DNA from: Sphaerochaeta sp.
GTDB taxonomy: Bacteria; Spirochaetota; Spirochaetia; Sphaerochaetales; Sphaerochaetaceae
Length of the DNA: 64,000 nucleotides
Direction: 5' to 3'
Assembly (NCBI GenBank): GCA_022482495.1
Contig: JAKVPA010000006.1
Location: 1 to 64,000 of the forward strand
This document shows, in pieces, positions 1 to 64,000 of this stretch. Both the position numbers and the translations under genes were made by a program. How positions within the stretch are numbered: position 1 is the stretch's first letter; the number at the start of each line of letters is the position of its first letter. The notes under the pieces are model-generated. The model saw only the letters and a program-made list of their open reading frames with translations. It was not told where the DNA came from and did not search any database.

Positions 1-68
1 GCGAAAGGACTCGAACCTTCGATATCTTGCACCCAAAGCAAGCGCCATAGCCGCTAGGCAACGCCCCG
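1..68 (-). tRNA. tRNA-Pro (anticodon TGG), 3' end cut by window edge
   Basis: Read on the minus strand this is a tRNA: 5' acceptor strand CGGGGCG, TT at positions 8-9, a D arm, an anticodon stem CTTGC/GCAAG closing the loop TTTGGGT (anticodon TGG, with the G37 usual for proline tRNAs), and a T arm with loop TTCGAGT. The 3' acceptor strand and tail lie outside the window, so the acceptor stem cannot be checked. It should decode CCN proline codons, mainly CCA. Confidence 0.88.
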
Positions 69-88
69 AGAAACGGGAGTATCATACC

Positions 89-118
89 TTGCTTGCGCTT
101 CGGACGTCAAGGTAATAC
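89..118 (+). promoter_or_regulatory. Promoter of nth, predicted leaderless
   Basis: TTGCTT (-35), 18 bases, TAATAC (-10). Only nine bases separate the -10 from the nth ATG at 128 and no Shine-Dalgarno is present, so the transcript would start within about three bases of the start codon. Confidence 0.5.
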
Positions 119-127
119 GATGGTTGC

Positions 128-763
128 ATGCGTGATGTCATCCATACCATCTACGACATTCTGGATCGTACCAGTCCCAAGGAAATCCGTTTTCTCAAGG
201 AAACGGATCCCTTCCGGTTCCTCTGCCAGGTGGTGTTGTCCGCCCAGACCACCGATGAAGCGGTCAACGAAGTCTCAAAACAATTGTTTACGTTGTTTCC
301 GGACCGACATTCCCTGGCCGTCGCCGATCCCGCTGATGTGGAACGCGTCATTCATCGTCTGGGATTCTTCCGTGCCAAGGCAAAGCATTTGATCGCCCTG
401 GCCAACGCGCTGGATGGCGAGGACATCCCTAGGGATATTTCCGGGCTTTGTGCGCTTCCCGGGGTGGGGCGCAAGACGGCGAATTGTTATCTTGGTGACA
501 TTATGGGCCAGCCCGCGGTCATCGTGGACACCCATTTCGCCCGGGTGGTGCGACGCTTGGGCTTGGTGGACTCCACCGATCCCACCATCGTTGAACGGGA
601 AATCCGTTCGGTTCTGGAGCCGGAGAAATGGTATCGTTTCTCCATGACGGCAAACCTGTTTGGACGGACGGTATGCCACGCCAAGCGGCCATCCTGTGAT
701 ACCTGTCCGTTGGCTACGCTTTGCCCTTCCAAAGACGCCGTTCGGAACGTACCGTCCACGTGA
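128..763 (+). CDS. nth: Endonuclease III (DNA glycosylase/AP lyase)
   Basis: Base-excision repair enzyme that removes oxidised pyrimidines and nicks at abasic sites. The 211-residue length is normal for the family. It shows the helix-hairpin-helix LPGVGRKTA (about residues 112-120), the catalytic Asp region VDTHFARV just after it, and a C-terminal [4Fe-4S] loop with four cysteines in C-x6-C-x2-C-x5-C spacing (about 185-201). There is no Shine-Dalgarno; the start is set by homology (MRDVIHTIYD) and a close upstream -10 box. The last 50 bases overlap the end of the convergent gene on the other strand. Confidence 0.95.
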   Translation: MRDVIHTIYDILDRTSPKEIRFLKETDPFRFLCQVVLSAQTTDEAVNEVSKQLFTLFPDRHSLAVADPADVERVIHRLGFFRAKAKHLIALANALDGEDIPRDISGLCALPGVGRKTANCYLGDIMGQPAVIVDTHFARVVRRLGLVDSTDPTIVEREIRSVLEPEKWYRFSMTANLFGRTVCHAKRPSCDTCPLATLCPSKDAVRNVPST

Positions 764-1154
764 CCCTCCATGGCTCCCAGGAAATCTCCAGCCGCATCAG
801 ACGGAAATCGGTGATGGCCGGAAGCGTAATCTTCTCTGTGTCCACCTGTTTCGAGCAGAGATAGATGCCGGAGATTGGATCGGCAATGTCCAAAGCGCCA
901 TACATTGTTTCCAACCCGGTGACGGGAAGGACCAGCATGCCATGGGTGAAGACGGAAGAAGGCGCGATGATTCCCGTCTGGGGAGCCGGAACAAGGGAAG
1001 GGGGTTCCTCTTTTCCCGTCGTTCCCAGCAGAACCACAGGGGGGAGCGCCCGTGTCGTCGGTTCTCCACTGTGCCGGAACAGCCAGGTCCGGAGGCGATT
1101 CACCTGTTTTGCGCATTCCTCGGGCACCCGAAGCGCCCACCATCTCTCCATCAT
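714..1154 (-). CDS. Conserved-looking hypothetical protein
   Basis: A 146-residue protein with no family I recognise. It begins MMERWWALRVPEE, has no signal peptide or membrane segment, and contains a Pro/Thr-rich middle before a Trp-rich C-terminus (SWEPWRVTWTV). I accept it as real for three reasons: it fills the only sizeable gap between nth and rpmB, no plus-strand frame is a better candidate, and the ATG at 1154 lies seven bases after a good -10 box, the arrangement seen for other genes here. An ATG at 1151 is equally possible, and an upstream ATG at 1166 has a GGAG too close to it. Its stop lies 50 bases inside nth. Confidence 0.55.
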   Translation of the reverse strand: MMERWWALRVPEECAKQVNRLRTWLFRHSGEPTTRALPPVVLLGTTGKEEPPSLVPAPQTGIIAPSSVFTHGMLVLPVTGLETMYGALDIADPISGIYLCSKQVDTEKITLPAITDFRLMRLEISWEPWRVTWTVRSERRLWKGKA

Positions 1155-1161
1155 GACATTC

Positions 1162-1190
1162 ACCATACTCCAAAAGGGTTCGGGAGGGAA
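1162..1190 (-). promoter_or_regulatory. Promoter of the hypothetical gene, predicted leaderless
   Basis: On the minus strand: TTCCCT, 17 bases, TATGGT, then seven bases to the ATG at 1154. The -35 is weak by E. coli rules. Confidence 0.4.
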
Positions 1191-1209
1191 GATTTTTAGC
1201 GCTTCGGTC

Positions 1210-1239
1210 TTTACACGACCCCCTGTTATCTGCTATGGT
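1210..1239 (+). promoter_or_regulatory. Possible promoter for rpmB
   Basis: TTTACA, 18 bases, TATGGT. It would give a leader of about 95 bases ahead of rpmB, in which I see no strong structure. Confidence 0.4.
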
Positions 1240-1339
1240 TCCATAAGTTACGGGTCACCTGTGGCTCATTGCTCCATGCTCAAGCAACTGCCGATGGTGT
1301 CTCCTCGTTGAAAACGTTTCGGATAAGGTGGATATAACT

Positions 1340-1570
1340 ATGGCACGGAGATGTGATATTTGTGGAAAAGGCACTCAGTTCGGACAGATCGTAACCCACA
1401 AGGGACAGGCTAAGAAGAAGGGTGGTGTCGGTCAGCACATCGGCGTTTGCAGCAAGCGTGAATTCCGTCCCAATCTCGTGACGGTGAAAGCCCTTGTCGA
1501 CGGCAAGCCGAAGACACTGAAAGTATGCACCCGCTGCCTGCGCAGCGGCTTGGTGGAAAAGCGCGTCTGA
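1340..1570 (+). CDS. rpmB: 50S ribosomal protein L28, zinc-binding form
   Basis: Structural protein of the large ribosomal subunit. At 76 residues it has the L28 signature MARRCDICGKG, VCSKREFRPNL-like central block and KVCTRCLRSG near the end. Two CxxC pairs make it the four-cysteine zinc-ribbon type. The ATG at 1340 is preceded by GGATAAGGTGG at good distance; the in-frame GTG twelve bases earlier lies inside that ribosome site and is not the start. It is monocistronic, ending at a clear hairpin terminator. Confidence 0.97.
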   Translation: MARRCDICGKGTQFGQIVTHKGQAKKKGGVGQHIGVCSKREFRPNLVTVKALVDGKPKTLKVCTRCLRSGLVEKRV

Positions 1571-1592
1571 TCCTGCCTTTTCCCGACGCTGT

Positions 1593-1617
1593 AAGAGCCC
1601 CACGTGGGCTCTTTTTT
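1593..1617 (+). terminator. Rho-independent terminator of rpmB
   Basis: Perfect 8-bp stem AAGAGCCC/GGGCTCTT with a five-base loop, running directly into a T tract. Confidence 0.9.
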
Positions 1618-1651
1618 GTATCATGGCAAGAACGAAAACCTGGAGGGAATC

Positions 1652-4030
1652 GTGAAGGATATCCGGCTTCACAGTGTGGAAAGTTCCGCGTTGGTGTCCA
1701 AAGAGGGATGCGGCCGCCTGTGCCGCATTGTGCGTGAAGGGAAGGAACAACACTGCGTGTTCGTGTTGTCTGTAATGCGATCCCTGGACTATGAGATGGG
1801 GTCGCTTCTGGAAAGCGCCAAAAACCATGATGAACGACTCTGGTCCTCGTTGGAAAAACGCAGTGAGGAATGGTCCTCTTTGGTAGACAGCTTGCTGGAT
1901 CGGGACGGCGCCGTGATGGTTTCCCAACGCATCAAGCAAGGCTTTTCTGATATCGAGGATCTTTTAAAGGCCATCTGGCTGACCGGATACGTATCCAGCG
2001 GATCGGTCAACTTTGTCGACAAGTTGCTCTCTTCCTGGATGGCGGACATCATCTGCCATTATTTTGTGCTTTCCGGCTGTGGAGACGCGGATATCGCTTC
2101 TTATGACCAGGTCGTCGCCCATCCGGTGACGAAAACGCGCGCGTTGTTCGTCTATGGGATTCTCTCACAGGAAGACGTTGAGGAGAAAACAGCCCAGCTT
2201 GCCCCACTTTTCGAAGCAAGCGGGGTGACATTCTGGAACACCAAAGGATTGCTCCGGACCGCGGACATCAATGAGGTGCCTTCCGCCAAGGTGATTACCC
2301 ATCTGTCCTATGTGGAAGCGACGGAACTGTCGTTCTTCGGCGCTCCCATCATCCATCCCCACGCATTGCTGCCCGCCATGCAGGCAGGGATTGACGTATG
2401 CCTGCGCTCCTGGTACGAGGAAGAAAACCCCGGGACGGTGGTCAGTACCCGGCAGGATGGCGGAGAATCACCGGTAGGAGTGCGAGGCTTCTCTATCATC
2501 CACCACATCGCGTTGATCAACGTGGAAGGAGCCGGCATGAGCGGCGTCCGCTTGATCGCCAGCCGGCTGTTCACCGCTCTGGGCGAAGTGGGAATCTCCG
2601 TCATTTTGATCACCCAGGCGTCCAGTGAGTATTCCATCTGTTTTGCCGTGATGGACAGTGAGGCGGAGCTTGCCTGCCGTACCGCCCGAACGGTGTTCTC
2701 CAAGGAATTGGAGGGCGGACAGATCCACCAGGTGGAAAGCGAATCGGATTGCGCCATCCTTGCCGCCGTCGGCCAGGAGATGAAGAGCCAGATCGGTATT
2801 GCCGGAAAGTTCTTCTCCTCCCTTGCCAAGGCCAAGGTCAACATTCGCGCCATCGCCCAGGGATCCAGTGAAAGCAACATCAGCGTCGTCATTAAAAGCG
2901 ACGATTCCACCCGCGCGCTCCGCGCCCTGCACGCCGGATTCTTCCTGTCCATGCAGGCTATTTCGGTGGGCTTGATCGGTCCAGGGAACATCGGCGGAAC
3001 GTTGCTTGACCAGATCGCCCAGCAGAAGGAACGGCTCAACCAACAGTTCGGCCTGGACATCCGTATCCGCGCCATCGCCAATTCCAAGCGGATGCTGCTG
3101 AATGACGAAGGGGTTGACCTTGACCATTGGAGAGATGAACTGGCCAAAGCCACCGAACCGTTTGACATGAATAAATTCGTCACCCATGTCGGCGTGACGT
3201 ACTTCCCGCACAGCGCCATCGTGGACTGCACAACCAGCGCGTCCATCGCCGAAGAGTATGTCAACTTTCTTTCCCATGGCATCCACGTCATCACGCCGAA
3301 CAAGAAGGCGGGGACGGCCCCGTATCCGTATTACGCCAAGATTTTCCAAACCTGCGTGAAGACGGGAAGCAGATTCCTGTATGAAACCACCGTAGGGGCT
3401 GCGCTCCCTGTGATCTGCACGCTGAAGGATCTGGTGCAGACCGGCGACCGGGTACACCGCATCGAGGGAATTGTCAGCGGCACGTTGGCATGGTTGTTCA
3501 ACAACTATGACGGCACCACACCGTTTTCAGACCTGGTGCGCAAGGCGAAGGAGTTGGGATACACCGAGCCGGATCCCCGGGATGATCTGTCCGGGATGGA
3601 TGTCGGCAGGAAGACAGTCATCCTTGCCAGGGAACTGGGATTCCATACCGAAGTGACGGACATCCCCATCGAGAGTCTTGTCCCCAAGGAAATGCGCGGG
3701 ATGTCGCTGGAAGTGTTCATGAAGAATCTTTCCTTGTTGGATGAGCCGATGAAGAAGCGGTACGAAGCGGCGGCGAAGAAGGGCATGCGGCTCCGGTATG
3801 TGGGGTTCGTTGATGAACAAGGGCAGTGTCAGGCTTCCCTGAGGGAATACCCCTTTGATCATCCGTTCTCCCAGGCCACCGGTACGGATAACGTGATCCT
3901 GTTCTCCACCGACCGGTATCTTGAGCAACCGTTGGTCATCAAAGGACCGGGAGCGGGGAGGGATGTCACCGCCGGTGGCGTCTTCTCCGATCTGCTCCGG
4001 CTCGGCGCCTATTTGGGCGCGCGTATCTGA
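1652..4030 (+). CDS. Homoserine dehydrogenase with degenerate aspartokinase-like N-domain and ACT region
   Basis: Bifunctional-type aspartokinase/homoserine dehydrogenase architecture, 792 residues. The C-terminal dehydrogenase (from about residue 438) is intact: Rossmann loop GLIGPGNIGG, TPNKKAGTAP, the substrate-site block IEGIVSGTLAW and GYTEPDPRDDLSGMDVGRK. It reduces aspartate semialdehyde to homoserine for threonine/methionine synthesis. The N-terminal kinase domain keeps only its rear part (LSYVEATELSFFGAPIIHP near residue 217, then NPGTVVS) and lacks both the KFGGTS phosphate-binding motif and the GRGGSD-type motif. ACT domains follow (about 285-430). The kinase is probably inactive, leaving an allosteric scaffold. 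Start GTG 1652 has GGAGGG five bases ahead; an earlier in-frame GTG lies in the rpmB terminator. thrC follows ten bases later. Confidence 0.9.
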   Translation: MKDIRLHSVESSALVSKEGCGRLCRIVREGKEQHCVFVLSVMRSLDYEMGSLLESAKNHDERLWSSLEKRSEEWSSLVDSLLDRDGAVMVSQRIKQGFSDIEDLLKAIWLTGYVSSGSVNFVDKLLSSWMADIICHYFVLSGCGDADIASYDQVVAHPVTKTRALFVYGILSQEDVEEKTAQLAPLFEASGVTFWNTKGLLRTADINEVPSAKVITHLSYVEATELSFFGAPIIHPHALLPAMQAGIDVCLRSWYEEENPGTVVSTRQDGGESPVGVRGFSIIHHIALINVEGAGMSGVRLIASRLFTALGEVGISVILITQASSEYSICFAVMDSEAELACRTARTVFSKELEGGQIHQVESESDCAILAAVGQEMKSQIGIAGKFFSSLAKAKVNIRAIAQGSSESNISVVIKSDDSTRALRALHAGFFLSMQAISVGLIGPGNIGGTLLDQIAQQKERLNQQFGLDIRIRAIANSKRMLLNDEGVDLDHWRDELAKATEPFDMNKFVTHVGVTYFPHSAIVDCTTSASIAEEYVNFLSHGIHVITPNKKAGTAPYPYYAKIFQTCVKTGSRFLYETTVGAALPVICTLKDLVQTGDRVHRIEGIVSGTLAWLFNNYDGTTPFSDLVRKAKELGYTEPDPRDDLSGMDVGRKTVILARELGFHTEVTDIPIESLVPKEMRGMSLEVFMKNLSLLDEPMKKRYEAAAKKGMRLRYVGFVDEQGQCQASLREYPFDHPFSQATGTDNVILFSTDRYLEQPLVIKGPGAGRDVTAGGVFSDLLRLGAYLGARI

Positions 4031-4040
4031 GGAGGCAACC

Positions 4041-5306
4041 ATGCAGTTCATTTCCACACGAAAACAAGCGAAACCGGTAACCGCCAGCAAGGCGATCCTG
4101 CAGGGATTGGCGGAGGATGGTGGCCTGTATGTGCCCGAGTCGTTCCCGACGCTTCGGGCGCTCCCTGTCGGGGAGATTTCCAGCTATCCGGAATTCGCCT
4201 ATGAGATGCTTGCGCCATTTTTCCAAGGGGATGCCCTCCAAGGAGATCTGGCGGATATCTGCGTGGACGCGTTCGATTTCCCCATCGTTCTGCATCCGCT
4301 TGCCAATGAACGGTGTGTCCTGGAACTGTTCCACGGACCGACCTGCGCGTTCAAGGATTTCGGAGCCCGTTTCCTTGCCTGTTCGATGGAACGGCTTTTG
4401 GAGAAACATGGACGGAAGCTGACCATTCTGGTGGCGACCAGCGGGGATACCGGTGGTGCCGTCGCGGCGGCGTTCTACGGAAGGAAAGGCATCACCGTCA
4501 AGGTGCTGTTCCCCAAGGGGAGAGTCAGCCAGCGGCAGAAGCAACAGCTTACCTGTTGGGGCGGAAACATCCAGAGTTATGAGGTGGACGGCTCGTTTGA
4601 TGACTGTCAGAAGATGGTCAAACAGGCGTTCATGGACAAGAGCCTGTCCTCCTGGGGGCTTTCCAGCGCCAACAGCATCAACCTGGGGCGTCTGCTTCCC
4701 CAGAGCGTCTACTACGCCTACGCGGCGTATCTGTTCCAGGCTTCCTATGGGAAACGACCCATCTTCATCGTGCCCAGCGGAAACGTCGGCAACTGCACCG
4801 GCGCCTACTGGGCCCACATGATGGGCGCTCCGATCCAGAGGATTTCCTTGGCGGTCAACGCCAACAGAACGATGGTTGATTATCTTGAGACCGGAATCTA
4901 CAAGCCGCATCCCAGTGTCCAGACACTTGCCAACGCCATGGATGTCGGGGCCCCGAGCAACATGGAACGGCTTCTGTCCCTCTACCCGGATTTCGACCAG
5001 TTCCAACGGATGGTTTCGGCAACCAGCGTCAGTGATGAAGAGATCAAGGAAACGATTACGGCGACGTATCAGGAATGCGGCTACATCCTCTGTCCGCACA
5101 CCGCGACGGCGGAGTATGTGCGGAGGACGAAGTTCGCAAGCGATCCGACGATCATCGTTTCCACGGCGCACCCGGCCAAATTCAACACTATTGTTGAACC
5201 GTTGATCGGCACTCCTGTTCCGGTTCCCCCTGCCTTGCAACGGCTGTTGGACAAACCGACCCAGTACACGGACATCGGGACGGATTACCACGAACTGTTT
5301 GTGTGA
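4041..5306 (+). CDS. thrC: Threonine synthase
   Basis: PLP enzyme converting O-phosphohomoserine to threonine, the last step after the upstream dehydrogenase. 421 residues. Clear threonine-synthase features: the N-terminal LAEDGGLYVPE block, the Schiff-base lysine in GPTCAFKDFGARF, the phosphate-binding ATSGDTGGAVAAAF, and FIVPSGNVGNCTGAYWA. AGGAGG stands just before the ATG at 4041, and it is cotranscribed with the upstream gene. No homoserine kinase is seen next to it. Its stop abuts the convergent aldolase stop with no gap. Confidence 0.96.
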   Translation: MQFISTRKQAKPVTASKAILQGLAEDGGLYVPESFPTLRALPVGEISSYPEFAYEMLAPFFQGDALQGDLADICVDAFDFPIVLHPLANERCVLELFHGPTCAFKDFGARFLACSMERLLEKHGRKLTILVATSGDTGGAVAAAFYGRKGITVKVLFPKGRVSQRQKQQLTCWGGNIQSYEVDGSFDDCQKMVKQAFMDKSLSSWGLSSANSINLGRLLPQSVYYAYAAYLFQASYGKRPIFIVPSGNVGNCTGAYWAHMMGAPIQRISLAVNANRTMVDYLETGIYKPHPSVQTLANAMDVGAPSNMERLLSLYPDFDQFQRMVSATSVSDEEIKETITATYQECGYILCPHTATAEYVRRTKFASDPTIIVSTAHPAKFNTIVEPLIGTPVPVPPALQRLLDKPTQYTDIGTDYHELFV

Positions 5307-5966
5307 TCAGGATTCCAGTTCGTTGCGCTGGGCATCGGTCAGTGGACGATAGGTGAACCCCTTTGCTTCCATGCCTCGGGTGATGGTCGTCATCTGGGCC
5401 GCTCGCTCCAAGACATCCATTTTCTCAAATGCCAGGAGCAACGTGTCCGCCACGGTGACGATGCCATGGTTTTGCAACAGAAGGACATCCGCTTTGCCGC
5501 TTGCTTCGGCTACCTTCTTCGCCAACTCCACCGTGCCTTGCTTGGCGTAGGGAACGACCAGCGGATTCCGAAGAAGGTAATAGCCCTCGGCGGTGATGTG
5601 GGTGTCGATCGGGCAGGAGGCGTCATTGCCGTCCAACGCGGTGAACGAGGTGGCGTACACCGGGTGGGCGTGCACTACGGCGTTGATATCCGGTCGTTGC
5701 AACAGGATCCTCCGGTGCATTTCCGTCTCGATGCTCAATTTGTTGTCTGGTGTCAGGTTTTCCCCTTCCAGCGTAACGATGGCGATCTCCACGGCGCGGA
5801 GCCTGCTTTTGTCCAGCGAGGTCGGGGTGATGCAGAACAGCCCGCCGGGAAGCCGCATGCTGATGTTGCCCCCTCCGGCGGTGGTCAGCCCCCGTTCGTA
5901 CAGACGCGCCATGAAACGCGCCACTTCCCTTCGTTCCAGAATAAATGCGGTTTTTTCGTCAAACAT
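5307..5966 (-). CDS. Class II (zinc) aldolase, L-fuculose-phosphate aldolase-like
   Basis: Zinc-dependent aldolase/adducin-fold enzyme splitting a sugar phosphate into dihydroxyacetone phosphate and an aldehyde. 219 residues. Visible family features: GGNISMRL near residue 30, the acidic ETEMHRRIL segment, the zinc pair HAHPVYATSF and a third zinc ligand in LLQNHGIVTV. Fuculose-1-phosphate and related substrates are possible; the sequence alone does not decide. The ATG is two bases after the galK stop, so it is the last gene of the galactose train. The frame is open far upstream, but the homology begins at MFDEKTAFI. Confidence 0.88.
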   Translation of the reverse strand: MFDEKTAFILERREVARFMARLYERGLTTAGGGNISMRLPGGLFCITPTSLDKSRLRAVEIAIVTLEGENLTPDNKLSIETEMHRRILLQRPDINAVVHAHPVYATSFTALDGNDASCPIDTHITAEGYYLLRNPLVVPYAKQGTVELAKKVAEASGKADVLLLQNHGIVTVADTLLLAFEKMDVLERAAQMTTITRGMEAKGFTYRPLTDAQRNELES

Positions 5967-5967
5967 A

Positions 5968-7242
5968 TCAGTCAATGATTGCGCAGGTGCTCCTGCTGCG
6001 GATTCCCAGCACGGTGACGGACCCTTTCCCGAACACCGCTTCCATGCGCTGGGAGTAGGTGGAGAGCAGATCGTGCGGCACGTATGCCTGGATGGTGCCG
6101 CCAAAGCCACCTCCATGGACACGACAGGCTCCTTTGCCGCCCAAGATGGCCTTGGACAACGCCAAGGCGAGCGGGACGCCCTGATGCTTCCAGTCGCTGA
6201 TGGGATAGGCATTCTGCAGGAAACAGAACGAACTCTCCCCGCTTTCGTTGACCAGACGGAAATAGGTCTGGATGTCCTTGCGGGAAAGCGCTGCCAGCAT
6301 ATCGGAAACCCGCTGGGTGTCATTGAAGAAATGGTAGGCACGAAGGACGGCACGGTCATTGTCCACCTTTTCCCGCACTTCTGCGATATGGGAAAGGAAA
6401 TCCTCGTAGGGGACTTCCCTGAGTTGCTGTTTTCCAAAACAGGCGGCTACGGCACGCATTTCCGTTGGGACGGCGGCGTATTCGCCGGTAAGATTGGCGT
6501 GGTCCCCGCGGGTGTCGACGACGATCAAATCATAGCCGTAATCCTGGAAGTTGATGTTCACCGGGGTGATGACCGGATGGTTCTTGTCCTTGAAATCAAT
6601 GCCGACGATGCCGCCATGGGCGCATCCGATCTGATCCAGCAAGCCGGAGGGTTTTCCGAAGTACTCATTCTCGGCGTACTGACCGATCTGGGCCAGTTCC
6701 AACGGGGAGAGGGCGTCATGGGCGAAGAAATGGTTGAAGATTGTGGCGCAGAGCACTTCGATGGCCGCCGACGAGGAAAGTCCGGAGCCTTTCAGCACCC
6801 GGGTCGTCGTATTGGCTTTCCAGCCCCCGATGGCGACGCCCCGGTCATGGAACGCCTTGGCGATGCCACGGACCAGCGAGTTGGTGGTGTTCTTTTCATC
6901 CGTATGGACGGAGAGGTCGGAGATGTCCACCTTGACGACGGGGAATCCTTCGCTGGCAACAACCACTTTCCCGTCATCACTTTTGCTGGCCGCCCCAATG
7001 GTATCCAGGTTGATCGTCGCGGCAAGAACTTGGCCCAGGTTGTGGTCGGTGTGGTTTCCTCCCAGTTCGCTCCTTCCGGCGGTGGAGAACAGTGAAGCGT
7101 TCTTCTCGCCGAACAGACGGTCATGCTCCAACAGCAGATGGATCATCCGCTGGTCCATTTCCTTGGCGTCATACGCATTGCCGTACAACGCGGGGTACGC
7201 TGTATGGAGCGCACCTTCCTTCACCTCATTGAGATTCGCCAT
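5968..7242 (-). CDS. galK: Galactokinase (GHMP family)
   Basis: ATP-dependent kinase of the Leloir pathway, making galactose 1-phosphate. 424 residues. Motif 1 is GRSELGGNHTDHN, a variant of the usual sugar-binding GRVNLIGEHTDYN. Motif 2 is the ATP loop GSGLSSSAA and motif 3 is VHGGGFGGTIQA near the C-terminus. GGAGGGAAG precedes the ATG at 7242. Its start overlaps the end of the GalT-like gene by 17 bases, so the two are translationally coupled. The motif-1 changes leave some room for a related hexose as substrate. Confidence 0.92.
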   Translation of the reverse strand: MANLNEVKEGALHTAYPALYGNAYDAKEMDQRMIHLLLEHDRLFGEKNASLFSTAGRSELGGNHTDHNLGQVLAATINLDTIGAASKSDDGKVVVASEGFPVVKVDISDLSVHTDEKNTTNSLVRGIAKAFHDRGVAIGGWKANTTTRVLKGSGLSSSAAIEVLCATIFNHFFAHDALSPLELAQIGQYAENEYFGKPSGLLDQIGCAHGGIVGIDFKDKNHPVITPVNINFQDYGYDLIVVDTRGDHANLTGEYAAVPTEMRAVAACFGKQQLREVPYEDFLSHIAEVREKVDNDRAVLRAYHFFNDTQRVSDMLAALSRKDIQTYFRLVNESGESSFCFLQNAYPISDWKHQGVPLALALSKAILGGKGACRVHGGGFGGTIQAYVPHDLLSTYSQRMEAVFGKGSVTVLGIRSRSTCAIID

Positions 7243-8026
7243 ATCTTCCCTCCCGAAGCGCCCGTGCCGCCGCTTCCGGCGAGATGACGCAACTGTGCAT
7301 CGACAGTATGCCATACTCGAAGGGAAAATGCATCTGGTTTTCGATGGTGGGAATGAGATGCATATGCACCATGTGCCCATTTGTATGGTGTTGGTGCAGG
7401 CATTCCAGACGAAGGGACGGTCCTCCGGCAAGCGCGTCCAGCCGGGAGGCGGCGAGACGGCAGAGGGCGATGAACTGTTCCTCTTCCTGCTGCCTCATCT
7501 CATCCAACGCGCTGAAGGTCCGACGGGTAGGAATGACCAGCATTTCGTACGGGGTGGATGCCCAGTACGGTACGACAGCGGTCGCGGTTTCATTCTGTAC
7601 GACCACTCTGGTTCCCATTCCCCGTTCCCACCTGCCGTAATCGAGCAACAGCGGGGTGGTGTGAAGAGCAAAATAGTTCGCTTCTCCCTGAAGTTCCCTT
7701 GAGAGCGTATCCTTGGTCCCCTCATCATCCACCAATACCAGTTCCGACCCCGGGACGAAGCAGGCGGTTCCATCCCCGAGAAGCGCCAGATGGTCGCACA
7801 CCGTCTGGTCCCATCCCTGGGGAGCTGGAATCTTGGTGTACACCATGGCCTTGTGAACGATATGGAGCATTCCGTACGGACCCTCCGTCCGGGTGGATGG
7901 AGGATCGTCATCACTGAACGGCGCCAGCAGGGGATTTGCTGTTCCCTGGAGGATCCGAGGGATGGGAGAACCATCCTGGTAGCGCACCGGGCTTTCGTCC
8001 AGGGGATTGTATCTGATCTCGCTCAT
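7226..8026 (-). CDS. GalT-like uridylyltransferase homologue lacking the His-Pro-His active site
   Basis: 266 residues against about 350 for GalT. The C-terminal half aligns well by eye: VVPYWASTPYEMLVIPTR matches the GalT block after its LVDY segment, and GHMVHMHLIPT corresponds to the second HIT-domain metal site (HAHFYPP). The N-terminal half starts like GalT (YNPLDESP) but is short, and the nucleophile motif NPHPHGQ that should precede NYFALHTTPLLLDY is absent in this frame and the two others I checked. Position beside galK argues for a galactose-1-phosphate role; the missing histidine argues against the standard ping-pong mechanism. Its start lies 116 bases inside recQ. Confidence 0.7.
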   Translation of the reverse strand: MSEIRYNPLDESPVRYQDGSPIPRILQGTANPLLAPFSDDDPPSTRTEGPYGMLHIVHKAMVYTKIPAPQGWDQTVCDHLALLGDGTACFVPGSELVLVDDEGTKDTLSRELQGEANYFALHTTPLLLDYGRWERGMGTRVVVQNETATAVVPYWASTPYEMLVIPTRRTFSALDEMRQQEEEQFIALCRLAASRLDALAGGPSLRLECLHQHHTNGHMVHMHLIPTIENQMHFPFEYGILSMHSCVISPEAAARALREGRYGESQ

Positions 8027-9422
8027 GATGCCACCATACCGCGCCGCGCCACCGTGGGGCAAGACGTCCCCGCAGGCGGAAAAGCCTGCCTTCCGTCAGG
8101 AGTGTATGGATCGCTTGGAACGCCTCGTGTTCCGACCACTGGGACAGGACAGCCTCGGGGCGGGTGAGCGTTTCGGCCAGTTTTCTTTGGGTAAACCAGA
8201 AAGGCGTAGATCGTACCGCACTGAGAATTTCACGTTCTCCATCGCGCAGGGGAAACAGCCGATGGTCGCACACATCACATCCTCCGCAGGAATCAATCTC
8301 TTCGCCCATGAGGGAAAGAAGAGCGGAACGGATGCACCGCTCTTTCTGGGAGAACACCATGGCCAAAGGAGAAGGGTAATCGGTGTGGTCAAGCAGAACG
8401 AACGCCTTGGCCGGTTGGCCGTCCCTGCCTGCGCGCCCGCTTTCCTGCAGGTAGCTTTCCACGTCGTGGGGAGGAGAGAGATGGATCACTGTACGGATGT
8501 TTTTCTTGTCCACCCCCATGCCGAACGCGCAGGTGGAGAAAAGGACGGCGTCGTCCCGGGTTGCGAACCATCTCTCCAATGCTTGGCGGCCTTCCCTTCC
8601 AAGGCCTGCGTGGTAGTACCGTACCGGGATGCTCCGTTCACGCGAGGAAAAGCGGGCCGCGTACTGTTCACAGAGCGCGCGGGTAGGGCAGAACACCACG
8701 GCTGGCCGCCACAAAGGAACGGAGAGGATACGGTGGATGGTATGGGATTTGGAGAGGGTGCGTTCCACGTGATAGCTGATATTGTCACGGTCGGCGCTTG
8801 CCCTGATCACATGGGGAGTGGAGCCGCAAAACAGCAGTTGCTTCAGGTCCGTTACGATCCTCTCGCTCGCGGTAGCGGTGAACGCCGCCACAAGGCGTAC
8901 GTCAAGGAATTTCAGGAAGATACCAAGATCGGCGTAACTGGGACGAAAACGTGTCCCCCACTGGGAGACGGTATGGGCTTCGTCGATGACCGCCATGCTG
9001 AAACGGTAGCGGGACAGACGCCGGCGGATTCCTGGTTGCTGGACGCATTCCGCGTTGGTGACGATGACGGTCGGTTTTCCCTCATCCAATGTGTTCCAGA
9101 CTGAGTCCCGCTGGGCTTTGGTCTGTCCGCCTCGAATGACGACGTGACGGATGCCATCCGCCGCAAACCTGCGGATTTGGTCGTGCATCAGGGAAAGCAA
9201 CGGGTAGATGACCAGCATGTGGTCCGGCATCACCACCGCCGGAATGGAAAAACAAAGGGTTTTTCCGAATCCCGTGGGAAGAATGACCAATGCGCCCTGG
9301 TGATATTGGGGCGTGAGGATCCGTTCCAACAGATCGACTACGACAAGACGCTGGTACGGCCGAAGCGAAGGAATCCCAAACTGATTCCGGGCGATGGTGG
9401 TGACAAGGGCGGAAAGGTCCAT
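7911..9422 (-). CDS. RecQ-family ATP-dependent DNA helicase
   Basis: 3'-5' DNA helicase for replication and recombination repair. 503 residues. Motifs in order: Walker A in LPTGFGKTLCF, DEAH box in VIDEAHTVSQWGTRFRPSYADL, FTATAS, the C-lobe SGRAGRDGQPA, then the zinc module ending CGGCDVCD. After it comes a short winged-helix-like tail, with no HRDC domain. The last ~38 residues are read through the beginning of the GalT-like gene on the same strand, an unusually long overlap. ATG 9422 is preceded only by a G-rich GTGGGGG; an alternative TTG lies at 9440. Confidence 0.9.
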   Translation of the reverse strand: MDLSALVTTIARNQFGIPSLRPYQRLVVVDLLERILTPQYHQGALVILPTGFGKTLCFSIPAVVMPDHMLVIYPLLSLMHDQIRRFAADGIRHVVIRGGQTKAQRDSVWNTLDEGKPTVIVTNAECVQQPGIRRRLSRYRFSMAVIDEAHTVSQWGTRFRPSYADLGIFLKFLDVRLVAAFTATASERIVTDLKQLLFCGSTPHVIRASADRDNISYHVERTLSKSHTIHRILSVPLWRPAVVFCPTRALCEQYAARFSSRERSIPVRYYHAGLGREGRQALERWFATRDDAVLFSTCAFGMGVDKKNIRTVIHLSPPHDVESYLQESGRAGRDGQPAKAFVLLDHTDYPSPLAMVFSQKERCIRSALLSLMGEEIDSCGGCDVCDHRLFPLRDGEREILSAVRSTPFWFTQRKLAETLTRPEAVLSQWSEHEAFQAIHTLLTEGRLFRLRGRLAPRWRGAVWWHHERDQIQSPGRKPGALPGWFSHPSDPPGNSKSPAGAVQ

Positions 9423-9455
9423 GCCCCCACGTACCACCAATGGCGCAAGAATGCT

Positions 9456-10004
9456 TCAGACGACGTCGATGTGACAGCTTTGCATCACGGCAAGAGCCGC
9501 CTGGTGATTGGCCGGTGAACTTCCCGCGCACAGGTTTTTGTCGACGGTAATGTACAGATCAGGCCGCACCGCCCTGAGCAGCAACGCGTTGCTCACCACG
9601 CAGATGTCGGTGCACACGCCCATCATCTCGATTTCCTTGAGGTCGGGCATCGCCTGAATCCGTTTGGCAAGCTCCTCCGAGCCGAACGTCGGTTTTTCAA
9701 TGCGTGGCGCCTTTGCGGCGAAGGATTCCAGTTCCGGGATGATCTTCCAGCCGTTTGTTCCTTTTTCACAGTGGGGGACGGGCAGGTGCCGCGCCTCAGG
9801 ATCGTCCATATAGTCCTTCCCATGGGTATCCATGGTGAACCAGACGGGGCAATCCGCAGTGGAGAGCCGCTTGACCATTGCCGGGATGATCGCCCTGGCT
9901 TCGGCGCTGCCCAGGCTGCCGGTTACGAAATCGTTCTGCATGTCGATGACAAGCAGTAGTTTAGAAACTGGTTTTCCACAGTCCGTCACAGGTACAGTAG
10001 ACAT
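9456..10004 (-). CDS. pncA: Nicotinamidase / isochorismatase-family hydrolase
   Basis: Cysteine hydrolase that deamidates nicotinamide to nicotinate for NAD salvage. 182 residues. The catalytic Asp sits in LLLVIDMQNDF, the Lys in RIEKPTFG, and the Cys in MGVCTDICVVSNA. Metal ligands are expected in FTMDTHGKDYMDD and HLPVPHCEKGT. GGAG lies six bases before the ATG at 10004; the ATG at 10010 is too close to it. The first ~44 bases overlap the superoxide reductase gene upstream. Other isochorismatase-like substrates are possible, but the full triad and metal set fit nicotinamidase. Confidence 0.88.
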   Translation of the reverse strand: MSTVPVTDCGKPVSKLLLVIDMQNDFVTGSLGSAEARAIIPAMVKRLSTADCPVWFTMDTHGKDYMDDPEARHLPVPHCEKGTNGWKIIPELESFAAKAPRIEKPTFGSEELAKRIQAMPDLKEIEMMGVCTDICVVSNALLLRAVRPDLYITVDKNLCAGSSPANHQAALAVMQSCHIDVV

Positions 10005-10338
10005 ATACATCTCCGTGGTCTTTTTCGTTGAACAGCGTCGCCGGCGCCTCGTTGGCGCTGATGTCGCTTCTGCGTACCGTGCGTTTCGTCACCAGGACGA
10101 TGAACGCGATATGATGGTCAGGGGATTGCGGATGCATCTTCTGACCGACATTGATGTACAGCACCCCATCCTGCCGTTTGATGACCGGCAGGTGGAACTC
10201 GCTTTCCGGCCCTTCCGTCCGTGGTTGCAGCAATTCCATCTGCTGTCCGCAGCAGGTAAGGCTTTGTCCCTCGTCATCGATCAACTCCACGACGGAGTGG
10301 CAGACCGGGCAACGATAGAAACGTACTTTTTTGGCCAT
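9961..10338 (-). CDS. Desulfoferrodoxin-type superoxide reductase with altered iron site
   Basis: Reduces superoxide to peroxide in anaerobes without releasing oxygen. 125 residues. The N-terminal desulforedoxin centre is present: CPVC then CC in C-x2-C-x15-C-C spacing. The catalytic iron domain keeps His in FHLPVI, His in KMHPQ and His in DHHIAF, plus the C-terminal Cys. However, the usual C-N-x-H-G-L-W ending reads YCTCDGLWK, so the last histidine ligand is Asp and an extra Cys precedes it. First gene of the six-gene minus-strand train; the pncA start lies inside its 3' end. Confidence 0.9.
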   Translation of the reverse strand: MAKKVRFYRCPVCHSVVELIDDEGQSLTCCGQQMELLQPRTEGPESEFHLPVIKRQDGVLYINVGQKMHPQSPDHHIAFIVLVTKRTVRRSDISANEAPATLFNEKDHGDVYVYCTCDGLWKTSF

Positions 10339-10394
10339 GTAACACCTCATTTCCTAAACTACTCATTCTTTCCTTTCTTGAAAAGAGGATTCGG

Positions 10395-10423
10395 TTGTCC
10401 CGAACCACTTTCCGTGGTATGGT
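10395..10423 (+). promoter_or_regulatory. Promoter of the FemABX gene
   Basis: TTGTCC, 17 bases, TATGGT. It gives a ~25-base leader carrying the GAGAGG ribosome site, so this transcript is led, unlike many here. Confidence 0.5.
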
Positions 10424-10454
10424 GAATGTGCCACAACGGCTTGAGAGGTTTGCC

Positions 10455-11528
10455 ATGTACGTGCAGGTGGAGGAAAAACCGGACGTTTTCCTCTATGACA
10501 CCCCATTGGTCCATCAGAGTTTTTTCTGGTCACAAATCAAACAGAACCAAGGATTCGGAACCCGCTCCTTTGACATCAAGGTGCGGCGTGACGCCATTGA
10601 AGGCGGGGACTCCTCCGCTTATGTATTGGACGATATTCTGCTGTTGACCATTCCGGTCAACCGAGAGTCTTCCATCGCCTACGCGCCGTACGGCCCGTTG
10701 ATCACGCCAAACGAACAGGCGATGGGACCGTTTTTGGAAGAACTTTCCGAAGCGCTCCGGGACAAACTGGATCCCCACACCCTGCTTGTCCGTTATGATC
10801 TTCCCTGGCAACGGCCATGGGATGGTGATGTGGTGGACCCACGCCTGTGGGAGATCCGCATGAACTGGGACACGGCGGGCAAACGAATACGAAAGTCCGT
10901 CGCCGACCAATTACCCTCGGATACGATGGTGGTCGACCTGAGTGGCTCGGAAGACGAAATTCTTTCCCGAATGCATCCCAAGACACGGTACAACATCCGT
11001 CTGGCGGAGCGCCATGGCGTTGAGGTGCGGAAGGGTGGATTGGACGATTTGACGGTTTTCTACCGGTTGTACCAGGAGACGGCCCACAGAAACGGCATCA
11101 CGCTGCATGACATCTCGTTCTTCCGCTCGTTCTTCGGTCCCAAGGATGATGACGCCGGTTTTACCTTGCTGGTGGCCAGTCTGGATGGAAATCCGCTGTC
11201 AGCGATGTTTCTCACCTACAGCGACAGGCGGGCGACCTATCTGTTCGGCGCGAGTTCCGATACCCACCGGGAAAGCATGAGCACCTACGCGCTCCAGTGG
11301 GAAGCGATGAAGCTTGCTCGGAACTTTGGCTGCCGTTCCTATGACCTGTTCGGCGTGGCTCCGGATGACAATCCCGAGCATCCGATGCATGGGCTGTACC
11401 GGTTCAAACGGGGGTTCGGCGGCCAGATGATCCATCGGCTGGGGTGCTGGGAGTACCCCTATGACGAAGAAGCGGTACGCGAACTGGCCGCCTATGAAAT
11501 GGTGGACAAGGGCTATCACCAGCGGTGA
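10455..11528 (+). CDS. FemABX-family aminoacyl/peptidyltransferase
   Basis: 357 residues with the double-GNAT layout of Fem proteins, which add amino acids from aminoacyl-tRNA to peptidoglycan precursors. Recognisable blocks are FFWSQIKQNQGF, YAPYGPLIT, RYDLPWQRPW, MHPKTRYNIRLAERHGV (the typical Fem K-T-R-Y-N-I segment), YLFGASSDTHR and the ending LYRFKRGFGGQ. ATG 10455 has GAGAGG ahead of it. It stands alone, convergent with yqeB and overlapping it by 13 bases. The amino acid transferred cannot be inferred. Confidence 0.88.
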   Translation: MYVQVEEKPDVFLYDTPLVHQSFFWSQIKQNQGFGTRSFDIKVRRDAIEGGDSSAYVLDDILLLTIPVNRESSIAYAPYGPLITPNEQAMGPFLEELSEALRDKLDPHTLLVRYDLPWQRPWDGDVVDPRLWEIRMNWDTAGKRIRKSVADQLPSDTMVVDLSGSEDEILSRMHPKTRYNIRLAERHGVEVRKGGLDDLTVFYRLYQETAHRNGITLHDISFFRSFFGPKDDDAGFTLLVASLDGNPLSAMFLTYSDRRATYLFGASSDTHRESMSTYALQWEAMKLARNFGCRSYDLFGVAPDDNPEHPMHGLYRFKRGFGGQMIHRLGCWEYPYDEEAVRELAAYEMVDKGYHQR

Positions 11529-12748
11529 TGGTCCACCAGTTCCAGCACGCTGCCGGCGATGGCTTTGGCTTTGTCGCTTGCCGTATGGAAGTCAGCCTTT
11601 GCGTCGCGCGGATCAATGTCTGCGATCTTGAATCCTTTGGGGACGTGCAACCCGCTGTGCAAGAGTCCGCGGACCATCCCGTCCAGCGTGGCGGTCACGA
11701 ACGTATCGCCCACCATGGCGATGGGTTGCCCTTTGGAGACCAATGTTCCGATCTCCATACCCGGTACTGCCTGGAAGATGCCTTCCGCCGGGCTGTGGAT
11801 TACACGCTCTTCGGCAAACCCTCCCACCATGCCGGGAACTCCGGTGTTGGGAATCGCCCCTCCGCTGGTGATGATGCGTCCCAGACTGTGACCACGCATC
11901 GTCTCGACCACGGCGTGGCAGTCCACCCCCGCGGTGAACCCCGGCCCCAATGCGATGACCAACGGCGCGTCGGAGATCTTCGTCCCCAGGTTGCGTTTGG
12001 CAAGAATGGCATCCACCACCACCTGTGGCTGGAGGAGCCGAATGGCATTCCCTTCCGGGTCTTCCAGAACAGGCACTTCCCCCCGGATGATGGTTTCCGT
12101 CACATCATCCAATGTCGGGATCCGTCGCGCCGTGATGCCTTCGATCGTCACCTCTCCCTGGAACATTGCCTCGGCGAAACTGACGGTACGCCGGATGACG
12201 GTGGGGCGCGCCACTTCCAACGCAAGAACAGGATAGCCGGCATGTACCAAACGGATGATCACGCCACTGGCCAAGTCTCCCGCGCCACGGACGATCACCA
12301 GAGGCGAGAGCGGGCTTTGGGAACGACCTGAGGTGTGATGAATCTGTTTCTGTATTTCAGCGAGGATCGCCACGGTCCGAGACGCATCTGTTTCCGCTCC
12401 GAGGGAAAGACCAGCCGGGCAACAGACCCGGCAGGGCAGACTGCAAAGGGGAACGGGTGGGGTGATGACGCCGACATAGGATGGACGGGTACGTATGAGC
12501 CAGCTGTTCCACGTGGTAATGTCCCATGGATTGTCCCAAAACACCCAACACGCGCCCAAAGGGGCGGCTGGATCACAAAGGGACGACGGGATGTCCGTCT
12601 TCTTCCTCACCGTGACGGATGAAGGCCAAGGATTCTGCGTTCCCGGGGCGATCACCGCGGTGACCGACATGCCGCAAGACAAGGCGAGTGACGCGATTTC
12701 CCGCAGAAGAGGGTGATCGCCGACAAGGTACAGACGCAACGTATCCAT
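11516..12748 (-). CDS. yqeB: YqeB-type selenium-dependent molybdenum hydroxylase accessory protein with XdhC-like N-part
   Basis: 410 residues. The C-terminal ~265 residues match the EF2563/YqeB family: VIVRGAGDLASGVIIRLVHAG, LEVARPTVIRRTVSFAEA, VVVDAILAKRNLGT, IALGPGFTAGVDCHAVVETMRGH, then a biotinyl-like hairpin ending KGFKIADIDPRDAK. That family travels with selenium-dependent molybdenum hydroxylases. The N-terminal ~130 residues look like a reduced XdhC-type Rossmann region with a Cys-rich CSLPCRVCCPAGLS segment. No hydroxylase, selD or molybdopterin gene is in the window. Its promoter predicts a leaderless mRNA. Confidence 0.85.
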   Translation of the reverse strand: MDTLRLYLVGDHPLLREIASLALSCGMSVTAVIAPGTQNPWPSSVTVRKKTDIPSSLCDPAAPLGACWVFWDNPWDITTWNSWLIRTRPSYVGVITPPVPLCSLPCRVCCPAGLSLGAETDASRTVAILAEIQKQIHHTSGRSQSPLSPLVIVRGAGDLASGVIIRLVHAGYPVLALEVARPTVIRRTVSFAEAMFQGEVTIEGITARRIPTLDDVTETIIRGEVPVLEDPEGNAIRLLQPQVVVDAILAKRNLGTKISDAPLVIALGPGFTAGVDCHAVVETMRGHSLGRIITSGGAIPNTGVPGMVGGFAEERVIHSPAEGIFQAVPGMEIGTLVSKGQPIAMVGDTFVTATLDGMVRGLLHSGLHVPKGFKIADIDPRDAKADFHTASDKAKAIAGSVLELVDHHRW

Positions 12749-12754
12749 GTTCCT

Positions 12755-12783
12755 ATCGTACCACGGGCAGGAAGTGAGGACAA
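12755..12783 (-). promoter_or_regulatory. Promoter of yqeB, predicted leaderless
   Basis: On the minus strand: TTGTCC, 17 bases, TACGAT, six bases, then the ATG at 12748. No Shine-Dalgarno fits between them. Confidence 0.55.
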
Positions 12784-12789
12784 GCGACG

Positions 12790-12816
12790 AAAAGAAAAGC
12801 GGCCCGAAGGCCGCTT
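12790..12816 (-). terminator. Rho-independent terminator of ackA
   Basis: Stem AAGCGGCC/GGCCGCTT with a four-base CGAA loop, followed on the minus strand by TTTTCTTTTC, four bases after the ackA stop. Confidence 0.88.
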
Positions 12817-12820
12817 GCCG

Positions 12821-14185
12821 TTATTTGATCTTCAGTTCTTCCTTCATTTGGGGAGGATAGACCAGAAGCGGTTTGAGTTCGGGATGCGCCTTCAGGTTGG
12901 CCGGAAGATTCCGTGCCCGGCCCTTGTTGACGTAATTCGGATCCTCAAAGCTGTAGTGGAATTTGGTGTGGACGTCGTAGGTGCCTTTCATCAACGCGTA
13001 GGCGTCTTCGGTGATCACCAGTTCCTCGTCAGTGGGAATGACGTAAATTTTGATGGGGGAGTCGTCCGTGCTGATGCAGAACTCTCCGTTCTTGCAATGA
13101 CACACGTCGTTCTTCGCCTCGTCAATCTTGAAGCCCAGCTTCTCCAGCCCTTCACAGGCTCCGCGACGGATGTGGGACGCGTTCTCTCCGACGCCGGCGG
13201 TGAACACCAAGGCGTCCACGTTTCCGTCCAGTTCGGCGAAATAGGCGCCGATGTACTTCTTCAGCCGATGGCACTCCATCTTGATGGCAAGCTGCGCTTT
13301 CTCATCACCGTTCTCCGCGGCGGTGAACACGTCACGACGGTCACTCATGCCACAGATGCCCAACAAACCGCTCTTCTTGTTCAGCGCCGTATCCATATCC
13401 TTGGCGCTCATGCCGGTCCGTTCCATGATGTACGGAAGGATTGCCGGATCAAGGTCGCCGGAACGGGTTCCCATCACCAGGCCTTCCAGCGGGGTGAGCC
13501 CCATCGAGGTATCATAGCAGACGCCATCCTTCACCGCGCAGACGGACGCTCCGTTGCCGATGTGGCAGATGATCACATTGGTGTCTTTGTTCTGCTTGCC
13601 CAACAGCGCGGCGGCGCGCTTCGCGCAGTACAGGTGGCTGGTACCATGGAAGCCGTAGCGGCGCACGTTGTATTTGGTGTACCAGTCGTACGGAACGGCG
13701 TACATGAACGACTCCGGCGGCATGGTCTGGTGCCAAGCCGTATCAATGACGATCGCCTGGGGAACGTTGGGCATCGCTTTGCGCGCCGCCTCGATACCCA
13801 TGATGTTGGCCGGCATGTGCAGCGGTCCGAGAGGGATCACGCTCTTCAGCTTCTCGATGACGGCGTCATCGACCAACGTGGATTTCTTGAACAGTTCGCC
13901 ACCATGCAGGACGCGGTGCCCGACGGCTCCGATCTCGTCCAGACTTTTGATGACCCCATAGGTCGGGTCCAACAACATCTTCATGATCATTTCAATCGCT
14001 TCCTTATGGGTCGGGGAAACGAATTTTGCCTGGTAGACAGGTTTGCCGGTCGCGTTCTGCTCGATCGTCGAATAATCCAATCCGATACGTTCGACCACGC
14101 CGACGGCAAGGACATCCTTGTTGTCCCAGTCATAGACTTGGTATTTGGCAGACGAACTGCCACAATTCAAGCACAAAATTACCAT
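12821..14185 (-). CDS. ackA: Acetate kinase, with C-terminal extension
   Basis: Makes ATP and acetate from acetyl phosphate in fermentation. All signatures are present: N-terminal LCLNCGSSSAKYQVYD, VGHRVLHGGE, YGFHGTSHLY, HIGNGASVCAVKDG, DTSMGLTPLEGLVMGTRSGD and FTAGVGENA. At 454 residues it is about 50 longer than E. coli AckA. The extra part follows the usual end (IPTDEELVITEDA) and is a Lys/Pro-rich tail of unknown role. GAGGAG precedes the ATG. Its terminator stands before the next minus-strand gene, so it is monocistronic. No phosphotransacetylase is adjacent. Confidence 0.97.
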   Translation of the reverse strand: MVILCLNCGSSSAKYQVYDWDNKDVLAVGVVERIGLDYSTIEQNATGKPVYQAKFVSPTHKEAIEMIMKMLLDPTYGVIKSLDEIGAVGHRVLHGGELFKKSTLVDDAVIEKLKSVIPLGPLHMPANIMGIEAARKAMPNVPQAIVIDTAWHQTMPPESFMYAVPYDWYTKYNVRRYGFHGTSHLYCAKRAAALLGKQNKDTNVIICHIGNGASVCAVKDGVCYDTSMGLTPLEGLVMGTRSGDLDPAILPYIMERTGMSAKDMDTALNKKSGLLGICGMSDRRDVFTAAENGDEKAQLAIKMECHRLKKYIGAYFAELDGNVDALVFTAGVGENASHIRRGACEGLEKLGFKIDEAKNDVCHCKNGEFCISTDDSPIKIYVIPTDEELVITEDAYALMKGTYDVHTKFHYSFEDPNYVNKGRARNLPANLKAHPELKPLLVYPPQMKEELKIK

Positions 14186-14359
14186 TTGTAATACTCCTCA
14201 AAGGGTTTTTGATTTTCCGAAGGATGCTTTCATTTAACCACGGTTTGCTCCTAAAATCAACAAAGGAACCGGGGGAAGATATGGAAAAAAGAACCGCGAC
14301 GCCACTCCTTGTTTTGGTTTCCATCCACCAATCCGCAACGTTTGGTGGTATTCCGTCGT

Positions 14360-15433
14360 ATGGGGAAATTGCTGGTGATCCTTTGGTTCTGGGCTGTTCC
14401 AACGCTCGGCGCGTTGGTGCTGGAGGCATCTCCCTGGTCACGGACGCTCCGGATTGAATCCACACGCCAAGGAAGTCATCTGGGGGTGTTCGTCACGCCC
14501 GAACAGGTTTCCTTCACATCATTGGAACTTTCCTTTGTAGCTCCTCAGTACAGCGTATGGTATGGAAGGGATGTCCAAAACCCCATCACCGGCACTTCCC
14601 GTGGGTGGAGGTTTCTTTCCTCACAAGGTTGGGAAGGGACGTTGTTCACGCCGTTGTTTGACCGTTCTTCCCTATTGTATCTGTCTTTGGGAGGTCGGAA
14701 AGGCCGTTTGGGGACCGAGATGTTCGGGTGGTATCGGCCGGACCGAACCTTCTCCGGCCCTGATGATTTGATCCCCATTCCTTCCCTTGACGATGAACCG
14801 TTGGGCGCGGGGCTTGCCCTCTCGGTTTCATCCGTGGTCGGGGAAAGCAAACTGACCATGGCCAGGGGATACCGGTCCCATCGATATGTACGCCTTGTTC
14901 ATGAACTTTCTGCGGGGCCGTTGTCCGTTTCCTTCCGTCTAGGGGAGGAGGAGTGGCCGGTCGCGTACGCGTTCTCGCTGGGCGGAACGGGAAAACAGGT
15001 CCGCCTGGATGCCCGGATCGGCAAGCGTTGGGGGCCGGTGCCATTATTTGCCGGGCAATCCCGGGCGTGGAGGGCGGAGAGCGCCGTCAGCGGCACGTGG
15101 GAACAAAACCCGTGGTCTGTCCGTCTGTCCAGTGACGCGGTCGCCCGCTATACCAGCGCTTCCAACCTTTCGGCTTCTTTGCAGCCACGTGTGACCATCC
15201 GAAACGGGCGGTTTTCGACCCGCCTCGGCCTGGAGATCGGGCTCCGACCCAAGCGGGAACTCTCCGGGTGGACGTGTTCCGTTTCCCTTGGCTCTCTGTC
15301 CGCCGCGTGGTCTGACGATGGGGTGGAATGGAACCTTTCCGCCTCCCGTGGACTCTGGAGGATAACCATCAAGAAACGATGGGGGTATCGTCCTGAGCTT
15401 ACCGTCAGGTTTACCACTGGCCGAGAAAATTGA
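14360..15433 (+). CDS. Probable outer-membrane or exported beta-rich protein, unknown function
   Basis: 357 residues starting with a good signal peptide (MGKLLVILWFWAVPTLGA, then cleavage near ALVLEASP). The rest is a run of alternating short hydrophobic/polar strands rich in Ser, Gly, Arg and aromatics (for example SLLYLSLGGRKGRL, PWSVRLSSDAVARY, SVSLGSLSAAWSDDG), as in beta-barrel proteins. There is no Cys for lipidation. The start is uncertain: ATG 14360 lacks a strong ribosome site, and a short unrelated frame with a good GGGGGAAG leads in from 14281. The family is not recognised. It overlaps murB by 23 bases at the 3' end. Confidence 0.6.
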   Translation: MGKLLVILWFWAVPTLGALVLEASPWSRTLRIESTRQGSHLGVFVTPEQVSFTSLELSFVAPQYSVWYGRDVQNPITGTSRGWRFLSSQGWEGTLFTPLFDRSSLLYLSLGGRKGRLGTEMFGWYRPDRTFSGPDDLIPIPSLDDEPLGAGLALSVSSVVGESKLTMARGYRSHRYVRLVHELSAGPLSVSFRLGEEEWPVAYAFSLGGTGKQVRLDARIGKRWGPVPLFAGQSRAWRAESAVSGTWEQNPWSVRLSSDAVARYTSASNLSASLQPRVTIRNGRFSTRLGLEIGLRPKRELSGWTCSVSLGSLSAAWSDDGVEWNLSASRGLWRITIKKRWGYRPELTVRFTTGREN

Positions 15434-16328
15434 CTTCGAATTCCAGATGGATGCCGGTGTTCTTTTCCACCGCTTCCCGTCCTTGCCGTGCCAGTTCCCA
15501 GATGTCCTGGCCTGTTGCGTTCCCTTCGGGATTGACGATGAAGTTGGCGTGGTACGGGCTGACCATCGCGCCTCCGATCCGTTTCCCTTTCATTCCCGCC
15601 TGGTCAAGCAGCGCGCCCGCGGAAACGTCAGGCGGGTTCTTGAAGATGCAGCCGACGCTGGGCCAATCGAACTGGTGCTGTTCCCTGCGTCGGGCTTTCG
15701 TCCCTTCTTTGATGATCCTCAGTTGGGCGGTTTGTCGGGTGGGCGTGAGCCGGAACGCGGCTTCGAACAGAATGGTCTGGGGCATCTCCATGAACGGGCT
15801 GTATCGGTAGGAGAAATCGTCATTGTGCACCTGCATCCGATGCAGTTTGCCATCCATCGTCAGATAATCGACGTAGTACAGGCAGGAGGAAACCCGGATG
15901 GTGGACACCCCGGAGTTCCCCCAGATGGCGCCTCCCACCGTACCGGGGATGCCTCCCAGCATTTCCAGACCTGCCAGGCCCGCCTCGGAAGCGTGGTCAA
16001 TGGCGCTCTCCAAATTCATTCCGCACCGTACGCAGAACATCTCCCCGTTGATGTGGAAGTGGTTCATGCCGGTGGTGATGATCACAAGTCCGTCAATACC
16101 ACGGTCGCTGAACAGGGAATTGGACCCGCCTCCGATTACCGTGACAGGAAGACGCTCGGTGGAAGCCCAGGAAAGCAGGGCGCGGAGCTCCTCCAGCGTG
16201 GTGGGAAACGCGCCATAGCGGGCCGTCGTGTGCAGGTGCATAGTGGAATACCGCGTCAGGTCCAGATGTTCCGTCACCATCCGCTCAAGGTTGATTTTTT
16301 CATTCTGAGAAGGTACATTGGTAGCCAT
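15411..16328 (-). CDS. murB: UDP-N-acetylenolpyruvoylglucosamine reductase
   Basis: FAD enzyme making UDP-MurNAc for peptidoglycan. 305 residues. FAD-binding VIGGGSNSLFSDRGIDG and LEMLGGIPGTVGGAIWGNSG are clear, as are SYRYSPF and the end block GMKGKRIGGAMVSPYHANFIVNPEGNAT. At the usual catalytic Ser (GSxFKNP) this protein has Cys: SVGCIFKNP. Start 16328 is chosen because the -10 box TACAAT ends at 16338; the alternative ATG at 16337 has an AAGGGA that would overlap the promoter. Divergent from cysS. Confidence 0.92.
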   Translation of the reverse strand: MATNVPSQNEKINLERMVTEHLDLTRYSTMHLHTTARYGAFPTTLEELRALLSWASTERLPVTVIGGGSNSLFSDRGIDGLVIITTGMNHFHINGEMFCVRCGMNLESAIDHASEAGLAGLEMLGGIPGTVGGAIWGNSGVSTIRVSSCLYYVDYLTMDGKLHRMQVHNDDFSYRYSPFMEMPQTILFEAAFRLTPTRQTAQLRIIKEGTKARRREQHQFDWPSVGCIFKNPPDVSAGALLDQAGMKGKRIGGAMVSPYHANFIVNPEGNATGQDIWELARQGREAVEKNTGIHLEFEVNFLGQW

Positions 16329-16337
16329 GATGCCCAT

Positions 16338-16366
16338 ATTGTATTCCCTTGCGGAAGCTTGGGCAA
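16338..16366 (-). promoter_or_regulatory. Promoter of murB, predicted leaderless
   Basis: On the minus strand: TTGCCC, 17 bases, TACAAT, nine bases to the ATG at 16328. The -35 box overlaps the leader of the divergent cysS. Confidence 0.5.
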
Positions 16367-16381
16367 TCGAAGGAGTCCCCC

Positions 16382-17806
16382 ATGGATGTGCATGTGTATA
16401 ATACGATGAGTCGCAGCATTGAGCTGTTTCAGCCGATCAACCCAGGTTCAGTGGGGATGTATACCTGTGGTCCTACGGTGTACAACTATGCCCATATCGG
16501 AAATTTGCGCACGTTCCTGTTCGAGGACCTGCTGAAGCGTACCTTGGAATACGCCGGTTACCAGGTGCGGCACGTGATGAACATCACCGATGTCGGACAC
16601 TTGACCGGTGACGGCGATGAAGGCGAGGACAAGATCGAGAAGATGGCCCACAAGACGGGCAAGACGGTCTGGGAGATCGCTGATTTCTATACCAAGGCGT
16701 TTTTCAAGGATTACGACGCGCTGAGCATCATCCGTCCTGATGTCGTCTGCAAGGCGACGGACCATATCAAGGACATGATCGCCTTGATCCAACGGCTGGA
16801 GAAGGGCGGACATACCTACGTTTCCGGAGGCAATGTCTACTTTGACATCTCCTCCATCCCCGATTACGGCAAGCTGGCAAGGCTGAAGCTGGATGAACTG
16901 CAGGACGCGTCCCGTGAGGATGTGTTCGTCGACGGAAACAAGAAGAATCCCAAGGATTTCGTGCTCTGGTTCACCAAGAGCAAGTTTGGGGAACAGGCGA
17001 TGATGTGGGATTCCCCGTGGGGCCGTGGCTTCCCCGGCTGGCACATCGAGTGCTCGGCGATGAGCATGAAGTATTTGGGCGAGCATTTTGACATCCACTG
17101 CGGCGGCATTGACGCCATCCCGGTGCACCACACCAATGAGATCGCCCAGAGCGAGGCAGCGACGGGAAAGAAATGGGTCGATTACTGGATGCATGGCGAG
17201 TTCCTGCTGGATGACCGCGGCAAGATGAGCAAGTCAAACGGTGAGTTCCTTACGTTGAGCGTGCTTGAGGACAAAGGGTACGATCCGATGGATTACCGGT
17301 ATTTCTGCCTGGGTGGCCATTACCGCTCCCAGCTGAAGTTCAGTTTCCCGTCGCTGGACAGCGCCAGGGAAGCCCGGCTGGGGATCGTTTCGCGCATCAG
17401 CGACCTGCTCTCCTCCGGGGCGAAGCTTGTTCCCATCCAGAGCGAAGCGGGAAAAGCTGCGCAGAAAGAGTTCGCCGACCACATCACCAATGATCTGAAC
17501 AGTCCGCGCGCCTTGGCGGACCTGTGGGGTGTGTTGAAGAACGACACGCTCTCTGTGGACGAGCGGTACAGTTTGGCGATGGATTTCAACAAGGTGTTCG
17601 GCTTGGAGCTGGACAAGGTGACGAAGCGTCAAGAGGACGCGCCGGTTGAGGACAAGGACGCGCTTGCCTTGCTCGCCGCCCGTACCGAGGCAAAGAAAGC
17701 AAAGGACTGGGGAAAGGCGGACGCCATCCGTGCCCAGCTGGACGAAATGGGGTATGAAGTCAAGGACACCAGTCAGGGACCGGTGCTTGTTCGCAAGCGG
17801 TTGTAA
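16382..17806 (+). CDS. cysS: Cysteinyl-tRNA synthetase
   Basis: Class I synthetase charging tRNA-Cys. 474 residues. It shows the [19 protein letters not shown]-type motif with the zinc Cys, the second zinc region [23 protein letters not shown], and KMSKS as [12 protein letters not shown]. The DALR-like C-terminal helical domain ends [30 protein letters not shown] stands correctly before the ATG at 16382. Confidence 0.97.
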
Positions 17807-17834
17807 CCATTGGGACGGGTGATTGTTAGATAGT

Positions 17835-18356
17835 ATGGAAATTAAAAGCAACGATGAATCGGATTTCATACAGGTGTATACGCGCGTTTTCCCCATGTTG
17901 CTCAAGGTGGTGTACCACATCACCAACAACCAGGATCTCGCCGAGGAAATCTGTCAGGAAGCGTTCATCAGGTATTTCGACAAGGCGATGTCCTTCCCCA
18001 GCGAAGAGGAAGCCAAGTATTGGCTGATCCGCGTCGCGAAGAACCTGGCGATCAACCAGGTGAAACGGAAGGCCAGGGAGCTGGGAATGGTGGAGAAACT
18101 GAAGAAGTTCCCCGATACTTCCAGTTCCAAGGACGGAGCCCAGGCGTTGGTGGAGAAGGAGACCCGCAGAGAGGTCCAGGAAGCCATCGCGGGGTTGCCG
18201 GAAAAGTTCCGGCTGGTCATCGTGATGAAGGAATACACTGATATGGATTACAAGGGGATTGCGGCCACGTTGCATATTTCCGAGAGTAATGTGAAGGTCA
18301 GGGTGTACCGGGCACGGAAACTGCTGGAGGAAGCCTTGAGACCCAAACAGGAGTGA
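17835..18356 (+). CDS. ECF-type RNA polymerase sigma factor
   Basis: 173 residues with only regions 2 and 4, the ECF plan. Region 2 spans LLKVVYHITNNQDLAEEICQ and the FIRYFDKA segment, followed by KYWLIRVAKNLAINQVKRK. Region 4 is GLPEKFRLVIVMKEYTDMDY, then GIAATLHISESNVKVRVYRA, a helix-turn-helix. The next gene, four bases later, is a zinc-finger anti-sigma factor, so the pair is a regulatory module. Start ATG 17835 follows GGTGAT at about eleven bases, and a TTG at 17823 is possible. The signal sensed is unknown. Confidence 0.9.
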   Translation: MEIKSNDESDFIQVYTRVFPMLLKVVYHITNNQDLAEEICQEAFIRYFDKAMSFPSEEEAKYWLIRVAKNLAINQVKRKARELGMVEKLKKFPDTSSSKDGAQALVEKETRREVQEAIAGLPEKFRLVIVMKEYTDMDYKGIAATLHISESNVKVRVYRARKLLEEALRPKQE

Positions 18357-18360
18357 GAGC

Positions 18361-18894
18361 ATGTGCGTGGATGACGAATTGTTGAACACCTATTTGGATG
18401 GGGAACTGCAGGAGCCATGGAGAACGCAGGTGGAGCAACACCTTGGGTATTGCAACGCCTGCAGGGGGAGACTCGAACAACTGAAGGCCCTTGACCATAC
18501 GATGCAGAGCGCGTCGTTGACGGAAGAGGAAATCCAGGGGCGCCAGGAAAAGGTGCTTTCCTATTTTGAGAAAAACCGGTTTGGCAACAAAAAGATCCGT
18601 TTGTTCGCCCGTCGGGTACAGGTACGTCTTGTGCCGGCGCTTTTGACCAGCGCCGCGGCGTTCGTCATCGTGTTCATTGGCGCGTTCGTGCTGTTCGGGA
18701 CAAACAGCAAACAGACGGAAGAGATTCTCCCCGGCGTCGCCGCGCCGGTGGACAGCGCCAACGTCCGTCAGGTTTCTGACGTAAAGCAGAAAACGCTGGA
18801 TGATTATTCATTGGAGCAGATCGTCCAGTATCTGGATTCCAAAGGATATGCGGTGAAGCTGGAAGTCAAGGCGGTGCAGCCGATCCAGCAGTAA
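18361..18894 (+). CDS. Membrane-anchored zinc-finger anti-sigma factor
   Basis: 177 residues. The N-terminal anti-sigma zinc finger carries the diagnostic H-x3-C-x2-C (HLGYCNAC, about residues 27-34) after LLNTYLDGELQEPWR. A single transmembrane helix follows at roughly 97-117 (LLTSAAAFVIVFIGAFVLFG), then a short extracytoplasmic tail ending in an amphipathic helix (LEQIVQYLDSKGY). It should hold the upstream ECF sigma factor at the inner membrane until an envelope signal releases it. A strong terminator closes the operon. Confidence 0.9.
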   Translation: MCVDDELLNTYLDGELQEPWRTQVEQHLGYCNACRGRLEQLKALDHTMQSASLTEEEIQGRQEKVLSYFEKNRFGNKKIRLFARRVQVRLVPALLTSAAAFVIVFIGAFVLFGTNSKQTEEILPGVAAPVDSANVRQVSDVKQKTLDDYSLEQIVQYLDSKGYAVKLEVKAVQPIQQ

Positions 18895-18916
18895 GGGAGA
18901 TGATCGTTCTGGTGTA

Positions 18917-18938
18917 GGCGGCGGAAGCCGTCTTTTTT
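18917..18938 (+). terminator. Rho-independent terminator of the sigma/anti-sigma operon
   Basis: GGCGGC/GCCGTC stem (one G-T pair) with a GGAA loop, followed by six T. Confidence 0.87.
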
Positions 18939-18939
18939 G

Positions 18940-18969
18940 TTGCATCTTCCATCCTCCCGGGACTATGAT
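18940..18969 (+). promoter_or_regulatory. Promoter of mtnA, predicted leaderless
   Basis: TTGCAT, 18 bases, TATGAT, seven bases, then ATG 18977. An earlier in-frame ATG overlaps the -10 itself. Confidence 0.5.
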
Positions 18970-18976
18970 GGGGAGC

Positions 18977-20040
18977 ATGGACATCACCAATTTTGAAACC
19001 GTCACGCTGGATGAAGCGTCCGGCACGCTTCTGATCTGCGATCAAACCAAACTTCCGGGAGAGGTCACGTTCCTCTCGCTTTCCAACGCCAAGGATATTT
19101 GGAACGCCATTTATCTGCTGCAAGTCCGCGGGGCGCCTGCCATCGGAGTTGCAGCGGCCATCGGGTTGTGGGTGGTCACCAAAGGACTATTCAGGGGAAC
19201 GATTTTGAAGGTTTTTACCGTTTGTTCGTCAAAGAAAAGGAATATCTGAAAAGCGCCCGGCCGACGGCGGTCAACCTTTCCTGGGCGTTGGAGCGGATGC
19301 ATCGCGTCTGCCTCGCGAACAAGGAAAAGCCGGTGGGGGTGATCAAGGAAATCCTCCATCAGGAATGCGTGCGCATCAGGCAAGAGGATATCGCCGTCTG
19401 TCACGCCATCGGTGAGTACGGTCTGACGTTGATCAAGGACGGCGACGGCCTGTTGACCCACTGCAACGCCGGCCGCTTGGCCACGGTGAAATACGGGACG
19501 GCCACCGCGCCGATGTATCTGGGCGCGGAACGGGGAATGCACCTGCACATCTACGCCGATGAGACCCGGCCTCTGCTTCAGGGCGCGCGGCTGACGGCGT
19601 TTGAACTTCACGCCGCCGGTCTTGACGTGACGCTGGAATGCGACAACATGTCGGCCAGTGCCATGCGGGAAGGGAAGATCAACGCGGTGTTCGTCGGCTG
19701 TGACCGTGTGGCGGCCAACGGGGATTTCGCCAACAAGATCGGCACCTCCATGGTGGCGTTGGCCGCCAAACGCTATGGCATCCCGTTCTACTGCTGCGCC
19801 CCCACGTCGACGATTGACCTGGCCACACCGGATGGAACGAAGATTCCCATTGAGCAACGGCCGGCGGAGGAGGTCACCACGATGTGGTACCAGCACCGGA
19901 TGGCGCCGGAAGGGATCAAAGTGTACAACCCCAGTTTTGATGTGACGGACCATGACCTGGTCACGGCATTCGTCACGGAAAAAGGAATCGCCAGAGCTCC
20001 GTTCTCCACCTCGCTTGCCCGGCTGTGTTCCCGGCCGTAG
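18977..20040 (+). pseudogene. mtnA: Methylthioribose-1-phosphate isomerase, broken by one base
   Basis: MtnA isomerises 5-methylthioribose 1-phosphate in methionine salvage. The first frame encodes [16 protein letters not shown] to the conserved [16 protein letters not shown] and VTKGLF. The rest, from [20 protein letters not shown] onward, is in the -1 frame: [42 protein letters not shown] and [10 protein letters not shown]. If the GGGG at 19194-19197 had five G, the two frames would join as FRGNDFEGF without loss. No other methionine-salvage gene is near. This could be a real loss or an assembly indel; both halves look well conserved. Confidence 0.85.
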
Positions 20041-20069
20041 TTGCAGATGCCGCCCGATTTTGATAGGAT
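20041..20069 (+). promoter_or_regulatory. Promoter of valS
   Basis: TTGCAG, 17 bases, TAGGAT, giving a leader of about 20 bases that contains the GGGGAGG ribosome site. Confidence 0.5.
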
Positions 20070-20095
20070 GAGTGCATTCACGGGGAGGCATTGGA

Positions 20096-22753
20096 GTGAA
20101 GTCGATTGAATTGGCGAAAGCCTATGACCCAAAAGAATTTGAGTCGAGGATTTATCAGGATTGGAAACAGGACGGTTTGTTCCGTCCCAGCGACGAGAGT
20201 GTCGGTAAGCCGTACACCATCGTCATGCCTCCTCCCAACGTCACCGGAATCCTCCACATGGGGCATGGGCTGAACAACTCACTCCAGGACATTCTGATCC
20301 GTTACTACCGGATGACCGGCCGCAGCACCCTGTGGGTGCCGGGAACGGACCATGCCGGCATCGCCACGCAGAACATCGTCGAACGGATGTTGGCCAAGGA
20401 AGGCCTTCGGCGTCAGGATATCGGCCGTGAGGAGTTTCTCAAGCGGACCTGGGCCGTCAAGGAAAAGCACCATGACATCATCACCCACCAGCTGGAGGTG
20501 ATTGGTTGCAGCTGTGACTGGAGTCGCGAGCGGTTTACCATGGACGAGGGGCTGTCCCGCGCCGTGCGTGAGGCGTTCGTCACATTGTATGAGCGTGGCC
20601 TGATCTACAAAGGCGAGTATTTGATCAACTACTGCCCGCACTGCCAGACGGCGTTGGCTGACGACGAGGTGGAATACCAGTCGATGCAGGGCAGCATGTG
20701 GGACATCAAGTATCCTTATGCCGATGGCTCTGGGTTCATCACCGTGGCGACGACCCGTCCGGAGACGATGTTCGGTGATACCGCCGTTGCGGTGCATCCG
20801 GATGACGAGCGGTACAAGGCTGTGGTGGGGAAGAAACTCCGCCTGCCGCTGACGGACCGTGAGATTCCCATCATCGCCGACGCGTTCGTCGACATGAGTT
20901 TCGGAACCGGTATGGTGAAGATCACCCCGGCCCACGACCCCAACGACTACCAGTGTGGCAAGCGCCACGGTCTGGATGCGATCAACGTCCTCAATCCGGA
21001 CGGCACGCTGAACGACAACTGCCCGGAGAAGTATCGCAACATTCCGGCGGTGGAAGCCCGCAAACTGGTCGTGCAGGACCTGAAGGAGCTTGGACTTTTG
21101 ATCAAGGAAACACCCCATCAGCACGATGTCGGCACCTGCTATCGTTGCCATACGGTGGTGGAGCCGTACCTGTCCAAGCAGTGGTTCGTCAAGATGGACG
21201 GCATGGCGCAGAAGGCGTTGGACGCCTGGAAGCGCGGGGAGATCAACTTCTATCCCAAACGGTGGGAAAACACCTACAGCCACTGGCTTGAGAATATTCA
21301 TGACTGGTGCATTTCCCGTCAGTTGTGGTGGGGACACCGCATCCCGGTCTGGTACTGCAAGGATTGCGGTGAGATGATCGTCTCCCGCACCGATCCGACG
21401 GAATGCCCGAAGTGCCATTCCCACCAGATCGAGCAGGACAACGAAGTGCTGGACACCTGGTTCTCATCCTGGCTCTGGCCGTTCTCAACGCTGGGATGGC
21501 CGGACAAAACACCGGATCTGGAGAAGTTCTTCCCGACGGATACACTGGTCTCCGCCTACGACATCATCTTCTTCTGGATATCCCGGATGATCATGGCAAG
21601 TCTTGAGTTCATGGGGCAGGTACCCTTCCATGACATCTACGTCACCGGCCTGGTGCGTGACAAGCAGGGCCGGAAGATGTCCAAGAGCCTGGGCAACGGC
21701 ATCGATCCCATCGAAGTGGTCAACCGCTTCGGCGCGGACGCGATGAAGTTCACCTTGGCCTATATGGCGACCCAGGGACAGGACATCAAGATTGATATGG
21801 AAAGCTTCAATCTGGGCTCCCGGTTCGCCAACAAGATCTGGAACGCGTCCCGTTTCCTGCTGATGAACCTTGATGGGACGGAAATGCTTGATGTGAAGAC
21901 CATCCAGCTCCGCACCATGGACAAGTGGATCTACCACAAACTCAACCAGGCGGTGAAGAACGTCACCGAGGCTGTCGCCGCGTATCGGTTCAATGACGCG
22001 GCCCAAGGGTGCTACGATTTCTTCTGGAATGATTTCTGCGACTGGTACGTGGAGTACAGCAAGCAGGGTTTGTACAGCGCAGATCCCCAGGAAAAGAACC
22101 GGACCGTCACGCTCCTGTTGGATCTGCTCTCCGAATCCCTCAAGCTGATGCATCCGTTCGTCAGTTTCGTCACGGAGGAAATCTATGACAAGCTTCCCGG
22201 TTCCACCGGGCATCTGATCACCCAGCGCTATCCCGTCTGCGATGAGAACCGTAATCATCCTGAGGAAGCGCTTCTGGTCAGCCGTGGCCAGGAGGCGGTC
22301 GCCGCCATCCGTGCCGCGCGCAATGAGCTGTCCATTCCGGTGGACAAGAAAGTGCGTGTGGTGATCAAGCCGGATGCCGGGTTCGCCGCTACCGATTTCT
22401 TCCGTGAGGAAGAAGCCTTGATCGCAACGTTTGTCAATGCCAGCGAGTTGGTCATTGATACGGATGGATCGGTGGATGTGTCCGGGACGTTCCCCGTCGC
22501 CGGAACCGGTTACGCTTCGTATCTGTTTGTCCGCCAGGCCATCGACGTCCCCAAGGAGATCGAGAAACTTGCCGCGGAACGGGAGAAGAACCAGCAGTTG
22601 CTCGCCCAGACGATGAAGAAGCTTTCCAACCCGCAGTTCATGGAACATGCCAAACAGGAAGCCATCGACAAGGAGCAGGGCAAAAAGGCGGAGTTTGAGG
22701 AAAAGATCGCCAAAGCGGACGAACACCTCAAACTGCTGAACAGCCTGGCCTGA
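20096..22753 (+). CDS. valS: Valyl-tRNA synthetase
   Basis: Charges tRNA-Val and edits mischarged threonine. 885 residues. HIGH motif PPPNVTGILHMGHGLN near residue 45; the CP1 editing domain includes VATTRPETMFGDTAVAVHP and a GTGMVKITPAHDPND block; a zinc-like WYCKDCGE...CPKCHS segment; and KMSKS as GRKMSKSLGNGIDP. The C-terminal coiled coil (about 815-885) is Lys/Glu-rich. GTG 20096 is used because GGGGAGG lies seven bases before it. A DUF72 gene follows after 13 bases. Confidence 0.97.
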   Translation: MKSIELAKAYDPKEFESRIYQDWKQDGLFRPSDESVGKPYTIVMPPPNVTGILHMGHGLNNSLQDILIRYYRMTGRSTLWVPGTDHAGIATQNIVERMLAKEGLRRQDIGREEFLKRTWAVKEKHHDIITHQLEVIGCSCDWSRERFTMDEGLSRAVREAFVTLYERGLIYKGEYLINYCPHCQTALADDEVEYQSMQGSMWDIKYPYADGSGFITVATTRPETMFGDTAVAVHPDDERYKAVVGKKLRLPLTDREIPIIADAFVDMSFGTGMVKITPAHDPNDYQCGKRHGLDAINVLNPDGTLNDNCPEKYRNIPAVEARKLVVQDLKELGLLIKETPHQHDVGTCYRCHTVVEPYLSKQWFVKMDGMAQKALDAWKRGEINFYPKRWENTYSHWLENIHDWCISRQLWWGHRIPVWYCKDCGEMIVSRTDPTECPKCHSHQIEQDNEVLDTWFSSWLWPFSTLGWPDKTPDLEKFFPTDTLVSAYDIIFFWISRMIMASLEFMGQVPFHDIYVTGLVRDKQGRKMSKSLGNGIDPIEVVNRFGADAMKFTLAYMATQGQDIKIDMESFNLGSRFANKIWNASRFLLMNLDGTEMLDVKTIQLRTMDKWIYHKLNQAVKNVTEAVAAYRFNDAAQGCYDFFWNDFCDWYVEYSKQGLYSADPQEKNRTVTLLLDLLSESLKLMHPFVSFVTEEIYDKLPGSTGHLITQRYPVCDENRNHPEEALLVSRGQEAVAAIRAARNELSIPVDKKVRVVIKPDAGFAATDFFREEEALIATFVNASELVIDTDGSVDVSGTFPVAGTGYASYLFVRQAIDVPKEIEKLAAEREKNQQLLAQTMKKLSNPQFMEHAKQEAIDKEQGKKAEFEEKIAKADEHLKLLNSLA

Positions 22754-22766
22754 ACCGATCCGGCCT

Positions 22767-23540
22767 ATGGGATATCTGGTCGGTACCTGCGGGTATGCCT
22801 ACTCCCAATGGCGTGGGGTGTTCTATCCTGAGCGCCTGAAGAGCGAGGACTTCCTGGCGTACTACGCCACGAAGTTCCCCACCGTTGAGGTCGACAGCAC
22901 GTTTTACCGGATGCCGACTTCCTCGTTCTGCGCCTCACTGAGGGATAAGAGCGGCGGTTCGTTGCTCTTTTCGTTGAAGGCGCCCCAGACATTCACCCAC
23001 CAAGTGGGGGACTGGAAAGGGGATGCCGCGTTGTTTCGGTCGGCGGTTGAGCCGCTTGCCCAGTCCGGACAATTATCCGCGCTCCTGTTCCAGTTTCCCC
23101 AACGGTTCCACTACACCCCGGACAACCGGGTGTATCTCGCGAATTTGCTCTCCCAGTTTCCCGGTTTTCCCGCTGTGGTGGAATTCCGTGATGTGGCATG
23201 GATGCGGCCGCGTGTCTATGATGGACTGAATCAACGCGACGTAGGCCTCTGCGTCAGTGATCTCCCCCCATTGGACGGCTTGCCCCAGTTGGTCCCTGTG
23301 GCGACCGGAGGCGTTGGATACGTACGCTTCCATGGCCGTAATGCATCCACCTGGTATGCGGGATCAGGGAGTGAACGGTATGATTACCTCTATTCCGATA
23401 CGGAACTCTCCGCCATGCTTCCTCCCATCCAGGAGATCGGGGGGAAGGTGAAGAAAGTACATCTGTTTTTCAACAATCATCCCCAAGGGAAAGCAACGAT
23501 CAATGCCGAGACGATGATGCGGCTGTTGGGCCCCGCATAA
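22767..23540 (+). CDS. DUF72 (YecE-like) protein
   Basis: 257 residues, normal for the family. Recognisable features: N-terminal VGTCGYAYSQWRGVFYPERL, the FPTVEVDSTFYRMPT segment, FSLKAPQTFTHQ, LLFQFPQRFHY, AVVEFRDVAW, YVRFHGRN and HLFFNNHPQGKATINAETM near the end. These TIM-barrel proteins have no proven reaction. It is probably cotranscribed with valS. Confidence 0.92.
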   Translation: MGYLVGTCGYAYSQWRGVFYPERLKSEDFLAYYATKFPTVEVDSTFYRMPTSSFCASLRDKSGGSLLFSLKAPQTFTHQVGDWKGDAALFRSAVEPLAQSGQLSALLFQFPQRFHYTPDNRVYLANLLSQFPGFPAVVEFRDVAWMRPRVYDGLNQRDVGLCVSDLPPLDGLPQLVPVATGGVGYVRFHGRNASTWYAGSGSERYDYLYSDTELSAMLPPIQEIGGKVKKVHLFFNNHPQGKATINAETMMRLLGPA

Positions 23541-23542
23541 AG

Positions 23543-23568
23543 AAAAAGGCAACCGATCTGGTTGCCTT
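23543..23568 (-). terminator. Terminator of the H1-like gene, shared with DUF72
   Basis: Nine-base perfect stem AAGGCAACC/GGTTGCCTT, loop GATCT. The T tract (TTTTTCTTT) is on the minus strand; the plus side has only CCTCTCTT, so it may work weakly for the DUF72 gene. Confidence 0.82.
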
Positions 23569-23590
23569 CCTCTCTTCCCGGTGCGAAACG

Positions 23591-23770
23591 TTACTTCTCA
23601 ACTTCCTTCGCGTCCTGGATTTCTTTTCTGCGCTCTTTGCAGAGCTTCGCGATTTCCGCCAGGGCCTTGCGCGCCCTTGCCGCAGAAACTTTTACGCCTT
23701 TCTCTGTGAACTTCGCATTTTCCGCAAGGTACGCCTCGTACTGTTGCGTAAGCTGTTCATGAATTGTCAT
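23591..23770 (-). CDS. Small histone H1-like protein
   Basis: 59 residues, basic and helical. KVSAARARKALAEIAKLCKERRKEIQDA resembles the N-terminal domain of chlamydial/spirochaetal Hc1-type histone-like proteins. It lacks the long Lys/Ala tail of Hc1, so only the core is present. It probably binds nucleic acid, but this rests on composition and a short pattern. GGAGG stands five bases before the ATG at 23770, and a good terminator follows. Monocistronic. Confidence 0.7.
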   Translation of the reverse strand: MTIHEQLTQQYEAYLAENAKFTEKGVKVSAARARKALAEIAKLCKERRKEIQDAKEVEK

Positions 23771-23884
23771 CTCTACCTCCAATGGTAACGTTCTGTTAGT
23801 ATTGTAGCATTGTTTTTTTCATCCGCAAGCAAAAAACCTGCATTTGAAGCGAAATTTTGAGGTTTCTAGCGAAAAAAGGCGGGG

Positions 23885-25018
23885 TCAGTCGATTTTTCGC
23901 CCTTTCCATATGAAGCCTTTTCCTGTGGCTCTGCGATAGTATCCATGGAAGAACATCAGGATGATGTTGGTGAAACAGAACGGACCCATCAACGGGATGG
24001 GAAACTTGAACCCATGGAACGCGGTGACCAACGTGAAGGCGGCCCAGAAGGAAAGACTGGAGATCATCAGGAACAGCGCATGGGAGGAGCCGGTGATCAC
24101 CCACGCGGCAATGCCGACAAACGGAGCGACGCAGATGGCTCCGACCCCGATGACGGCGATCATGATCAGGTAGAACATCTTCGCTGACGGGACGATGGCA
24201 CCGATGACGCTCCGCTCGATACCGTGGAACGCTCCTTTGACGGTGTCATACATCCGGCACGAAACAGCGCTTTTCAGATCGCAGAACAGCGACTTGTTTC
24301 CGGTGGCGACGAACAGCCGTGCAAGTGATACATCGTCGCAGATTTCATTCTTGATTTGTTCCATGCCGCCGATATCCATCATGGCGTTTCGTTCCACCAT
24401 CACATACTGGCCGATGGCCATGGCGTAGCCCCGTTTCTGGATTACGTATTGGATGGGAATCGGGGTGAACAGCATGGTGTTCAACGCCATGGTGGCGATG
24501 ATGCAGCCGACAAGAGGCTTGGAGCTGATCTCTTTGGGATAACCGCTGACGAATTTCGCGTGGTAGGTGATGGCCAGGTCAACGCCCAGACGGATGGAAT
24601 TGGGGTTGTGGATCGTGTCGGCATCGGTAAGCAGCAGGTATTCCCCCTGGGCGTGGGTCAACAACTGCTGGATGGCGTGGTTCTTGCCTTTCCAGCCTGC
24701 AGGGAGTGGCTCTCCATGGAACAACCTGACCCGGGAATCTTCCTTTTCCAGACGCTGGACAATCGCGGCGGTGTCATCCGTGCTGTTGTCATCCAACACC
24801 AGGACTTCATAATCAGGGTAGTCCTGCTTCATGAAGGAACGCACGCAATCCTCGATGTGGTCGTGTTCATTGCGCGCGGGGATCAGTACGGAGACTCTGG
24901 GAGTCCTGGACTGTTTGTGCGAACGATGGTTCATCACCGTCATGGTGATGACATTCATCAGGGAAATCGCCCAGGCGTACACCGCCATGATGGTCATGAG
25001 AATCGCGTAGTAAAACAT
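23885..25018 (-). CDS. Membrane glycosyltransferase, family 2
   Basis: 377 residues. One N-terminal transmembrane helix is followed by a GT-A domain: VSVLIPARNEHDHIEDCV, VLVLDDNSTDDTA, GWKGKNHAIQQL, the DxD metal site in LLLTDADT, and the acceptor-side EICDDVSLARLFVATG. Three or four C-terminal helices follow. The layout resembles CrtQ/HpnB-type enzymes that glycosylate lipids. Its ATG overlaps the U32 gene stop (TGATG), so it is the last gene of the VUT-lon-U32 operon. Confidence 0.87.
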   Translation of the reverse strand: MFYYAILMTIMAVYAWAISLMNVITMTVMNHRSHKQSRTPRVSVLIPARNEHDHIEDCVRSFMKQDYPDYEVLVLDDNSTDDTAAIVQRLEKEDSRVRLFHGEPLPAGWKGKNHAIQQLLTHAQGEYLLLTDADTIHNPNSIRLGVDLAITYHAKFVSGYPKEISSKPLVGCIIATMALNTMLFTPIPIQYVIQKRGYAMAIGQYVMVERNAMMDIGGMEQIKNEICDDVSLARLFVATGNKSLFCDLKSAVSCRMYDTVKGAFHGIERSVIGAIVPSAKMFYLIMIAVIGVGAICVAPFVGIAAWVITGSSHALFLMISSLSFWAAFTLVTAFHGFKFPIPLMGPFCFTNIILMFFHGYYRRATGKGFIWKGRKID

Positions 25019-26232
25019 CAGTTACTCCCCAACTGTTCTTCGTGGGACACAGCGCGTCTTCTCAGGATAGAACCCGCGCGTACCGGTTTGTCTGTCTGGA
25101 GGTATTGTACCTTACCATGATCGATCTGGTCAACAAAATGGAATGAACTGTCGAGTAACGTGTATGAATCATCGGGAATGTTGGGTGACTCGGGGCTGAC
25201 ATACTGGATGGTCTGCCCCTTTTTGATCTGGTTGCGCAGATCCAGGCTCCAGACGCTTGGCTTGATCTCTTCTTTGAGATATCCCAGGAACACCCAATCC
25301 CGCTGGTATCCTTCCTCGGTGATGGCCGAAAGCGGACCGGAACCGTAGAAAAACCCGGTGCAGTACTCGCGGTGGCTGAACTCGAACAACCCTTTCCGAT
25401 ATTCCCGCCAATCCGGATCCTTATCCAACGCCTTGCGGTAGGCGCGCGTCACCAGTCCGACATAATAGCCGGATTTCATCCGACCCTCGATCTTCATCGA
25501 ATCGACCCCGGCATCCAGCAACTCATCCAGATGGTCGATCATGCAAAGATCTTTGGAGGAGAGGATGGTGGAATACCCGTCATGCTCCTCGATGGGGTAG
25601 TATTCCCCTGGGCGTTTTTCTTCCGTCAACGCGTAGTTCCACCGACAGGTATGGGTGCAATCCCCCTGGTTTGAGGACCGACCGGCAAGCGCTGAGGAAA
25701 GCAGGCATCTGCCGGAGTAGGCCATGCACATCGCCCCATGGACGAACACTTCCAGCTGGAGGTCCGGTACGGCGTCCTTGATTTTCCTGATGTCGGAAAG
25801 CGGGGTTTCCCTGCCGAGGATCACCCGGCGGAACCCCAATGAATGGTACAGCTTGGCGCTTTCGCTGTTGGTGCAGGAAGCCTGGGTGGACAAATGGAGT
25901 TCCACCCCATCCCCGAACGCTTTGCGGAGCACATTCACGCACCCCAGGTCGCTGATGATGAACGCGTCGAACGGCCACGCCTTCAGTCGGGGCAGGGCGG
26001 CTTTCAGATCCTCCATCTGCCCTTCGTGAAACAGGATGTTCAACGCGCAGTACAACCGCTTTCCGGTGGTGGCCTTCAAAGCCTTGACGGCCTCCAGGTC
26101 ACCATCGGAGAAATTGTCCGCGTTGGCACGGAGGGAAAAGCGGTCCAAACCCATGTACGCGGCATCCGCTCCGTAGGCGAAGGCAACCTTGAGTTTTTCA
26201 AGGTTGCCCGCCGGGGAGAGCAACTCAGCCAC
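25018..26232 (-). CDS. Peptidase U32 family protein (TrhP/RlhA-like)
   Basis: 404 residues. N-terminal LLSPAGNLEKLKVAFAYGADAAYMG is typical of U32 proteins. The Cys-rich block (VFVHGAMCMAYSGRCLLSS then GDCTHTCRW) is the iron-sulfur/U32 signature, and SMKIEGRMKSGYYV follows. Relatives hydroxylate tRNA or rRNA bases rather than cut peptides, so an RNA-modification role is likely. The GTG start at 26232 overlaps the end of lon by eight bases, with GAGGCG ahead of it. The frame is open further upstream but only as lon shadow. Confidence 0.88.
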   Translation of the reverse strand: MAELLSPAGNLEKLKVAFAYGADAAYMGLDRFSLRANADNFSDGDLEAVKALKATTGKRLYCALNILFHEGQMEDLKAALPRLKAWPFDAFIISDLGCVNVLRKAFGDGVELHLSTQASCTNSESAKLYHSLGFRRVILGRETPLSDIRKIKDAVPDLQLEVFVHGAMCMAYSGRCLLSSALAGRSSNQGDCTHTCRWNYALTEEKRPGEYYPIEEHDGYSTILSSKDLCMIDHLDELLDAGVDSMKIEGRMKSGYYVGLVTRAYRKALDKDPDWREYRKGLFEFSHREYCTGFFYGSGPLSAITEEGYQRDWVFLGYLKEEIKPSVWSLDLRNQIKKGQTIQYVSPESPNIPDDSYTLLDSSFHFVDQIDHGKVQYLQTDKPVRAGSILRRRAVSHEEQLGSN

Positions 26233-28690
26233 GGATCGCCTCTGCCACCGCCTTTCCGACAGCGACCGCCAGATCCTTGATCTCGTCCCGTTCGCTTTCG
26301 TTCGGGCCGATCTTCTGCATCGCCGGGCGCTTCGCGTCATTGGGGAAAGCGTAGGCGAGCACTTCCTCGATGGTGGACACCGGATGGAACGTCACCCCTT
26401 TCTTCACCTCGTCGTCCAGTTTGTCCAGATCTCTCTGGTTGAACTTCGGGTAGAGGATCGTCTTCACCTGGTTGCGCTTTGCCGCAAGGATCTTCTCCTT
26501 CAGACCACCGATCGGCATCACTTTGCCTTTCAGCGTCAGCTCTCCGGTCATCGCCAGATCCGGCGCTTCCGTCTGACCGGTGATCAACGAATACAGCGCT
26601 ACGGTCATCGTCACGCCGGCGGACGGTCCATCCTTCGGTGTGGCGCCTTCCGGCACGTGCAGGTGGATGTTGTTGTTGGCGAACCACGACTCATCGATCT
26701 TGTGTTCCTTGGCGTGCGCCTTGATCCACGTATAGGCGATGTTCACCGACTCCTGCATCACGTTGCCCAGCTGTCCGGTCAGTTTCAGATCCCCTTTGCC
26801 CGGGGTGTTCTGCGCCTCGATCAACAAGGTGTCGCCACCCATGCTGGTCCAGGCAAGGCCGAGCGCCGTACCCACCTTGTCCGCCCTGAGAATCTCATCC
26901 TGGGTGAACAACGGTTGCCCGAGGAAATCCACCAAGCTCTTCGAATCCACCACGATGGGCAGCTTCTCGTCCTTGTTCTCCTCGATCTTCAACGCGATCT
27001 TCCGGTTGATCTTGTCCAGCGATTTCTCGAAGTGACGGACACCGGCCTCCCTGCAGTACTCCTCGGCGATCTTCAGCAAGGTCTCCTTGGAGTATTTCAC
27101 CTCTTTGTCCGTCAAACCGCTTTTCTTCAGCGATTTGGGGATCAGGTACTTCTTGCCGATGGCCAGCTTCTCGTCGCTGGTGTATCCGCTCATCTCGATG
27201 ATCTCCATACGGTCAAGAAGCGGGGCGGGAACCGTCTCCAGCGTGTTGCAGGTACAGATGAACAGCACCTCCGACACATCGAAGGCAAGATCCAGATAGT
27301 TGTCGCGGAACGTGGTGTTCTGCTCCGGATCAAGCACTTCCAGCAGCGCGGACGCGGGATCCCCCTGGTAGGAGACACCCATCTTGTCGATCTCATCGAT
27401 CAGGAAGACAGGGTTCTTCACCTTGGTGATCTTCATCCCCTGGATGATCTTGCCCGGCATGGCGCCGATGTACGTCCTGCGGTGTCCTTTGATCTCCGCC
27501 TCATCGTTCATGCCACCGACGGAGAAGCGGAAATACTGCTTCTTCAACGCGTGGGCGATGGAGATGCCGACACTCGTCTTGCCGACGCCCGGAGGCCCGA
27601 CCAGACAGATGATGGCGCCTTTGGTGTCGCCTTTCTTTTTCCGTACGGCGAGGAACTCAAGGATTCGGTCCTTGACATCCTTCATGCCGTAATGGTCACG
27701 CTGCAACACCTTCCGCGCGCTCTCGATGGAGAAGTTCTCCGGTTTCGGTTCGTTCCACGGAAGATCCGCGATGGTCTCCAGATAGGTCTGGCTGATGGAG
27801 TATTCCGGGCTGTTCGGCTCCATGCCTTCCAGCCGTTTCATCTCCCGCTCAACCGTTTCCTTCGCCTCATCCGTCAACGAGAGGGATGCGAATTTCTTCT
27901 TCAGACGATTGAGCAGATCGGTTTTCGGATTGGTCGTCAGCCCCAGCTCCTGCTGGATGGACTTCAGTTCCTCCCGCAGGAAGTACTCCCGCTGGTTCTT
28001 CTCGATCTTCTGGTTGACTCTCGCCTGGATTTTTTCCTGTACGTCGGCGATGTCCTGCTCATCCTTGATGAACACCAGGACTTTTTCGATACGGCGGCGC
28101 ACGACGACCGTCTCCAGCACGTCCTGCTGTTTCTTCCGGTCGACGTTCAGGATGCTGGCGATGAAATCGGCCAGTTTTCCCGGATGGTCGATGTTGACCA
28201 TGTTCAGCCGCATCTCTTCGCTGAACAGACGATTGTTCTTGGTCAGCTGTTTCATTTCGCTGACCAGGAGCCTGGTCCACGCGCGGAGCTCTTCCGGCTC
28301 GTCCTCAATGTCCTCAAGGTACGTCACGCTGGCGACAAGGTAGGGACCGGAGGGGTAGTACTCCGTCACCTTGAAGCGTTTCAGCGTGCTGATGAACACC
28401 GATTCGCCGCCTTCGGGCAGTTTGATCCGTTTGACGATCTTGGCGACCGTCCCCACCTCGTACATATCTGTCGGGGTGAGCTGGCCTTCCTTCGCTTCTG
28501 GTGAACGGGTCAGCAACAGCCCAAGGAAGCCGCCGTGTTTGGTGGCCTGGTTGATGATATCAATATCCTGGGGGTCGGAAAGCATCAGGGGGGTGAACAA
28601 CCCCGGAAACACTGGATTGCCGACTACCGGCAGGATAAACAAATTATTGGGGAGCATCTGCTCCACGGGCATCAGTTCTTGTTCTGGCAT
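26225..28690 (-). CDS. lon: ATP-dependent protease Lon
   Basis: Cytoplasmic protease degrading misfolded and regulatory proteins. 821 residues. The N-terminal substrate domain begins LFILPVVGNPVFPGLF. A coiled coil includes EKNQREYFLREELKSIQQEL. The AAA+ module has Walker A GPPGVGKTSV and Walker B VFLIDEIDKMG. The protease domain has the catalytic Ser in GATPKDGPSAGVTM and the Lys in GKVMPIGGLKEKILAAKR. It follows the VUT transporter gene by 27 bases and overlaps the U32 gene. Confidence 0.97.
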   Translation of the reverse strand: MPEQELMPVEQMLPNNLFILPVVGNPVFPGLFTPLMLSDPQDIDIINQATKHGGFLGLLLTRSPEAKEGQLTPTDMYEVGTVAKIVKRIKLPEGGESVFISTLKRFKVTEYYPSGPYLVASVTYLEDIEDEPEELRAWTRLLVSEMKQLTKNNRLFSEEMRLNMVNIDHPGKLADFIASILNVDRKKQQDVLETVVVRRRIEKVLVFIKDEQDIADVQEKIQARVNQKIEKNQREYFLREELKSIQQELGLTTNPKTDLLNRLKKKFASLSLTDEAKETVEREMKRLEGMEPNSPEYSISQTYLETIADLPWNEPKPENFSIESARKVLQRDHYGMKDVKDRILEFLAVRKKKGDTKGAIICLVGPPGVGKTSVGISIAHALKKQYFRFSVGGMNDEAEIKGHRRTYIGAMPGKIIQGMKITKVKNPVFLIDEIDKMGVSYQGDPASALLEVLDPEQNTTFRDNYLDLAFDVSEVLFICTCNTLETVPAPLLDRMEIIEMSGYTSDEKLAIGKKYLIPKSLKKSGLTDKEVKYSKETLLKIAEEYCREAGVRHFEKSLDKINRKIALKIEENKDEKLPIVVDSKSLVDFLGQPLFTQDEILRADKVGTALGLAWTSMGGDTLLIEAQNTPGKGDLKLTGQLGNVMQESVNIAYTWIKAHAKEHKIDESWFANNNIHLHVPEGATPKDGPSAGVTMTVALYSLITGQTEAPDLAMTGELTLKGKVMPIGGLKEKILAAKRNQVKTILYPKFNQRDLDKLDDEVKKGVTFHPVSTIEEVLAYAFPNDAKRPAMQKIGPNESERDEIKDLAVAVGKAVAEAIRG

Positions 28691-28717
28691 GTTTTCCTCT
28701 TACGCCCTGTAAAGTAC

Positions 28718-29362
28718 TTAACTTTCCGGGGAAAGTGAAGCGCCTTTGCGAAGCCACCGCACACCCCAGTAGCAGAACGGAGTGTCGGCCAAGGCGAAGA
28801 CCACCTTGAACGCCCAGTAGGGAAGCACCAGGGAAAAGACGAACGCGGCGGTGTACCGTTCGTTGTACCGCCAGAACGCCAGGAACATGAAGACGGTGGT
28901 GTCGACGAACTGGCTGATGATCGTCGCCACGTTGTTACGGACCCACAGCTTCTTCCCATGGCTCCAGGAACGGATGCGGAAGAACAGCCGTACGTCCAGG
29001 TTTTGGCTGATGACGAAGGAGATCAGGCTGGCCAAGGTCATGCGGAGTGAGGAACCGAACACCGATTGGTACGCCTCCTGCATCCCCCAGGTCTTGTTGG
29101 GGGGCAGCTTGATGCACAAAGCCATGAACAGGAACAGGAAGACCAGCATCAGTTCTGCGAACCGGACGAACAGGGTGGCCCGTTCCTTTCCATATACCTC
29201 CCCCTCGATGTCGGTGATCAAAAACATCACCGGCATGAAGAATATCCCCACGGAGACCCTGACACCGGCCAGCGTGGTGATCTTCCCTCCCAGGGTGTTG
29301 GCCATCACCATGAATGAGACGTACAGCGACAACAGGAACCATTCTTTCTTACTGGTATTCAT
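28718..29362 (-). CDS. VUT/YhhQ-family transporter, probable queuosine-precursor importer
   Basis: 214 residues with about six transmembrane helices. YhhQ-type features: N-terminal VSFMVMANTLGGKI, FFMPVMFLITDIEGEVYGKE (the conserved D-x-x-x-E-V-Y-G) and FVISQNLDVRLF. Relatives import queuine or preQ1 for tRNA modification. The U32 protein two genes downstream may also act on tRNA, which would fit, but that is inference. First gene of the operon; a possible promoter (TTCCCT, 17 bases, TAGGCT) ends nine bases before the ATG. Confidence 0.87.
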   Translation of the reverse strand: MNTSKKEWFLLSLYVSFMVMANTLGGKITTLAGVRVSVGIFFMPVMFLITDIEGEVYGKERATLFVRFAELMLVFLFLFMALCIKLPPNKTWGMQEAYQSVFGSSLRMTLASLISFVISQNLDVRLFFRIRSWSHGKKLWVRNNVATIISQFVDTTVFMFLAFWRYNERYTAAFVFSLVLPYWAFKVVFALADTPFCYWGVRWLRKGASLSPES

Positions 29363-29445
29363 AGTGCCTACAGCCTACCGCAAATCGCCTTGGGAGGGAA
29401 GTGCGGTTTTCCCTAAAAATCTGTGTGTCTGGTGCGGGAATTTTG

Positions 29446-29473
29446 TTGCAATTTGTTGCACACGTGCTATGAT
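29446..29473 (+). promoter_or_regulatory. Promoter of the carbamate kinase gene
   Basis: TTGCAA, 16 bases, TATGAT. The region carries a short direct repeat, TTTGTTGCA twice. Confidence 0.55.
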
Positions 29474-29509
29474 ACGGGTACGATCATCTCACGTAGAAGG
29501 AAGGAAGGT

Positions 29510-30454
29510 ATGGATGGGAAACTGATCGTCATCGCCATTGGGGGGAACTCCCTCATCGAAGACCCAAACCACGTTACCGTTTCGGCGCAGTACGAGGCGG
29601 CAAGGAAGACGGCGAGCCACATCGTCCGTCTGGTCGAACAGGGAAACCGTGTCGTCATCGCCCACGGAAACGGCCCGCAGGTGGGGTACATCCTGCTGCG
29701 CGCCGAGTATTCCCGCTCCATTCTTCATATCGTTCCCTTGGATTCCTGTGTGGCGGACACCCAAGGGGCCATCGGGTACAACCTGCAGATGGCATTGGAC
29801 AACGAATTCCACAAAGTGGGCATGCAGCCGCCGGTAGCCACGGTGGTTACCCAAGTGGAAGTCTCTGATGCGGACCCATCATTCCGAACCCCCTCGAAGC
29901 CTATCGGAAGCTTTCTGTCCAAACAGGATGCCGACTATCACGTCCAGCATGACGGATGGACGGTGATGGAGGACGCCGGAAGGGGGTACCGCAGGGTGGT
30001 TCCCTCTCCCAAGCCGTTGTCGATCATTGAGATCGAGACGATCCGTACGTTGCTGAAGGATGGCGTGATCGTCATCGCCGCAGGTGGCGGTGGAATCCCC
30101 GTCGTACGGGATGAAGCAGGCCTGCTCTGCGGACGGGAAGCGGTCATTGACAAGGATCTTGCCGCCTCATTGATGGCCCGTCAGTTGGGCGCCGACCTGT
30201 TCATCATCTCCACGGCCGTCCCTGCCGTGTGTCTGGACTATGGAAAGCCCACCCAGCGGTCTGTGGCGCGAATGACGCTCAAAGAGGCGGAAGCCTACAC
30301 CAGGGAAGGGCAGTTCGCTCCCGGTTCCATGCTTCCCAAGATCCAGGCGATGACCAGCTTTGTCTCCCAGACGGGAAATGCAGGCATCATCACCGATCCG
30401 GAGCACATGGCGGAAGCGGTGGAAGGCACCAAAGGAACGTGGATTGTCCCCTGA
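29510..30454 (+). CDS. arcC: Carbamate kinase
   Basis: Transfers phosphate between carbamoyl phosphate and ADP, a fermentative ATP source. 314 residues. Family signatures: VIAIGGNSLIED, VIAHGNGPQVGYILLRAE, CVADTQGAIGYNLQ, VVTQVEVSDADPSF, IVIAAGGGGIPVV, EAVIDKDLAASLMARQLGAD and the end FAPGSMLPKIQAM. AAGGAAGG precedes ATG 29510. No arginine deiminase or ornithine carbamoyltransferase is nearby, so the carbamoyl phosphate source is unclear. Confidence 0.95.
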   Translation: MDGKLIVIAIGGNSLIEDPNHVTVSAQYEAARKTASHIVRLVEQGNRVVIAHGNGPQVGYILLRAEYSRSILHIVPLDSCVADTQGAIGYNLQMALDNEFHKVGMQPPVATVVTQVEVSDADPSFRTPSKPIGSFLSKQDADYHVQHDGWTVMEDAGRGYRRVVPSPKPLSIIEIETIRTLLKDGVIVIAAGGGGIPVVRDEAGLLCGREAVIDKDLAASLMARQLGADLFIISTAVPAVCLDYGKPTQRSVARMTLKEAEAYTREGQFAPGSMLPKIQAMTSFVSQTGNAGIITDPEHMAEAVEGTKGTWIVP

Positions 30455-31010
30455 CGGCTGGAAGTTCAAGGACCGCAAGAGCGTGGTGGTGACGATCGTC
30501 GTCATCGTCGCGCTCCTGTCCGCCCTCACCTGGGCGGAATATGAGATGAGGAAGAACGCTGTGGAGAAAACCCACAGGGAAGCAAGCGCCGCGTGGGATC
30601 AACTGGGGTCGGAAATGGACGAACGGTTCACCTGGGCGGAAAACCTCTGCCGTGTGGTGGATGACACGGCGCGGACCGGCGATGCGTTGGCCGCGATCTC
30701 ATTGTATCGTTCCGATCCCAGGACTCCCCTGGTGGTCAGCAAGGCCTACAACCAGCTGGATGCCGCGCTGACCCAAATGCAGAAAGCATTGTTCGGAACT
30801 GACCATTACCGGGAATTCCAACCGTATTTTGAGAAACTTGGGGAAATTGAAACGGAATTGGATACACTGGTGGCGGACTATCAGGGTAAGGCGGAAGCCT
30901 ACAACCGCACCATCACCGGCCGGGGGTTCGCCCCCCGTATTGCCGCCCAGCGGAATCTTACTCCGCTGGAGCTTCTTTCCGTGAACGCCGCGCTGGCGAA
31001 CCGTCCTTGA
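30444..31010 (+). CDS. LemA-like membrane-anchored protein
   Basis: 188 residues. One N-terminal transmembrane helix (VVVTIVVIVALLSALTW, about 14-30), then a helical bundle with LemA-like order: EASAAWDQLGSEMDERFTWA, YREFQPYFEKLGEIETEL and YQGKAEAYNRTITG before a C-terminal PLELL. LemA proteins have no settled function. The start is uncertain: TTG 30444 has AAAGGA ahead and overlaps the arcC stop by eleven bases; a GTG ~14 codons later is possible. The 3' end overlaps the convergent DUF4105 gene by 53 bases. Confidence 0.68.
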   Translation: MSPDGWKFKDRKSVVVTIVVIVALLSALTWAEYEMRKNAVEKTHREASAAWDQLGSEMDERFTWAENLCRVVDDTARTGDALAAISLYRSDPRTPLVVSKAYNQLDAALTQMQKALFGTDHYREFQPYFEKLGEIETELDTLVADYQGKAEAYNRTITGRGFAPRIAAQRNLTPLELLSVNAALANRP

Positions 31011-32238
31011 AAAATCCGGTTGTGTAGACAGGAAGGCAGAGAAGCAGGGTTTTCAGGGAATCCTGGGAAAGCCAATCAGGGAACAAGCCTTTGAGGATCA
31101 GCAACCCCAACGTGATGATGGCCATCACCCGGAGGAACGCACCCGACCGCCTGGGATGGTGGAACACCCAGAACGCGGGAAGAAACAGAAGCGGATTGAC
31201 GACCAACAGTGATTCGTTGAACCACGTGACGTCGAGGTCGGAAAAGCAGACGGCATAGCAGAGGATCGTCCCGCACACCCCCAAGACCAGCAACAGCAGG
31301 AAATTCCAGGCTTTCCCCAAACCCTTCCATCCATTCCGCCAGAACAGCCAGGTGATGGCCGCGAGCAACAGACCGAACAGGAATGACCAGATGTCGTTGG
31401 ATACCGGGGTATGGCTTGGCGTGAAGGGGATCACACTCCGGTCCTGCTCCTGATGGACGATGCGCTGAGCGCCAAGAGGGGCGTATTCTTGGATGGCGTC
31501 GCCAAGACGATCTGGCAGGAACATCTGTTCCCACAATGAGATGGGTTGGTCGACTTCCGGCCCTTGGAGATAGTTCAGCATCCAGCTGGTGAAGAACGAA
31601 TGGCCCAGGTATCGCTCCGCCCAGGAACGGTAGGTCCCTTCCACCGGCTGCGTTTTCGCCCATCGTTGGAAATCCCCGCCGGTCGCGGCGTCGATGATGT
31701 CCCTCAGCCGGGTGGCGCAGTTGTCCTTGTAGAAGTGGTACAGGTAGGTGTTGTTCTCTTCCAACGCGTTCCGCTTAAGGAATTCCATGATCTGGTACTT
31801 CGCCTGTGGGGGAAGGTCAAGCCGGTACTCGACGACGCTCCGTCCTCCTTCCATTTCCAGTTCCAACCGCCAGTCGGCGTCCGTCGCCCAGATGTTGTAC
31901 AGCATCCGGCCTCGGATGAAGTTCCAGTAGAAGCCCTTCTGCTGGGTGTCGAACACCCCGTAATCGTACATGACGCCGTGGCCGCCTGGCTGCCATACCA
32001 CGATGGCGGCATGTCCGAACCAGGAATACAACGGTTTCTCCGGGCCCATGATGATGATGGATATCTCTGTTTTCTCCGCCCAATCCTCAAGCTCTCCGGT
32101 CAAGGGAGTAGTGAAATCGTGCCGGGCAAGTTCTTTTTGGCTGTCGAATGGCTGGACGGGGGAAGAGCCGGTAAGGCTCAGCGCCGAGAGGGGGAAGGAG
32201 AGGATGGACAGAAGCACCAGCAGACGGAGAGGTTTCAT
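30958..32238 (-). CDS. DUF4105 membrane protein, Lnb-like
   Basis: 426 residues. A signal sequence (MKPLRLLVLLSILSFPLSA) leads into a DUF4105 domain with conserved His in LYSWFGHAAIVVWQPGG, MYDYGVFDTQQKGFYWNFIRG, and the Cys in FYKDNCATRLRDIIDAATGG. Five or so transmembrane helices follow, and a basic tail. DUF4105 proteins of Bacteroides (Lnb) are reported as lipoprotein N-acyltransferases with a His/Cys active site, so that role is a reasonable guess. ATG 32238 lies seven bases after TATGCT; a second ATG is at 32250. Confidence 0.78.
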   Translation of the reverse strand: MKPLRLLVLLSILSFPLSALSLTGSSPVQPFDSQKELARHDFTTPLTGELEDWAEKTEISIIIMGPEKPLYSWFGHAAIVVWQPGGHGVMYDYGVFDTQQKGFYWNFIRGRMLYNIWATDADWRLELEMEGGRSVVEYRLDLPPQAKYQIMEFLKRNALEENNTYLYHFYKDNCATRLRDIIDAATGGDFQRWAKTQPVEGTYRSWAERYLGHSFFTSWMLNYLQGPEVDQPISLWEQMFLPDRLGDAIQEYAPLGAQRIVHQEQDRSVIPFTPSHTPVSNDIWSFLFGLLLAAITWLFWRNGWKGLGKAWNFLLLLVLGVCGTILCYAVCFSDLDVTWFNESLLVVNPLLFLPAFWVFHHPRRSGAFLRVMAIITLGLLILKGLFPDWLSQDSLKTLLLCLPVYTTGFFKDGSPARRSRKEAPAE

Positions 32239-32249
32239 CCGCCTCAGCA

Positions 32250-32278
32250 TAGCACCCCAGGGACGAATGTTCTATACT
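32250..32278 (+). promoter_or_regulatory. Promoter of recO, predicted leaderless
   Basis: TAGCAC, 17 bases, TATACT, seven bases, then the recO ATG. No ribosome-binding sequence lies between. The -35 overlaps the likely -10 (TATGCT) of the divergent DUF4105 gene. Confidence 0.5.
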
Positions 32279-32285
32279 TGCAAAC

Positions 32286-33032
32286 ATGGAACGAAATGTC
32301 ATCACCCAGGGGATTGTTCTTTCCAGCGTCCGTTCCGGCACGGTGGACCGGACGCTCCGGATCCTCTCTGAGGATCTCGGGGTGATCGACGTGCGCAATT
32401 ACGGAGCGAGAAAAGCGAACAAAGCGGTAAAGGCGGAAGTCTCCACCGAGGGGACATTCTATCTGTACGTCAACCCAGTCAAGCATTCCTATACGTTGAC
32501 GGATATTGCCATCCGTTCCATGCATGAGACGCTTCGCCAGGACTTGTCAACGACATACACGGCGTTGTTCTTCTCCGAATTCATCCTGAAGACCAACGGA
32601 GGCGACTGGGGGGCGACGTACCAGTTGCTCTCCCAGGCGCTTGGAGCGCTGGAGGATCCTGTCGTCAACAAGGTCCAATGCGTGATCCAGTTCATCTGGG
32701 CGATGATCGGCATCCTTGGGCTCCGGCCGGACCTGGACCGGTGTCCGGTCTGCGACTCTCCGTACGGACAAGACGAAATCCTCGGGTTTTCCTGGCAGCT
32801 TACTGCCCCTTGTTGCCTGAAATGTGCTACAGTGAAGGACGACATGCTGCTTCCTCCCGGCGCCCGCCGGTATTTGTCCGTCACCGCACCGATGCCCTTT
32901 GGCTCGGCGGTGCATGTGGACCTCAACCCTGGGACGCGGGAGCGGATCAAACGGTACATGTTGCGGTACGCCGTCCTGGTGGCGGGCGAACTGAAGACGC
33001 TGGATGGCCCGGTCCTCCAGACAATGACGTAG
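32286..33032 (+). CDS. recO: DNA repair protein RecO
   Basis: Loads RecA with RecR at gaps. 248 residues: an OB fold (ITQGIVLSSVRSGTVDRTLRI), a helical bundle, and a zinc module with CPVC and CCLKCA. The start ATG has no Shine-Dalgarno and follows a -10 box closely. recJ begins 26 bases after its stop, so two recombination-repair genes are paired. Confidence 0.9.
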   Translation: MERNVITQGIVLSSVRSGTVDRTLRILSEDLGVIDVRNYGARKANKAVKAEVSTEGTFYLYVNPVKHSYTLTDIAIRSMHETLRQDLSTTYTALFFSEFILKTNGGDWGATYQLLSQALGALEDPVVNKVQCVIQFIWAMIGILGLRPDLDRCPVCDSPYGQDEILGFSWQLTAPCCLKCATVKDDMLLPPGARRYLSVTAPMPFGSAVHVDLNPGTRERIKRYMLRYAVLVAGELKTLDGPVLQTMT

Positions 33033-33058
33033 GGATTATTGATAGCAAGGTTGGACAT

Positions 33059-35212
33059 ATGCAATGGAAAAAGAGTCCGGTCTCTCCCAAGGAGGTCAGG
33101 AATCTGCATGAGCGGTACAACGTGTCCCTGCTCAGCGCGGCGATTCTGGCCAGACGGGGGATTTCCGGCCGTAATGATGTGAAGTTCTTTTTGGAAAATG
33201 ATCTTTCGTTCCTCCACAATCCGTTCCTGTTTGATGATATGGAAACGGTGGTGGATCGTATCCAGTCGGCGCTTGACGAGAAGGAGAAGATCCGGGTCTT
33301 CGGGGACCGGGACGTGGACGGCATCACCAGTACGGCGTTGCTTGTCTCCGAACTCTCGTCGATGGGGGCGGATGTCTCCTATAAATTGCCGGAAGGGGAC
33401 GAACCGTACGGCATGACCATCGCCGGGGTGGACCAGGCGATGGAGGACGGGGTCACCCTGATCATCACGGTGGACTGCGGCATCTCCAATTTTGATGAGA
33501 TCGCCCACGCCTCGGAATGTGGCATCGACACGCTGGTGCTGGACCACCACCTTTCCGACGACAAACTGCCTGCCGCCATGGCGATCATCGACCCCAAGGT
33601 ACAGGGCTCAGGATACCCGTTCGAGCACCTGGCCGCCTGCGGGGTGGTGTCCAAGGTGATCTGGGCCCTGCGTTTCGCACAGACGCCGTTCTACCATGAG
33701 AACTGCATTTTGCTGCATGCCCAACCCGGGAACGGGACCGTCCTGATCCAGGCGGTGCGCCTGGAGAATCTGATGGAGATCGACCGGGTGAGGGAAGAGA
33801 TCAACCCCGGGGTGGTCGACCTTGCTTCCAGCAAGGCGATCCAGTTCCTTACGGGAAACGTTCCGGTGCTGGTGCTGGACAGCCAAATGGAAACCAACCA
33901 GCTTCGGGAAGCGTTTGGAAAGAAAGTGGAGATTTCCCTGGTGGATATGCGAGGGGAAATGGAGAAGGCGCTTCCCATGATCAAAGGCAAGAGCCTGTTC
34001 ACCCTTTCGACGATCAGCCGCACCAGCCGGTACACCGACCATGGTCGGGACGAGATGGAGACGTTGTACAGCCTGTTCGCCTCATACGTGCGCAAACGAT
34101 GCCCGTCGCTGGACAAAGACTATGAGAAGATCCTTGATCTTGTGGCCATCGGGACGGTGGCCGACCTGATGCCGATGATCGATGAGAACCGTATTCTTGT
34201 CCGTCGTGGCATCAAGATGCTGCAGACTTCCTGCCGGCCCTCCCTGGTGCCGCTGATGACGATGCAGAACCTCAACGGAAGAGAGCTGACCAGCCAGAAC
34301 ATTTCCTGGCAGTTGGCTCCGGTCCTCAATTCCGCAGGCCGGATGGGACAGCCCAAGGTCGCCGTAGACATGCTGCTCGCCCCGGACGTCGCGACCGCGG
34401 AGACCTACGCCATGCAACTGGAGAACCTGAACAAGCAGCGCCAGAAACTGGGGGAGGACGCGTGGGAGCGGCTCACGCCGCTGGCCAACGAGAGCATGGA
34501 GAAAAGCGGTTCGAAGATCGTCGTCATCGAGGATCCCAAGATGGCCCGTGGCATCACCGGCCTGATGGCCAGCCGCCTGCTCAAAAAGTATGGGGTTCCG
34601 TCGCTGGTCATCGCCGATGTCGGCGACCGCGTCAGCGCCTCGATCCGTTCTCCGGAAGGATTCAACAGCCGTGATTTCCTCTCCAATTTCGCCGACCTGT
34701 TCAGCGATTTCGGCGGACACGCCTGCGCAGGAGGTTTCTCCATGGTGAAGGAGAATCTTCCCGTGCTGCGCAAGCGTATGGAAGACGTGGTTGACCAGAT
34801 GGACTGCCAGCCGGAAGAAGAGGAGAACCTGTCCATCGATTGTTCGCTGCCCGCCAATTACCTCACTCCGGAAATCATCAAGGAAGTGGAGTTCTTCGAG
34901 CCGTATGGGGAACAGAACCCCCAGATCGTCTTCTCCATCGACGGCGCCCACGTGGAAGACCTGATGTACATGAAGAATTCCCATGGAGAGGACCAACATG
35001 TGAAGGTGACGCTTCGTTACGGGCAGTACAAATGGCCTGCGGTCTATTGGTTCGCCTCCGCGAAAGTAGGCAAGGAGTTCGACAAAGGGGATACGGTGGA
35101 CGTGGCGTTCCGCATTTCGCGCAACTACTTCCGCCAGCAGTCCTCGCTGCAGTTGACCGTACTGGACATGAAACGGAGCGAAGGATCATCCATCGCCGCC
35201 GCGCTCTCTTGA
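33059..35212 (+). CDS. recJ: Single-stranded-DNA exonuclease RecJ with large internal insert
   Basis: 5'-3' ssDNA exonuclease, 717 residues. DHH motifs: [14 protein letters not shown] (motif I, normally DYDADG), [17 protein letters not shown] (motif III), then [20 protein letters not shown] (motif IV) only after an extra ~135 residues (about 215-350) that RecJ proteins normally lack. The DHHA1 part has [21 protein letters not shown] and the [11 protein letters not shown] motif, followed by the OB domain. The frame is open upstream into recO, but the homology starts at MQWKKSPV with AAGG eight bases before. Confidence 0.92.
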
Positions 35213-35288
35213 CAGTCGTCGCCGTTTTGATGCATGCTTTCGCTGTTCGAATTCAGACCCAGTGATCGGGAAAGGGGGTGAGAGAAAT

Positions 35289-35498
35289 ATGGCATTCGTG
35301 AAAGTAGACGAACAGGAGCCTTTGGAAAAGTCGATCAAGCGGTTCAAGCGCATGGTTGAGAAAGAAGGCATCATCCGCGAGTGGAAAAAGCGGGAGTACT
35401 ACGAAAAGCCCTCCACCATCCTCAACCGGAAGAACAAGGCTAACGCCCGCAAACAGTTGAAGAAAGTGCGCAAAATGCACTCTTCCAAGAGTTATTGA
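35289..35498 (+). CDS. rpsU: 30S ribosomal protein S21
   Basis: 69-residue basic protein of the small subunit: [20 protein letters not shown] then [17 protein letters not shown], matching S21. AAAGGGGGTGAGAG is a strong ribosome site before the ATG at 35289. Followed by a terminator, so it ends its own unit. Confidence 0.96.
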
Positions 35499-35504
35499 AA
35501 CCAC

Positions 35505-35533
35505 CACCAGCCTGCAACGGCTGGTGTTTTTTT
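35505..35533 (+). terminator. Rho-independent terminator of rpsU
   Basis: CACCAGCC/GGCTGGTG stem, six-base loop, seven T. Confidence 0.92.
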
Positions 35534-35609
35534 CTTCTCATCCTCTTCATTGGATTTTCTCCTTAACCTTTTAGAAAACTTCTGTTTTCATAAATTTTAC
35601 AAATAAAAA

Positions 35610-35639
35610 TTGACAAAATCAGCAATAAAGTCCTATACT
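35610..35639 (+). promoter_or_regulatory. Strong sigma70 promoter of serA-serC
   Basis: Consensus -35 TTGACA, 18 bases, TATACT, preceded by an A/T-rich stretch that could act as an UP element. This is the only full-consensus TTGACA I found for a plus-strand gene here. Confidence 0.8.
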
Positions 35640-35649
35640 TTCCATGGGT

Positions 35650-35662
35650 GGGGAAATTCCCC
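35650..35662 (+). promoter_or_regulatory. Candidate operator in the serA leader
   Basis: Perfect palindrome GGGGAAATTCCCC centred about 17 bases after the -10 box, in the early transcribed region. A repressor bound here would block serA-serC. The Lrp-type regulator after serC is an obvious candidate. Confidence 0.4.
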
Positions 35663-35692
35663 TTACCAATCAAATTCCAAAGGAAGGTAACC

Positions 35693-36580
35693 ATGCTGAT
35701 TCTGTTGTGTGACGCGTTCGACGCTTCAATGCCCAGGAAATTGGAGCGTTTCGGGGAAGTGACCAGCGACATGGCGCGTCTCGGGGAAGCCGAGGTCGTG
35801 TTGGTGCGGAGCAAAACGAAATGTACCCGTGAATTCATCGACAAGGCTCCGAAGCTCAAGCTGATCATCCGGGGAGGGGTCGGGATCGACAACATCGACA
35901 AGGCGTATGCCGAAAGCAAAGGGATCATCGTGCACAACACCCCGAAGTCCTCAGCGATCGCCGTCGCCGAATTGACGTTCTCCCTGATGCTTTCCGTACC
36001 CAACCATCTTCTGCGTTACCACAACGGACTGAAGGAAGGGCAGTGGCTGAAGAAGGAAAAACGGACGGAGCTGTACGGGAAGACGCTCTGCCTGTTCGGA
36101 ATCGGACACATCGGCAGTGAGGTCGCCCTGCGGGCCAAGGCGTTCGGGATGAACGTCGTCGCCTATGACAGGAACAAAAACAAGACAAGCCCGTATGCGA
36201 CCATCGTCGCGAGCCCCGAGGTCGCGGTGAAGGATGCTGACTATATTTCGCTGCACATACCACTCACCGATGAGACCCGTGGGATGATCAACAAGACATT
36301 GCTGGACCATTGCGAGAAGAAGCCGGTGGTGATCAACACCTGCAGGGCGCTGGTGGTCAACGAGGCGGACATGATCGAGATGCTGCACAGCGGGCAGGTT
36401 GCATGGTACTGCACCGATGTCTGGCCGAGTGATCCTCCCGCGGCGGATGACCCGCTGTTGAAGGAAGAGCATGTGACGTTCACTCCGCATGTGGGAGCGA
36501 ACAGCGAGGAGAACCTGCTGAGGATCGGAAATGAGACGTGTGATTTGCTTGAACAATTTCAGAAGGAGGGAAAAATCTGA
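35693..36580 (+). CDS. serA: D-isomer 2-hydroxyacid dehydrogenase, probable phosphoglycerate dehydrogenase
   Basis: First step of serine synthesis, oxidising 3-phosphoglycerate. 295 residues, the short form without a C-terminal ACT domain. Signatures: LIIRGGVGIDNIDKAYAESKG, the Rossmann LCLFGIGHIGSEVALRAKAFGM, VINTCRALVVNEADMI (catalytic Arg), and FTPHVGANSEENLLRIG (catalytic His). AAGGAAGG precedes ATG 35693. Its stop overlaps the serC start (TGATG), which strongly supports PGDH over other hydroxyacid substrates. Confidence 0.92.
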   Translation: MLILLCDAFDASMPRKLERFGEVTSDMARLGEAEVVLVRSKTKCTREFIDKAPKLKLIIRGGVGIDNIDKAYAESKGIIVHNTPKSSAIAVAELTFSLMLSVPNHLLRYHNGLKEGQWLKKEKRTELYGKTLCLFGIGHIGSEVALRAKAFGMNVVAYDRNKNKTSPYATIVASPEVAVKDADYISLHIPLTDETRGMINKTLLDHCEKKPVVINTCRALVVNEADMIEMLHSGQVAWYCTDVWPSDPPAADDPLLKEEHVTFTPHVGANSEENLLRIGNETCDLLEQFQKEGKI

Positions 36581-37668
36581 TGGCACGCAAGAAAATCTTT
36601 TTCGCCGGCCCGTCCGTGTTGCCGGTTGAAGTATTGGAACAACTGAGGGACCAGCTGGTCGATTACCAGGGCAAAGGCCTTTCCATGCTGGAAGCCAGCC
36701 ACCGGGGTGGCATGTTCGAGGAGATGTACGACCAGTGTCTGGCGACGATCCGCGACGTGTACCACATTCCTGAGGATTACGACGTGTACTTCCTGGGAGG
36801 CGGCGCGACGCTGCAGTTCACCATGATTCCGATGAACTTCCTCAAACCGGGTACGGTGGCTGATTACCTGAAGAGTGGCACCTGGTCCAATAAAGCGGTT
36901 GCCGACGCCCAGAAGCTGGGAAAGGTCAACCTGTATTTTGATGGTACCGAAGGGAAATACACGACGCTCCCCGATCCCAAGACGGTGCGTCCTTCTTCTC
37001 CGGCTTCCAGTTATCTGTACCTCTGCTCCAACGAAACGATCGGAGGCATCGAGTGGCAGTCGTTCCCTGAGTATCAGGAGGATGTTCCGATGATCGCCGA
37101 CATGTCCAGCGATTTCTTCTCCCGCCCAGTTCCTGTGGAGCGTTTCTCCATGATCTACGGTGGTGTCCAGAAGAATCTCGGACCGGCCGGCGCCACGTTG
37201 ATCATCATGAAGAAGTCACTGCTGGAGCGGCAGAACCCCAACATGACGGCGTACATGGATTACAAACTCCACGCCAAGGACAAGGGGTTGTACAACACGC
37301 CACCGGTATTCTCCATCTGGGCGGTGAGTCTGGTGATGGATTGGATCAAGAAGAACGGCGGCGTGGAAGCGATGGAGAAGCGCGCCATTGAGAAGAGCTC
37401 GATGGTGTACCAGGTCATCGATTCCAGTCCGTTCTGGAGATGCCCGGTGGACAAGAAGGTCCGCAGCCGGATGAACGTCGTCTTCCGTCTTCCCAGTGAA
37501 GAACTGGAGGCGAAATTCGTCGAGGAATCCAAAGCGGCCGGCATGCTTGGACTGAAGGGCCATCGAAGCGTGGGAGGCCTCAGGGCAAGCCTGTACAACG
37601 CCTGCCCGAAGGAAGACGTCGTCGCGCTTTGCGAGTTCATGAAGGATTTTGAACGACGGAACGGCTGA
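36580..37668 (+). CDS. serC: Phosphoserine aminotransferase
   Basis: PLP enzyme for the second step of serine synthesis. 362 residues. FFAGPSVLPVEVLEQLRDQL, GKGLSMLEASHRGGMFEEM, VYFLGGGATLQFTMIPMNF, and the Schiff-base lysine in YGGVQKNLGPAGATL. The C-terminal GHRSVGGLRASLYNACP motif is standard. Translationally coupled to serA. No phosphoserine phosphatase is seen. Confidence 0.96.
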   Translation: MARKKIFFAGPSVLPVEVLEQLRDQLVDYQGKGLSMLEASHRGGMFEEMYDQCLATIRDVYHIPEDYDVYFLGGGATLQFTMIPMNFLKPGTVADYLKSGTWSNKAVADAQKLGKVNLYFDGTEGKYTTLPDPKTVRPSSPASSYLYLCSNETIGGIEWQSFPEYQEDVPMIADMSSDFFSRPVPVERFSMIYGGVQKNLGPAGATLIIMKKSLLERQNPNMTAYMDYKLHAKDKGLYNTPPVFSIWAVSLVMDWIKKNGGVEAMEKRAIEKSSMVYQVIDSSPFWRCPVDKKVRSRMNVVFRLPSEELEAKFVEESKAAGMLGLKGHRSVGGLRASLYNACPKEDVVALCEFMKDFERRNG

Positions 37669-37679
37669 TAGAGGGAAAT

Positions 37680-37701
37680 GTGCGGCGGATTTCCGCCGCA
37701 C
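37680..37701 (+). promoter_or_regulatory. Inverted repeat between serC and the Lrp-type gene
   Basis: Ten-base perfect arms GTGCGGCGGA/TCCGCCGCAC around TT. No T tract follows, so it is not a normal terminator. It may act as an mRNA 3' stabiliser, attenuator or protein site. Confidence 0.5.
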
Positions 37702-37769
37702 CTGTCAGCCTGGATGGAGAGAACATGTGAAGGAGGAAAGCCCGCCTCAGAGCGGTGGGCGGAATGCTC

Positions 37770-38228
37770 ATGAAAACAAAAATGGACGATACCAACAAGG
37801 CGATCATCCAGCAACTTTCTTCCGATGGAAGGAAAGCCTTTTCCTCAATCAGCGAAGAGCTGGGAATAACGGAAAACACCGTACGCACCCGGGTTTCGAA
37901 GCTGGTCGCAGACCAGACGATGCAGATCACCAGTCTGGTGAATCCCGAAGCGCTTCCCGGCTCCCAGGTCGTTTTCATGGGGGTGAAGCTTTCCACGCTG
38001 GATCTGGAAAGGAAGGCGAAGGAGTTTTTCAAACTGCGCGGTGTGATGAACGTGGTTGTCGTCACCGGGCGGTATGATTTGATCGTCCAGGTATTGCTTT
38101 CCGAAGAGGAAGGTCTGTCCCTGTTGGATTTCTTCAAAAAGGAACTGGACAATATCACGGAGATCGCTGATGTGGAGACGTTCGTGGTGTACCAGTCCCA
38201 CAATTACTGGATACCGTATATCCTGTAA
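37770..38228 (+). CDS. Lrp/AsnC-family transcriptional regulator
   Basis: 152 residues. N-terminal winged helix-turn-helix (MDDTNKAIIQQLSSDGRKAF, ISEELGITENTVRTRVSKLV), then a RAM ligand-binding domain (LERKAKEFFKLRGVMNVVVV, TGRYDLIVQVLL). Such proteins bind amino acids and control their metabolism, and its place after serA-serC suggests it senses an amino acid of that pathway. Start chosen as ATG 37770 after GGCGGA; in-frame GTG 37755 and ATG 37764 are alternatives. Confidence 0.88.
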   Translation: MKTKMDDTNKAIIQQLSSDGRKAFSSISEELGITENTVRTRVSKLVADQTMQITSLVNPEALPGSQVVFMGVKLSTLDLERKAKEFFKLRGVMNVVVVTGRYDLIVQVLLSEEEGLSLLDFFKKELDNITEIADVETFVVYQSHNYWIPYIL

Positions 38229-38265
38229 GAATTCCACGAAAAAATAATAACCATACAAGTTTAGA

Positions 38266-38307
38266 ATAGGAGTGATAATTAACACTATCATTCCTATATT
38301 TTTTTTA
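38266..38307 (+). terminator. Rho-independent terminator after the Lrp-type gene
   Basis: Twelve-base stem ATAGGAGTGATA/TATCATTCCTAT (one mismatch or G-T pair) followed by a T tract of eight. Confidence 0.85.
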
Positions 38308-38460
38308 TAATAAACGATATAAGAAACGTATAGGAAAAAGTGCGTCTCAAAAGGAACTGGAGATGTTGTTCGCTGCCGGTTTTTGCCTTGTCGTGCCAGG
38401 AAACGTAACCTTTTTGCTCCGCCCGTTGTTTTGGCTGATAGACGAAGGACGGAAACGGAT

Positions 38461-38667
38461 ATGACGGAAAACACGGAAAACCGCGACGAAAAGAATTGGT
38501 TTGACCGGAAACCCACCCGGTACCTGCTCATCGCGGTGGCGATGGTGCTGGTGCTTGTCGCCGTCTATTTCGGTACCAAGGGCAAGCGTGCCGAGCTTGC
38601 CTCGGTGGTTGCCCGTACGGCTTTCTGTTCCCAGACGGTTTCCATCTCCGGTCCGTCACGAGTGTAG
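38461..38667 (+). pseudogene. Truncated N-terminus of an efflux membrane-fusion protein
   Basis: 68 residues: a charged N-terminus, one transmembrane helix (YLLIAVAMVLVLVAVYFG), then ELASVVARTAFCSQTVSISG, which resembles the first strand of MacA/HlyD-type adaptors just past their membrane anchor (usually ...QTVSxSG). It stops right there. The remaining ~300 residues of such a protein are absent; a flavodoxin-like gene begins ~50 bases on. AAGGACGG precedes the ATG. It could also be a genuine small membrane protein. Confidence 0.45.
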
Positions 38668-38719
38668 ACAAGCGCATCCCTTGTGGTGATGCCATATCGT
38701 TCCAAACGGAGGAATCCTG

Positions 38720-39403
38720 ATACGCGTCACCGTCGTATACGGACAGAATCATCACGGAAACACCTGGAGCCTGACTCAGTTGCTTCTCTCTCATCTTGTC
38801 TTTGATCCCACTGAAATCCAGGAATTCACTTTGACCGGCATCCGGGCGTGTGTGGGATGCCTCTCCTGCATTACGAACGATGAGCGTCTTTGCCCAAACC
38901 AGGCGTTCGTCCAACCGATCATCCAGGCGATCGAGCAAGCCGATGTCGTGGTCTTCGCCTCCCCGACGTACTGTTTCGGCATGACCGGTCAGATGAAAGA
39001 GTTGTGTGACCATTTCGTCTACCGGTGGATGAGCCATCGCCCCGCCGACATGCGGCGGAAGATCGGGGTGGCGGTCACCACCGCTGCGGGTGGAGGGGCA
39101 AAGGCCGCGGCAAAGGAAATCGCCCGTCAGTTCCGGTGGTGGTCGGTCGGGGAGATCCATTTGCTTCCCTTCCTCATCCAGGCGGAGAAGTGGGATGCCA
39201 TATCATCCAAGCGGAAATTGGGCATCCAGCGTCGGACGGAACGTCTTGCCCGGAGGATCAACCAAACGGCGGGTCACGCCCGTCAGAACATACCGGGCCG
39301 TTTCCTGTTTTTTGTGATGGGGTTGATGATGCGTCACAACGATTGGAATCCGGTGGACGCCGCTTGGTGGAAGGAGCGGTATCAAGGGTCCGGGAATCGT
39401 TGA
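38720..39403 (+). CDS. Flavodoxin-fold NAD(P)H-dependent reductase, with non-standard start codon
   Basis: About 227 residues. The first strand RVTVVYGQNHHGNTWSLTQL is typical FMN-binding flavodoxin fold, followed by a Cys cluster (CVGCLSC...LCPNQ) as in iron-sulfur flavoproteins, VVVFASPTYCFGMTGQMKELCDHF, and a C-terminal helical part. The frame opens after a stop at 38687. The codon where ATG is expected (38720, seven bases after GGAGG) is ATA, and CTG precedes it. The first standard start, TTG 38780, would delete the FMN-binding strand. Overlaps the convergent HD-GYP gene by 22 bases. Confidence 0.75.
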   Translation: MRVTVVYGQNHHGNTWSLTQLLLSHLVFDPTEIQEFTLTGIRACVGCLSCITNDERLCPNQAFVQPIIQAIEQADVVVFASPTYCFGMTGQMKELCDHFVYRWMSHRPADMRRKIGVAVTTAAGGGAKAAAKEIARQFRWWSVGEIHLLPFLIQAEKWDAISSKRKLGIQRRTERLARRINQTAGHARQNIPGRFLFFVMGLMMRHNDWNPVDAAWWKERYQGSGNR

Positions 39404-40743
39404 GCGACAGCGACCAACGAAGGATATGCCTGGAGAAACACCTGTACGACGGCAGGATCAAACTGTGTTCCTGATCCCTTGAGAATGACCTCTCTGCCTG
39501 TCTCAAACGGGCGTGCCGGATGGTAGCTCCGTTTGGCCGTCACGGCATCGAACACATCCGCCACGCTGGTGATCCGCGCGGAAAGGGCGACCTCCCTACC
39601 TTTCCTGCCTTGGAGGTATCCCGTCCCATCCCAACGCTCATGATGTTCCCGAGCGATGGTTCTTGCAGAGGCAAGAATGGATCCGTGGACGCCAGAGAGC
39701 AACTGGTCCCCGAACGCCACATGTTGCTGGATGATGCGGTATTCTTCCGGAGAAAGAGGGCCTGGCTTGTCCAGAATCTCTGAGGGGATCATCAGCTTGC
39801 CGATGTCATGCATCATGGAAGCCACGCGGAGCGTCTCCACGTCACCTTTCCGGAATCCCATCGTACGCGCCAGAACCCGTACATACTCGGAGACGCGTCG
39901 TACATGCTGTCCTGTCTGTCCGCTTTTCGACTCAACCATCTGGGCAAGAGAGAAGATCACTTGCTCCTGCGCATCCGTGGCCAACTTCGCCAGGGTGAGG
40001 TTGCGTGTGTTTGTACCTATGAGTTCCCGTCGTTTCTTTTCTCCTTCAAACATGCTTCGGAAGAAAAAGAGCATCATGGCGAACATGGAAACGCCGATGA
40101 TGGCAAGCCAGAGCCGGATGAACCAATGGGGGACGACGGCATTCCCCAGGGCATCATCTGGGAGATACAACGTCCAGTTCAGCACCACGTTCGTACCGAT
40201 TGCCGTGCCGAGTGCCAGATCCATCCGACGGAACGACAGAGCATCATTGGTATGGTCGCTGAGGGTGATGATGTCGTCGCGAAACAGAAAATACCAGATC
40301 AACGCAAAGAGGAAGAACACAGGAACAAACACTTCCGGTCGGGTGGAAACCAACTGGGCGTCGAAATAAATGACCCACAGCATGCCATAGACGAAAAAAC
40401 AATGTGCCTTGGGTTGACGGACAAGGCGTGCGTACAAAGAGACCGCCCCGTACATCGGAGTGGCGAACACCACCAGCCGAAGCACCAAACCCTGGACCAC
40501 TTGGGAAAGTTTTGAGGGGGAAATGGCGGAGAAACGGATGACGCGTGAGAGGAGGACCAAAAGGAAGTCGCACCCCAGCATGTACATGAAAGGAGAAATG
40601 AAAAGGAGCCCCGTATAATAGGAAAACCCCCGTTGGGGTGCCTTGATGCCAAAACAACGATTGTTGCTGTACAGGAAGAACACGGTCGTCGCGAGCAGCC
40701 CGATCAATGTGGAAAGGAGATTGTCTCCCACAAACGTCAGCAT
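39382..40743 (-). CDS. Membrane HD-GYP phosphodiesterase-like protein
   Basis: 453 residues. Roughly seven or eight N-terminal transmembrane helices (to about residue 235), then an HD-GYP domain: SKSGQTGQHVRRVSEYVRVL, the HD pair in MMHDIGKLMIPSEILDKPG, EHHERWDGTGYLQGRKG (the GYP-equivalent GYL), and ITSVADVFDAVTAKRSYHPA. Such domains hydrolyse cyclic di-GMP; the GYP triad reads GYL here, so activity is not certain. Its promoter predicts a leaderless mRNA. Confidence 0.9.
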   Translation of the reverse strand: MLTFVGDNLLSTLIGLLATTVFFLYSNNRCFGIKAPQRGFSYYTGLLFISPFMYMLGCDFLLVLLSRVIRFSAISPSKLSQVVQGLVLRLVVFATPMYGAVSLYARLVRQPKAHCFFVYGMLWVIYFDAQLVSTRPEVFVPVFFLFALIWYFLFRDDIITLSDHTNDALSFRRMDLALGTAIGTNVVLNWTLYLPDDALGNAVVPHWFIRLWLAIIGVSMFAMMLFFFRSMFEGEKKRRELIGTNTRNLTLAKLATDAQEQVIFSLAQMVESKSGQTGQHVRRVSEYVRVLARTMGFRKGDVETLRVASMMHDIGKLMIPSEILDKPGPLSPEEYRIIQQHVAFGDQLLSGVHGSILASARTIAREHHERWDGTGYLQGRKGREVALSARITSVADVFDAVTAKRSYHPARPFETGREVILKGSGTQFDPAVVQVFLQAYPSLVAVAQRFPDP

Positions 40744-40749
40744 GGTTTG

Positions 40750-40778
40750 ATCATATCATGATTGATGCGTCACGGCAA
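40750..40778 (-). promoter_or_regulatory. Promoter of the HD-GYP gene, predicted leaderless
   Basis: On the minus strand: TTGCCG, 17 bases, TATGAT, six bases, ATG at 40743. This is one of the best examples of the pattern. Confidence 0.6.
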
Positions 40779-40840
40779 TTTTCCTGTACCCATTCCCCAA
40801 ATCCCCCAACTGTGCTACCATGGCTCGGTTGGAATTACCT

Positions 40841-42688
40841 ATGATCAAACAAAATGAAAAGATTCGAAACATCGCCATCATCGCCCACGTCGACCACGGC
40901 AAAACCACGTTGGTTGACGCGCTGTTCCGCCAGAGCGGCATCATCTCCAAAACCGGAGAGGAACGGATCATGGACAGTGGCGATATTGAGCGGGAGCGTG
41001 GCATCACCATCAACGCGAAAAACTGCGCCATCCATTACAAAGGGGTGAAGATCAACATCATCGACACTCCGGGACATGCCGATTTCGGCGGGGAGGTGGA
41101 GCGAGGATTATCCATGGTGGATGGTGTCGTCCTGTTGGTCGACGCCGCGGAAGGCCCGCTCCCCCAGACGAGATTCGTCCTGGAGAAGGCGCTGGAAAAG
41201 CACCTGCCTCCGATCATCGTCATCAATAAGGTCGATCGTCCGGACGCGCAGCCGAAACAGACGCTGGATGCCGTATACGACCTGCTCTTGGAGCTCTCCA
41301 ACGATGAGAAACTGCTGGACGCTCCGGTGTTCTATGCCATCGGAAAAGCGGGGAAATGCGGGCTGGAACCGGATAAACTGGAAGACAACATGAAGTTGCT
41401 GTTCGATTCCATCCTTTCCTATATTCCCGCGCCATCCTATGACGACCAGGAACCGTTCCAGATGTTGGTGTCCGATCTCTCCTACAATGACTTTTTGGGG
41501 AGACTTGCCATTGGCAAAGTGATCAACGGCAGCGCGAATACCAATGATCCCTTGGTCTGCATGGTGGAGAGCGGAGCGCGGGAACCATTGCGTGTCACTC
41601 GGCTTCAGGCGTATGACGGACCGACATTCCACGAGACGACGGACGTTGAACCGGGAGACATCATCGTGCTTTCCGGCATTGACAACGTCAACATCGGAGA
41701 CACGATCTGCAACGCCAGTTATCCGAAGGCGTTGCCACGCATCAAGGTGGATGAACCGACGGTTTCGATGTTGTTCTGCAAGAACATCAGTCCGTTGGCA
41801 GGCAAGGAAGGAAAGAACGTCACCGTGGCGAAGATCGGCGAGTATCTCCGCAGGGAAGCCCTCCGCAACGTTTCCATCCGTGTGGAACACAACCAGGATG
41901 AAACCTACACCGTCAAAGGACGGGGTGAGTTCCAGCTGGCCATCATCGTGGAACAGATGCGCAGGCAGGGATACGAACTCTGTGTCGGACGTCCGAAAGT
42001 CCTGTTCCATCAGAATGAGAAAGGAGAAAAGACCGAGCCGATCGAGACGCTGACCATCGACTGCCCGGAAGAGTTCTCCGGTATCGTCATGGACAAACTG
42101 TCCAAACGGAAAGCGTTGATGAGCGACATCACCTATAACGGGAAAGGAAGGGTGAAGATCACCTTTGACGTTCCGACCCGTGGGTTGATCGGCTATCATG
42201 ACGAGTTCCTTACGGATACCCATGGACTGGGGATCATGTACAGCTATTTCAAAGGCTATGGACCGTACCGCGGGGATTTCCCGGAACGGGTCAATGGAAG
42301 CCTTGTCTGTGATCGTGATGGAGTTGCCGTGCCGTACGGCATGTGGGAGCTGGAGGATCGTGGCAGATGGTTCATTCTGCCGGGAGATCCCGTGTATGAA
42401 GGGGAAGTGGTCGGGGAGCGGAACCGTGACCTTGACTTGAACCTTAATCCAACACGGACAAAGCATCTGACCAACCTTCGTGCCTCCGGGCATGATGACG
42501 CCGTCACGTTGACCCCGATCCAACGTCCTACGTTGGAGCAGGCGATCCAGTTCATCAAGGATGATGAGTTGGTTGAAGTGACGCCGCTGTCCATACGGAT
42601 GTGCAAGAAGATTCTCAACTGCCAGCAACGCAAGATTTTTGAGAACCGTGGGGAAATCCCATCATTCCTGCTCAACGGAAAAAGCTGA
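40841..42688 (+). CDS. typA: Ribosome-associated GTPase TypA/BipA
   Basis: 615 residues. Translational GTPase: G1 [15 protein letters not shown]2 region [16 protein letters not shown]3 [16 protein letters not shown]4 [11 protein letters not shown]. Domain III shows [20 protein letters not shown], and the BipA-specific C-terminus includes [20 protein letters not shown] and [12 protein letters not shown]-like [12 protein letters not shown]. The start [12 protein letters not shown] matches the family; an in-frame ATG at 40820 adds seven residues. The ribosome site is weak for both. A good terminator follows. Confidence 0.95.
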
Positions 42689-42711
42689 TTCCGTTTCCAT
42701 CTCGCTTATTC

Positions 42712-42743
42712 GCTCCCGGTGCCTGACCATCGGGAGCTTTTTT
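42712..42743 (+). terminator. Rho-independent terminator of typA
   Basis: GCTCCCG/CGGGAGC stem with a 12-base loop and six T. Confidence 0.85.
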
Positions 42744-43698
42744 ATCCCCAACAACGCTCTGTTTTCCTGTTGTCTACGCTGTTATCTTTGTAATTGTGTT
42801 GATACGTTCTTTATATAATACCTATAAAGGTATATTATAAGAGTAGACAAACAGGTATTTCGTTTGATATCTCAAATGCCAGAAAAAGGACGGGAATCAA
42901 TTTCGAAAACAGAAAATACCTCATGGTTCCTCTACCCACAGGGGGGAACAGATTCGATGAGGTCCGGTAAAACGCAACAGGAATGAGTATCTCGTGGAAA
43001 GGAACAAAAAGAGTGGAAGACATTCTGGGATGTATCCGCATGCAGTCTTCACCAAGGTATCAGATCTTTTCCGTAGACTGCCGAAGATAATCGAATGGCT
43101 GAAATGAAACGTCAAACTCCCACGCTGGGGTGAAAATATGGGGAGGGGATGGAGATAGCCATAGGAAGCGTTACGTACCCAAAAAACGTCATCATCGTTC
43201 ATTGCCATTGCAAGATCGTTTCACATGAGATGCTTACGTAAGGAGAAATAACTTGCCGAGGGAATGATGAATTGTGTCCAAACGGCAGGAACAGAAGTAT
43301 CACCTGAATCACCAATTCTGCGGTCTGACAGATCATCGGTTCCGTACCCTGAAAAGGTTCTGAAGTTTGTATGATCGGATTACGAAAGATCCAAAAACTT
43401 CTCCGATAATCCTCACAAGCGAAGCGTAGGACTTCCTTTCGTTGAAACAGATGAAGGCCTGATTCCGAATCGCATCGCTGAATGGACTATTGCAAACAAG
43501 GAATTGCCTCTGTTGCGGGCAGAAAGCTTTCATATCGGAATCAATGGGAAGTGATGTCGAATACACGGATCAACCAGACAGGTTCAGATTGGGAATTACC
43601 TCTAAGTTGTATGAGGTATGATAAAATCAAAATATGATAGGTACAAAACCAATATAATATTCATACTGAAAGTAAATCAAACCAACTTATTAGGAATA
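42744..43698. other. AT-rich gene-free stretch with possible eroded coding remnants
   Basis: No intact gene is supported. The plus strand holds several short open runs that read like protein: about 42980-43107, whose translation includes GRHSGMYPHAVFTKVSDLFR; 43273-43362, including QKYHLNHQFCGLTDHRFR; and 43437-43555, including LPFVETDEGLIPNRIAEW. They are separated by stops and frame changes, as in a decayed gene of unknown kind. A near-palindrome AATACCT-ATAA-AGGTATA lies near 42818. The minus-strand frame 43333-43566 has no ribosome site or recognisable content. Confidence 0.45.
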
Positions 43699-44448
43699 TC
43701 AATCTAATACGAGAATTACAGGTGCATGGTCAGAACCCATGACATCCATAGCGATGCTGCTTTCCTTGATATGTTCTTTGTATCGATCGCTGACCAACCA
43801 GTAGTCGATCCTCCAACCGATATTGTGCTGGCGTACACCAGGACGGAACGACCACCAGGAATACTGGTCGACGGCATCGGGATGGAGGTATCGGAATGAA
43901 TCGACGAACCCCGCGTCCAGCAACCGGGAAAAACTCTCCCGTTCCTCGTTGGTGTATCCCGCGTTTCCTTCATTGCTCTTGGGATTCCTGATGTCGATCG
44001 GCTGGTGGGCGACGTTCAGGTCCCCACAGATCAAGACAGGTTTTTGTTGGTCAAGTTGAGAGACATATCCGCGGAACGCAGCGTCCCACTCCATGCGCAG
44101 GGACAAACGGGTAAGTTCCCGTTGGCTGTTGGGCGTATAGCAGCATACCACGTAGAAATCCGGATACTCGCAGGTGACGGTCCTTCCTTCATTGTCCAGT
44201 GGATGGCCAATACCATAGCTGACGGACAACGGGACGCTTCGGGAGAGAATCGCGGTGCCGGAATAGCCTTTTTTCTCCGCGTCATGGAAATACGGATGAT
44301 AGGATGCGTCCAGCATGTCCAATTGATCGACCTGGAGTTTTGTTTCCTGGATGCAGAACACGTCGGCGCCGCTTTGGGCGAGATATGCGTCAAATCCTTT
44401 CTTCCGTACGGCCCTGAGGCCGTTGACATTCCAACTGTACAGTTTCAT
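43699..44448 (-). CDS. xth: Exodeoxyribonuclease III / AP endonuclease
   Basis: 249 residues. Endonuclease/exonuclease/phosphatase fold: SWNVNGLRAVRKKGF, the metal Glu in VFCIQETKLQ, GYSGTAILSR, the Tyr/Asp region YTPNSQRELTRLSLRMEWD, CGDLNVAHQPIDIRNPKSN, and the catalytic Asp-His end MGSDHAPVILVLD. GAGG precedes the ATG, which overlaps the asnA stop (TGATG), so the pair is coupled. It repairs abasic sites; the endonuclease III gene near the window start serves the same pathway. Confidence 0.95.
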   Translation of the reverse strand: MKLYSWNVNGLRAVRKKGFDAYLAQSGADVFCIQETKLQVDQLDMLDASYHPYFHDAEKKGYSGTAILSRSVPLSVSYGIGHPLDNEGRTVTCEYPDFYVVCCYTPNSQRELTRLSLRMEWDAAFRGYVSQLDQQKPVLICGDLNVAHQPIDIRNPKSNEGNAGYTNEERESFSRLLDAGFVDSFRYLHPDAVDQYSWWSFRPGVRQHNIGWRIDYWLVSDRYKEHIKESSIAMDVMGSDHAPVILVLD

Positions 44449-45482
44449 CAATACAACCTCACACCTTGTTGATCTGCCGCGGCGTACAATGCATCCGGCC
44501 ATACGGAAGCCTGTACTTCCCCGATATGCGCTTTGTGCAGAAGCAGCATGCAAACTCTGCTCTGTCCGATTCCGCCCCCGATGGTTTGTGGGAAATCTCC
44601 ACGAAGAAGTCGTTTGTGCCAATAGAGATGCTGGCGTTCCTCACAGCCTTTCAAAGCGAGTTGGCGAAGCAGTGCTTGTTGGTCAACACGGATTCCCATG
44701 GAAGAGAGCTCCAGAGAATCACGACGTACCGTATCCCAGACGATGATATCACCGTTCAACCCGACGTACCCGTCATCCGTGGGGGTTGACCAATCATCAT
44801 AATCCGGAGCGCGTCCTCCGTGTTCCTTGCCATCAGAGAGTTTCGCTCCGATTCCCATCAAGAAAATGGCACCATATTCCTGTGCAAGCTTGTGTTCCCG
44901 TTGCTGCGGCGTGAGGTTGGGATATTCCTTCAGCGCGTCTTCCGTATGGATGAACGTGATCTCTTCCGGAAGCGTGGGGAAACAGACGGGATAATTTTCA
45001 CTTACCAAGAATTCCGTACGCTTGATCGCTTGATAAATTCTTCTGACAATTTCCTTGAGAAATGTGATATTTCTTTGGGAACCATCCATCACCCGTTCCC
45101 AATCCCATTGGTCCACGTAAATCGAGTGGATCGCGTCGATGTCGTCATCCGGCCGGATGGCGTTCATGTCGGTGTAGATTCCCGTGTTTGGCTGGAAATG
45201 AAGATCAGCCAGTTCCATGCGTTTCCATTTCGCGAGGCTCTGGACGATCTCCATCTGTTTGTCCCCCATGTTCCCCACAGCGAACCGTACCGGACGCTCC
45301 ACACCGTTCAGATCGTCATTGATGCCGGAATTGCTGGGGACGAACAGCGGGCTGGTGACCCGTGAGAGCCTCAGCTCTCCGGACAGTTCACGCTCGAACG
45401 TGTCCTTGACGAATTTGATCGCCCGTTCCGTCTGTTTCGGATCGAGCACCGGTTGGTAATCCTTGGGGAAAAACGTCTTCAT
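44448..45482 (-). CDS. asnA: Aspartate-ammonia ligase (asparagine synthetase A)
   Basis: Makes asparagine from aspartate, ammonia and ATP. 344 residues. Class II synthetase-like fold with RLSRVTSPLFVPSNSGINDDLNG, ERPVRFAVGNM, MNAIRPDDDIDAIHSIYVDQWDWE, GGRAPDYDDWSTPTDDGYVGLNGDI and PQTIGGGIGQSRVCMLLLHKAHIGEVQ. GAGG stands about ten bases before ATG 45482. The frame stays open far upstream only as shadow of the HAD gene. Confidence 0.97.
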   Translation of the reverse strand: MKTFFPKDYQPVLDPKQTERAIKFVKDTFERELSGELRLSRVTSPLFVPSNSGINDDLNGVERPVRFAVGNMGDKQMEIVQSLAKWKRMELADLHFQPNTGIYTDMNAIRPDDDIDAIHSIYVDQWDWERVMDGSQRNITFLKEIVRRIYQAIKRTEFLVSENYPVCFPTLPEEITFIHTEDALKEYPNLTPQQREHKLAQEYGAIFLMGIGAKLSDGKEHGGRAPDYDDWSTPTDDGYVGLNGDIIVWDTVRRDSLELSSMGIRVDQQALLRQLALKGCEERQHLYWHKRLLRGDFPQTIGGGIGQSRVCMLLLHKAHIGEVQASVWPDALYAAADQQGVRLY

Positions 45483-45518
45483 GCCAAACAACCTCGCTGT
45501 GAAACAAGTGTAGTCATT

Positions 45519-45547
45519 TTGCCATTGATTGAGAAGTGTGATACCAT
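45519..45547 (+). promoter_or_regulatory. Promoter of the HAD gene, predicted leaderless
   Basis: TTGCCA, 17 bases, TACCAT, seven bases, ATG 45555. This geometry favours 45555 over the in-frame ATG at 45546, which would lie inside the -10. Confidence 0.5.
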
Positions 45548-45554
45548 GGGCGTC

Positions 45555-46214
45555 ATGATCCGCGAATGGATGGTTGATATGGGGGGTGTCCTGACCCTTC
45601 ACCAAGACAAGGAAATGGAACGGGAAATCCTCTCGTTCTTGGGGGACAGCCATCCATCGTTTGACGCGATCGCCCCGGTCCTCAGCGGCTCGTTGCTTGA
45701 CCGCATGAGTTGCCGGGAGATCGACGAGGCGACGTATTGGAAAGAGTTTTCCCGTATCAGTGGCATTCCCATTCCTGATCTCAAAGGACGGTCCCTGTGG
45801 GGGATGTTTTTCCATCCGGTCATTGACCAGGCGGTCCGTGGTTTGATCATCAGGGCGAAGGCGCGAGGGGTGCGTGTGGTGCTTGCCAGCAATACGGAAC
45901 CAGCCCACCTGAAGATCCATACGGAACGCGGGGATTATCGGATATTTGACACGCGGTACACTTCCTGCAGGTTGCGTCTGGTAAAACCGGACCTCCGGTT
46001 CTTCCAGGAAATACTTCGCAGGGAAGGAAGCCGTCCGGAAGAAACGTTGTTCACCGACGACAGCCAGCGGAACTGTGACGCGGCCGCACGGCTCGGGATC
46101 CTCACGTGGCGATACACGGATCCACCTGCTTTGGAAGCTTTGCTTATCAAGCTGGGCGTACTGGAAAATGAACCGGTAACAGAACATACAACATTATATA
46201 ATGAAAAGAGTTGA
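45555..46214 (+). CDS. HAD-superfamily hydrolase, YihX-like
   Basis: 219 residues. Motif I is MVDMGGVLT, the D-x-G-G/N variant seen in sugar-phosphate phosphatases such as YihX. Motif II is VVLASNTEPAH, motif III the Lys in RLVKPDLRFF, motif IV TLFTDDSQRNCDAAARLG. The helical cap lies between motifs I and II. It probably hydrolyses a hexose phosphate, and the glycosidase gene 32 bases downstream fits a sugar role. Confidence 0.85.
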   Translation: MIREWMVDMGGVLTLHQDKEMEREILSFLGDSHPSFDAIAPVLSGSLLDRMSCREIDEATYWKEFSRISGIPIPDLKGRSLWGMFFHPVIDQAVRGLIIRAKARGVRVVLASNTEPAHLKIHTERGDYRIFDTRYTSCRLRLVKPDLRFFQEILRREGSRPEETLFTDDSQRNCDAAARLGILTWRYTDPPALEALLIKLGVLENEPVTEHTTLYNEKS

Positions 46215-46246
46215 ATGGTAATGTATCCAAACAAATGGAGGAACAT

Positions 46247-47566
46247 ATGACGTTTCCAATGCCTGAGGATTTTTTGTGGGGATGCGCGACGGCAAGCTAT
46301 CAGATTGAGGGATATCCCGATGGTGAGGGGAAGGAACCAAGCATCTGGGACACCTTCTGCAAACAACCTGGGACGATCCTCAACGGGGATACCGGGGATG
46401 TCGCGTGCCAGGGCTATGAGCGGTATCCGGAGGACATCGCCTTGATGGCCTCCCTGGGGTTCAAGGCGTACCGGTTCTCCCTTTCCTGGCCGCGGATCAT
46501 CTCGTATGGCAAGGTGAACCAGGCGGGGATCGAGCATTACCGGAAGGAATTGGAATGCATCCACCAGCACCATATGAAGGCGTATGTGACGTTGTATCAC
46601 TGGGATCTTCCCCAGAGCCTGGAGGACAACGGTGGCTGGCTGAACAGGGAGACGGCGTACGCGTTCCAGCGGTACGCCCAGGTGTGCTTCCAGTCGTTCG
46701 GGGACCTGGTTGATGGCTGGATTACATTGAACGAGCCATGGTGCGCAGCGTATCTTGGATATGAGATCGGCGTGCATGCTCCTGGCAAGAAAGTCCACGG
46801 GTATCCCACCGCTGCGCACATCTTGCTCCTGGCGCATGGCCTGGCGGTGAAAGCGTATCGGGAGACCGGACTGAAGAGTCCGATCGGCATCACGCTGAAC
46901 CCCGCGGTCACCCGTCCCGCGACCTCTTCCGAACAGGATGGAATCGCCGCGTGGATGGAGATGGTGACACAGACCGACCTGTTCTTGGATCCATTGACCA
47001 CAGGAACCTATCCCAAGGTGCTCAGCGATCATTTCGGCATGCATTTTCCGGTACAGGACGGGGATATGGAGGTGATCAGCCAGCCGGTTGATTTCCTTGG
47101 CATCAATTACTACAGCGAACATGTCATCTCGTATGACGAGAACGCGCCGTATTTGTTCACCGTCGCTCCCAGCTGGCAGGAAGTCACGGACATTGGATGG
47201 CCGGTCACCCCGTATGGTTTGCTTCATATCCTCCGGTATTTTGCGAAAAAGGCTCCAGGAGTACCTCTGTACATCACGGAAAATGGAGCCTCCTACGCGA
47301 CAGGGCCGTCTGAGGATGGCAGGGTGCATGACGTGAAGCGGTGTGATTATCTGAAACGACATCTGGAAATGTGTCACCTCGCCATCGAGGAGCACATTCC
47401 ATTGCAAGGATATTTCGTATGGTCATTCATGGACAATTTTGAATGGTCGTATGGGTATTCCCAACGCTTTGGAATCGTCTACGTAGATTATCCGACACAG
47501 AAACGGATCGTAAAAGACAGCGGATATTTGCTACGGGATTGCATGCATAATCCTATAGAATGGTAG
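46247..47566 (+). CDS. Glycoside hydrolase family 1 beta-glucosidase (possibly 6-phospho)
   Basis: 439 residues, full (beta/alpha)8 barrel. FLWGCATASYQIEG, SIWDTFCKQPG, YRFSLSWPRI, LYHWDLPQ, the acid/base Glu in WITLNEPW, and the nucleophile Glu in YITENGA. The end is YFVWSFMDNFEWSYGYSQRFGIVYVDY. The WSYGYSQRFG loop is of the ordinary beta-glucosidase type rather than the S-x-K-x-Y phosphate loop, so non-phosphorylated glucosides are more likely. GGAGG precedes ATG 46247. Confidence 0.93.
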   Translation: MTFPMPEDFLWGCATASYQIEGYPDGEGKEPSIWDTFCKQPGTILNGDTGDVACQGYERYPEDIALMASLGFKAYRFSLSWPRIISYGKVNQAGIEHYRKELECIHQHHMKAYVTLYHWDLPQSLEDNGGWLNRETAYAFQRYAQVCFQSFGDLVDGWITLNEPWCAAYLGYEIGVHAPGKKVHGYPTAAHILLLAHGLAVKAYRETGLKSPIGITLNPAVTRPATSSEQDGIAAWMEMVTQTDLFLDPLTTGTYPKVLSDHFGMHFPVQDGDMEVISQPVDFLGINYYSEHVISYDENAPYLFTVAPSWQEVTDIGWPVTPYGLLHILRYFAKKAPGVPLYITENGASYATGPSEDGRVHDVKRCDYLKRHLEMCHLAIEEHIPLQGYFVWSFMDNFEWSYGYSQRFGIVYVDYPTQKRIVKDSGYLLRDCMHNPIEW

Positions 47567-47767
47567 TAATACTCATATTTTATTGATACTGTAACCTGTT
47601 TCGGTTTTGTATATAATTTATATTTGTGATATAAGTATTATATAATTATAAATATGGATCCCATTGCTTTTTACTTCGGTTTCAATGTATTTCCATGCGA
47701 AGAACACATGGGACATTGAACAGCGCTGCGCGTAGCGTGGAACGATGAAACGTGTTCACTCTGATGA

Positions 47768-47790
47768 GCCTTGGTGTATCTCACCAAGGC
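47768..47790. repeat. Perfect 9-bp inverted repeat
   Basis: GCCTTGGTG/CACCAAGGC around TATCT; no T tract follows on either strand. Confidence 0.6.
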
Positions 47791-47963
47791 ATGGGGTATT
47801 GGAGTGCCAAGACCTCACATTCAGGAAATGAATCTTATTCGTGTTCGGAGAGCGAAAACAACGGGAACAAAAGAAGCAAAAGATATGAAGCGTAGGGAGT
47901 GAAGCAAAGTGATGGTCGGCATATCTTGTCATTGTAATTTTTTAATGATAAAAGTGTATACAT

Positions 47964-47985
47964 TATTACATGATATTATGTAATA
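47964..47985. repeat. Palindromic site, copy 1 (TATTACAT-n6-ATGTAATA)
   Basis: Eight-base arms around GATATT. The same core arms recur at 48399-48416. Confidence 0.6.
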
Positions 47986-48332
47986 CATATTTCCACCAGG
48001 GTTGAGTAATGTTGCTGCTTTGGTTGGGGTGATGGTTCATGCAAATTGGGGAACGTGTTTTCATTTGGATCGTGCTGTGAATCATTGGTATATAAAATAA
48101 CAGAAGAAAATAAGTATTTAATTATGAATACAATATGTAAACAATATCAAATTAATTGTAATAAGGAATTGTAACAAATTAATTAAAAATAGGTACAATA
48201 TTAGAAAGATATTGAAACAATATATATACCAACATAATGAGTCAGGATGTTGGTGTTCCCGTACAATACACCAAAAGTGAGAAATACAGAAAGGTGAAGT
48301 ATGATGGTTTCTCTTCGTGAAGAATACAAAGG

Positions 48333-48363
48333 AATATTGAATCAATATTGAATCAATATTGAA
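48333..48363. repeat. Tandem 11-bp iterons upstream of parA
   Basis: AATATTGAATC repeated twice exactly, with a third partial copy (nine bases). Short phased A/T repeats of this kind are typical of parC centromeres and plasmid origins. Confidence 0.65.
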
Positions 48364-48398
48364 ATAATATAGTAACAAATAATATAGATAGTAAAACT

Positions 48399-48416
48399 AT
48401 TACATATACATGTAAT
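48399..48416. repeat. Palindromic site, copy 2 (ATTACAT-n4-ATGTAAT)
   Basis: Same arms as the 47964 site with spacer ATAC. A further ATGTAAT half site lies at 48433. All precede the parA promoter. Confidence 0.6.
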
Positions 48417-48481
48417 ACAACATAACAACGATATGTAATCAACGTAGACTAAGACGAAAACACTCAATTTGAAAATAATAC

Positions 48482-48511
48482 TTGTAGTGAAATGGTCTCT
48501 GGAGTTATACT
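48482..48511 (+). promoter_or_regulatory. Possible promoter of parA
   Basis: TTGTAG, 18 bases, TATACT, with AGGTG near the ATG at 48534. Confidence 0.4.
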
Positions 48512-48533
48512 ATAAAGCAATAGGTGTTTTGAA

Positions 48534-49296
48534 ATGAGCAAATCAATCGCGTTTCACCTCCAAAAAGGTGGAGTAGGGAAAACAACCATCTCTGGAACAT
48601 TAGCCTGCCAGTCAGCTCTGGATGGGTTTGAGACGCTGTTGATTGATGTCGACCCCCAAGGGAAACGCATCTTCTTGGTTTTTGAAGGATGCGCCCAAAT
48701 ATGAACTTGCGGATGTAATACAAGGCAAATGTTTTGCCCAAGAGGCTATCGTACCTCTTGCAATCATTCCGCATTTGTTTATTCTGCCCACATTTGGAAT
48801 TGGGGGTTCGTTGAAGAACTATTCGGAAACGAAATTAGCCGAGGAACCATATGTTCTTCAGGATTTGATTACGGAATTACAGAAAACATATGAACATATC
48901 ATTCTGGATCTCTCCCCTGGATTAGGAAGGCTCGAGCGTTCTGCTTTGATCGCGGTAGATGAGGTCATCACACCAATGACTCCGGAAGTGTTCAGTCTGG
49001 ATGGTTTGGAAATATTCATCAATGAACTGAACCGTTTCAAAAAGAATCTTCGTTCAAACGTCAAGCATTCACGGATCGTCATCAACTCATTTGACGAACG
49101 AATCCGTCAACATAGAGATATTTATGACGCTGCCTGCAAAGGCACGTATACGGTATACAAAATTCCAGTCGATCCACTGTTCCGAAAGGCGCAGGAAGCA
49201 TCGATGCCACCGCAACTCTTCAAGTCCCATGGAAAAGGTTTGAAGCCAAAGACGGTGGAAGCGATCAAAGCGTTGGATTCAGCAATTTGGAGATAG
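48534..49296 (+). pseudogene. parA: ParA-family partition ATPase, broken by one base
   Basis: The first frame encodes a deviant Walker A (LQKGGVGKTTISGT) and the A' motif TLLIDVDPQG, then runs to a stop at 48699. The +1 frame carries on exactly where the family continues: GNASSWFLKDAPKYELADV, IILDLSPGLGRLERSALIA (Walker B region), VITPMTPEVFSLDGLEIF and RIVINSFDERI. Removing one base in the CCCCCAAGGGAAA run (48653-48665) restores a ~254-residue ParA reading DPQGNASSW. It belongs to plasmid-type segregation with the small gene that follows. Confidence 0.85.
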
Positions 49297-49307
49297 GGGG
49301 AGAGCAT

Positions 49308-49544
49308 ATGGCGTTGAAACGAAACATTGAAGCGGAAGAAGCTGCAGCGACAGAAAGTATCAGTGGGCAAAAAGCGAAACAATTGTTTTCCCGAAAGGAG
49401 AACAAAATCCTCACCACCTTCTCCATAGAACCATCCTTCAAATCGGAATTGGAAGAAATGTTCTCCGATATGGGGTTAGGATGGGCGGCAGGTATTCGTT
49501 TCGCATTAAAGGAATTCTATAAAAAGCATGCTGATGAAGCATGA
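49308..49544 (+). CDS. Small partition partner, probable ribbon-helix-helix protein
   Basis: 78 residues, twelve bases after parA. A charged N-terminus is followed by ILTTFSIEPSFKSELEEMFSDM and GWAAGIRFALKEFYKKHADE, a strand-helix-helix pattern like RHH DNA-binding proteins. In type Ib partition systems such a protein binds the centromere repeats upstream of parA and represses the operon. GGGGGAGAG precedes ATG 49308. Intact although parA is broken. Confidence 0.6.
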   Translation: MALKRNIEAEEAAATESISGQKAKQLFSRKENKILTTFSIEPSFKSELEEMFSDMGLGWAAGIRFALKEFYKKHADEA

Positions 49545-49597
49545 AAAGAATATTATTTCCCATTAAGTAAAATATTAAAATTATATTAAAGTAATAT

Positions 49598-49632
49598 AAA
49601 AATAGGGAAGAGATTATCTCTTTCCTATTTTT
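49598..49632 (+). terminator. Terminator of the partition operon
   Basis: Sixteen-base stem AAAAATAGGGAAGAGA/TCTCTTTCCTATTTTT with one G-T pair and a three-base loop, ending in T. The A/T-rich symmetry could make it work on both strands. Confidence 0.8.
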
Positions 49633-49724
49633 AATTGTCTAAAGAGATGTAAGAACAATTAATAAACATATAATAACAATATAAGAAAGCTTTAAATAAA
49701 ATATAAGAACAATATTGTAAAAAA

Positions 49725-49732
49725 TAGAATAA
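49725..49732. repeat. Left target-site duplication of the insertion element
   Basis: TAGAATAA, identical to the copy at 50923-50930; eight bases is the usual duplication for IS1595-type elements. Confidence 0.85.
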
Positions 49733-49733
49733 A

Positions 49734-49759
49734 AATGGGTGATTGCAAACGAGTGGTGA
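49734..49759 (+). repeat. Left terminal inverted repeat of the IS
   Basis: Matches the right end at 24 of 26 positions. Confidence 0.88.
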
Positions 49760-49783
49760 CAATCGGTGAGAAACCCGTATAAT
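49756..49783 (+). promoter_or_regulatory. Transposase promoter at the left end of the IS
   Basis: GTGACA, 16 bases, TATAAT. The -35 overlaps the inner edge of the inverted repeat, so transposase binding could repress its own gene. Confidence 0.55.
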
Positions 49784-49786
49784 GTG

Positions 49787-50890
49787 ATGCGAGAGTTTCC
49801 AAGGCAAGATGTAGCGAGCGTGGTGGCCCAATACGTTTTGCCAAGGAAACGCTCAATAGAGGCCACCACCTTGAAGAAGCATAATCACATGAAGTCCAGG
49901 AAGGCGACTCCCTGGGACGGGATGACGGACCTGACTCCCACAGAGGAATACATCAGGGACCATCATCAGGAACACTACCGGATTCATCACCAGACGTTGG
50001 GTGAGGACATGGAATCGTCGCTGTTGAACAGCCGGAAGCCGGAACGCTGCAGTTACTGCGGGTCCAAGGATTTCATCCGTTTCGGTCACAACGCAAGCGG
50101 TGTCCAAGTCTATCGTTGCCGTTCCTGCGGCCGCAGGTTCACGGTGCTGACGGGGACGATCTTCGACTCGCACAAGATTCCCATCAGCGAATGGATTGAG
50201 TTCCTCTACAACCTGTTCTCGTTCGTCAGCCTTACCGCCGACTCCTGGAACAACAAGAATGCTTTCACCACATCGAAATACTGGCTCGAGAAGGTGTTCC
50301 TCCTCGTCGGGGAGTACCAGAAGGGCATCAAGCTGAAGGGTGATGTGGTTCTGGACGAGACCTTCTATCCCGTAAGGTCAGAGGAAACCGTCTGGAAAGA
50401 CGGGAAGAAGCTCCGGGGCCTTTCCGTCAACCAGATATGCATCGGCGTCGCCTGCGACAACGAGCATGTGTTCTGCGTCCTGGAGGGCAAAGGGAAGCCG
50501 TCACAGGGAAAGACGTGGTCGGCTTTCAAGGACCATATCGAGAATGGTTCCGTGCTCATCCACGACAAGGAAAACGCCCACAAGACGCTTGTTTCCGGCC
50601 TTGGTCTCACCAGCATGTCCTACGATGCGAGGGAGATCAAGAAACTGGATGACCGGGACAATCCTCCGGAACGGGTGAACAGGATACACTTTCTCCTGAA
50701 AAGGTTCTTCATGGCGCACTCGAGTTTCAAGAGGGAATACATCGGCGGGTTCATCGACCTGTTCTCTTTCGTGATGAATCCACCGTCGGAAAAGCTGGAA
50801 AAGGTCAAGGTTCTGCTCGATTTGGGATTGACCCACGCCCAAATACTCCGATTTCGTGATGATTTTCTTGAAATCAAGCATTCAGATTGA
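49787..50890 (+). CDS. IS1595-family transposase (ISXO2-like)
   Basis: About 367 residues. A zinc ribbon (CSYCGS...CRSCGRRFTV) is followed by the DDE-type domain with the first Asp in GDVVLDETFYPVRS, the second in VLIHDKENAHKTL, and the closing region SSFKREYIGGFIDLFSF. The start is unsure: ATG 49787, GTG 49766 and ATG 49889 are in frame. The -10 box at 49778 makes starts upstream of about 49790 doubtful, so 49889 (333 residues) may be the true one. The frame is intact, so the element may be active. Confidence 0.85.
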   Translation: MREFPRQDVASVVAQYVLPRKRSIEATTLKKHNHMKSRKATPWDGMTDLTPTEEYIRDHHQEHYRIHHQTLGEDMESSLLNSRKPERCSYCGSKDFIRFGHNASGVQVYRCRSCGRRFTVLTGTIFDSHKIPISEWIEFLYNLFSFVSLTADSWNNKNAFTTSKYWLEKVFLLVGEYQKGIKLKGDVVLDETFYPVRSEETVWKDGKKLRGLSVNQICIGVACDNEHVFCVLEGKGKPSQGKTWSAFKDHIENGSVLIHDKENAHKTLVSGLGLTSMSYDAREIKKLDDRDNPPERVNRIHFLLKRFFMAHSSFKREYIGGFIDLFSFVMNPPSEKLEKVKVLLDLGLTHAQILRFRDDFLEIKHSD

Positions 50891-50895
50891 GTTTT

Positions 50896-50921
50896 TCACC
50901 ACTCGTTTGCAAGTACCCATT
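50896..50921 (-). repeat. Right terminal inverted repeat of the IS
   Basis: Reverse complement of the left end with two mismatches. Confidence 0.88.
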
Positions 50922-50922
50922 G

Positions 50923-50930
50923 TAGAATAA
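50923..50930. repeat. Right target-site duplication of the insertion element
   Basis: TAGAATAA, same as at 49725-49732. Confidence 0.85.
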
Positions 50931-50997
50931 ATATTCTGTATCAACTGGTACGCTTTCACCATTACCTTTCCGTCTCATCTGAGGTATAGTACTGATG

Positions 50998-52518
50998 ATG
51001 GATCAAGAACGATGGTGGCAACGATGCGTATCCTATGAAATCTTTCCGAGAAGTTTTCAGGATACGAACGGTAACGGAATTGGCGACATACCTGGCATCA
51101 TCATGCGGCTTCCCTACCTGAAGAAACTCGGTGTAGGATGCTTGTGGATTGCTTCCATTTTCTTTGCAAATGATTTCTTGGGCGAAGAAGTGATGGATTA
51201 TCGTGCCGTAGATCCTGTGCTCGGTTCGATGAGTGATGTTGATGCCTTGATCGCCGAAGCACATCGTCTTTCTATCAACGTAGTGCTGGAAATGCCGATC
51301 GGGCATACAAGCGCGCGCCATGCGTGGTTTCTGGAAAGCAGGAAGGGCGGATCTTCCAATCCATACCAGGATTTCTATCTCTGGACGGACACCACGTGCA
51401 ACTGGGTGACGATCAAATCAGATGGCGCGTTGACATGGGATTCTTCCCGCAACGCGGCATTTGTCCACACGTACGGGGAAAATCTGCCGGATCTCAACTG
51501 GAGAGACGAGCATGTGGTCAAAGCCATGTACGACCAGTGTCGATTCTGGCTGGAGAAGGGTGTTGATGGTCTGGAGTTCCATGATGTGAACACCATCATC
51601 AAGGACGAGACATTCCGTGACAACCCCTCTCTGTCGATGTTGTTGCATCCACGGTCGTATGAACGGCAATTGCACGTCTTTGACCGTAACCGACCGGAAT
51701 CCCATCGGGAACTCAGACGGTTGCATGCCATGGTGGGGGAATGTGACAATCGCTTGATGGCAGGCGACATCCTGCAGGAGAAGGCGGGAGAACCGGAAAT
51801 CGCCGCTTCCTACGTGGGAGACCAGCTGGACATCACGTTTGATGATGCCTTGATGCGTCTTCCGTTCCGAGCTTCTGCGTGGAGATGGTGCGCACAGCGG
51901 TGGTACCAGGCCGTCGGTGAGAACGGCTGGCCCGCGTGGCGAATGGAGTCAGGAAAGGACGGCAGGATCGTTGACCGATGGAAAGGGAAGGATGGCAGGG
52001 CGCGCATCGCTGCGATGTTCCTGCTTACCCAGAAAGGGATGCCGTTGTTGTATTACGGCCAGGAGATCGGACTTTGCTCCAAAGCCAAGGAAACAAAGGA
52101 AGGAAAGGTTCCCACCGTTTCCTGGCGGCCAATGGTTTGGACGGATCAGGAAGGACATGGCTTCACCACGGGAACGCCATGGCTTCCCTGGGGGAATGCC
52201 GCATCGTCCGTCGCCCATGGGGAAACGGATGCGGATTCCTTGTTTTCGTTGTACAGGCGTCTGATTGCGCTTCGCAACGAGGATTCCGTGCTGCAGGCTG
52301 GCACGATCCACTTTCTGGACAGCGGCCGGCATGGCGTTCTTGCCTACTGCCGTCAGCTCGGTGAGGAAAAACGGATCATTCTGCTGAACTTCCGCTCCCG
52401 CCACAGCGAGGTGCGTACCGACGCCCATACCATAATGCTTTCCACCTCATCAATGCCGACCTGGGTGAGGGGAAAGCTGGTCCTCGGTCCGTACCAAGGC
52501 GTAATTCTCAAAGCCTGA
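50998..52518 (+). CDS. GH13 alpha-amylase-family protein with all catalytic residues replaced
   Basis: 506 residues, close to oligo-1,6-glucosidase over its whole length: RWWQRCVSYEIFPRSFQDTN, NGIGDIPGIIMRLPYLKKLG, RHAWFLESRKG, ENLPDLNW, MPLLYYGQEIGL, GFTTGTPWLPWG. The four catalytic regions are eroded. Region I DLVVNHTSD is LEMPIGHTSA. Region II GFRxDV is GLEFHDV, so the nucleophile Asp is His and the Arg is Glu. Region III VGE is AGD. Region IV NHDQPR is SGKDGR, so the stabilising Asp is Lys. Fold-core residues persist, so it is probably a sugar-binding pseudoenzyme. TATAGT lies seven bases before ATG 50998; an ATG at 50995 with GAGG is the alternative. Confidence 0.88.
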   Translation: MDQERWWQRCVSYEIFPRSFQDTNGNGIGDIPGIIMRLPYLKKLGVGCLWIASIFFANDFLGEEVMDYRAVDPVLGSMSDVDALIAEAHRLSINVVLEMPIGHTSARHAWFLESRKGGSSNPYQDFYLWTDTTCNWVTIKSDGALTWDSSRNAAFVHTYGENLPDLNWRDEHVVKAMYDQCRFWLEKGVDGLEFHDVNTIIKDETFRDNPSLSMLLHPRSYERQLHVFDRNRPESHRELRRLHAMVGECDNRLMAGDILQEKAGEPEIAASYVGDQLDITFDDALMRLPFRASAWRWCAQRWYQAVGENGWPAWRMESGKDGRIVDRWKGKDGRARIAAMFLLTQKGMPLLYYGQEIGLCSKAKETKEGKVPTVSWRPMVWTDQEGHGFTTGTPWLPWGNAASSVAHGETDADSLFSLYRRLIALRNEDSVLQAGTIHFLDSGRHGVLAYCRQLGEEKRIILLNFRSRHSEVRTDAHTIMLSTSSMPTWVRGKLVLGPYQGVILKA

Positions 52519-54625
52519 ACAGGAGATCATCGTATCCGGGATACGGCCAAAGCTGTTTGTCCGTGATGTTCTCCAACGCGTCCACCGTACCACGAAGCGC
52601 TTCCATACGGGGGCGTACCTCGTCACGGAACGCTGTAGCCTGGGCGAGGGGATCATCCTTCCGCACTTGGGCTTTCGCGATACCGATGTGCAACCGCTCA
52701 CCTTGGGTGATGGCCCGTTCCAACAGTTCGTTCTTCTGTTTCAGCAGCGCCATCTGCGCGGTCACATCCAAACCCTGTGCTTTCTGCGCTGACAGACTGA
52801 CGGCGCTCTGGCGGATATCCTTGGTGACGGCCGGGATGATTGATTTCCGTATCATTTCCAGCATGACGGATGCTTCAATGTTCACCTGTTTGCTGAACGT
52901 GTCCAGATACAGTTCCTCGCGGGAGACGACCTCTTCTCGGGTGAATACCTTTTGCCGTTCAAACAGCGCGATGGAGGTTTCGCTGACCATTTCCGGAAGC
53001 GCGCTGACCGTGTCTTTGCGTTCCGGCAATCCTCTTCTGGCCGCTTCCTTGGCCCATTCCGGTCCATATCCGTTGCCATTGAAGATGATTCGCTTGTGGG
53101 CGCGGTAGAAGTCCCTGATGATGGCATGGCTTTCCGCCAGTTTGTCTTCAGCCTTCTCCAGACGATCGGCAACCTCCTGGAGCACGTCAGCCATGGCGGT
53201 GTTGATGAAGATGTTCGGACTGCTCATCGACTGGGAGGAACCGACCATCCGGAATTCAAACTTGTTGCCGGTGAACGCCATCGGACTGGTGCGGTTCCGG
53301 TCGGTGAGATCCTTGGGAAATTGAGGAATCATCGGGATACCCAGCTTGACGCACTGTCCATCCTGCTGTTTGCAGGGTTTGCCTTCGGCGATTCCCTCCA
53401 GAATATCGGTCAGTTGCTGGCCGAGGAACACGCTGATCACCGCAGGCGGCGCTTCCAAACCGCCCAGACGGAAATCATTGCCCGCCGTGGCCGCGCCAGC
53501 GCGGATCAACGGGGCATATTCGTCCACCGCCTTGAGAAAGGAGGTGATCATCAGCAGGAACAGGATGTTCTCTTCCGATTTGGAACCGGGAGAGAGCAGG
53601 TTGGTCCCATCGTCGGTGGACAGGGACCAATTGTCATGCTTGCCCGATCCATTGACGCCGGAAAACGGTTTTTCATGAAGCAACGCCACCATTCCGTGGC
53701 GGAGCGCCACGCTTTGCAGCACTTCCATCAACACTTGGTTGTGATCGGTTGCGATGTTGGCGGCGTCGTACACCACGGCGATCTCAAACTGGTTGGGAGC
53801 GGCTTCCATGTGCTGTGTCTTGCTGGAAATGCCAAGTTTCCAAAGGACGTGGTCCAGTTCCGCCATGAAATTGCCCACTTTGTCGTTGATCTGCCCGTAA
53901 TAATGGTCGTCCAGTTCCTGGCCTTTCGCGGCGAATGAGCCAAGCACCGTCCGTCCGGTCAGCCTCAGGTCGGGACGTTGGTCATAGGAATCCTTGTTCA
54001 CCAGAAAGTATTCCTGTTCAGGGCCGATGTTGACCGTCACCCGTTTGGCTGGTTTTCCCAACAGGCCCAATACCCTGAGTGTCTGTTTCTCCAGCGCCGC
54101 GGTGGAACGGAGGAGCGGTACCTTCTTGTCCAATGCTTCACCGTTGTACGAAAAGAACGCCGTCGGGATGTACAGGATCCGTTGCCCTCCGGTTTCCTTG
54201 ATGAACGCCGGTGAGGAAGTGTCCCAGGCGGTGTATCCTCTCGCCTCAAAGGTGGTGCGAAGCCCGCCGTTGGGGAACGATGAAGCGTCGCTTTCCCCTC
54301 GGATCAACTCTTTTCCGGAAAATTCCAGGAGCACTTTGCCCGAGCGGGTCGGGGTGATGAAACTGTCATGCTTCTCCGCCGTGAGACCCGTCAACGGCTG
54401 GAACCAATGGCAGTAGTGGGTGGCGCCTTTCTTCAGGGCCCATTCCTTCATCGCGCCGGCCACATGGTCGGCCAGCTCCGGAGTGAGTTCCCCGCGTCCC
54501 CGTTGGACTTCCTTCAGTTGCCTGATCGTTGTTTCCGAAAGGAAACGGGCCATCTCCGGCTCGGTGAAACAATCACAGCCGTACAGATCGGATACGGCTG
54601 TCTTCGCGTAATCGACTTCGAACAT
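52508..54625 (-). CDS. glnN: Glutamine synthetase type III
   Basis: Main ammonia-assimilating enzyme. 705 residues, the large GSIII size. Conserved blocks: N-terminal ATHYCHWFQPLTGLTAEKHDSF, FSGKELIRGESDASSFPNGG, NIGPEQEYFLVNK, TQHMEAAPNQFEIA, HEKPFSGVNGSGKHDNWSLS, LRAGAATAGNDFRLGG-like RAGAATAGNDFRLGGLEAPPA and NRTSPMAFTGNKFEFRMVGS. AAGGAG precedes ATG 54625. It has its own promoter with an overlapping inverted repeat and ends 11 bases inside the GH13-like gene. Confidence 0.96.
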   Translation of the reverse strand: MFEVDYAKTAVSDLYGCDCFTEPEMARFLSETTIRQLKEVQRGRGELTPELADHVAGAMKEWALKKGATHYCHWFQPLTGLTAEKHDSFITPTRSGKVLLEFSGKELIRGESDASSFPNGGLRTTFEARGYTAWDTSSPAFIKETGGQRILYIPTAFFSYNGEALDKKVPLLRSTAALEKQTLRVLGLLGKPAKRVTVNIGPEQEYFLVNKDSYDQRPDLRLTGRTVLGSFAAKGQELDDHYYGQINDKVGNFMAELDHVLWKLGISSKTQHMEAAPNQFEIAVVYDAANIATDHNQVLMEVLQSVALRHGMVALLHEKPFSGVNGSGKHDNWSLSTDDGTNLLSPGSKSEENILFLLMITSFLKAVDEYAPLIRAGAATAGNDFRLGGLEAPPAVISVFLGQQLTDILEGIAEGKPCKQQDGQCVKLGIPMIPQFPKDLTDRNRTSPMAFTGNKFEFRMVGSSQSMSSPNIFINTAMADVLQEVADRLEKAEDKLAESHAIIRDFYRAHKRIIFNGNGYGPEWAKEAARRGLPERKDTVSALPEMVSETSIALFERQKVFTREEVVSREELYLDTFSKQVNIEASVMLEMIRKSIIPAVTKDIRQSAVSLSAQKAQGLDVTAQMALLKQKNELLERAITQGERLHIGIAKAQVRKDDPLAQATAFRDEVRPRMEALRGTVDALENITDKQLWPYPGYDDLLFRL

Positions 54626-54656
54626 GAGGCTTCTCCTTTTCGCACATGATGAACCT

Positions 54657-54677
54657 GGGTATGAGGAGAACATACCC
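54657..54677 (-). promoter_or_regulatory. Candidate operator at the glnN promoter
   Basis: Perfect 7-bp inverted repeat GGGTATG/CATACCC with a seven-base spacer, covering the -10 box and likely start site. No T tract, so not a terminator. Nitrogen control is plausible but the binding protein is unknown. Confidence 0.45.
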
Positions 54678-54697
54678 TGTTGACCGACACTTTGCAA
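54669..54697 (-). promoter_or_regulatory. Promoter of glnN
   Basis: On the minus strand: TTGCAA, 17 bases, TATGTT, giving a leader of about 35 bases with a normal ribosome site. Confidence 0.6.
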
Positions 54698-54713
54698 GCG
54701 AGGAGGGTGGGGC

Positions 54714-56705
54714 TCATCCCCCGAACATTGCAAGCATTTTCTTCAGTTTTTCGTCAAATTCATCACCAGAGAGCTGCCGGTCAGGATCTTCCTCATCAAA
54801 CAGGCTCTGGGGGATTTCCTGAAGAAACCGGGAGGGTACGCAATCCACTTCCTTGCCGTTCTTGTCCCGCTTCTGGCAGGAGGAGATGATCAGGTTGCGT
54901 TTCGCCCGGGTGATGGCTACATAGAACAGGCGGCGTTCCTCGTCGATGTTCCGGGGATCCTCCTCCAGCGCTTTTCCGCTGGGAACGTACGGCTCTTCCA
55001 CGGCGGCGAGAAACACGGTATGGAACTCAAGCCCCTTGGCGGCGTGCATCGTCATCAACGAAACCTTTCCCATCGTCTGTTCGTCATCATCGCCGCTATC
55101 CAGGGAAATTTGAGACAGGAACATGCCGATGGGGGCTCCCGGGTGTTGCTGTTCGAAACGGGTCAGCTTTTTGATGAAGATCAAAATGCCGTTCATCTGG
55201 TAGGAGACCAGCTTTTCGTTTTCCGGATGCTGGTCCATCAGATATTCCTTGTACCCGATCTCATCGACCAGCATCCGGAGCGCCTCCCCTTTGCCGCGTG
55301 GTTCAGCGAACGTTCCCGTATAGGCGTCCAAGAGTTCGGTGAAGCGGGAAAGCGTTTTTTTCACCGACGGGGAGATGGAAACGTCTTCCGTGACGGCGCA
55401 TCGACGGATGGCGTCGATCAACGGGCAATCAAACGTGTCGGCGACGGTACGGATTTTTTCGAGCGTCACCCGTCCAATGCCCCGTGGCGGCGTGTTGATG
55501 ATCCTCAGCAGGTTGATGTCATCTTCCGGATTTGCGGCGCATTTCAGGTAGGAGAGGACGTCCCGCACTTCCTTGCGGTCCAGCAGGTTGGGCCCGCCGG
55601 TCACGTTGACCGGGATGTTCTCCGTCTCCAGTTTGTCCCCGATGGGGGAGAGCAGCCGGTTGGTCCGCACCAGAATGGCGAAATCATCGTAGGTCAGACG
55701 GGGGTCCTTCGCCATTTCGTCCCGGATGGTGTCACAGATCTCCTGAGCCTCGAAGTCCCCATCCAATGGATGGACGATCCGAATGGTCGAGCCTCGTTCG
55801 TTGTCTGTCCAGAGTTTCTTGTCCTTGCGATCCTTGTTGTGGACGATCAAATCATTGGCGGCTTCCAGGATGATGCCGCTGGAGCGGTAGTTCTCCTCCA
55901 GCTTGATCTCTTTCCGTTCGGGAAATTCCTGCTCGAACAACAGAAGGTTCTGGTAGTTGGCGCCTCTCCAGCTGTAGATGCTCTGGTCGTCATCCCCCAC
56001 GACGCAGAGGTTCCTGCTCTCTTTGGCCAGGGCGGAAACCATCCGGTACTGGCAGAGGGAAGTGTCCTGGAACTCATCCACAAGAATGTAGCGGAATCGT
56101 TCCCTGAGGGCTTTCAGAACGTCCGGACGACGCTCGAACAGAACCAACGGCAGGGTGATCAAATCATCGAAGTCCACGGCGTTGTACGCTTTGAGCAGTT
56201 TGCCGTACTCCTGGTACAACGCCCCGGTTTTCCCTTGGGCGGGGGCAGTCCGCTTGGTCTTGATGTCGGAGAACAGATGGGAAAGGTCGTACAGATCGTA
56301 CGTGTCCGGATCATCATCCGCCTCGACGATCATCTCGCGGATCAACGCGAGCTTGTCACTGGTGTCGTAGATGGTGAAATTGTTCTTGTATCCCAAAAAC
56401 TGGATGTACTGTTTCAGTACGCCCATGCCGAAGCTGTGGAACGTGGTGGTGGTCAGGTGCTGGAGCGGGCTTTCCGTAAGCGATCGCACCCGTTCCCCCA
56501 TCTCCCGCGCGGCCTTGTTGGTGAAGGTCAACGCCAGAATGGCGGATTCCGGGATGCCGTGCTGCAGGAGGTTTGCGATCCGATAGGTGAGCATCCGGGT
56601 TTTGCCGCTGCCGGCTCCTGCAATGACGAGGAGCGGGCCATCGATCTGGGATGCGGCCTTGCACTGCTCGCCGTTCAGTTCTGTGGAGAGATCAAAGGTT
56701 CGCAT
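54714..56705 (-). CDS. UvrD/PcrA/Rep-type superfamily 1 DNA helicase
   Basis: 663 residues. Motifs in order: GEQCKAASQ (Q motif), Walker A VIAGAGSGKTRML, LTFTNKAAREM, FHSFGMGVLKQY, ILVDEFQDTSLCQY, VGDDDQSIYSWRGA, LEENYRSS, TGGPNLLDRKEVRD, VSLMTMHAAKGLEFHTVF and YVAITRAKRNL. It is shorter at the C-terminus than UvrD, closer to Rep. ATG 56705 sits one base after the stop of the small membrane protein gene. Confidence 0.95.
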   Translation of the reverse strand: MRTFDLSTELNGEQCKAASQIDGPLLVIAGAGSGKTRMLTYRIANLLQHGIPESAILALTFTNKAAREMGERVRSLTESPLQHLTTTTFHSFGMGVLKQYIQFLGYKNNFTIYDTSDKLALIREMIVEADDDPDTYDLYDLSHLFSDIKTKRTAPAQGKTGALYQEYGKLLKAYNAVDFDDLITLPLVLFERRPDVLKALRERFRYILVDEFQDTSLCQYRMVSALAKESRNLCVVGDDDQSIYSWRGANYQNLLLFEQEFPERKEIKLEENYRSSGIILEAANDLIVHNKDRKDKKLWTDNERGSTIRIVHPLDGDFEAQEICDTIRDEMAKDPRLTYDDFAILVRTNRLLSPIGDKLETENIPVNVTGGPNLLDRKEVRDVLSYLKCAANPEDDINLLRIINTPPRGIGRVTLEKIRTVADTFDCPLIDAIRRCAVTEDVSISPSVKKTLSRFTELLDAYTGTFAEPRGKGEALRMLVDEIGYKEYLMDQHPENEKLVSYQMNGILIFIKKLTRFEQQHPGAPIGMFLSQISLDSGDDDEQTMGKVSLMTMHAAKGLEFHTVFLAAVEEPYVPSGKALEEDPRNIDEERRLFYVAITRAKRNLIISSCQKRDKNGKEVDCVPSRFLQEIPQSLFDEEDPDRQLSGDEFDEKLKKMLAMFGG

Positions 56706-56706
56706 G

Positions 56707-57186
56707 TCAGACGCGCTTGATGAAGATGGAGCCGACGCTCCGGCCACCCAGACAGATGGCGATGACGACGGCGCCGGCGATGCAGACGCCCAACGCGATG
56801 TATTTCTGCGCTTTGCGCTTTTCCAGTCCCAAGACCCACGCGGCGACGGTACCCGTCCACGCGCCGGTAATCGGAAGAGGAATGGCGACGAAGAACAGCA
56901 ATCCCAGGTATCCGTATTTCGTCACCTTGGGCGCGACTTTCAGCTGGGCTTTGACCAAGAACCGATCGAACCAACGATGGTAGGCGGGAATCTTGCACAG
57001 GGTGTTGTTGACGGTTTCCAGGAACCACCATGCCAGGAGCGTGACCAACGCGTTGGCCAGCACGCATACCGGGGTGATGACGTACCAATCGATCCCGTTG
57101 AAATATCCATAGGGTATCCCGCCGCGCAGTTCGCTGATCGGGATAAAAGACAACAAGACGCTCCAGAACAATGTTCGCGTATCCAT
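56707..57186 (-). CDS. Small multidrug-export-like membrane protein
   Basis: 159 residues, about four transmembrane helices. N-terminal LFWSVLLSFIPISELRGGIPYGY matches the Sm_multidrug_ex family (P-x-x-E-x-R-G-x-I-P), and LFFVAIPLPITGAWTGTVAAW is its second conserved block. The true function of the family is unproven. AAGGA lies about ten bases before ATG 57186, two bases after the ferredoxin-frame stop of the DUF362 gene. Confidence 0.85.
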   Translation of the reverse strand: MDTRTLFWSVLLSFIPISELRGGIPYGYFNGIDWYVITPVCVLANALVTLLAWWFLETVNNTLCKIPAYHRWFDRFLVKAQLKVAPKVTKYGYLGLLFFVAIPLPITGAWTGTVAAWVLGLEKRKAQKYIALGVCIAGAVVIAICLGGRSVGSIFIKRV

Positions 57187-57188
57187 CC

Positions 57189-58296
57189 TTATGATTCCTT
57201 GATGGTGATCGCGTTCGCCGGGCACACCTCGTGGCAACAGTAACAACGGACGCAGACTCGCGTGTCGATTACAATCCGTTTGCCGTCGGTTGTCAAGGCG
57301 TGTGCGGGACAGATACGGATGCATTTCTTGCAGAGAATACAATTGGGGGAACCGAATTGTGGGGCCGGGGCGTTCCACACGAATGGCGTGGCGGTGGAAC
57401 GGTCGGGTGAGGAACGGAATGAGCAGATTACGGAACAGATGGCTTCCGTCCTGTTGAGGGACACATTCAAAATCCGTGATGACCAGATCCTTTGCATCCA
57501 GCGCGGGGTAGGTGGGCTTTTCCCCCAGATGATGTTCCAGACCCGAGGCGATGATCGGGATGGTAAGGGGGTCATAGCCCATGATCGTCGCTTCCGCCCA
57601 ATCCAGGGCGATGACATCCGAAGAGCCCAACAGAAGCCCGACATGCCGGGGATTTCCGTTGGCCGGACCTTCCCCTTCCATGCCGACGACGGCGTCCATG
57701 ATGGCGAACGCCGGCTTGGCGACGGCGTTGATGCCGACGATCAGGTCGGCGAAGCGTCGGCGGGAGGTGCATTTCACATGACAGGCGCTCTTATGGAGCG
57801 ATGGAACCAAACCAAATTGGTTTTTCGCCGCTCCAGTGACGTACATCAGGCGGTGGGTCTTGAACTTGGGGAGGGAGATCAACACGTCGGCCGTCTCCAA
57901 CGCCCGTGTCAATGGCAGGCTGATGTGCCGGGTGTACGGGATTGGGTGGACGATGGGGTCCTTGGTGAAATCAACCCAGCTCACGCCTTCCGCCTCGCAT
58001 ACATCGGCGATGCCAGAAGCGCGGGGGACAAATCCCGCCCCCTGCAGTCCCGGTGAATCCCCCACCAGGATTTCTTTCGCTCCCTGGCGCTTCAGCAGAT
58101 GAATGACGGCACGGAGTACCGCCGGATTGGTGGTGATGGCCGAGGAAGCTTTTGCGTCAGAGAGAATGTTTGGTTTGAGCAACACGATTTTGTCCCGTAC
58201 CACGGGAAACGAGGGATCCCCAGCAACCTGTTGAATCGCCTTCTCCAACGGCTCGGCGTCATACGTCGGGCAGGATACAATAGTGACGGTGCTCAT
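57189..58296 (-). pseudogene. DUF362 protein fused to a 2[4Fe-4S] ferredoxin, broken by one base
   Basis: The DUF362 part is intact: VRDKIVLLKPNILSDAKASS, VGDSPGLQGAG, LISLPKFKTHRLMYVTGAAK and NQFGLVPS. The C-terminal ferredoxin (CILCKKCIRICPAHAL, CVRCYCCHEVCPANAI) is in the next frame. The shift lies in the G/C run at 57361-57370 (GGGGCCGGGG on the plus strand); removing one base joins ERPAPQFGSPNC cleanly. Without that repair, the first frame misses the ferredoxin and reads on in frame into the small membrane protein gene. DUF362 proteins have no firm function. AGGAGGG precedes ATG 58296, which overlaps the upstream methyltransferase stop. Confidence 0.85.
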
Positions 58297-59078
58297 GATT
58301 CCCTCCTGATCATACAGACATACATCGGGCCTCTTCCTTCCGCCGTATCCGGCAGAATGATGCTCCCAAAGGAACGCGCCTCTCCCTGGGGGAGGCGGGT
58401 GGGAAGCAAGGAAAATCTGCCTTTTCTTCGTTCCGAGAGCTTTTGGATGACCATCTCATCCTCTTCCGGGGTGATGGCGCAGGTGCTGTACAGGATCACC
58501 CCTCCGACCTTCACTGCTTCAAGGGCGGAGCACAGCATGGCGAACTGCCCGATGGCAAGCCGTTTGGGACGGGAAGGCGACCACTGGGACAGCGCCGAAG
58601 GACTGGTCAGGACGTGCCGCTCACTGGAGCAGGGGGCGTCAAGCAGAATGGCGTCGAACGCTTCCTGTTGGTGTATTCCCCATTGGGCTGCATCATATCC
58701 GGTGACAGTGACGGCGTTCTGCCACGGAGCCGGCAGATGATCCTTGATGACGGACAGGAGACGGTTCCGGCGATCGGCGGAGCGGTCGTTGCTGACAAGG
58801 CGTCCGGTTCCCCTGAGCTGGGAAGCGATGACCAGTGTCTTTCCTCCAGGAGCCGCGCACATGTCAAGGACTTGGTCCCCTTCGTGTACCGGGAGGAGGC
58901 GCGCGGCCCAAAGGGAGGCTTCATCCAGGAAATACGGGGTGGTCAATCCATCGGTGAACGCGATGGGAGATCGCTCCTTGCCAAGAGCAGCGCAGAGAGC
59001 ATCCCACCGTTGGCCGAAAACCCCACGGTAGTAGGTGTCGAATTGTTCCGCTCCGGAAGGCTTTGCGTGTTTTCCCAT
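58293..59078 (-). CDS. RNA m5C methyltransferase, RsmB/NSUN family
   Basis: 261 residues. SAM site LDMCAAPGGKTLVIASQL, then LLDAPCSSERHVLTS with the helper Cys of motif IV and LYSTCAITPEEDEMV with the catalytic Cys of motif VI. It lacks the N-terminal RNA-binding domain of RsmB and RsmF, so it is a minimal form. The substrate base is unknown. Its stop overlaps the DUF362 start by four bases (ATGA). Confidence 0.88.
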   Translation of the reverse strand: MGKHAKPSGAEQFDTYYRGVFGQRWDALCAALGKERSPIAFTDGLTTPYFLDEASLWAARLLPVHEGDQVLDMCAAPGGKTLVIASQLRGTGRLVSNDRSADRRNRLLSVIKDHLPAPWQNAVTVTGYDAAQWGIHQQEAFDAILLDAPCSSERHVLTSPSALSQWSPSRPKRLAIGQFAMLCSALEAVKVGGVILYSTCAITPEEDEMVIQKLSERRKGRFSLLPTRLPQGEARSFGSIILPDTAEGRGPMYVCMIRRES

Positions 59079-59085
59079 AGGGGAA

Positions 59086-59114
59086 AATGTACCTTCTTTG
59101 TCCGAGGATGAAAA
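59086..59114 (-). promoter_or_regulatory. Possible promoter of the m5C methyltransferase gene, leaderless type
   Basis: On the minus strand: TTTTCA, 17 bases, TACATT, seven bases, ATG 59078. The -35 is poor. Confidence 0.35.
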
Positions 59115-59119
59115 GAGGA

Positions 59120-59863
59120 TTACAGGATATGGTCCAGAAAACTCTTCGTCCGTTCGTTGGTTGGATGGGTGAACAGCTCGTCCGGCGTCCCCGTCTCGAT
59201 GATCTCTCCGTTGTCCATGAACACCACCTTGTCGGCGGCGGCCCGGGCGAACCCCATCTCATGGGTGACCAGGAGCATCGTCATGCCGCTCTTGGCCAGA
59301 TCCAGCATGACATCCAGCACTTCCTTGATCATCTCGGGATCCAACGCGGAGGTCGGTTCATCGAACAGCATCGCCTGTGGCTGCATCGCCAAGGCCCTGG
59401 CGATGGCGACTCGTTGCTGCTGTCCGCCGGAAAGCTGGTTGGGGAAGGCATTGGCCTTGTCTTCCAAACCCACCTGCTTGAGCAGTTTCATCCCCAGTTC
59501 CTTCGCCTCCGCATCCCCCATTTTCTTCACTTTGATCGGGGAGAGGGTGATGTTGTCCATCACGGACAGATGGGGGAACAGGTTGAAGCTCTGGAACACC
59601 ATGCCCACTTCCTCCCGGATCTTGCGGATGTCGGTGGAAGGGCTGGTCACATCATCCTTGTCGATGAAGATGTGACCGCTCGTGGGAATCTCCAGCTTGT
59701 TGATCGACCGGAGCAACGTTGATTTGCCAGAGCCGGACGGCCCGATGATGACGACAACCTCTCCGTTCTCCACGGTGAGGGATGCGTCCCGTACCGCATG
59801 GATGGTTTTTCCTCTGCCGGTGGAGTAGTCCTTGCAAAGATCCTTGATGACGATTCTAGCCAT
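59120..59863 (-). CDS. Polar amino-acid ABC transporter, ATP-binding protein
   Basis: 247 residues. Walker [19 protein letters not shown]-loop [16 protein letters not shown], signature [16 protein letters not shown], Walker [16 protein letters not shown]-loop [15 protein letters not shown]. This is the GlnQ/HisP subfamily. It overlaps the permease gene by eight bases and energises uptake of an amino acid bound by the two binding proteins upstream. Confidence 0.95.
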
Positions 59864-60710
59864 TTTCGTGCAGCCTTTCCTCGAGCATTCCCACGAGGCG
59901 GGAGAGGATCAACGTGATGATCAGATAGATCAACGCGACGATCAACATCGTCTCCAGGGAAAGGAACGTGCGGGAAATGTACTCCCGGCCTTTGCGCAGG
60001 ATGTCCGCCAACGCAATGGTGGAAACCAACGAGGAATCCTTCAACATGGAGATGAACTCGTTGCCGATGGCCGGCAACACTACTTTTACGGTCTGGGGAA
60101 GCACCACGTAGCGGAACGCCTGCGCCCTGGTCATGCCCAACGCGATGGCGGCTTCCATCTGCCCTTTCGGGGTGGCCTGGATACCGGCGCGGATGATTTC
60201 GCCCATGTAGGCGCCGAAACAGATGGAAAGCGCCGCAACGGCGGCGACCATTCCTTCCACTTTGAAGAACCGTCCCATGGCGTAGTAGATGAAGATGATC
60301 TGTACCAGAAGCGGGATGCCGCGGATCAACTCCACGTATACGCCGCTGATCATGTTGACCCACCGGTGTTTGGAGACGGCGCCCAGCCCGGTGATCGTAC
60401 CGATGATCACGGTGAAGATCATGGCGAAGATGGTGGCTTCGAAGGTCACCGGTGCGCCTTTGATACACACCAGGAAGATATCCCGGTACGGTTTCGGTTT
60501 GAGGAACACCAACCCAAGGAGGAGGAGCAACGCCCCAAAGAACGTCAACCTCCACGCGTTCAGCACATGATTGTCATCCTTGCGGGGTATCAACACCCCG
60601 TCCGTCATCTGGATGGTCACGTTCTTTTTCTTCGGTGAGGTCGGATCAATCGAAACCATCTGGTCTTTGCGCAGAGCACGTTTCTCCACGTCTTGCAGTT
60701 CAGTATCCAT
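59856..60710 (-). CDS. Polar amino-acid ABC transporter, permease
   Basis: 284 residues. A cytoplasmic N-terminal extension (~55 residues) then five or six transmembrane helices. The HisMQ signature spans [20 protein letters not shown], and the EAA loop is [20 protein letters not shown]. Only one permease gene is present, so the channel is probably a homodimer. Confidence 0.94.
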
Positions 60711-60796
60711 ATGCGCCTTTCATACGATTAGATAGGGTAAATCTTCCTGTTTCATGCAAAGCCTGTCAAGCTGTATGCATATTTATTCCGTGAAAA

Positions 60797-60823
60797 ACAA
60801 AAAGAGGGCCGTCTCCGGCCCTC
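60797..60823 (-). terminator. Terminator or attenuator between binding protein and permease genes
   Basis: GAGGGCCG/CGGCCCTC stem, four-base loop, then TTTTT on the minus strand. It lies inside the apparent operon, so it may reduce downstream expression relative to the binding protein. Confidence 0.85.
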
Positions 60824-60842
60824 CGTATCTTCCCTCATCCGG

Positions 60843-61634
60843 TTACAGGATGTTCCATTTCTTGCTCAGCGTATCCAGCGTGCCATCCTTCTGCATCTGG
60901 GCGATGGCGTCGTTGACGATCTTCAGCAAGGCGCTGTCGCCTTTCTTGATGGCGATGGCGATCGGCTCCCCGATGTCGCTCGCTTTGCCGGTGACGATCA
61001 TCTTGCCCTTGTAGTTCGGGTTGGAAAGCACATAGTCGCTGGCGATGATGCTGTCACAGACAACGGCATCCAGGTTTCCGTTCAGGAGGTCCTCCACGGC
61101 CAGTCCGATGGAGTCATATCCCTTGACGTCGATGTTCAGCGTGGGGTCCGCCGCGTCCTGATCCTTCAGATACAGGTCTCCCGTGGTCCCCATCTGGGTC
61201 CCGACGGTTTTGCCGGCAAGACTCTTCAGATCCTTCAGCTCAGGATGGTCCACCGGCGCGATGATCGCCTGGGTGATCGTCATGAACGGGGTGGAGAAAT
61301 CCATCGTGGCTTTCCTCTCTTCCGTCACCGAAACGCCGGAAGCAACCGCGTCGTACGCGCCGTTGGCAAGGCCCGCGAAGATGCCGTCCCACGCGACGTT
61401 CCGGTAGGTGATCTTCTTGCCGGAAATCTTTTCGATCTCCTTCAGCATATCGACCTCGAATCCTACGACATCTCCCTTCTCATCCACAAATTCCAACGGC
61501 GGCCATTCGGCGTTCCCCGCGAACACATAGCTGTCTTTTTCCGTGCCGACCGCTTCTTTCTGCCCTTGGGCGAACGCAAACGAGCCGACAACCATCAGCA
61601 TTATCAAAAGTACGATTCCTGTTTTTTTCATCAT
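60843..61634 (-). CDS. Amino-acid ABC transporter substrate-binding protein 1
   Basis: 263 residues, family-3 solute-binding protein. Signal peptide MMKKTGIVLLIMLMVVGSFA with a likely cut at AFA/QG and no lipid Cys. Core features: EWPPLEFVDEKGDVVGFEVDM, GLANGAYDAVASGVSVTEER, DFSTPFMTI, GKTVGTQMGTTGDLY and the end DGTLDTLSKKWNIL. It is clearly related to binding protein 2 next to it, so a duplication is likely. Own promoter with a palindrome. Ligand unknown. Confidence 0.93.
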   Translation of the reverse strand: MMKKTGIVLLIMLMVVGSFAFAQGQKEAVGTEKDSYVFAGNAEWPPLEFVDEKGDVVGFEVDMLKEIEKISGKKITYRNVAWDGIFAGLANGAYDAVASGVSVTEERKATMDFSTPFMTITQAIIAPVDHPELKDLKSLAGKTVGTQMGTTGDLYLKDQDAADPTLNIDVKGYDSIGLAVEDLLNGNLDAVVCDSIIASDYVLSNPNYKGKMIVTGKASDIGEPIAIAIKKGDSALLKIVNDAIAQMQKDGTLDTLSKKWNIL

Positions 61635-61656
61635 TCCTCACCTCGAATTACCAGAG

Positions 61657-61685
61657 ATTATGCATATATATGCAATCTATGTCAA
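61657..61685 (-). promoter_or_regulatory. Promoter of binding protein 1
   Basis: On the minus strand: TTGACA, 17 bases, CATAAT; leader about 15-20 bases with GAGG. Confidence 0.6.
61661..61674 (-). promoter_or_regulatory. Palindrome between -35 and -10, candidate operator
   Basis: Perfect 14-bp palindrome TGCATATATATGCA filling the promoter spacer. A related ATATGCATAC lies upstream of the permease gene near 60775. Confidence 0.5.
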
Positions 61686-61757
61686 CTAATCGAGCATAAT
61701 TATACAGTAATAATTCTGATATTTTTTGAATAATTCGTTTTGAGGAGGAAAGAAATC

Positions 61758-61785
61758 AAAAAAAACGCTTCCCCGGAGGGAAGCG
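61758..61785 (-). terminator. Terminator of binding protein 2
   Basis: CGCTTCCC/GGGAAGCG stem with a four-base loop and eight T on the minus strand. Confidence 0.9.
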
Positions 61786-61807
61786 CGTTGCATACAAACC
61801 CAATTGG

Positions 61808-62569
61808 TTACAGGATGTTCCATTTCTGCTTCAACGCGGCGAGGGAGCCATCTTTCTCCATGGCTGCCAAGCCTTGGTTGACCAGGTTGAGCAACTCGGT
61901 GTTGCCTTTCTTGACGGCAATGGCGATGTCCTCCTGGGTGAACGGCTCACCGGCCAACAGCAGTCTGCCTTTGTAGTTCTCGTTGGAGAGCACGAAGTCG
62001 CTGGCGATCAAGGAGTCACAGACGCACGCCTCAAGGTTGCCGTTCAGCATGTCTTCGATGGCAAGCCCGATGTCATCGTACTGTTTGGGGACGACCGGGT
62101 AGTCGGCCAGGGCGAAATCGCCGGTGGTGCCGATCTGCACGCCGATCTTCTTTCCGGAGAGATCGTTGATCGATGCGTACTTGTCCTTGTCCGCCGCGCG
62201 GATGATCACCACCTGTCCATTGGACAGGATCGGCGTGGAGAAATCCATTGTCTGCTTGCGCTCTTCCGTCACGGTGACGCCGGAGGAGACACCGTCATAC
62301 GCGCCGTTGGCAAGACCTGCGAAAATGGTGTCCCATGGGATGTTCTTCACCGTCATGGTGACGCCGACTTCCTTTCCGATGGCCGGCATCAACTCGACTT
62401 CAAATCCCGTCAGGTTGCCTTTCTCATCAATGAACTCAAGCGGAGGCCAGGTCGCGTCAGCGGCGAACACATAGCTCTTCGCTTCCGATGGCGCGCTCTC
62501 CTTCGCCCCACCGGCGAAGACCACACCACACGCCAAAACACAAAGCAACACAATCCATACTTTTTTCAT
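61808..62569 (-). CDS. Amino-acid ABC transporter substrate-binding protein 2
   Basis: 253 residues, same family and layout as binding protein 1: TWPPLEFIDEKGNLTGFEVEL, GLANGAYDGVSSGVTVTEER, GKKIGVQIGTTGDF and the end GSLAALKQKWNIL. The signal region has a Cys at residue 14 (VLAC, acceptable for spirochaete lipoboxes) and a signal-peptidase-I site at VFA/GG, so it may be a lipoprotein. AGAGG precedes the ATG. The two proteins probably serve the one permease/ATPase with different ligands. Confidence 0.93.
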   Translation of the reverse strand: MKKVWIVLLCVLACGVVFAGGAKESAPSEAKSYVFAADATWPPLEFIDEKGNLTGFEVELMPAIGKEVGVTMTVKNIPWDTIFAGLANGAYDGVSSGVTVTEERKQTMDFSTPILSNGQVVIIRAADKDKYASINDLSGKKIGVQIGTTGDFALADYPVVPKQYDDIGLAIEDMLNGNLEACVCDSLIASDFVLSNENYKGRLLLAGEPFTQEDIAIAVKKGNTELLNLVNQGLAAMEKDGSLAALKQKWNIL

Positions 62570-62592
62570 CTTTTACCTCTGATGATTTGGAA

Positions 62593-63051
62593 TTACTTGA
62601 AGAAATAGGTGATCAGGAAACCCACCACCGCGCCAAAGACGGCGCCTCCGAACACCTGGGGGAACGAATGACCCAGCATCGTCTTCAAATGCTCCTGGGT
62701 GAACCTCCCGTCCTTGTGGATGTCCGAAAGGATGGAGCTCCATTCGTTGATCACTTCAGCCTGCTTTCCCGCGGCCCGGCGGATTCCCATGGCATCATGG
62801 ATCGTGATGGCGCCGAAACAGCAGGCGATGGCGAATTCCACCGTACCGCATCCTATGGTCATGCCAATGGAAACAATCAGGGCAACCACTCCCGCCGTAT
62901 GGCTGGAAGGCATTCCGCCGGTGGAGAAGGCTGCGTGGGGATTCCACGATCGCTCCAACGCAAGCGTGATGAACGGCTTGAGAAATTGCGCGCCAAAGAA
63001 CGCAAGGAAAGCGGACCACAACGGCGCATTGCCCAGGATGTCATTGTTCAT
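62593..63051 (-). CDS. DUF212 divergent PAP2-family membrane protein
   Basis: 152 residues, about four transmembrane helices. It has the PAP2-like GGMPSSHTAGVVALIVSIG and GAITIHDAMGIRRAAGKQAEVIN, both hallmarks of DUF212, but lacks the other PAP2 acid-phosphatase motif. Function unproven; possibly lipid-phosphate related. Its leaderless-type promoter overlaps that of the divergent MFS gene. Confidence 0.9.
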   Translation of the reverse strand: MNNDILGNAPLWSAFLAFFGAQFLKPFITLALERSWNPHAAFSTGGMPSSHTAGVVALIVSIGMTIGCGTVEFAIACCFGAITIHDAMGIRRAAGKQAEVINEWSSILSDIHKDGRFTQEHLKTMLGHSFPQVFGGAVFGAVVGFLITYFFK

Positions 63052-63057
63052 GGCTCC

Positions 63058-63086
63058 AATGTATCTTGTTTGGCTTCGCTAGACAA
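63058..63086 (-). promoter_or_regulatory. Promoter of the DUF212 gene, predicted leaderless
   Basis: On the minus strand: TTGTCT, 17 bases, TACATT, six bases, ATG 63051. Confidence 0.6.
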
Positions 63087-63108
63087 GAGCGCTCCACTCG
63101 TGTATACC
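63080..63108 (+). promoter_or_regulatory. Promoter of the MFS gene, near-leaderless
   Basis: TAGACA, 17 bases, TATACC, ten bases, ATG 63119. Its -35 shares bases with the -35 of the divergent DUF212 promoter, so the two probably compete. Confidence 0.5.
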
Positions 63109-63118
63109 TTCCTTTGCC

Positions 63119-64000
63119 ATGCAAACAAAGAGCGATACATTGCAGTCCTGGGTATTGAATTCGGCGAGTTTTTTCGCCAACACCGCCATCTCCATGATGG
63201 CGCTTTCGTTGGTCTATTACCTTCGTTCCGTCTTCTTGCTCACCCCCTCGCAGATCGGCGTGGGGACCAGCGTCAGCACGTTCAGCTATCTGATCGGCTG
63301 CCTCTGCCTGGCACGTCTGGTCAGCGCGATGAAACCCCGGTACGCCGTGGCGTTGGCGCTGGTTGGCATGGGTTCTTCCCTGCTGTTGTTTGTCCGCGCC
63401 CACCTGTTATGGGTGGCATATCTCGGATTGGCGTTGTATGGCGTGTTCATGAGTATGCTCTGGCCTTCCATCGAGGCCTGGTTCTCCCGAGGAAAAGAAG
63501 GGGAGGCGTTGAACAAGGCGTCCAACAGCTTCAACTTCTCCTGGAGCTTTGCCGCCGGGGTGTCGACGTTGTTCGCAGGCATGTTGGTGGAAGTCTCCGT
63601 GACGCTTGCGTTCTGGGTGGGCATCGCCATGCTTTTCGGGCTGGCCGCGTATGTCAGCCTGTTCGCCCATTTTGTGCCCGGCATGCGCGCCCTTCCCAGT
63701 GAGAATGTCTCCCGACAGGAGACGGTCCAGGAGGACCACAGCACGCCGCTGCGGTTTTTCTGCTGGGCAGGCATCGTTCTGGTGTACACCGGCATGAGCG
63801 TCGTGCAGAACATTTTTCCTCTGTACGCCCAGGATGAGCTGGGCATCAGCGAGTCGATGACCGGCCTGTTGCTGTTGATCCGAGGTGTCGCTACCTGTTT
63901 CACCTTCGTCTTCCTGGCGAAAACCCATTTCTGGCAGTTCAGCAGGAAAACCATTTTGTTTTCCCAATTGGGATTTGCGTTGGTCTGTTTCTGGGGCGCG
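63119..64000 (+). CDS. MFS transporter, cut by the window end
   Basis: The frame is open for 294 codons from ATG 63119 to the window end. About nine transmembrane helices are visible, starting FANTAISMMALSLVYYL. MFS features include the inter-helix loop CLARLVSAMKPRYAVAL, then LALYGVFMSMLWPSIEAWFS and ISESMTGLLLLIRGVATC. Substrate unknown. No Shine-Dalgarno precedes the ATG. Confidence 0.82.
   Translation, partial: MQTKSDTLQSWVLNSASFFANTAISMMALSLVYYLRSVFLLTPSQIGVGTSVSTFSYLIGCLCLARLVSAMKPRYAVALALVGMGSSLLLFVRAHLLWVAYLGLALYGVFMSMLWPSIEAWFSRGKEGEALNKASNSFNFSWSFAAGVSTLFAGMLVEVSVTLAFWVGIAMLFGLAAYVSLFAHFVPGMRALPSENVSRQETVQEDHSTPLRFFCWAGIVLVYTGMSVVQNIFPLYAQDELGISESMTGLLLLIRGVATCFTFVFLAKTHFWQFSRKTILFSQLGFALVCFWGA

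Follow-up and report, generated by a model that had tools for sequence, protein, structure and literature searches.

The recJ gene of a Sphaerochaeta species raises the question of what a large extra segment is doing inside the catalytic domain of a well-known nuclease. In textbooks RecJ figures as the 5'-3' nuclease that serves the RecF pathway, mismatch repair, and base excision repair; it is also the bacterial relative of eukaryotic Cdc45. The gene lies in the window, i.e., the whole stretch of 64,000 nucleotides that was analysed (positions 1 to 64,000 of contig JAKVPA010000006.1, assembly GCA_022482495.1). An earlier note on this DNA had described an insert of about 135 residues between DHH motifs that are normally near neighbours, a folded-looking segment of strands and helices at the edge of the active site which could gate substrate or bind a partner. 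The reading developed here, held with good confidence, is that the insert represents a 3'-5' exonuclease domain of the DnaQ type (DEDDh, RNase H-like), placed between motifs III and IV in an ancestor of the Spirochaetota and Elusimicrobiota RecJs, and that its catalytic residues were lost in the lineage of the window.

The recJ gene and its extra domain

The recJ product scored 526.5 bits against TIGR00644, for which the curated cut-off is 396.9, and is a member of the RecJ family by score. Residues D83, D85, D87, D139, H163, and D369 were found to be invariant across 35 aligned RecJs. The RecJ metal-binding set (the three Asp of motif I, the Asp of motif II, the His of motif III, and the Asp of motif IV) is complete in the window's protein, and the roles of these residues are described in PMC4846377. 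Judged by its residues, this RecJ should have a working 5'-3' site and a nested 3'-5' site that does not work. The full-length AF2 model was confident almost everywhere (pLDDT 92.5, pTM 0.91) and superposed on S. aureus RecJ with Z 40.1 over 550 residues. Because two fusion proteins (L063 and L064) were present in its alignment, this model gives no independent proof of the insert fold. The insert was also predicted alone, from 17 Spirochaetia sequences with the intact fusions left out, and again the fold was confident (pLDDT 86.9, pTM 0.83), with the strand and helix order of DnaQ.

Table 1. Features of the recO-recJ locus; residue numbers refer to the recJ product.
Feature	Position	Strand	Basis
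recO, 26 bases upstream of recJ	32286..33032	+	Pfam RecO_C 1.4e-9, RecO_N 1.8e-4
recJ, 717 aa, stop codon included, ATG at 33059	33059..35212	+	TIGR00644
DHH domain, first part, residues 61-204, motifs I-III	33239..33670	+	Pfam DHH 77-204; model
Motif I DRDVDG, residues 83-88, Arg replacing the canonical RecJ Tyr/Phe	33305..33322	+	
Motif III DHH, residues 162-164	33542..33550	+	
Insert, residues 206-358, probable degenerate DnaQ/DEDDh exonuclease domain	33674..34132	+	AF2, structural matches, profile match
Insert core, about residues 215-347	33701-34099	+	
Motif IV GTVAD, residues 365-369, immediately 3' of the insert	34151..34165	+	
DHHA1 domain, residues 486-578	34514..34792	+	Pfam
RecJ OB domain (RecJ_OB), residues 593-703	34835..35167	+	Pfam

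At the insert site the window's RecJ has 152-154 residues (152 between WALRF and LDLVAIGT, 207-358), compared with 8-32 in canonical, insert-less RecJs of other phyla, and the spacing from DHH to GTVAD is 202 residues versus about 62 normally. The net excess, about 140 residues, agrees with the size first proposed. RecJs from the PDB align to the window's protein as two blocks, the first ending at 204 and the second starting at 357 in the two alignments shown. In the model the segment is folded as had been supposed (strand 270-272, helix 275-286, strand 294-296, helix 298-304). In the prediction it hangs from two helices, 193-206 on one side and the motif IV helix (359-368) on the other; the latter helix runs to the metal ligand D369.

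This geometry bears on the suggestion that the insert is a gate through which DNA would have to pass to reach the active site of RecJ. The predicted anchor is the start of the motif IV helix, about 10 residues before D369, as a gate might require; however, this is the end of the helix far from that ligand, and a gate is considered unlikely. Such a role would overlap with the reading of the insert as a DnaQ-type domain and would not exclude it. Binding of a partner, the other role suggested, is possible. A RecO match was found in 38 of 50 Spirochaetia recJ loci, and recO and recJ are therefore probably one operon in Spirochaetia. As a general partner of the insert, RecO is weakened and would be one partner at most, because Borrelia-type RecJs (L080) retain the insert although, according to PMC2779866, recO is missing from B. 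burgdorferi. Adjoining recO, a membrane protein with Lnb_N periplasmic and Lnb transmembrane domains is encoded on the minus strand (30958-32250). At 35648-38228 (plus strand), a 2-hydroxyacid dehydrogenase, a class-V aminotransferase, and an AsnC/Lrp-type regulator follow one another by Pfam, which looks like serine synthesis plus a regulator.

RecJ was present in 382 of the 392 genomes covered by a phylum-wide search, and among the matches listed, members of the window's class matched the query, with its insert, over almost the full length. In 190 aligned RecJs, with the count starting at the R of WALRF, the segment had at least 90 residues in 126 proteins, 40-89 in five, and fewer than 40 in 59. 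Partial, duplicate, or unrelated sequences (L049, L050, L061, L062, L120, L138, L181, and L194) and anything below 380 residues were excluded before the length comparison, and L218, L234, L236, and L237 before the alignment of 190; one RecJ fetch used 80 of 124 genomes, most of the Brachyspira-like family f29 having been left out beforehand. In Spirochaetia the length of the insert is almost constant at 148-160 residues. Shorter or lost inserts were found in several lineages. One genome of the window's phylum (G033, locus L239) encodes a canonical DYDADG RecJ with no insert and gave a further RecJ-like match on a different contig, either two RecJs or contamination.

Among RecJs whose segment reaches 90 residues or more, the second residue of motif I is R in 93, K in 17, and S in 16, and it is R in all five with 40-89; the 59 short-loop RecJs have Tyr (57), Phe (one), or Lys (one). 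R, K, or S instead of Y or F was thus seen in 126/126 of the long class and in six RecJs with a short segment. In D. radiodurans RecJ the corresponding Tyr, Tyr80, contacts the +1 base as well as the base and sugar of dTMP (PMC4846377). The substitution is read as a mark of the clade, since same-clade RecJs which lost the insert retain R or K, and it proves no mechanical link to the insert.

The earlier note had stated that its finding would fall if the insert were a routine part of RecJ in many phyla. Among the matches listed, the insert was found in 0 of 58 RecJs with Tyr or Phe in motif I, mostly chosen by their similarity to the insert-bearing query, with the other phyla sampled rather than covered exhaustively. 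On this sample a routine RecJ feature is rejected, and the finding therefore stands. The two checks that had been proposed, fold prediction and comparison with other spirochaete RecJs, gave the confident fold described above and a folded extra domain common to spirochaete RecJs. The note was right about such a domain; its DnaQ-type identity and its spread into Elusimicrobiota had been missed.

Intact nested exonucleases and conservation of the decayed domain

In an alignment of diverse spirochaete RecJs, four were found to carry a textbook-looking DnaQ/DEDDh exonuclease at the exact site of the insert. Pfam RNase_T matched between the two DHH parts in four of five proteins tested (L041, 2.5e-31; L051, 9.7e-36; L052, 7.6e-32; L055, 1e-28), and the fifth, L058, taken as Brachyspira-like, had no RNase_T match. 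A scan of named genomes extended this beyond the spirochaetes. Among the matches listed, the RecJ of an Elusimicrobia MAG (L063, CG06) matched L041 along its entire length, and in a second Elusimicrobia RecJ, L064, the nested domain was partly degenerate. Additional RecJs of this kind were found in a search of 198 Elusimicrobiota genomes. Adjoining L064 in the RecJ tree is L209, an Elusimicrobiota RecJ with 22 residues at the site and Lys in motif I, which seems to have lost the nested domain entirely.

All five DEDDh residues were read in 29 of the 126 inserts, 11 from Spirochaetota and 18 from Elusimicrobiota. These counts come from an hmmalign read-out which is unreliable for fully decayed inserts, and values below five are therefore lower bounds. 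With an RNase_T match in the four above and the five residues in place in 29, the nested domain of these relatives has the sequence expected of an active exonuclease. Among solved structures, the Elusimicrobia domain is closest to the PolC-type exonuclease 2p1j (E 9.1e-35). An assembly artefact is ruled out by the intact fusions in 29 sequences from two phyla, one of them in a single-contig genome (G026). A phage origin was likewise rejected, as 0 of 306 matching phage records cover 80% of the Elusimicrobia fusion.

Alternatively, the insert of the window could be a functionless DnaQ remnant that is drifting away. Inserts were shortened or lost in several lineages, and mean identity within Spirochaetia is lowest in the insert (0.34, compared with 0.55 for DHH, 0.37 for DHHA1, and 0.39 for OB), both as a remnant would predict. 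Selection does not fit, however. For three closely related pairs of Spirochaetia RecJs with decayed inserts, dN/dS for the insert and for the rest was 0.034/0.027, 0.040/0.058, and 0.072/0.070, the last pair being the two genus mates of the window; between such close relatives, purifying selection on the dead domain is comparable to that on the remainder of RecJ. These values derive from 14 hand-chosen pairs, of which four yielded no dS that could be used for the insert; in pairs that include the window (insert 0.24 and 0.18; rest 0.22 and 0.21) dS exceeds 1, making the estimates unsure. The nearly constant length in Spirochaetia (148-160 residues) and the confident AF2 fold also speak against drift, and a functionless remnant is considered quite improbable. 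Positive charge that might hint at DNA binding was not seen in the window's insert, whose net charge is -1.

Descent and catalytic state of the window's domain

Structural comparison placed the window's insert among known folds. When candidates from Foldseek were aligned with VIA-align, 26 chains reached Z of at least 8, and among the matches listed all were DEDD-type nucleases if the RNaseH domain of ESRP1 and one chain from a Maelstrom-containing complex are counted as DnaQ-like. The best match was the S. aureus DinG domain (Z 10.3, 4.7 A over 142 residues), followed by PolC (9.8), ExoI (9.7), and Pol III epsilon (9.6), and further down by ExoX (8.9), RNase T (8.3), 3'hExo (8.2), and TREX1 (8.1). 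With Z up to 10.3 over 142 residues, the modelled insert would have the DnaQ RNase H-like fold and is, by the model, not a new fold. The E-values of Foldseek itself were weak, the best being 8.8e-3 (MutSbeta) and the best DEDDh row 9.9e-3.

As a single sequence, the window's insert had no match in Pfam (up to E 10), RNase_T included, or in the PDB. Single Spirochaetia inserts mostly had no match to a model of the intact nested domains, and the window's gave E 2.4. When a profile of Spirochaetia inserts was compared with all intact nested domains, shared flanks trimmed, a match was obtained with E 4e-6 over 103 columns. Its score of 40.4 was not equalled in any of 100 column shuffles (maximum 23.3), and a reversed control gave 14.0. 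Against the intact spirochaetal domains the profile aligned in register from the first strand to past the FD motif. Against free DnaQ domains the match was weak (E 0.02-0.03), and the link to DnaQ therefore runs through the nested family. Matches to the intact model also describe a graded decay, from L064 (1e-52) through L195 (2e-19), L200 (4e-11), L058 (8e-8), and L207 (4e-7) to L204 (3e-6).

A RecJ tree was built without the insert columns from 127 rows remaining after identity thinning, 22 of them insert-less rows drawn at random from named genomes. In this quick tree, which has some long branches, a branch with SH-aLRT 99 set the insert-bearing RecJs and their relatives apart, and the Elusimicrobiota formed one group (SH-aLRT 98). 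The states intact, decayed, and none required eight changes on the tree, compared with 41.7 in shuffles. In a tree of exonuclease domains the nested domains were not recovered as one clade, yet such a clade was not rejected (p-AU 0.176). By these sequences, a single acquisition of the exonuclease domain is neither shown nor rejected.

A separate alpha/beta domain that resembles DnaQ in topology only, not by descent, would account for the absence of a sequence-level match between the window's insert and any family and for Foldseek E-values of only about 0.01. It would have to occupy the site that holds intact DnaQ domains in the same RecJ clade, and it would leave unexplained the graded intermediates and a profile match that is in register and far above shuffles. 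Unrelated origin is therefore regarded as highly improbable. The computations establish the fold of the insert, the common site, the intact DEDDh relatives, and the graded intermediates, and descent from a DnaQ-type domain remains the preferred reading.

The window's insert has lost the first-strand DxE motif, its Asp being replaced in the profile alignment by His and its Glu by a gap or Gln; the Asp of the FD motif is retained. DxE was found at the first-strand position in 0 of 50 Spirochaetia inserts examined, with Asp alone in one. Because DxE is replaced in the window and absent from all 50 inserts, a two-metal 3'-5' site in the window's insert is very unlikely, and an active exonuclease is rejected on its residues. 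That the domain is still a nuclease which works with unorthodox residues is scarcely credible, for although the FD position is still Asp and the surroundings of the third motif include His and acidic residues, DxE has been lost in the window (His, with Gln or a gap) as in the 50 inserts examined, and the acidic positions required for two metals are not conserved. Elsewhere in the window's genome, two RNase_T matches with equal scores were found in 482-residue frames on different contigs (G000:C5:185375-185932 and G000:C12:4561-5118), possibly a duplicated assembly stretch.

Known systems and a proposed history

Compared with bacterial RecJ (TIGR00644; D. radiodurans 5f55 and S. aureus 8y30), the window's protein has the same overall domain order and seven recognisable motifs, and differs by the roughly 140 extra residues between motifs III and IV and by Arg in place of Tyr in motif I. 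The insert resembles the DnaQ/DEDDh exonucleases PolC, Pol III epsilon, ExoI, and the DinG domain in fold (Z 9.6-10.3); unlike them, the copy in the window lacks DxE and is nested in another nuclease. PolC offers a parallel in design, its exonuclease being nested in the PHP domain. There, too, a DnaQ domain is inserted in a larger DNA enzyme, but the PolC exonuclease is active and serves proofreading, whereas the host in the window is RecJ and the copy is dead.

Within the RecJ superfamily, Cdc45 and archaeal RecJ/GAN have also gained domains inside the DHH domain. According to the accessible part of PMC5615345, hCdc45 is extended between motifs III and IIIa, and archaeal RecJ and Cdc45 have a partner-binding domain between motifs IV and V; that part does not describe these domains as DnaQ. 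By analogy, a partner role of the insert would have a precedent in these proteins. In Cdc45 it was the RecJ site that died, whereas in the window's RecJ it was the inserted nuclease.

From this, a history can be proposed. An ancestral RecJ would have gained a nested 3'-5' exonuclease and probably became a nuclease of two polarities. Intact fusions may attack ssDNA at either end, the DHH site degrading it 5'-3' and the nested site 3'-5', and this work in one chain would be the role both of the ancestor and of the intact fusions of today. In E. coli mismatch repair, RecJ and ExoVII provide one polarity, and ExoI, ExoX, and ExoVII the other. A single chain of the intact fusions could thus combine two activities that in E. 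coli are divided between RecJ and ExoI/ExoX. Burdett et al. (2001) is cited in the reference list of PMC3942315. The second site would then have died repeatedly, with the domain persisting as a structural, DNA-binding, or partner-binding module and selection on its structure continuing after the loss. The loss of DxE and the purifying selection in close pairs are both computed results. In the window's RecJ, the dead domain may stabilise the DHH domain on its motif IV side and may offer a surface for ssDNA or a repair partner.

In its full extent, the proposal is that part of the RecJs of Spirochaetota and Elusimicrobiota are single-chain exonucleases of two polarities, with a working 3'-5' DnaQ domain nested in a 5'-3' DHH nuclease, and that other spirochaete RecJs, including those of Borrelia and Treponema, are their descendants, in which the second site was inactivated independently and the nuclease, though dead, is retained as a conserved module that binds DNA or a partner. 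This is judged fairly likely.

RecJ and DnaQ are each well known singly. No description of a DnaQ domain in RecJ was found in the open-access literature, where the nested architecture, its spread over two phyla, and its repeated decay appear to be undescribed; Borrelia recJ has been studied, and the accessible parts of that work do not mention a nested domain. If a nuclease of opposite polarity is indeed nested in RecJ, a single protein would take on what otherwise requires two repair exonucleases. The repeated inactivation of the nested site would provide a series made by nature for studying the persistence of a dead nuclease domain, and the reading of the spirochaete recJ gene would change.

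Follow-up and report, generated by a model that had tools for sequence, protein, structure and literature searches.

A GH13 gene of Sphaerochaeta sp. encodes a protein in which the catalytic residues are replaced, raising the question of whether its product is inactive yet still useful, an enzyme with unusual chemistry or a gene already in decay. We analysed it within a stretch of 64,000 nucleotides of contig JAKVPA010000006.1 (hereafter, the window). The gene occupies positions 50998–52518 of the forward strand and starts at a tandem ATG, at 50995 or 50998, yielding a protein of 506–507 amino acids (P0001) with zero stops. The original prediction, made from the sequence alone, had described a full-length likeness to GH13 glucosidases in an open frame, and both statements were borne out. 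The Pfam Alpha-amylase family (PF00128) matched P0001 from end to end (E 2.1e-74), PDB sequence matches were to GH13 alpha-glucosidases (8.9e-78), and the 506 codons contained no stop or frameshift. Codon usage in frame resembled that of neighbouring genes, and out of frame it was not native. No other GH13 of the same clade was found in the window genome. Automatic annotation will label such genes as alpha-glucosidase.

The original prediction had also proposed a structure prediction and overlay as a check. AlphaFold, run with an alignment of 59 sequences, returned a confident model (mean pLDDT of 93.5, pTM of 0.93) with the full barrel and the C-terminal domain; the (β/α)8 barrel, domain B and C-terminal β domain of the GH13 fold were all present. 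The solved structures nearest to P0001 were the GH13 alpha-glucosidases/transglucosidases XgtA, HaG and QsGH13, and the model superposed on HaG and XgtA over 496–497 residues at 1.8 Å with Z scores of 46–47 (Foldseek, VIA-align). P0001 therefore resembles HaG (PDB 3WY1–3WY4) and XgtA (6AAV) over the whole fold (r.m.s.d. of 1.8 Å, Z of 46) at about 30% identity. However, the triad of HaG is functional (its D202N and E271Q mutants are among the PDB entries), whereas P0001 carries His and Asp at those positions and has a replaced −1 subsite.

Next, we located these replacements by alignment with canonical relatives, using B. cereus oligo-1,6-glucosidase-style numbering with P0001 positions in brackets; all segments named here lie on the forward strand. 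In the region II equivalent GLEFHDVN (51568–51591), the nucleophile Asp199 is His (195) and Arg197, two residues before it, is Glu (193). The acid/base Glu255 is Asp (257) in the region III equivalent MAGDIL (51757–51774). In the region IV equivalent MESGKDGR (51943–51966), the transition-state Asp329 is Lys (320) and His328 is Gly (319), turning NHD into SGK. The GYD motif reads GEE in its equivalent GEEVMDY (51181–51201), with Tyr57 changed to Glu (63) and Asp60 to Glu (64), and the region I equivalent LEMPIGH (51286–51306) has Asp98 changed to Glu (98). P0001 also lacks the Arg of the GRDxxR motif and the region V Gln, reading LPDLN instead of QPDLN, the published region V motif of the oligo-1,6-glucosidase type (PMC11239784). 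His103, Tyr63 and Arg332 are retained, and an Asp stands one residue past two of the lost positions (H195-D196 and K320-D321). The alignment thus upheld every substitution that had been named: the three in the triad, the Arg-to-Glu change and the altered region I. No canonical Asp/Glu/Asp triad was present elsewhere in P0001 in this alignment, and the comparison with about 110 canonical relatives, together with the structure match, ruled out an ordinary active glucosidase with a misread triad.

The losses are concentrated in the pocket. An alignment of 109 canonical proteins has 72 columns conserved at ≥95%. Nine of these belong to the pocket (−1 subsite), and P0001 matches one of them compared with 45 of the 63 others, indicating that pocket losses exceed chance (Fisher P = 0.0009); P0001 also retains conserved columns in proportion to their conservation. 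The original prediction had further suggested that the protein binds sugar, and this found no support: P0001 lacks the residues that bind glucose in the −1 subsite (GYD, Arg, the NHD His, the region V Gln and the GRDxxR Arg), making sugar binding at the old site unlikely.

The surroundings of the gene reveal where it came from. In related genera, a conserved order, whole or in part, runs AsnA, ExoA, GH1, ParA, a small RHH-like gene, GH13, GlnN, UvrD and DUF362; loci of Sphaerochaeta halotolerans and related Spirochaetales are arranged like those of the window's relatives, which places the window in the Sphaerochaetaceae (Spirochaetota). The window itself follows the conserved order: a GH1 beta-glucosidase-type enzyme (46211–47566, forward), a ParA-like ATPase (48534–49296, forward), which is a conserved GH13 neighbour in the family, an intact 78-amino-acid RHH/CopG-like protein (49308–49544, forward), the conserved partner of ParA, and, beyond GH13, the type III glutamine synthetase GlnN (52508–54640, reverse). 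The small protein gave no Pfam match, and its family was read from the sequence. GlnN is convergent with GH13 and overlaps its 3′ end by 11 bp, stop against stop, as in Sphaerochaeta orthologs. Because the gene order and the convergent overlap are common to the relatives, P0001, which is 43–47% identical to canonical Sphaerochaetaceae GH13 orthologs, is orthologous by synteny to the normal glucosidase-type GH13 genes of related genera and not an unrelated import. The canonical orthologs (L036, L037 and L007) occupy the same ParA/RHH/GlnN place but have the full triad and the sugar-binding residues. A plasmid origin was ruled out by this chromosomal syntenic orthology and by the lack of any plasmid match.

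The window locus is also worn, which we counted against a maintained role. The ParA gene is frameshifted after its Walker A region by an extra A in GGGAAACGC near 48660. An insertion sequence (49733–50922, forward), with 29-nt terminal inverted repeats, a flanking direct repeat TAGAATAA (target duplication of 8–9 bp) and a transposase open reading frame (49766–50890) containing a zinc-ribbon-like stretch, stops about 75 bp short of the GH13 start and separates the gene from its usual upstream region. The insertion is recent; a second copy in the genome is 99% identical, making two near-identical copies beside five more distant relatives. No promoter-like match was found between the insertion sequence and the GH13 start codon, which also weighs against a maintained role. 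Last, in two congeners GH13 is absent from the corresponding locus, with no detectable remnant.

To place P0001 among its relatives, we collected clade members at E ≤ 1e-70, which were found in 37 of 139 family genomes. Seven of the 37, from three genera, have lost catalytic residues, as against none of the 79 best close relatives elsewhere on GTDB contigs. The degenerate members differ in extent: L052 has Ser as the nucleophile; L053 and L014 have Ser as the nucleophile and Asp as the acid/base; L013 has Arg and Asp changed to Asn, and NHD to NQF; and L054 and L061 have no catalytic residue left (Q, R, S instead). The pocket residues of L061 (K, S, Y, Q, R, S) differ from those of P0001. L129, which lies on the same contig as L061 and is identical to it, was also predicted confidently, with a pLDDT of 89.6 and with low confidence only in the former GYD loop and one other loop. 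Conserved columns are changed at 26 positions in P0001 and 25 in L061, and 18 of these are shared (hypergeometric P = 6e-6), with mostly different replacing residues. All seven degenerate proteins retain 68 columns, some of them rare outside the family (for example A299, Q345, W314, S271 and Y221); these may mark a shared surface or just the family core. The original prediction had raised the question of orthologues with the same substitutions. None with identical letters, nor any close ortholog of P0001, turned up among 139 family genomes, 395 class genomes or a peptide-pattern scan of GTDB contigs, but other degenerate orthologs do occur in Sphaerochaetaceae.

In the protein trees, the window protein, the g18 group and the pair L054/L061 occupied separate positions. 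One shared origin for all degenerate members was not favoured but was also not rejected (AU P = 0.15), and neither was a grouping of P0001 with L054/L061 (P = 0.21). In the GlnN tree, G133 and G136, two genomes with wholly degenerate proteins, grouped within Sphaerochaeta, together with species whose GH13 is canonical; the window fell outside. This tree, taken with vertical inheritance at a locus that does not move, is more simply explained by separate losses, and the catalytic residues were probably lost independently in the three genera. The end branch of P0001 was the longest in its own clade of the trees, which we again counted against a maintained role.

The wholly degenerate pair L054/L061 (88% amino acid identity, dS of about 1) has a dN/dS of 0.06–0.07, and L053/L014 a dN/dS of 0.13, next to 0.03–0.12 for canonical pairs. 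Selection holds these dead lineages about as tightly as the canonical ones, and the low ratio of L054/L061 points to a role there that is independent of catalysis. For P0001 itself, a random substitution has about a 4.2% chance of producing a stop; with zero stops in the frame, the gene is unlikely to have accepted more than about 70 substitutions free of constraint. Thus, the proposal that selection acts on the fold rather than letting it decay was measured in the orthologs L054/L061, but for P0001, at its worn locus, we only infer it.

Together, the replacement of the triad and most of the −1 subsite, the intact open reading frame, the complete predicted fold and the constrained degenerate syntenic relatives support the pseudoenzyme proposed originally, and we infer that P0001 is inactive yet still useful. 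We consider it probable, although well short of certain, that P0001 is a non-catalytic former alpha-glucosidase-type GH13 that has kept the (β/α)8 fold and acts as a binding or scaffold/regulatory protein. The ancestor would have been a cytosolic alpha-glucosidase-type GH13 at the ParA-RHH/GlnN locus of Sphaerochaetaceae that lost hydrolytic activity and retained the (β/α)8 fold; the descendant would act through non-catalytic binding or scaffold/regulatory contacts made by surfaces common to the active orthologs. The ancestral enzyme may already have had a second role, as suggested by the repeated loss of the pocket while the gene stayed. More tentatively, and with something less than even confidence, we propose that this catalysis-free role is older than the losses and that at least three lineages independently dropped the active site while the protein remained under strong selection. 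If true, this would be a recurrent enzyme-to-pseudoenzyme conversion at one conserved locus that is bacterial, soluble and transporter-free.

The wear at the locus allows another account, in which P0001 was a pseudoenzyme or an enzyme until recently and is now an early pseudogene whose frame is open by chance. The nearby ParA frameshift, the recent insertion upstream, the two congeners without the gene and the long P0001 branch all speak for it; the 506 uninterrupted codons, the confident fold and the native-like codon usage speak against it. The pocket cannot be replaced without numerous substitutions, and a stop would be expected by about 70 neutral ones, so that any decay must be later than the loss of the pocket. 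We consider this account unlikely on the whole; early decay is compatible with a non-catalytic protein, and both could hold. The shifted Asp residues, on the other hand, recall BmaN1 of Bacillus megaterium (GH13_45), a reportedly active enzyme whose aberrant triad has Lys-Asp in place of the nucleophile (PMC5347038). As in P0001, its nucleophile and transition-state Asp are replaced and an Asp directly follows the nucleophile position. On this model, P0001 would be an active enzyme with a displaced triad, as has been proposed for BmaN1, in which Asp196, Asp257 and Asp321 do the chemistry, and the His-Asp and Lys-Asp pairs of P0001 and the Gln-Asp after the nucleophile position in L061 fit it. 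However, BmaN1 belongs to another subfamily and keeps the acid/base Glu, which is Asp257 in P0001 and Arg in L061; BmaN1-type proteins have His at the transition-state stabiliser position, where P0001 has Lys320; and the substrate-holding residues (Arg, the GYD Tyr and Asp, His and the region V Gln) are gone as well, making an active enzyme of this kind highly improbable.

The pocket might instead have been re-tooled, with the barrel binding or converting a different ligand. P0001 has gained mostly charged residues or His (His195, Glu63, Glu64, Glu98, Glu193, Asp257 and Lys320) in an intact predicted fold, and a metal or cationic ligand could sit in this His/acidic cluster. This residue set is common to no ortholog, however, and because the pockets of the other degenerate members are quite different, no common pocket chemistry is visible; we regard re-tooling as very unlikely. 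Least credible of all is a partnership with a membrane transporter, as for 4F2hc and rBAT, which the original prediction had brought up. The fold does resemble rBAT, and a PTS_EIIC_2 gene follows GH13 in G122, G019 and the canonical G128. But the barrel of P0001 starts at about residue 6, leaving no room for an N-terminal membrane anchor, and PTS_EIIC_2 is missing from all three genomes with wholly degenerate proteins, namely the window genome (G000), G133 and G136; a transporter partner is therefore not supported for P0001. A conserved transporter neighbour was likewise ruled out, as the gene next to GH13 differs between lineages.

Our preferred reading, a non-catalytic protein that has kept its fold, has partial precedents. 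The known dead GH13 proteins are mostly eukaryotic (4F2hc and ISA2), and for bacteria there are scattered notes. The plant isoamylase ISA2 has lost its catalytic residues and works in complex with its active paralog ISA1, whereas no active GH13 of P0001's clade was found in the window genome. Non-catalytic functions are reported for ISA2 as a GH13 protein (PMC12510319). The catalytic triad is not conserved in 4F2hc (SLC3A2; PMC8537225). The 4F2hc and rBAT ectodomains share with P0001 an oligo-1,6-glucosidase-type GH13 fold without proven activity, but they are animal, membrane-anchored and SLC7-linked, whereas P0001 has neither anchor nor transporter neighbour. In bacteria, GH13_48 proteins, a different subfamily from P0001, are noted as lacking catalytic residues and possibly inactive (PMC11239784). 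We found no report of a soluble bacterial dead-GH13 group at one conserved locus in the PMC open subset, although such silence is weak evidence that none exists. Triad-deficient GH13 proteins as such were already known, whereas repeated losses at a single conserved locus in a group of soluble bacterial proteins, with the constraint on them measured, appear to be new. One bacterial family offers, at a single syntenic locus, a graded series from canonical through one residue lost to a wholly lost triad, and the purifying selection measured on its dead members allows the role of the fold apart from hydrolysis to be asked about.

Several further observations concern the locus and the clade. Most of the family retains the chromosomal pair of ParA and a small RHH-like protein, and ParA is present in 103 of 139 genomes. 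The ParA of G136 (L061, 845–1501) is broken too, its N-terminal Walker A region missing beside a transposase; among the other genomes, only G136 combines a wholly degenerate GH13 with a ParA that is assembled. The remaining ParA genes of the 103 genomes seem intact; the exceptions are truncated matches, mostly where a contig ends. Genes for PTS_EIIC_2 membrane proteins lie directly 3′ of GH13, dead or canonical, at L058 (9025–10071), L060 (3084–4130) and L062 (8141–9262). In L049 (G146), only the transition-state Asp is changed, to Glu (NSHE), possibly an early step of loss. Finally, relatives of the clade with a canonical triad (L102–L175) occur on contigs labelled Chloroflexi, Bacteroidales, Actinobacteria and archaea, a distribution that suggests wide horizontal spread of this GH13 clade.
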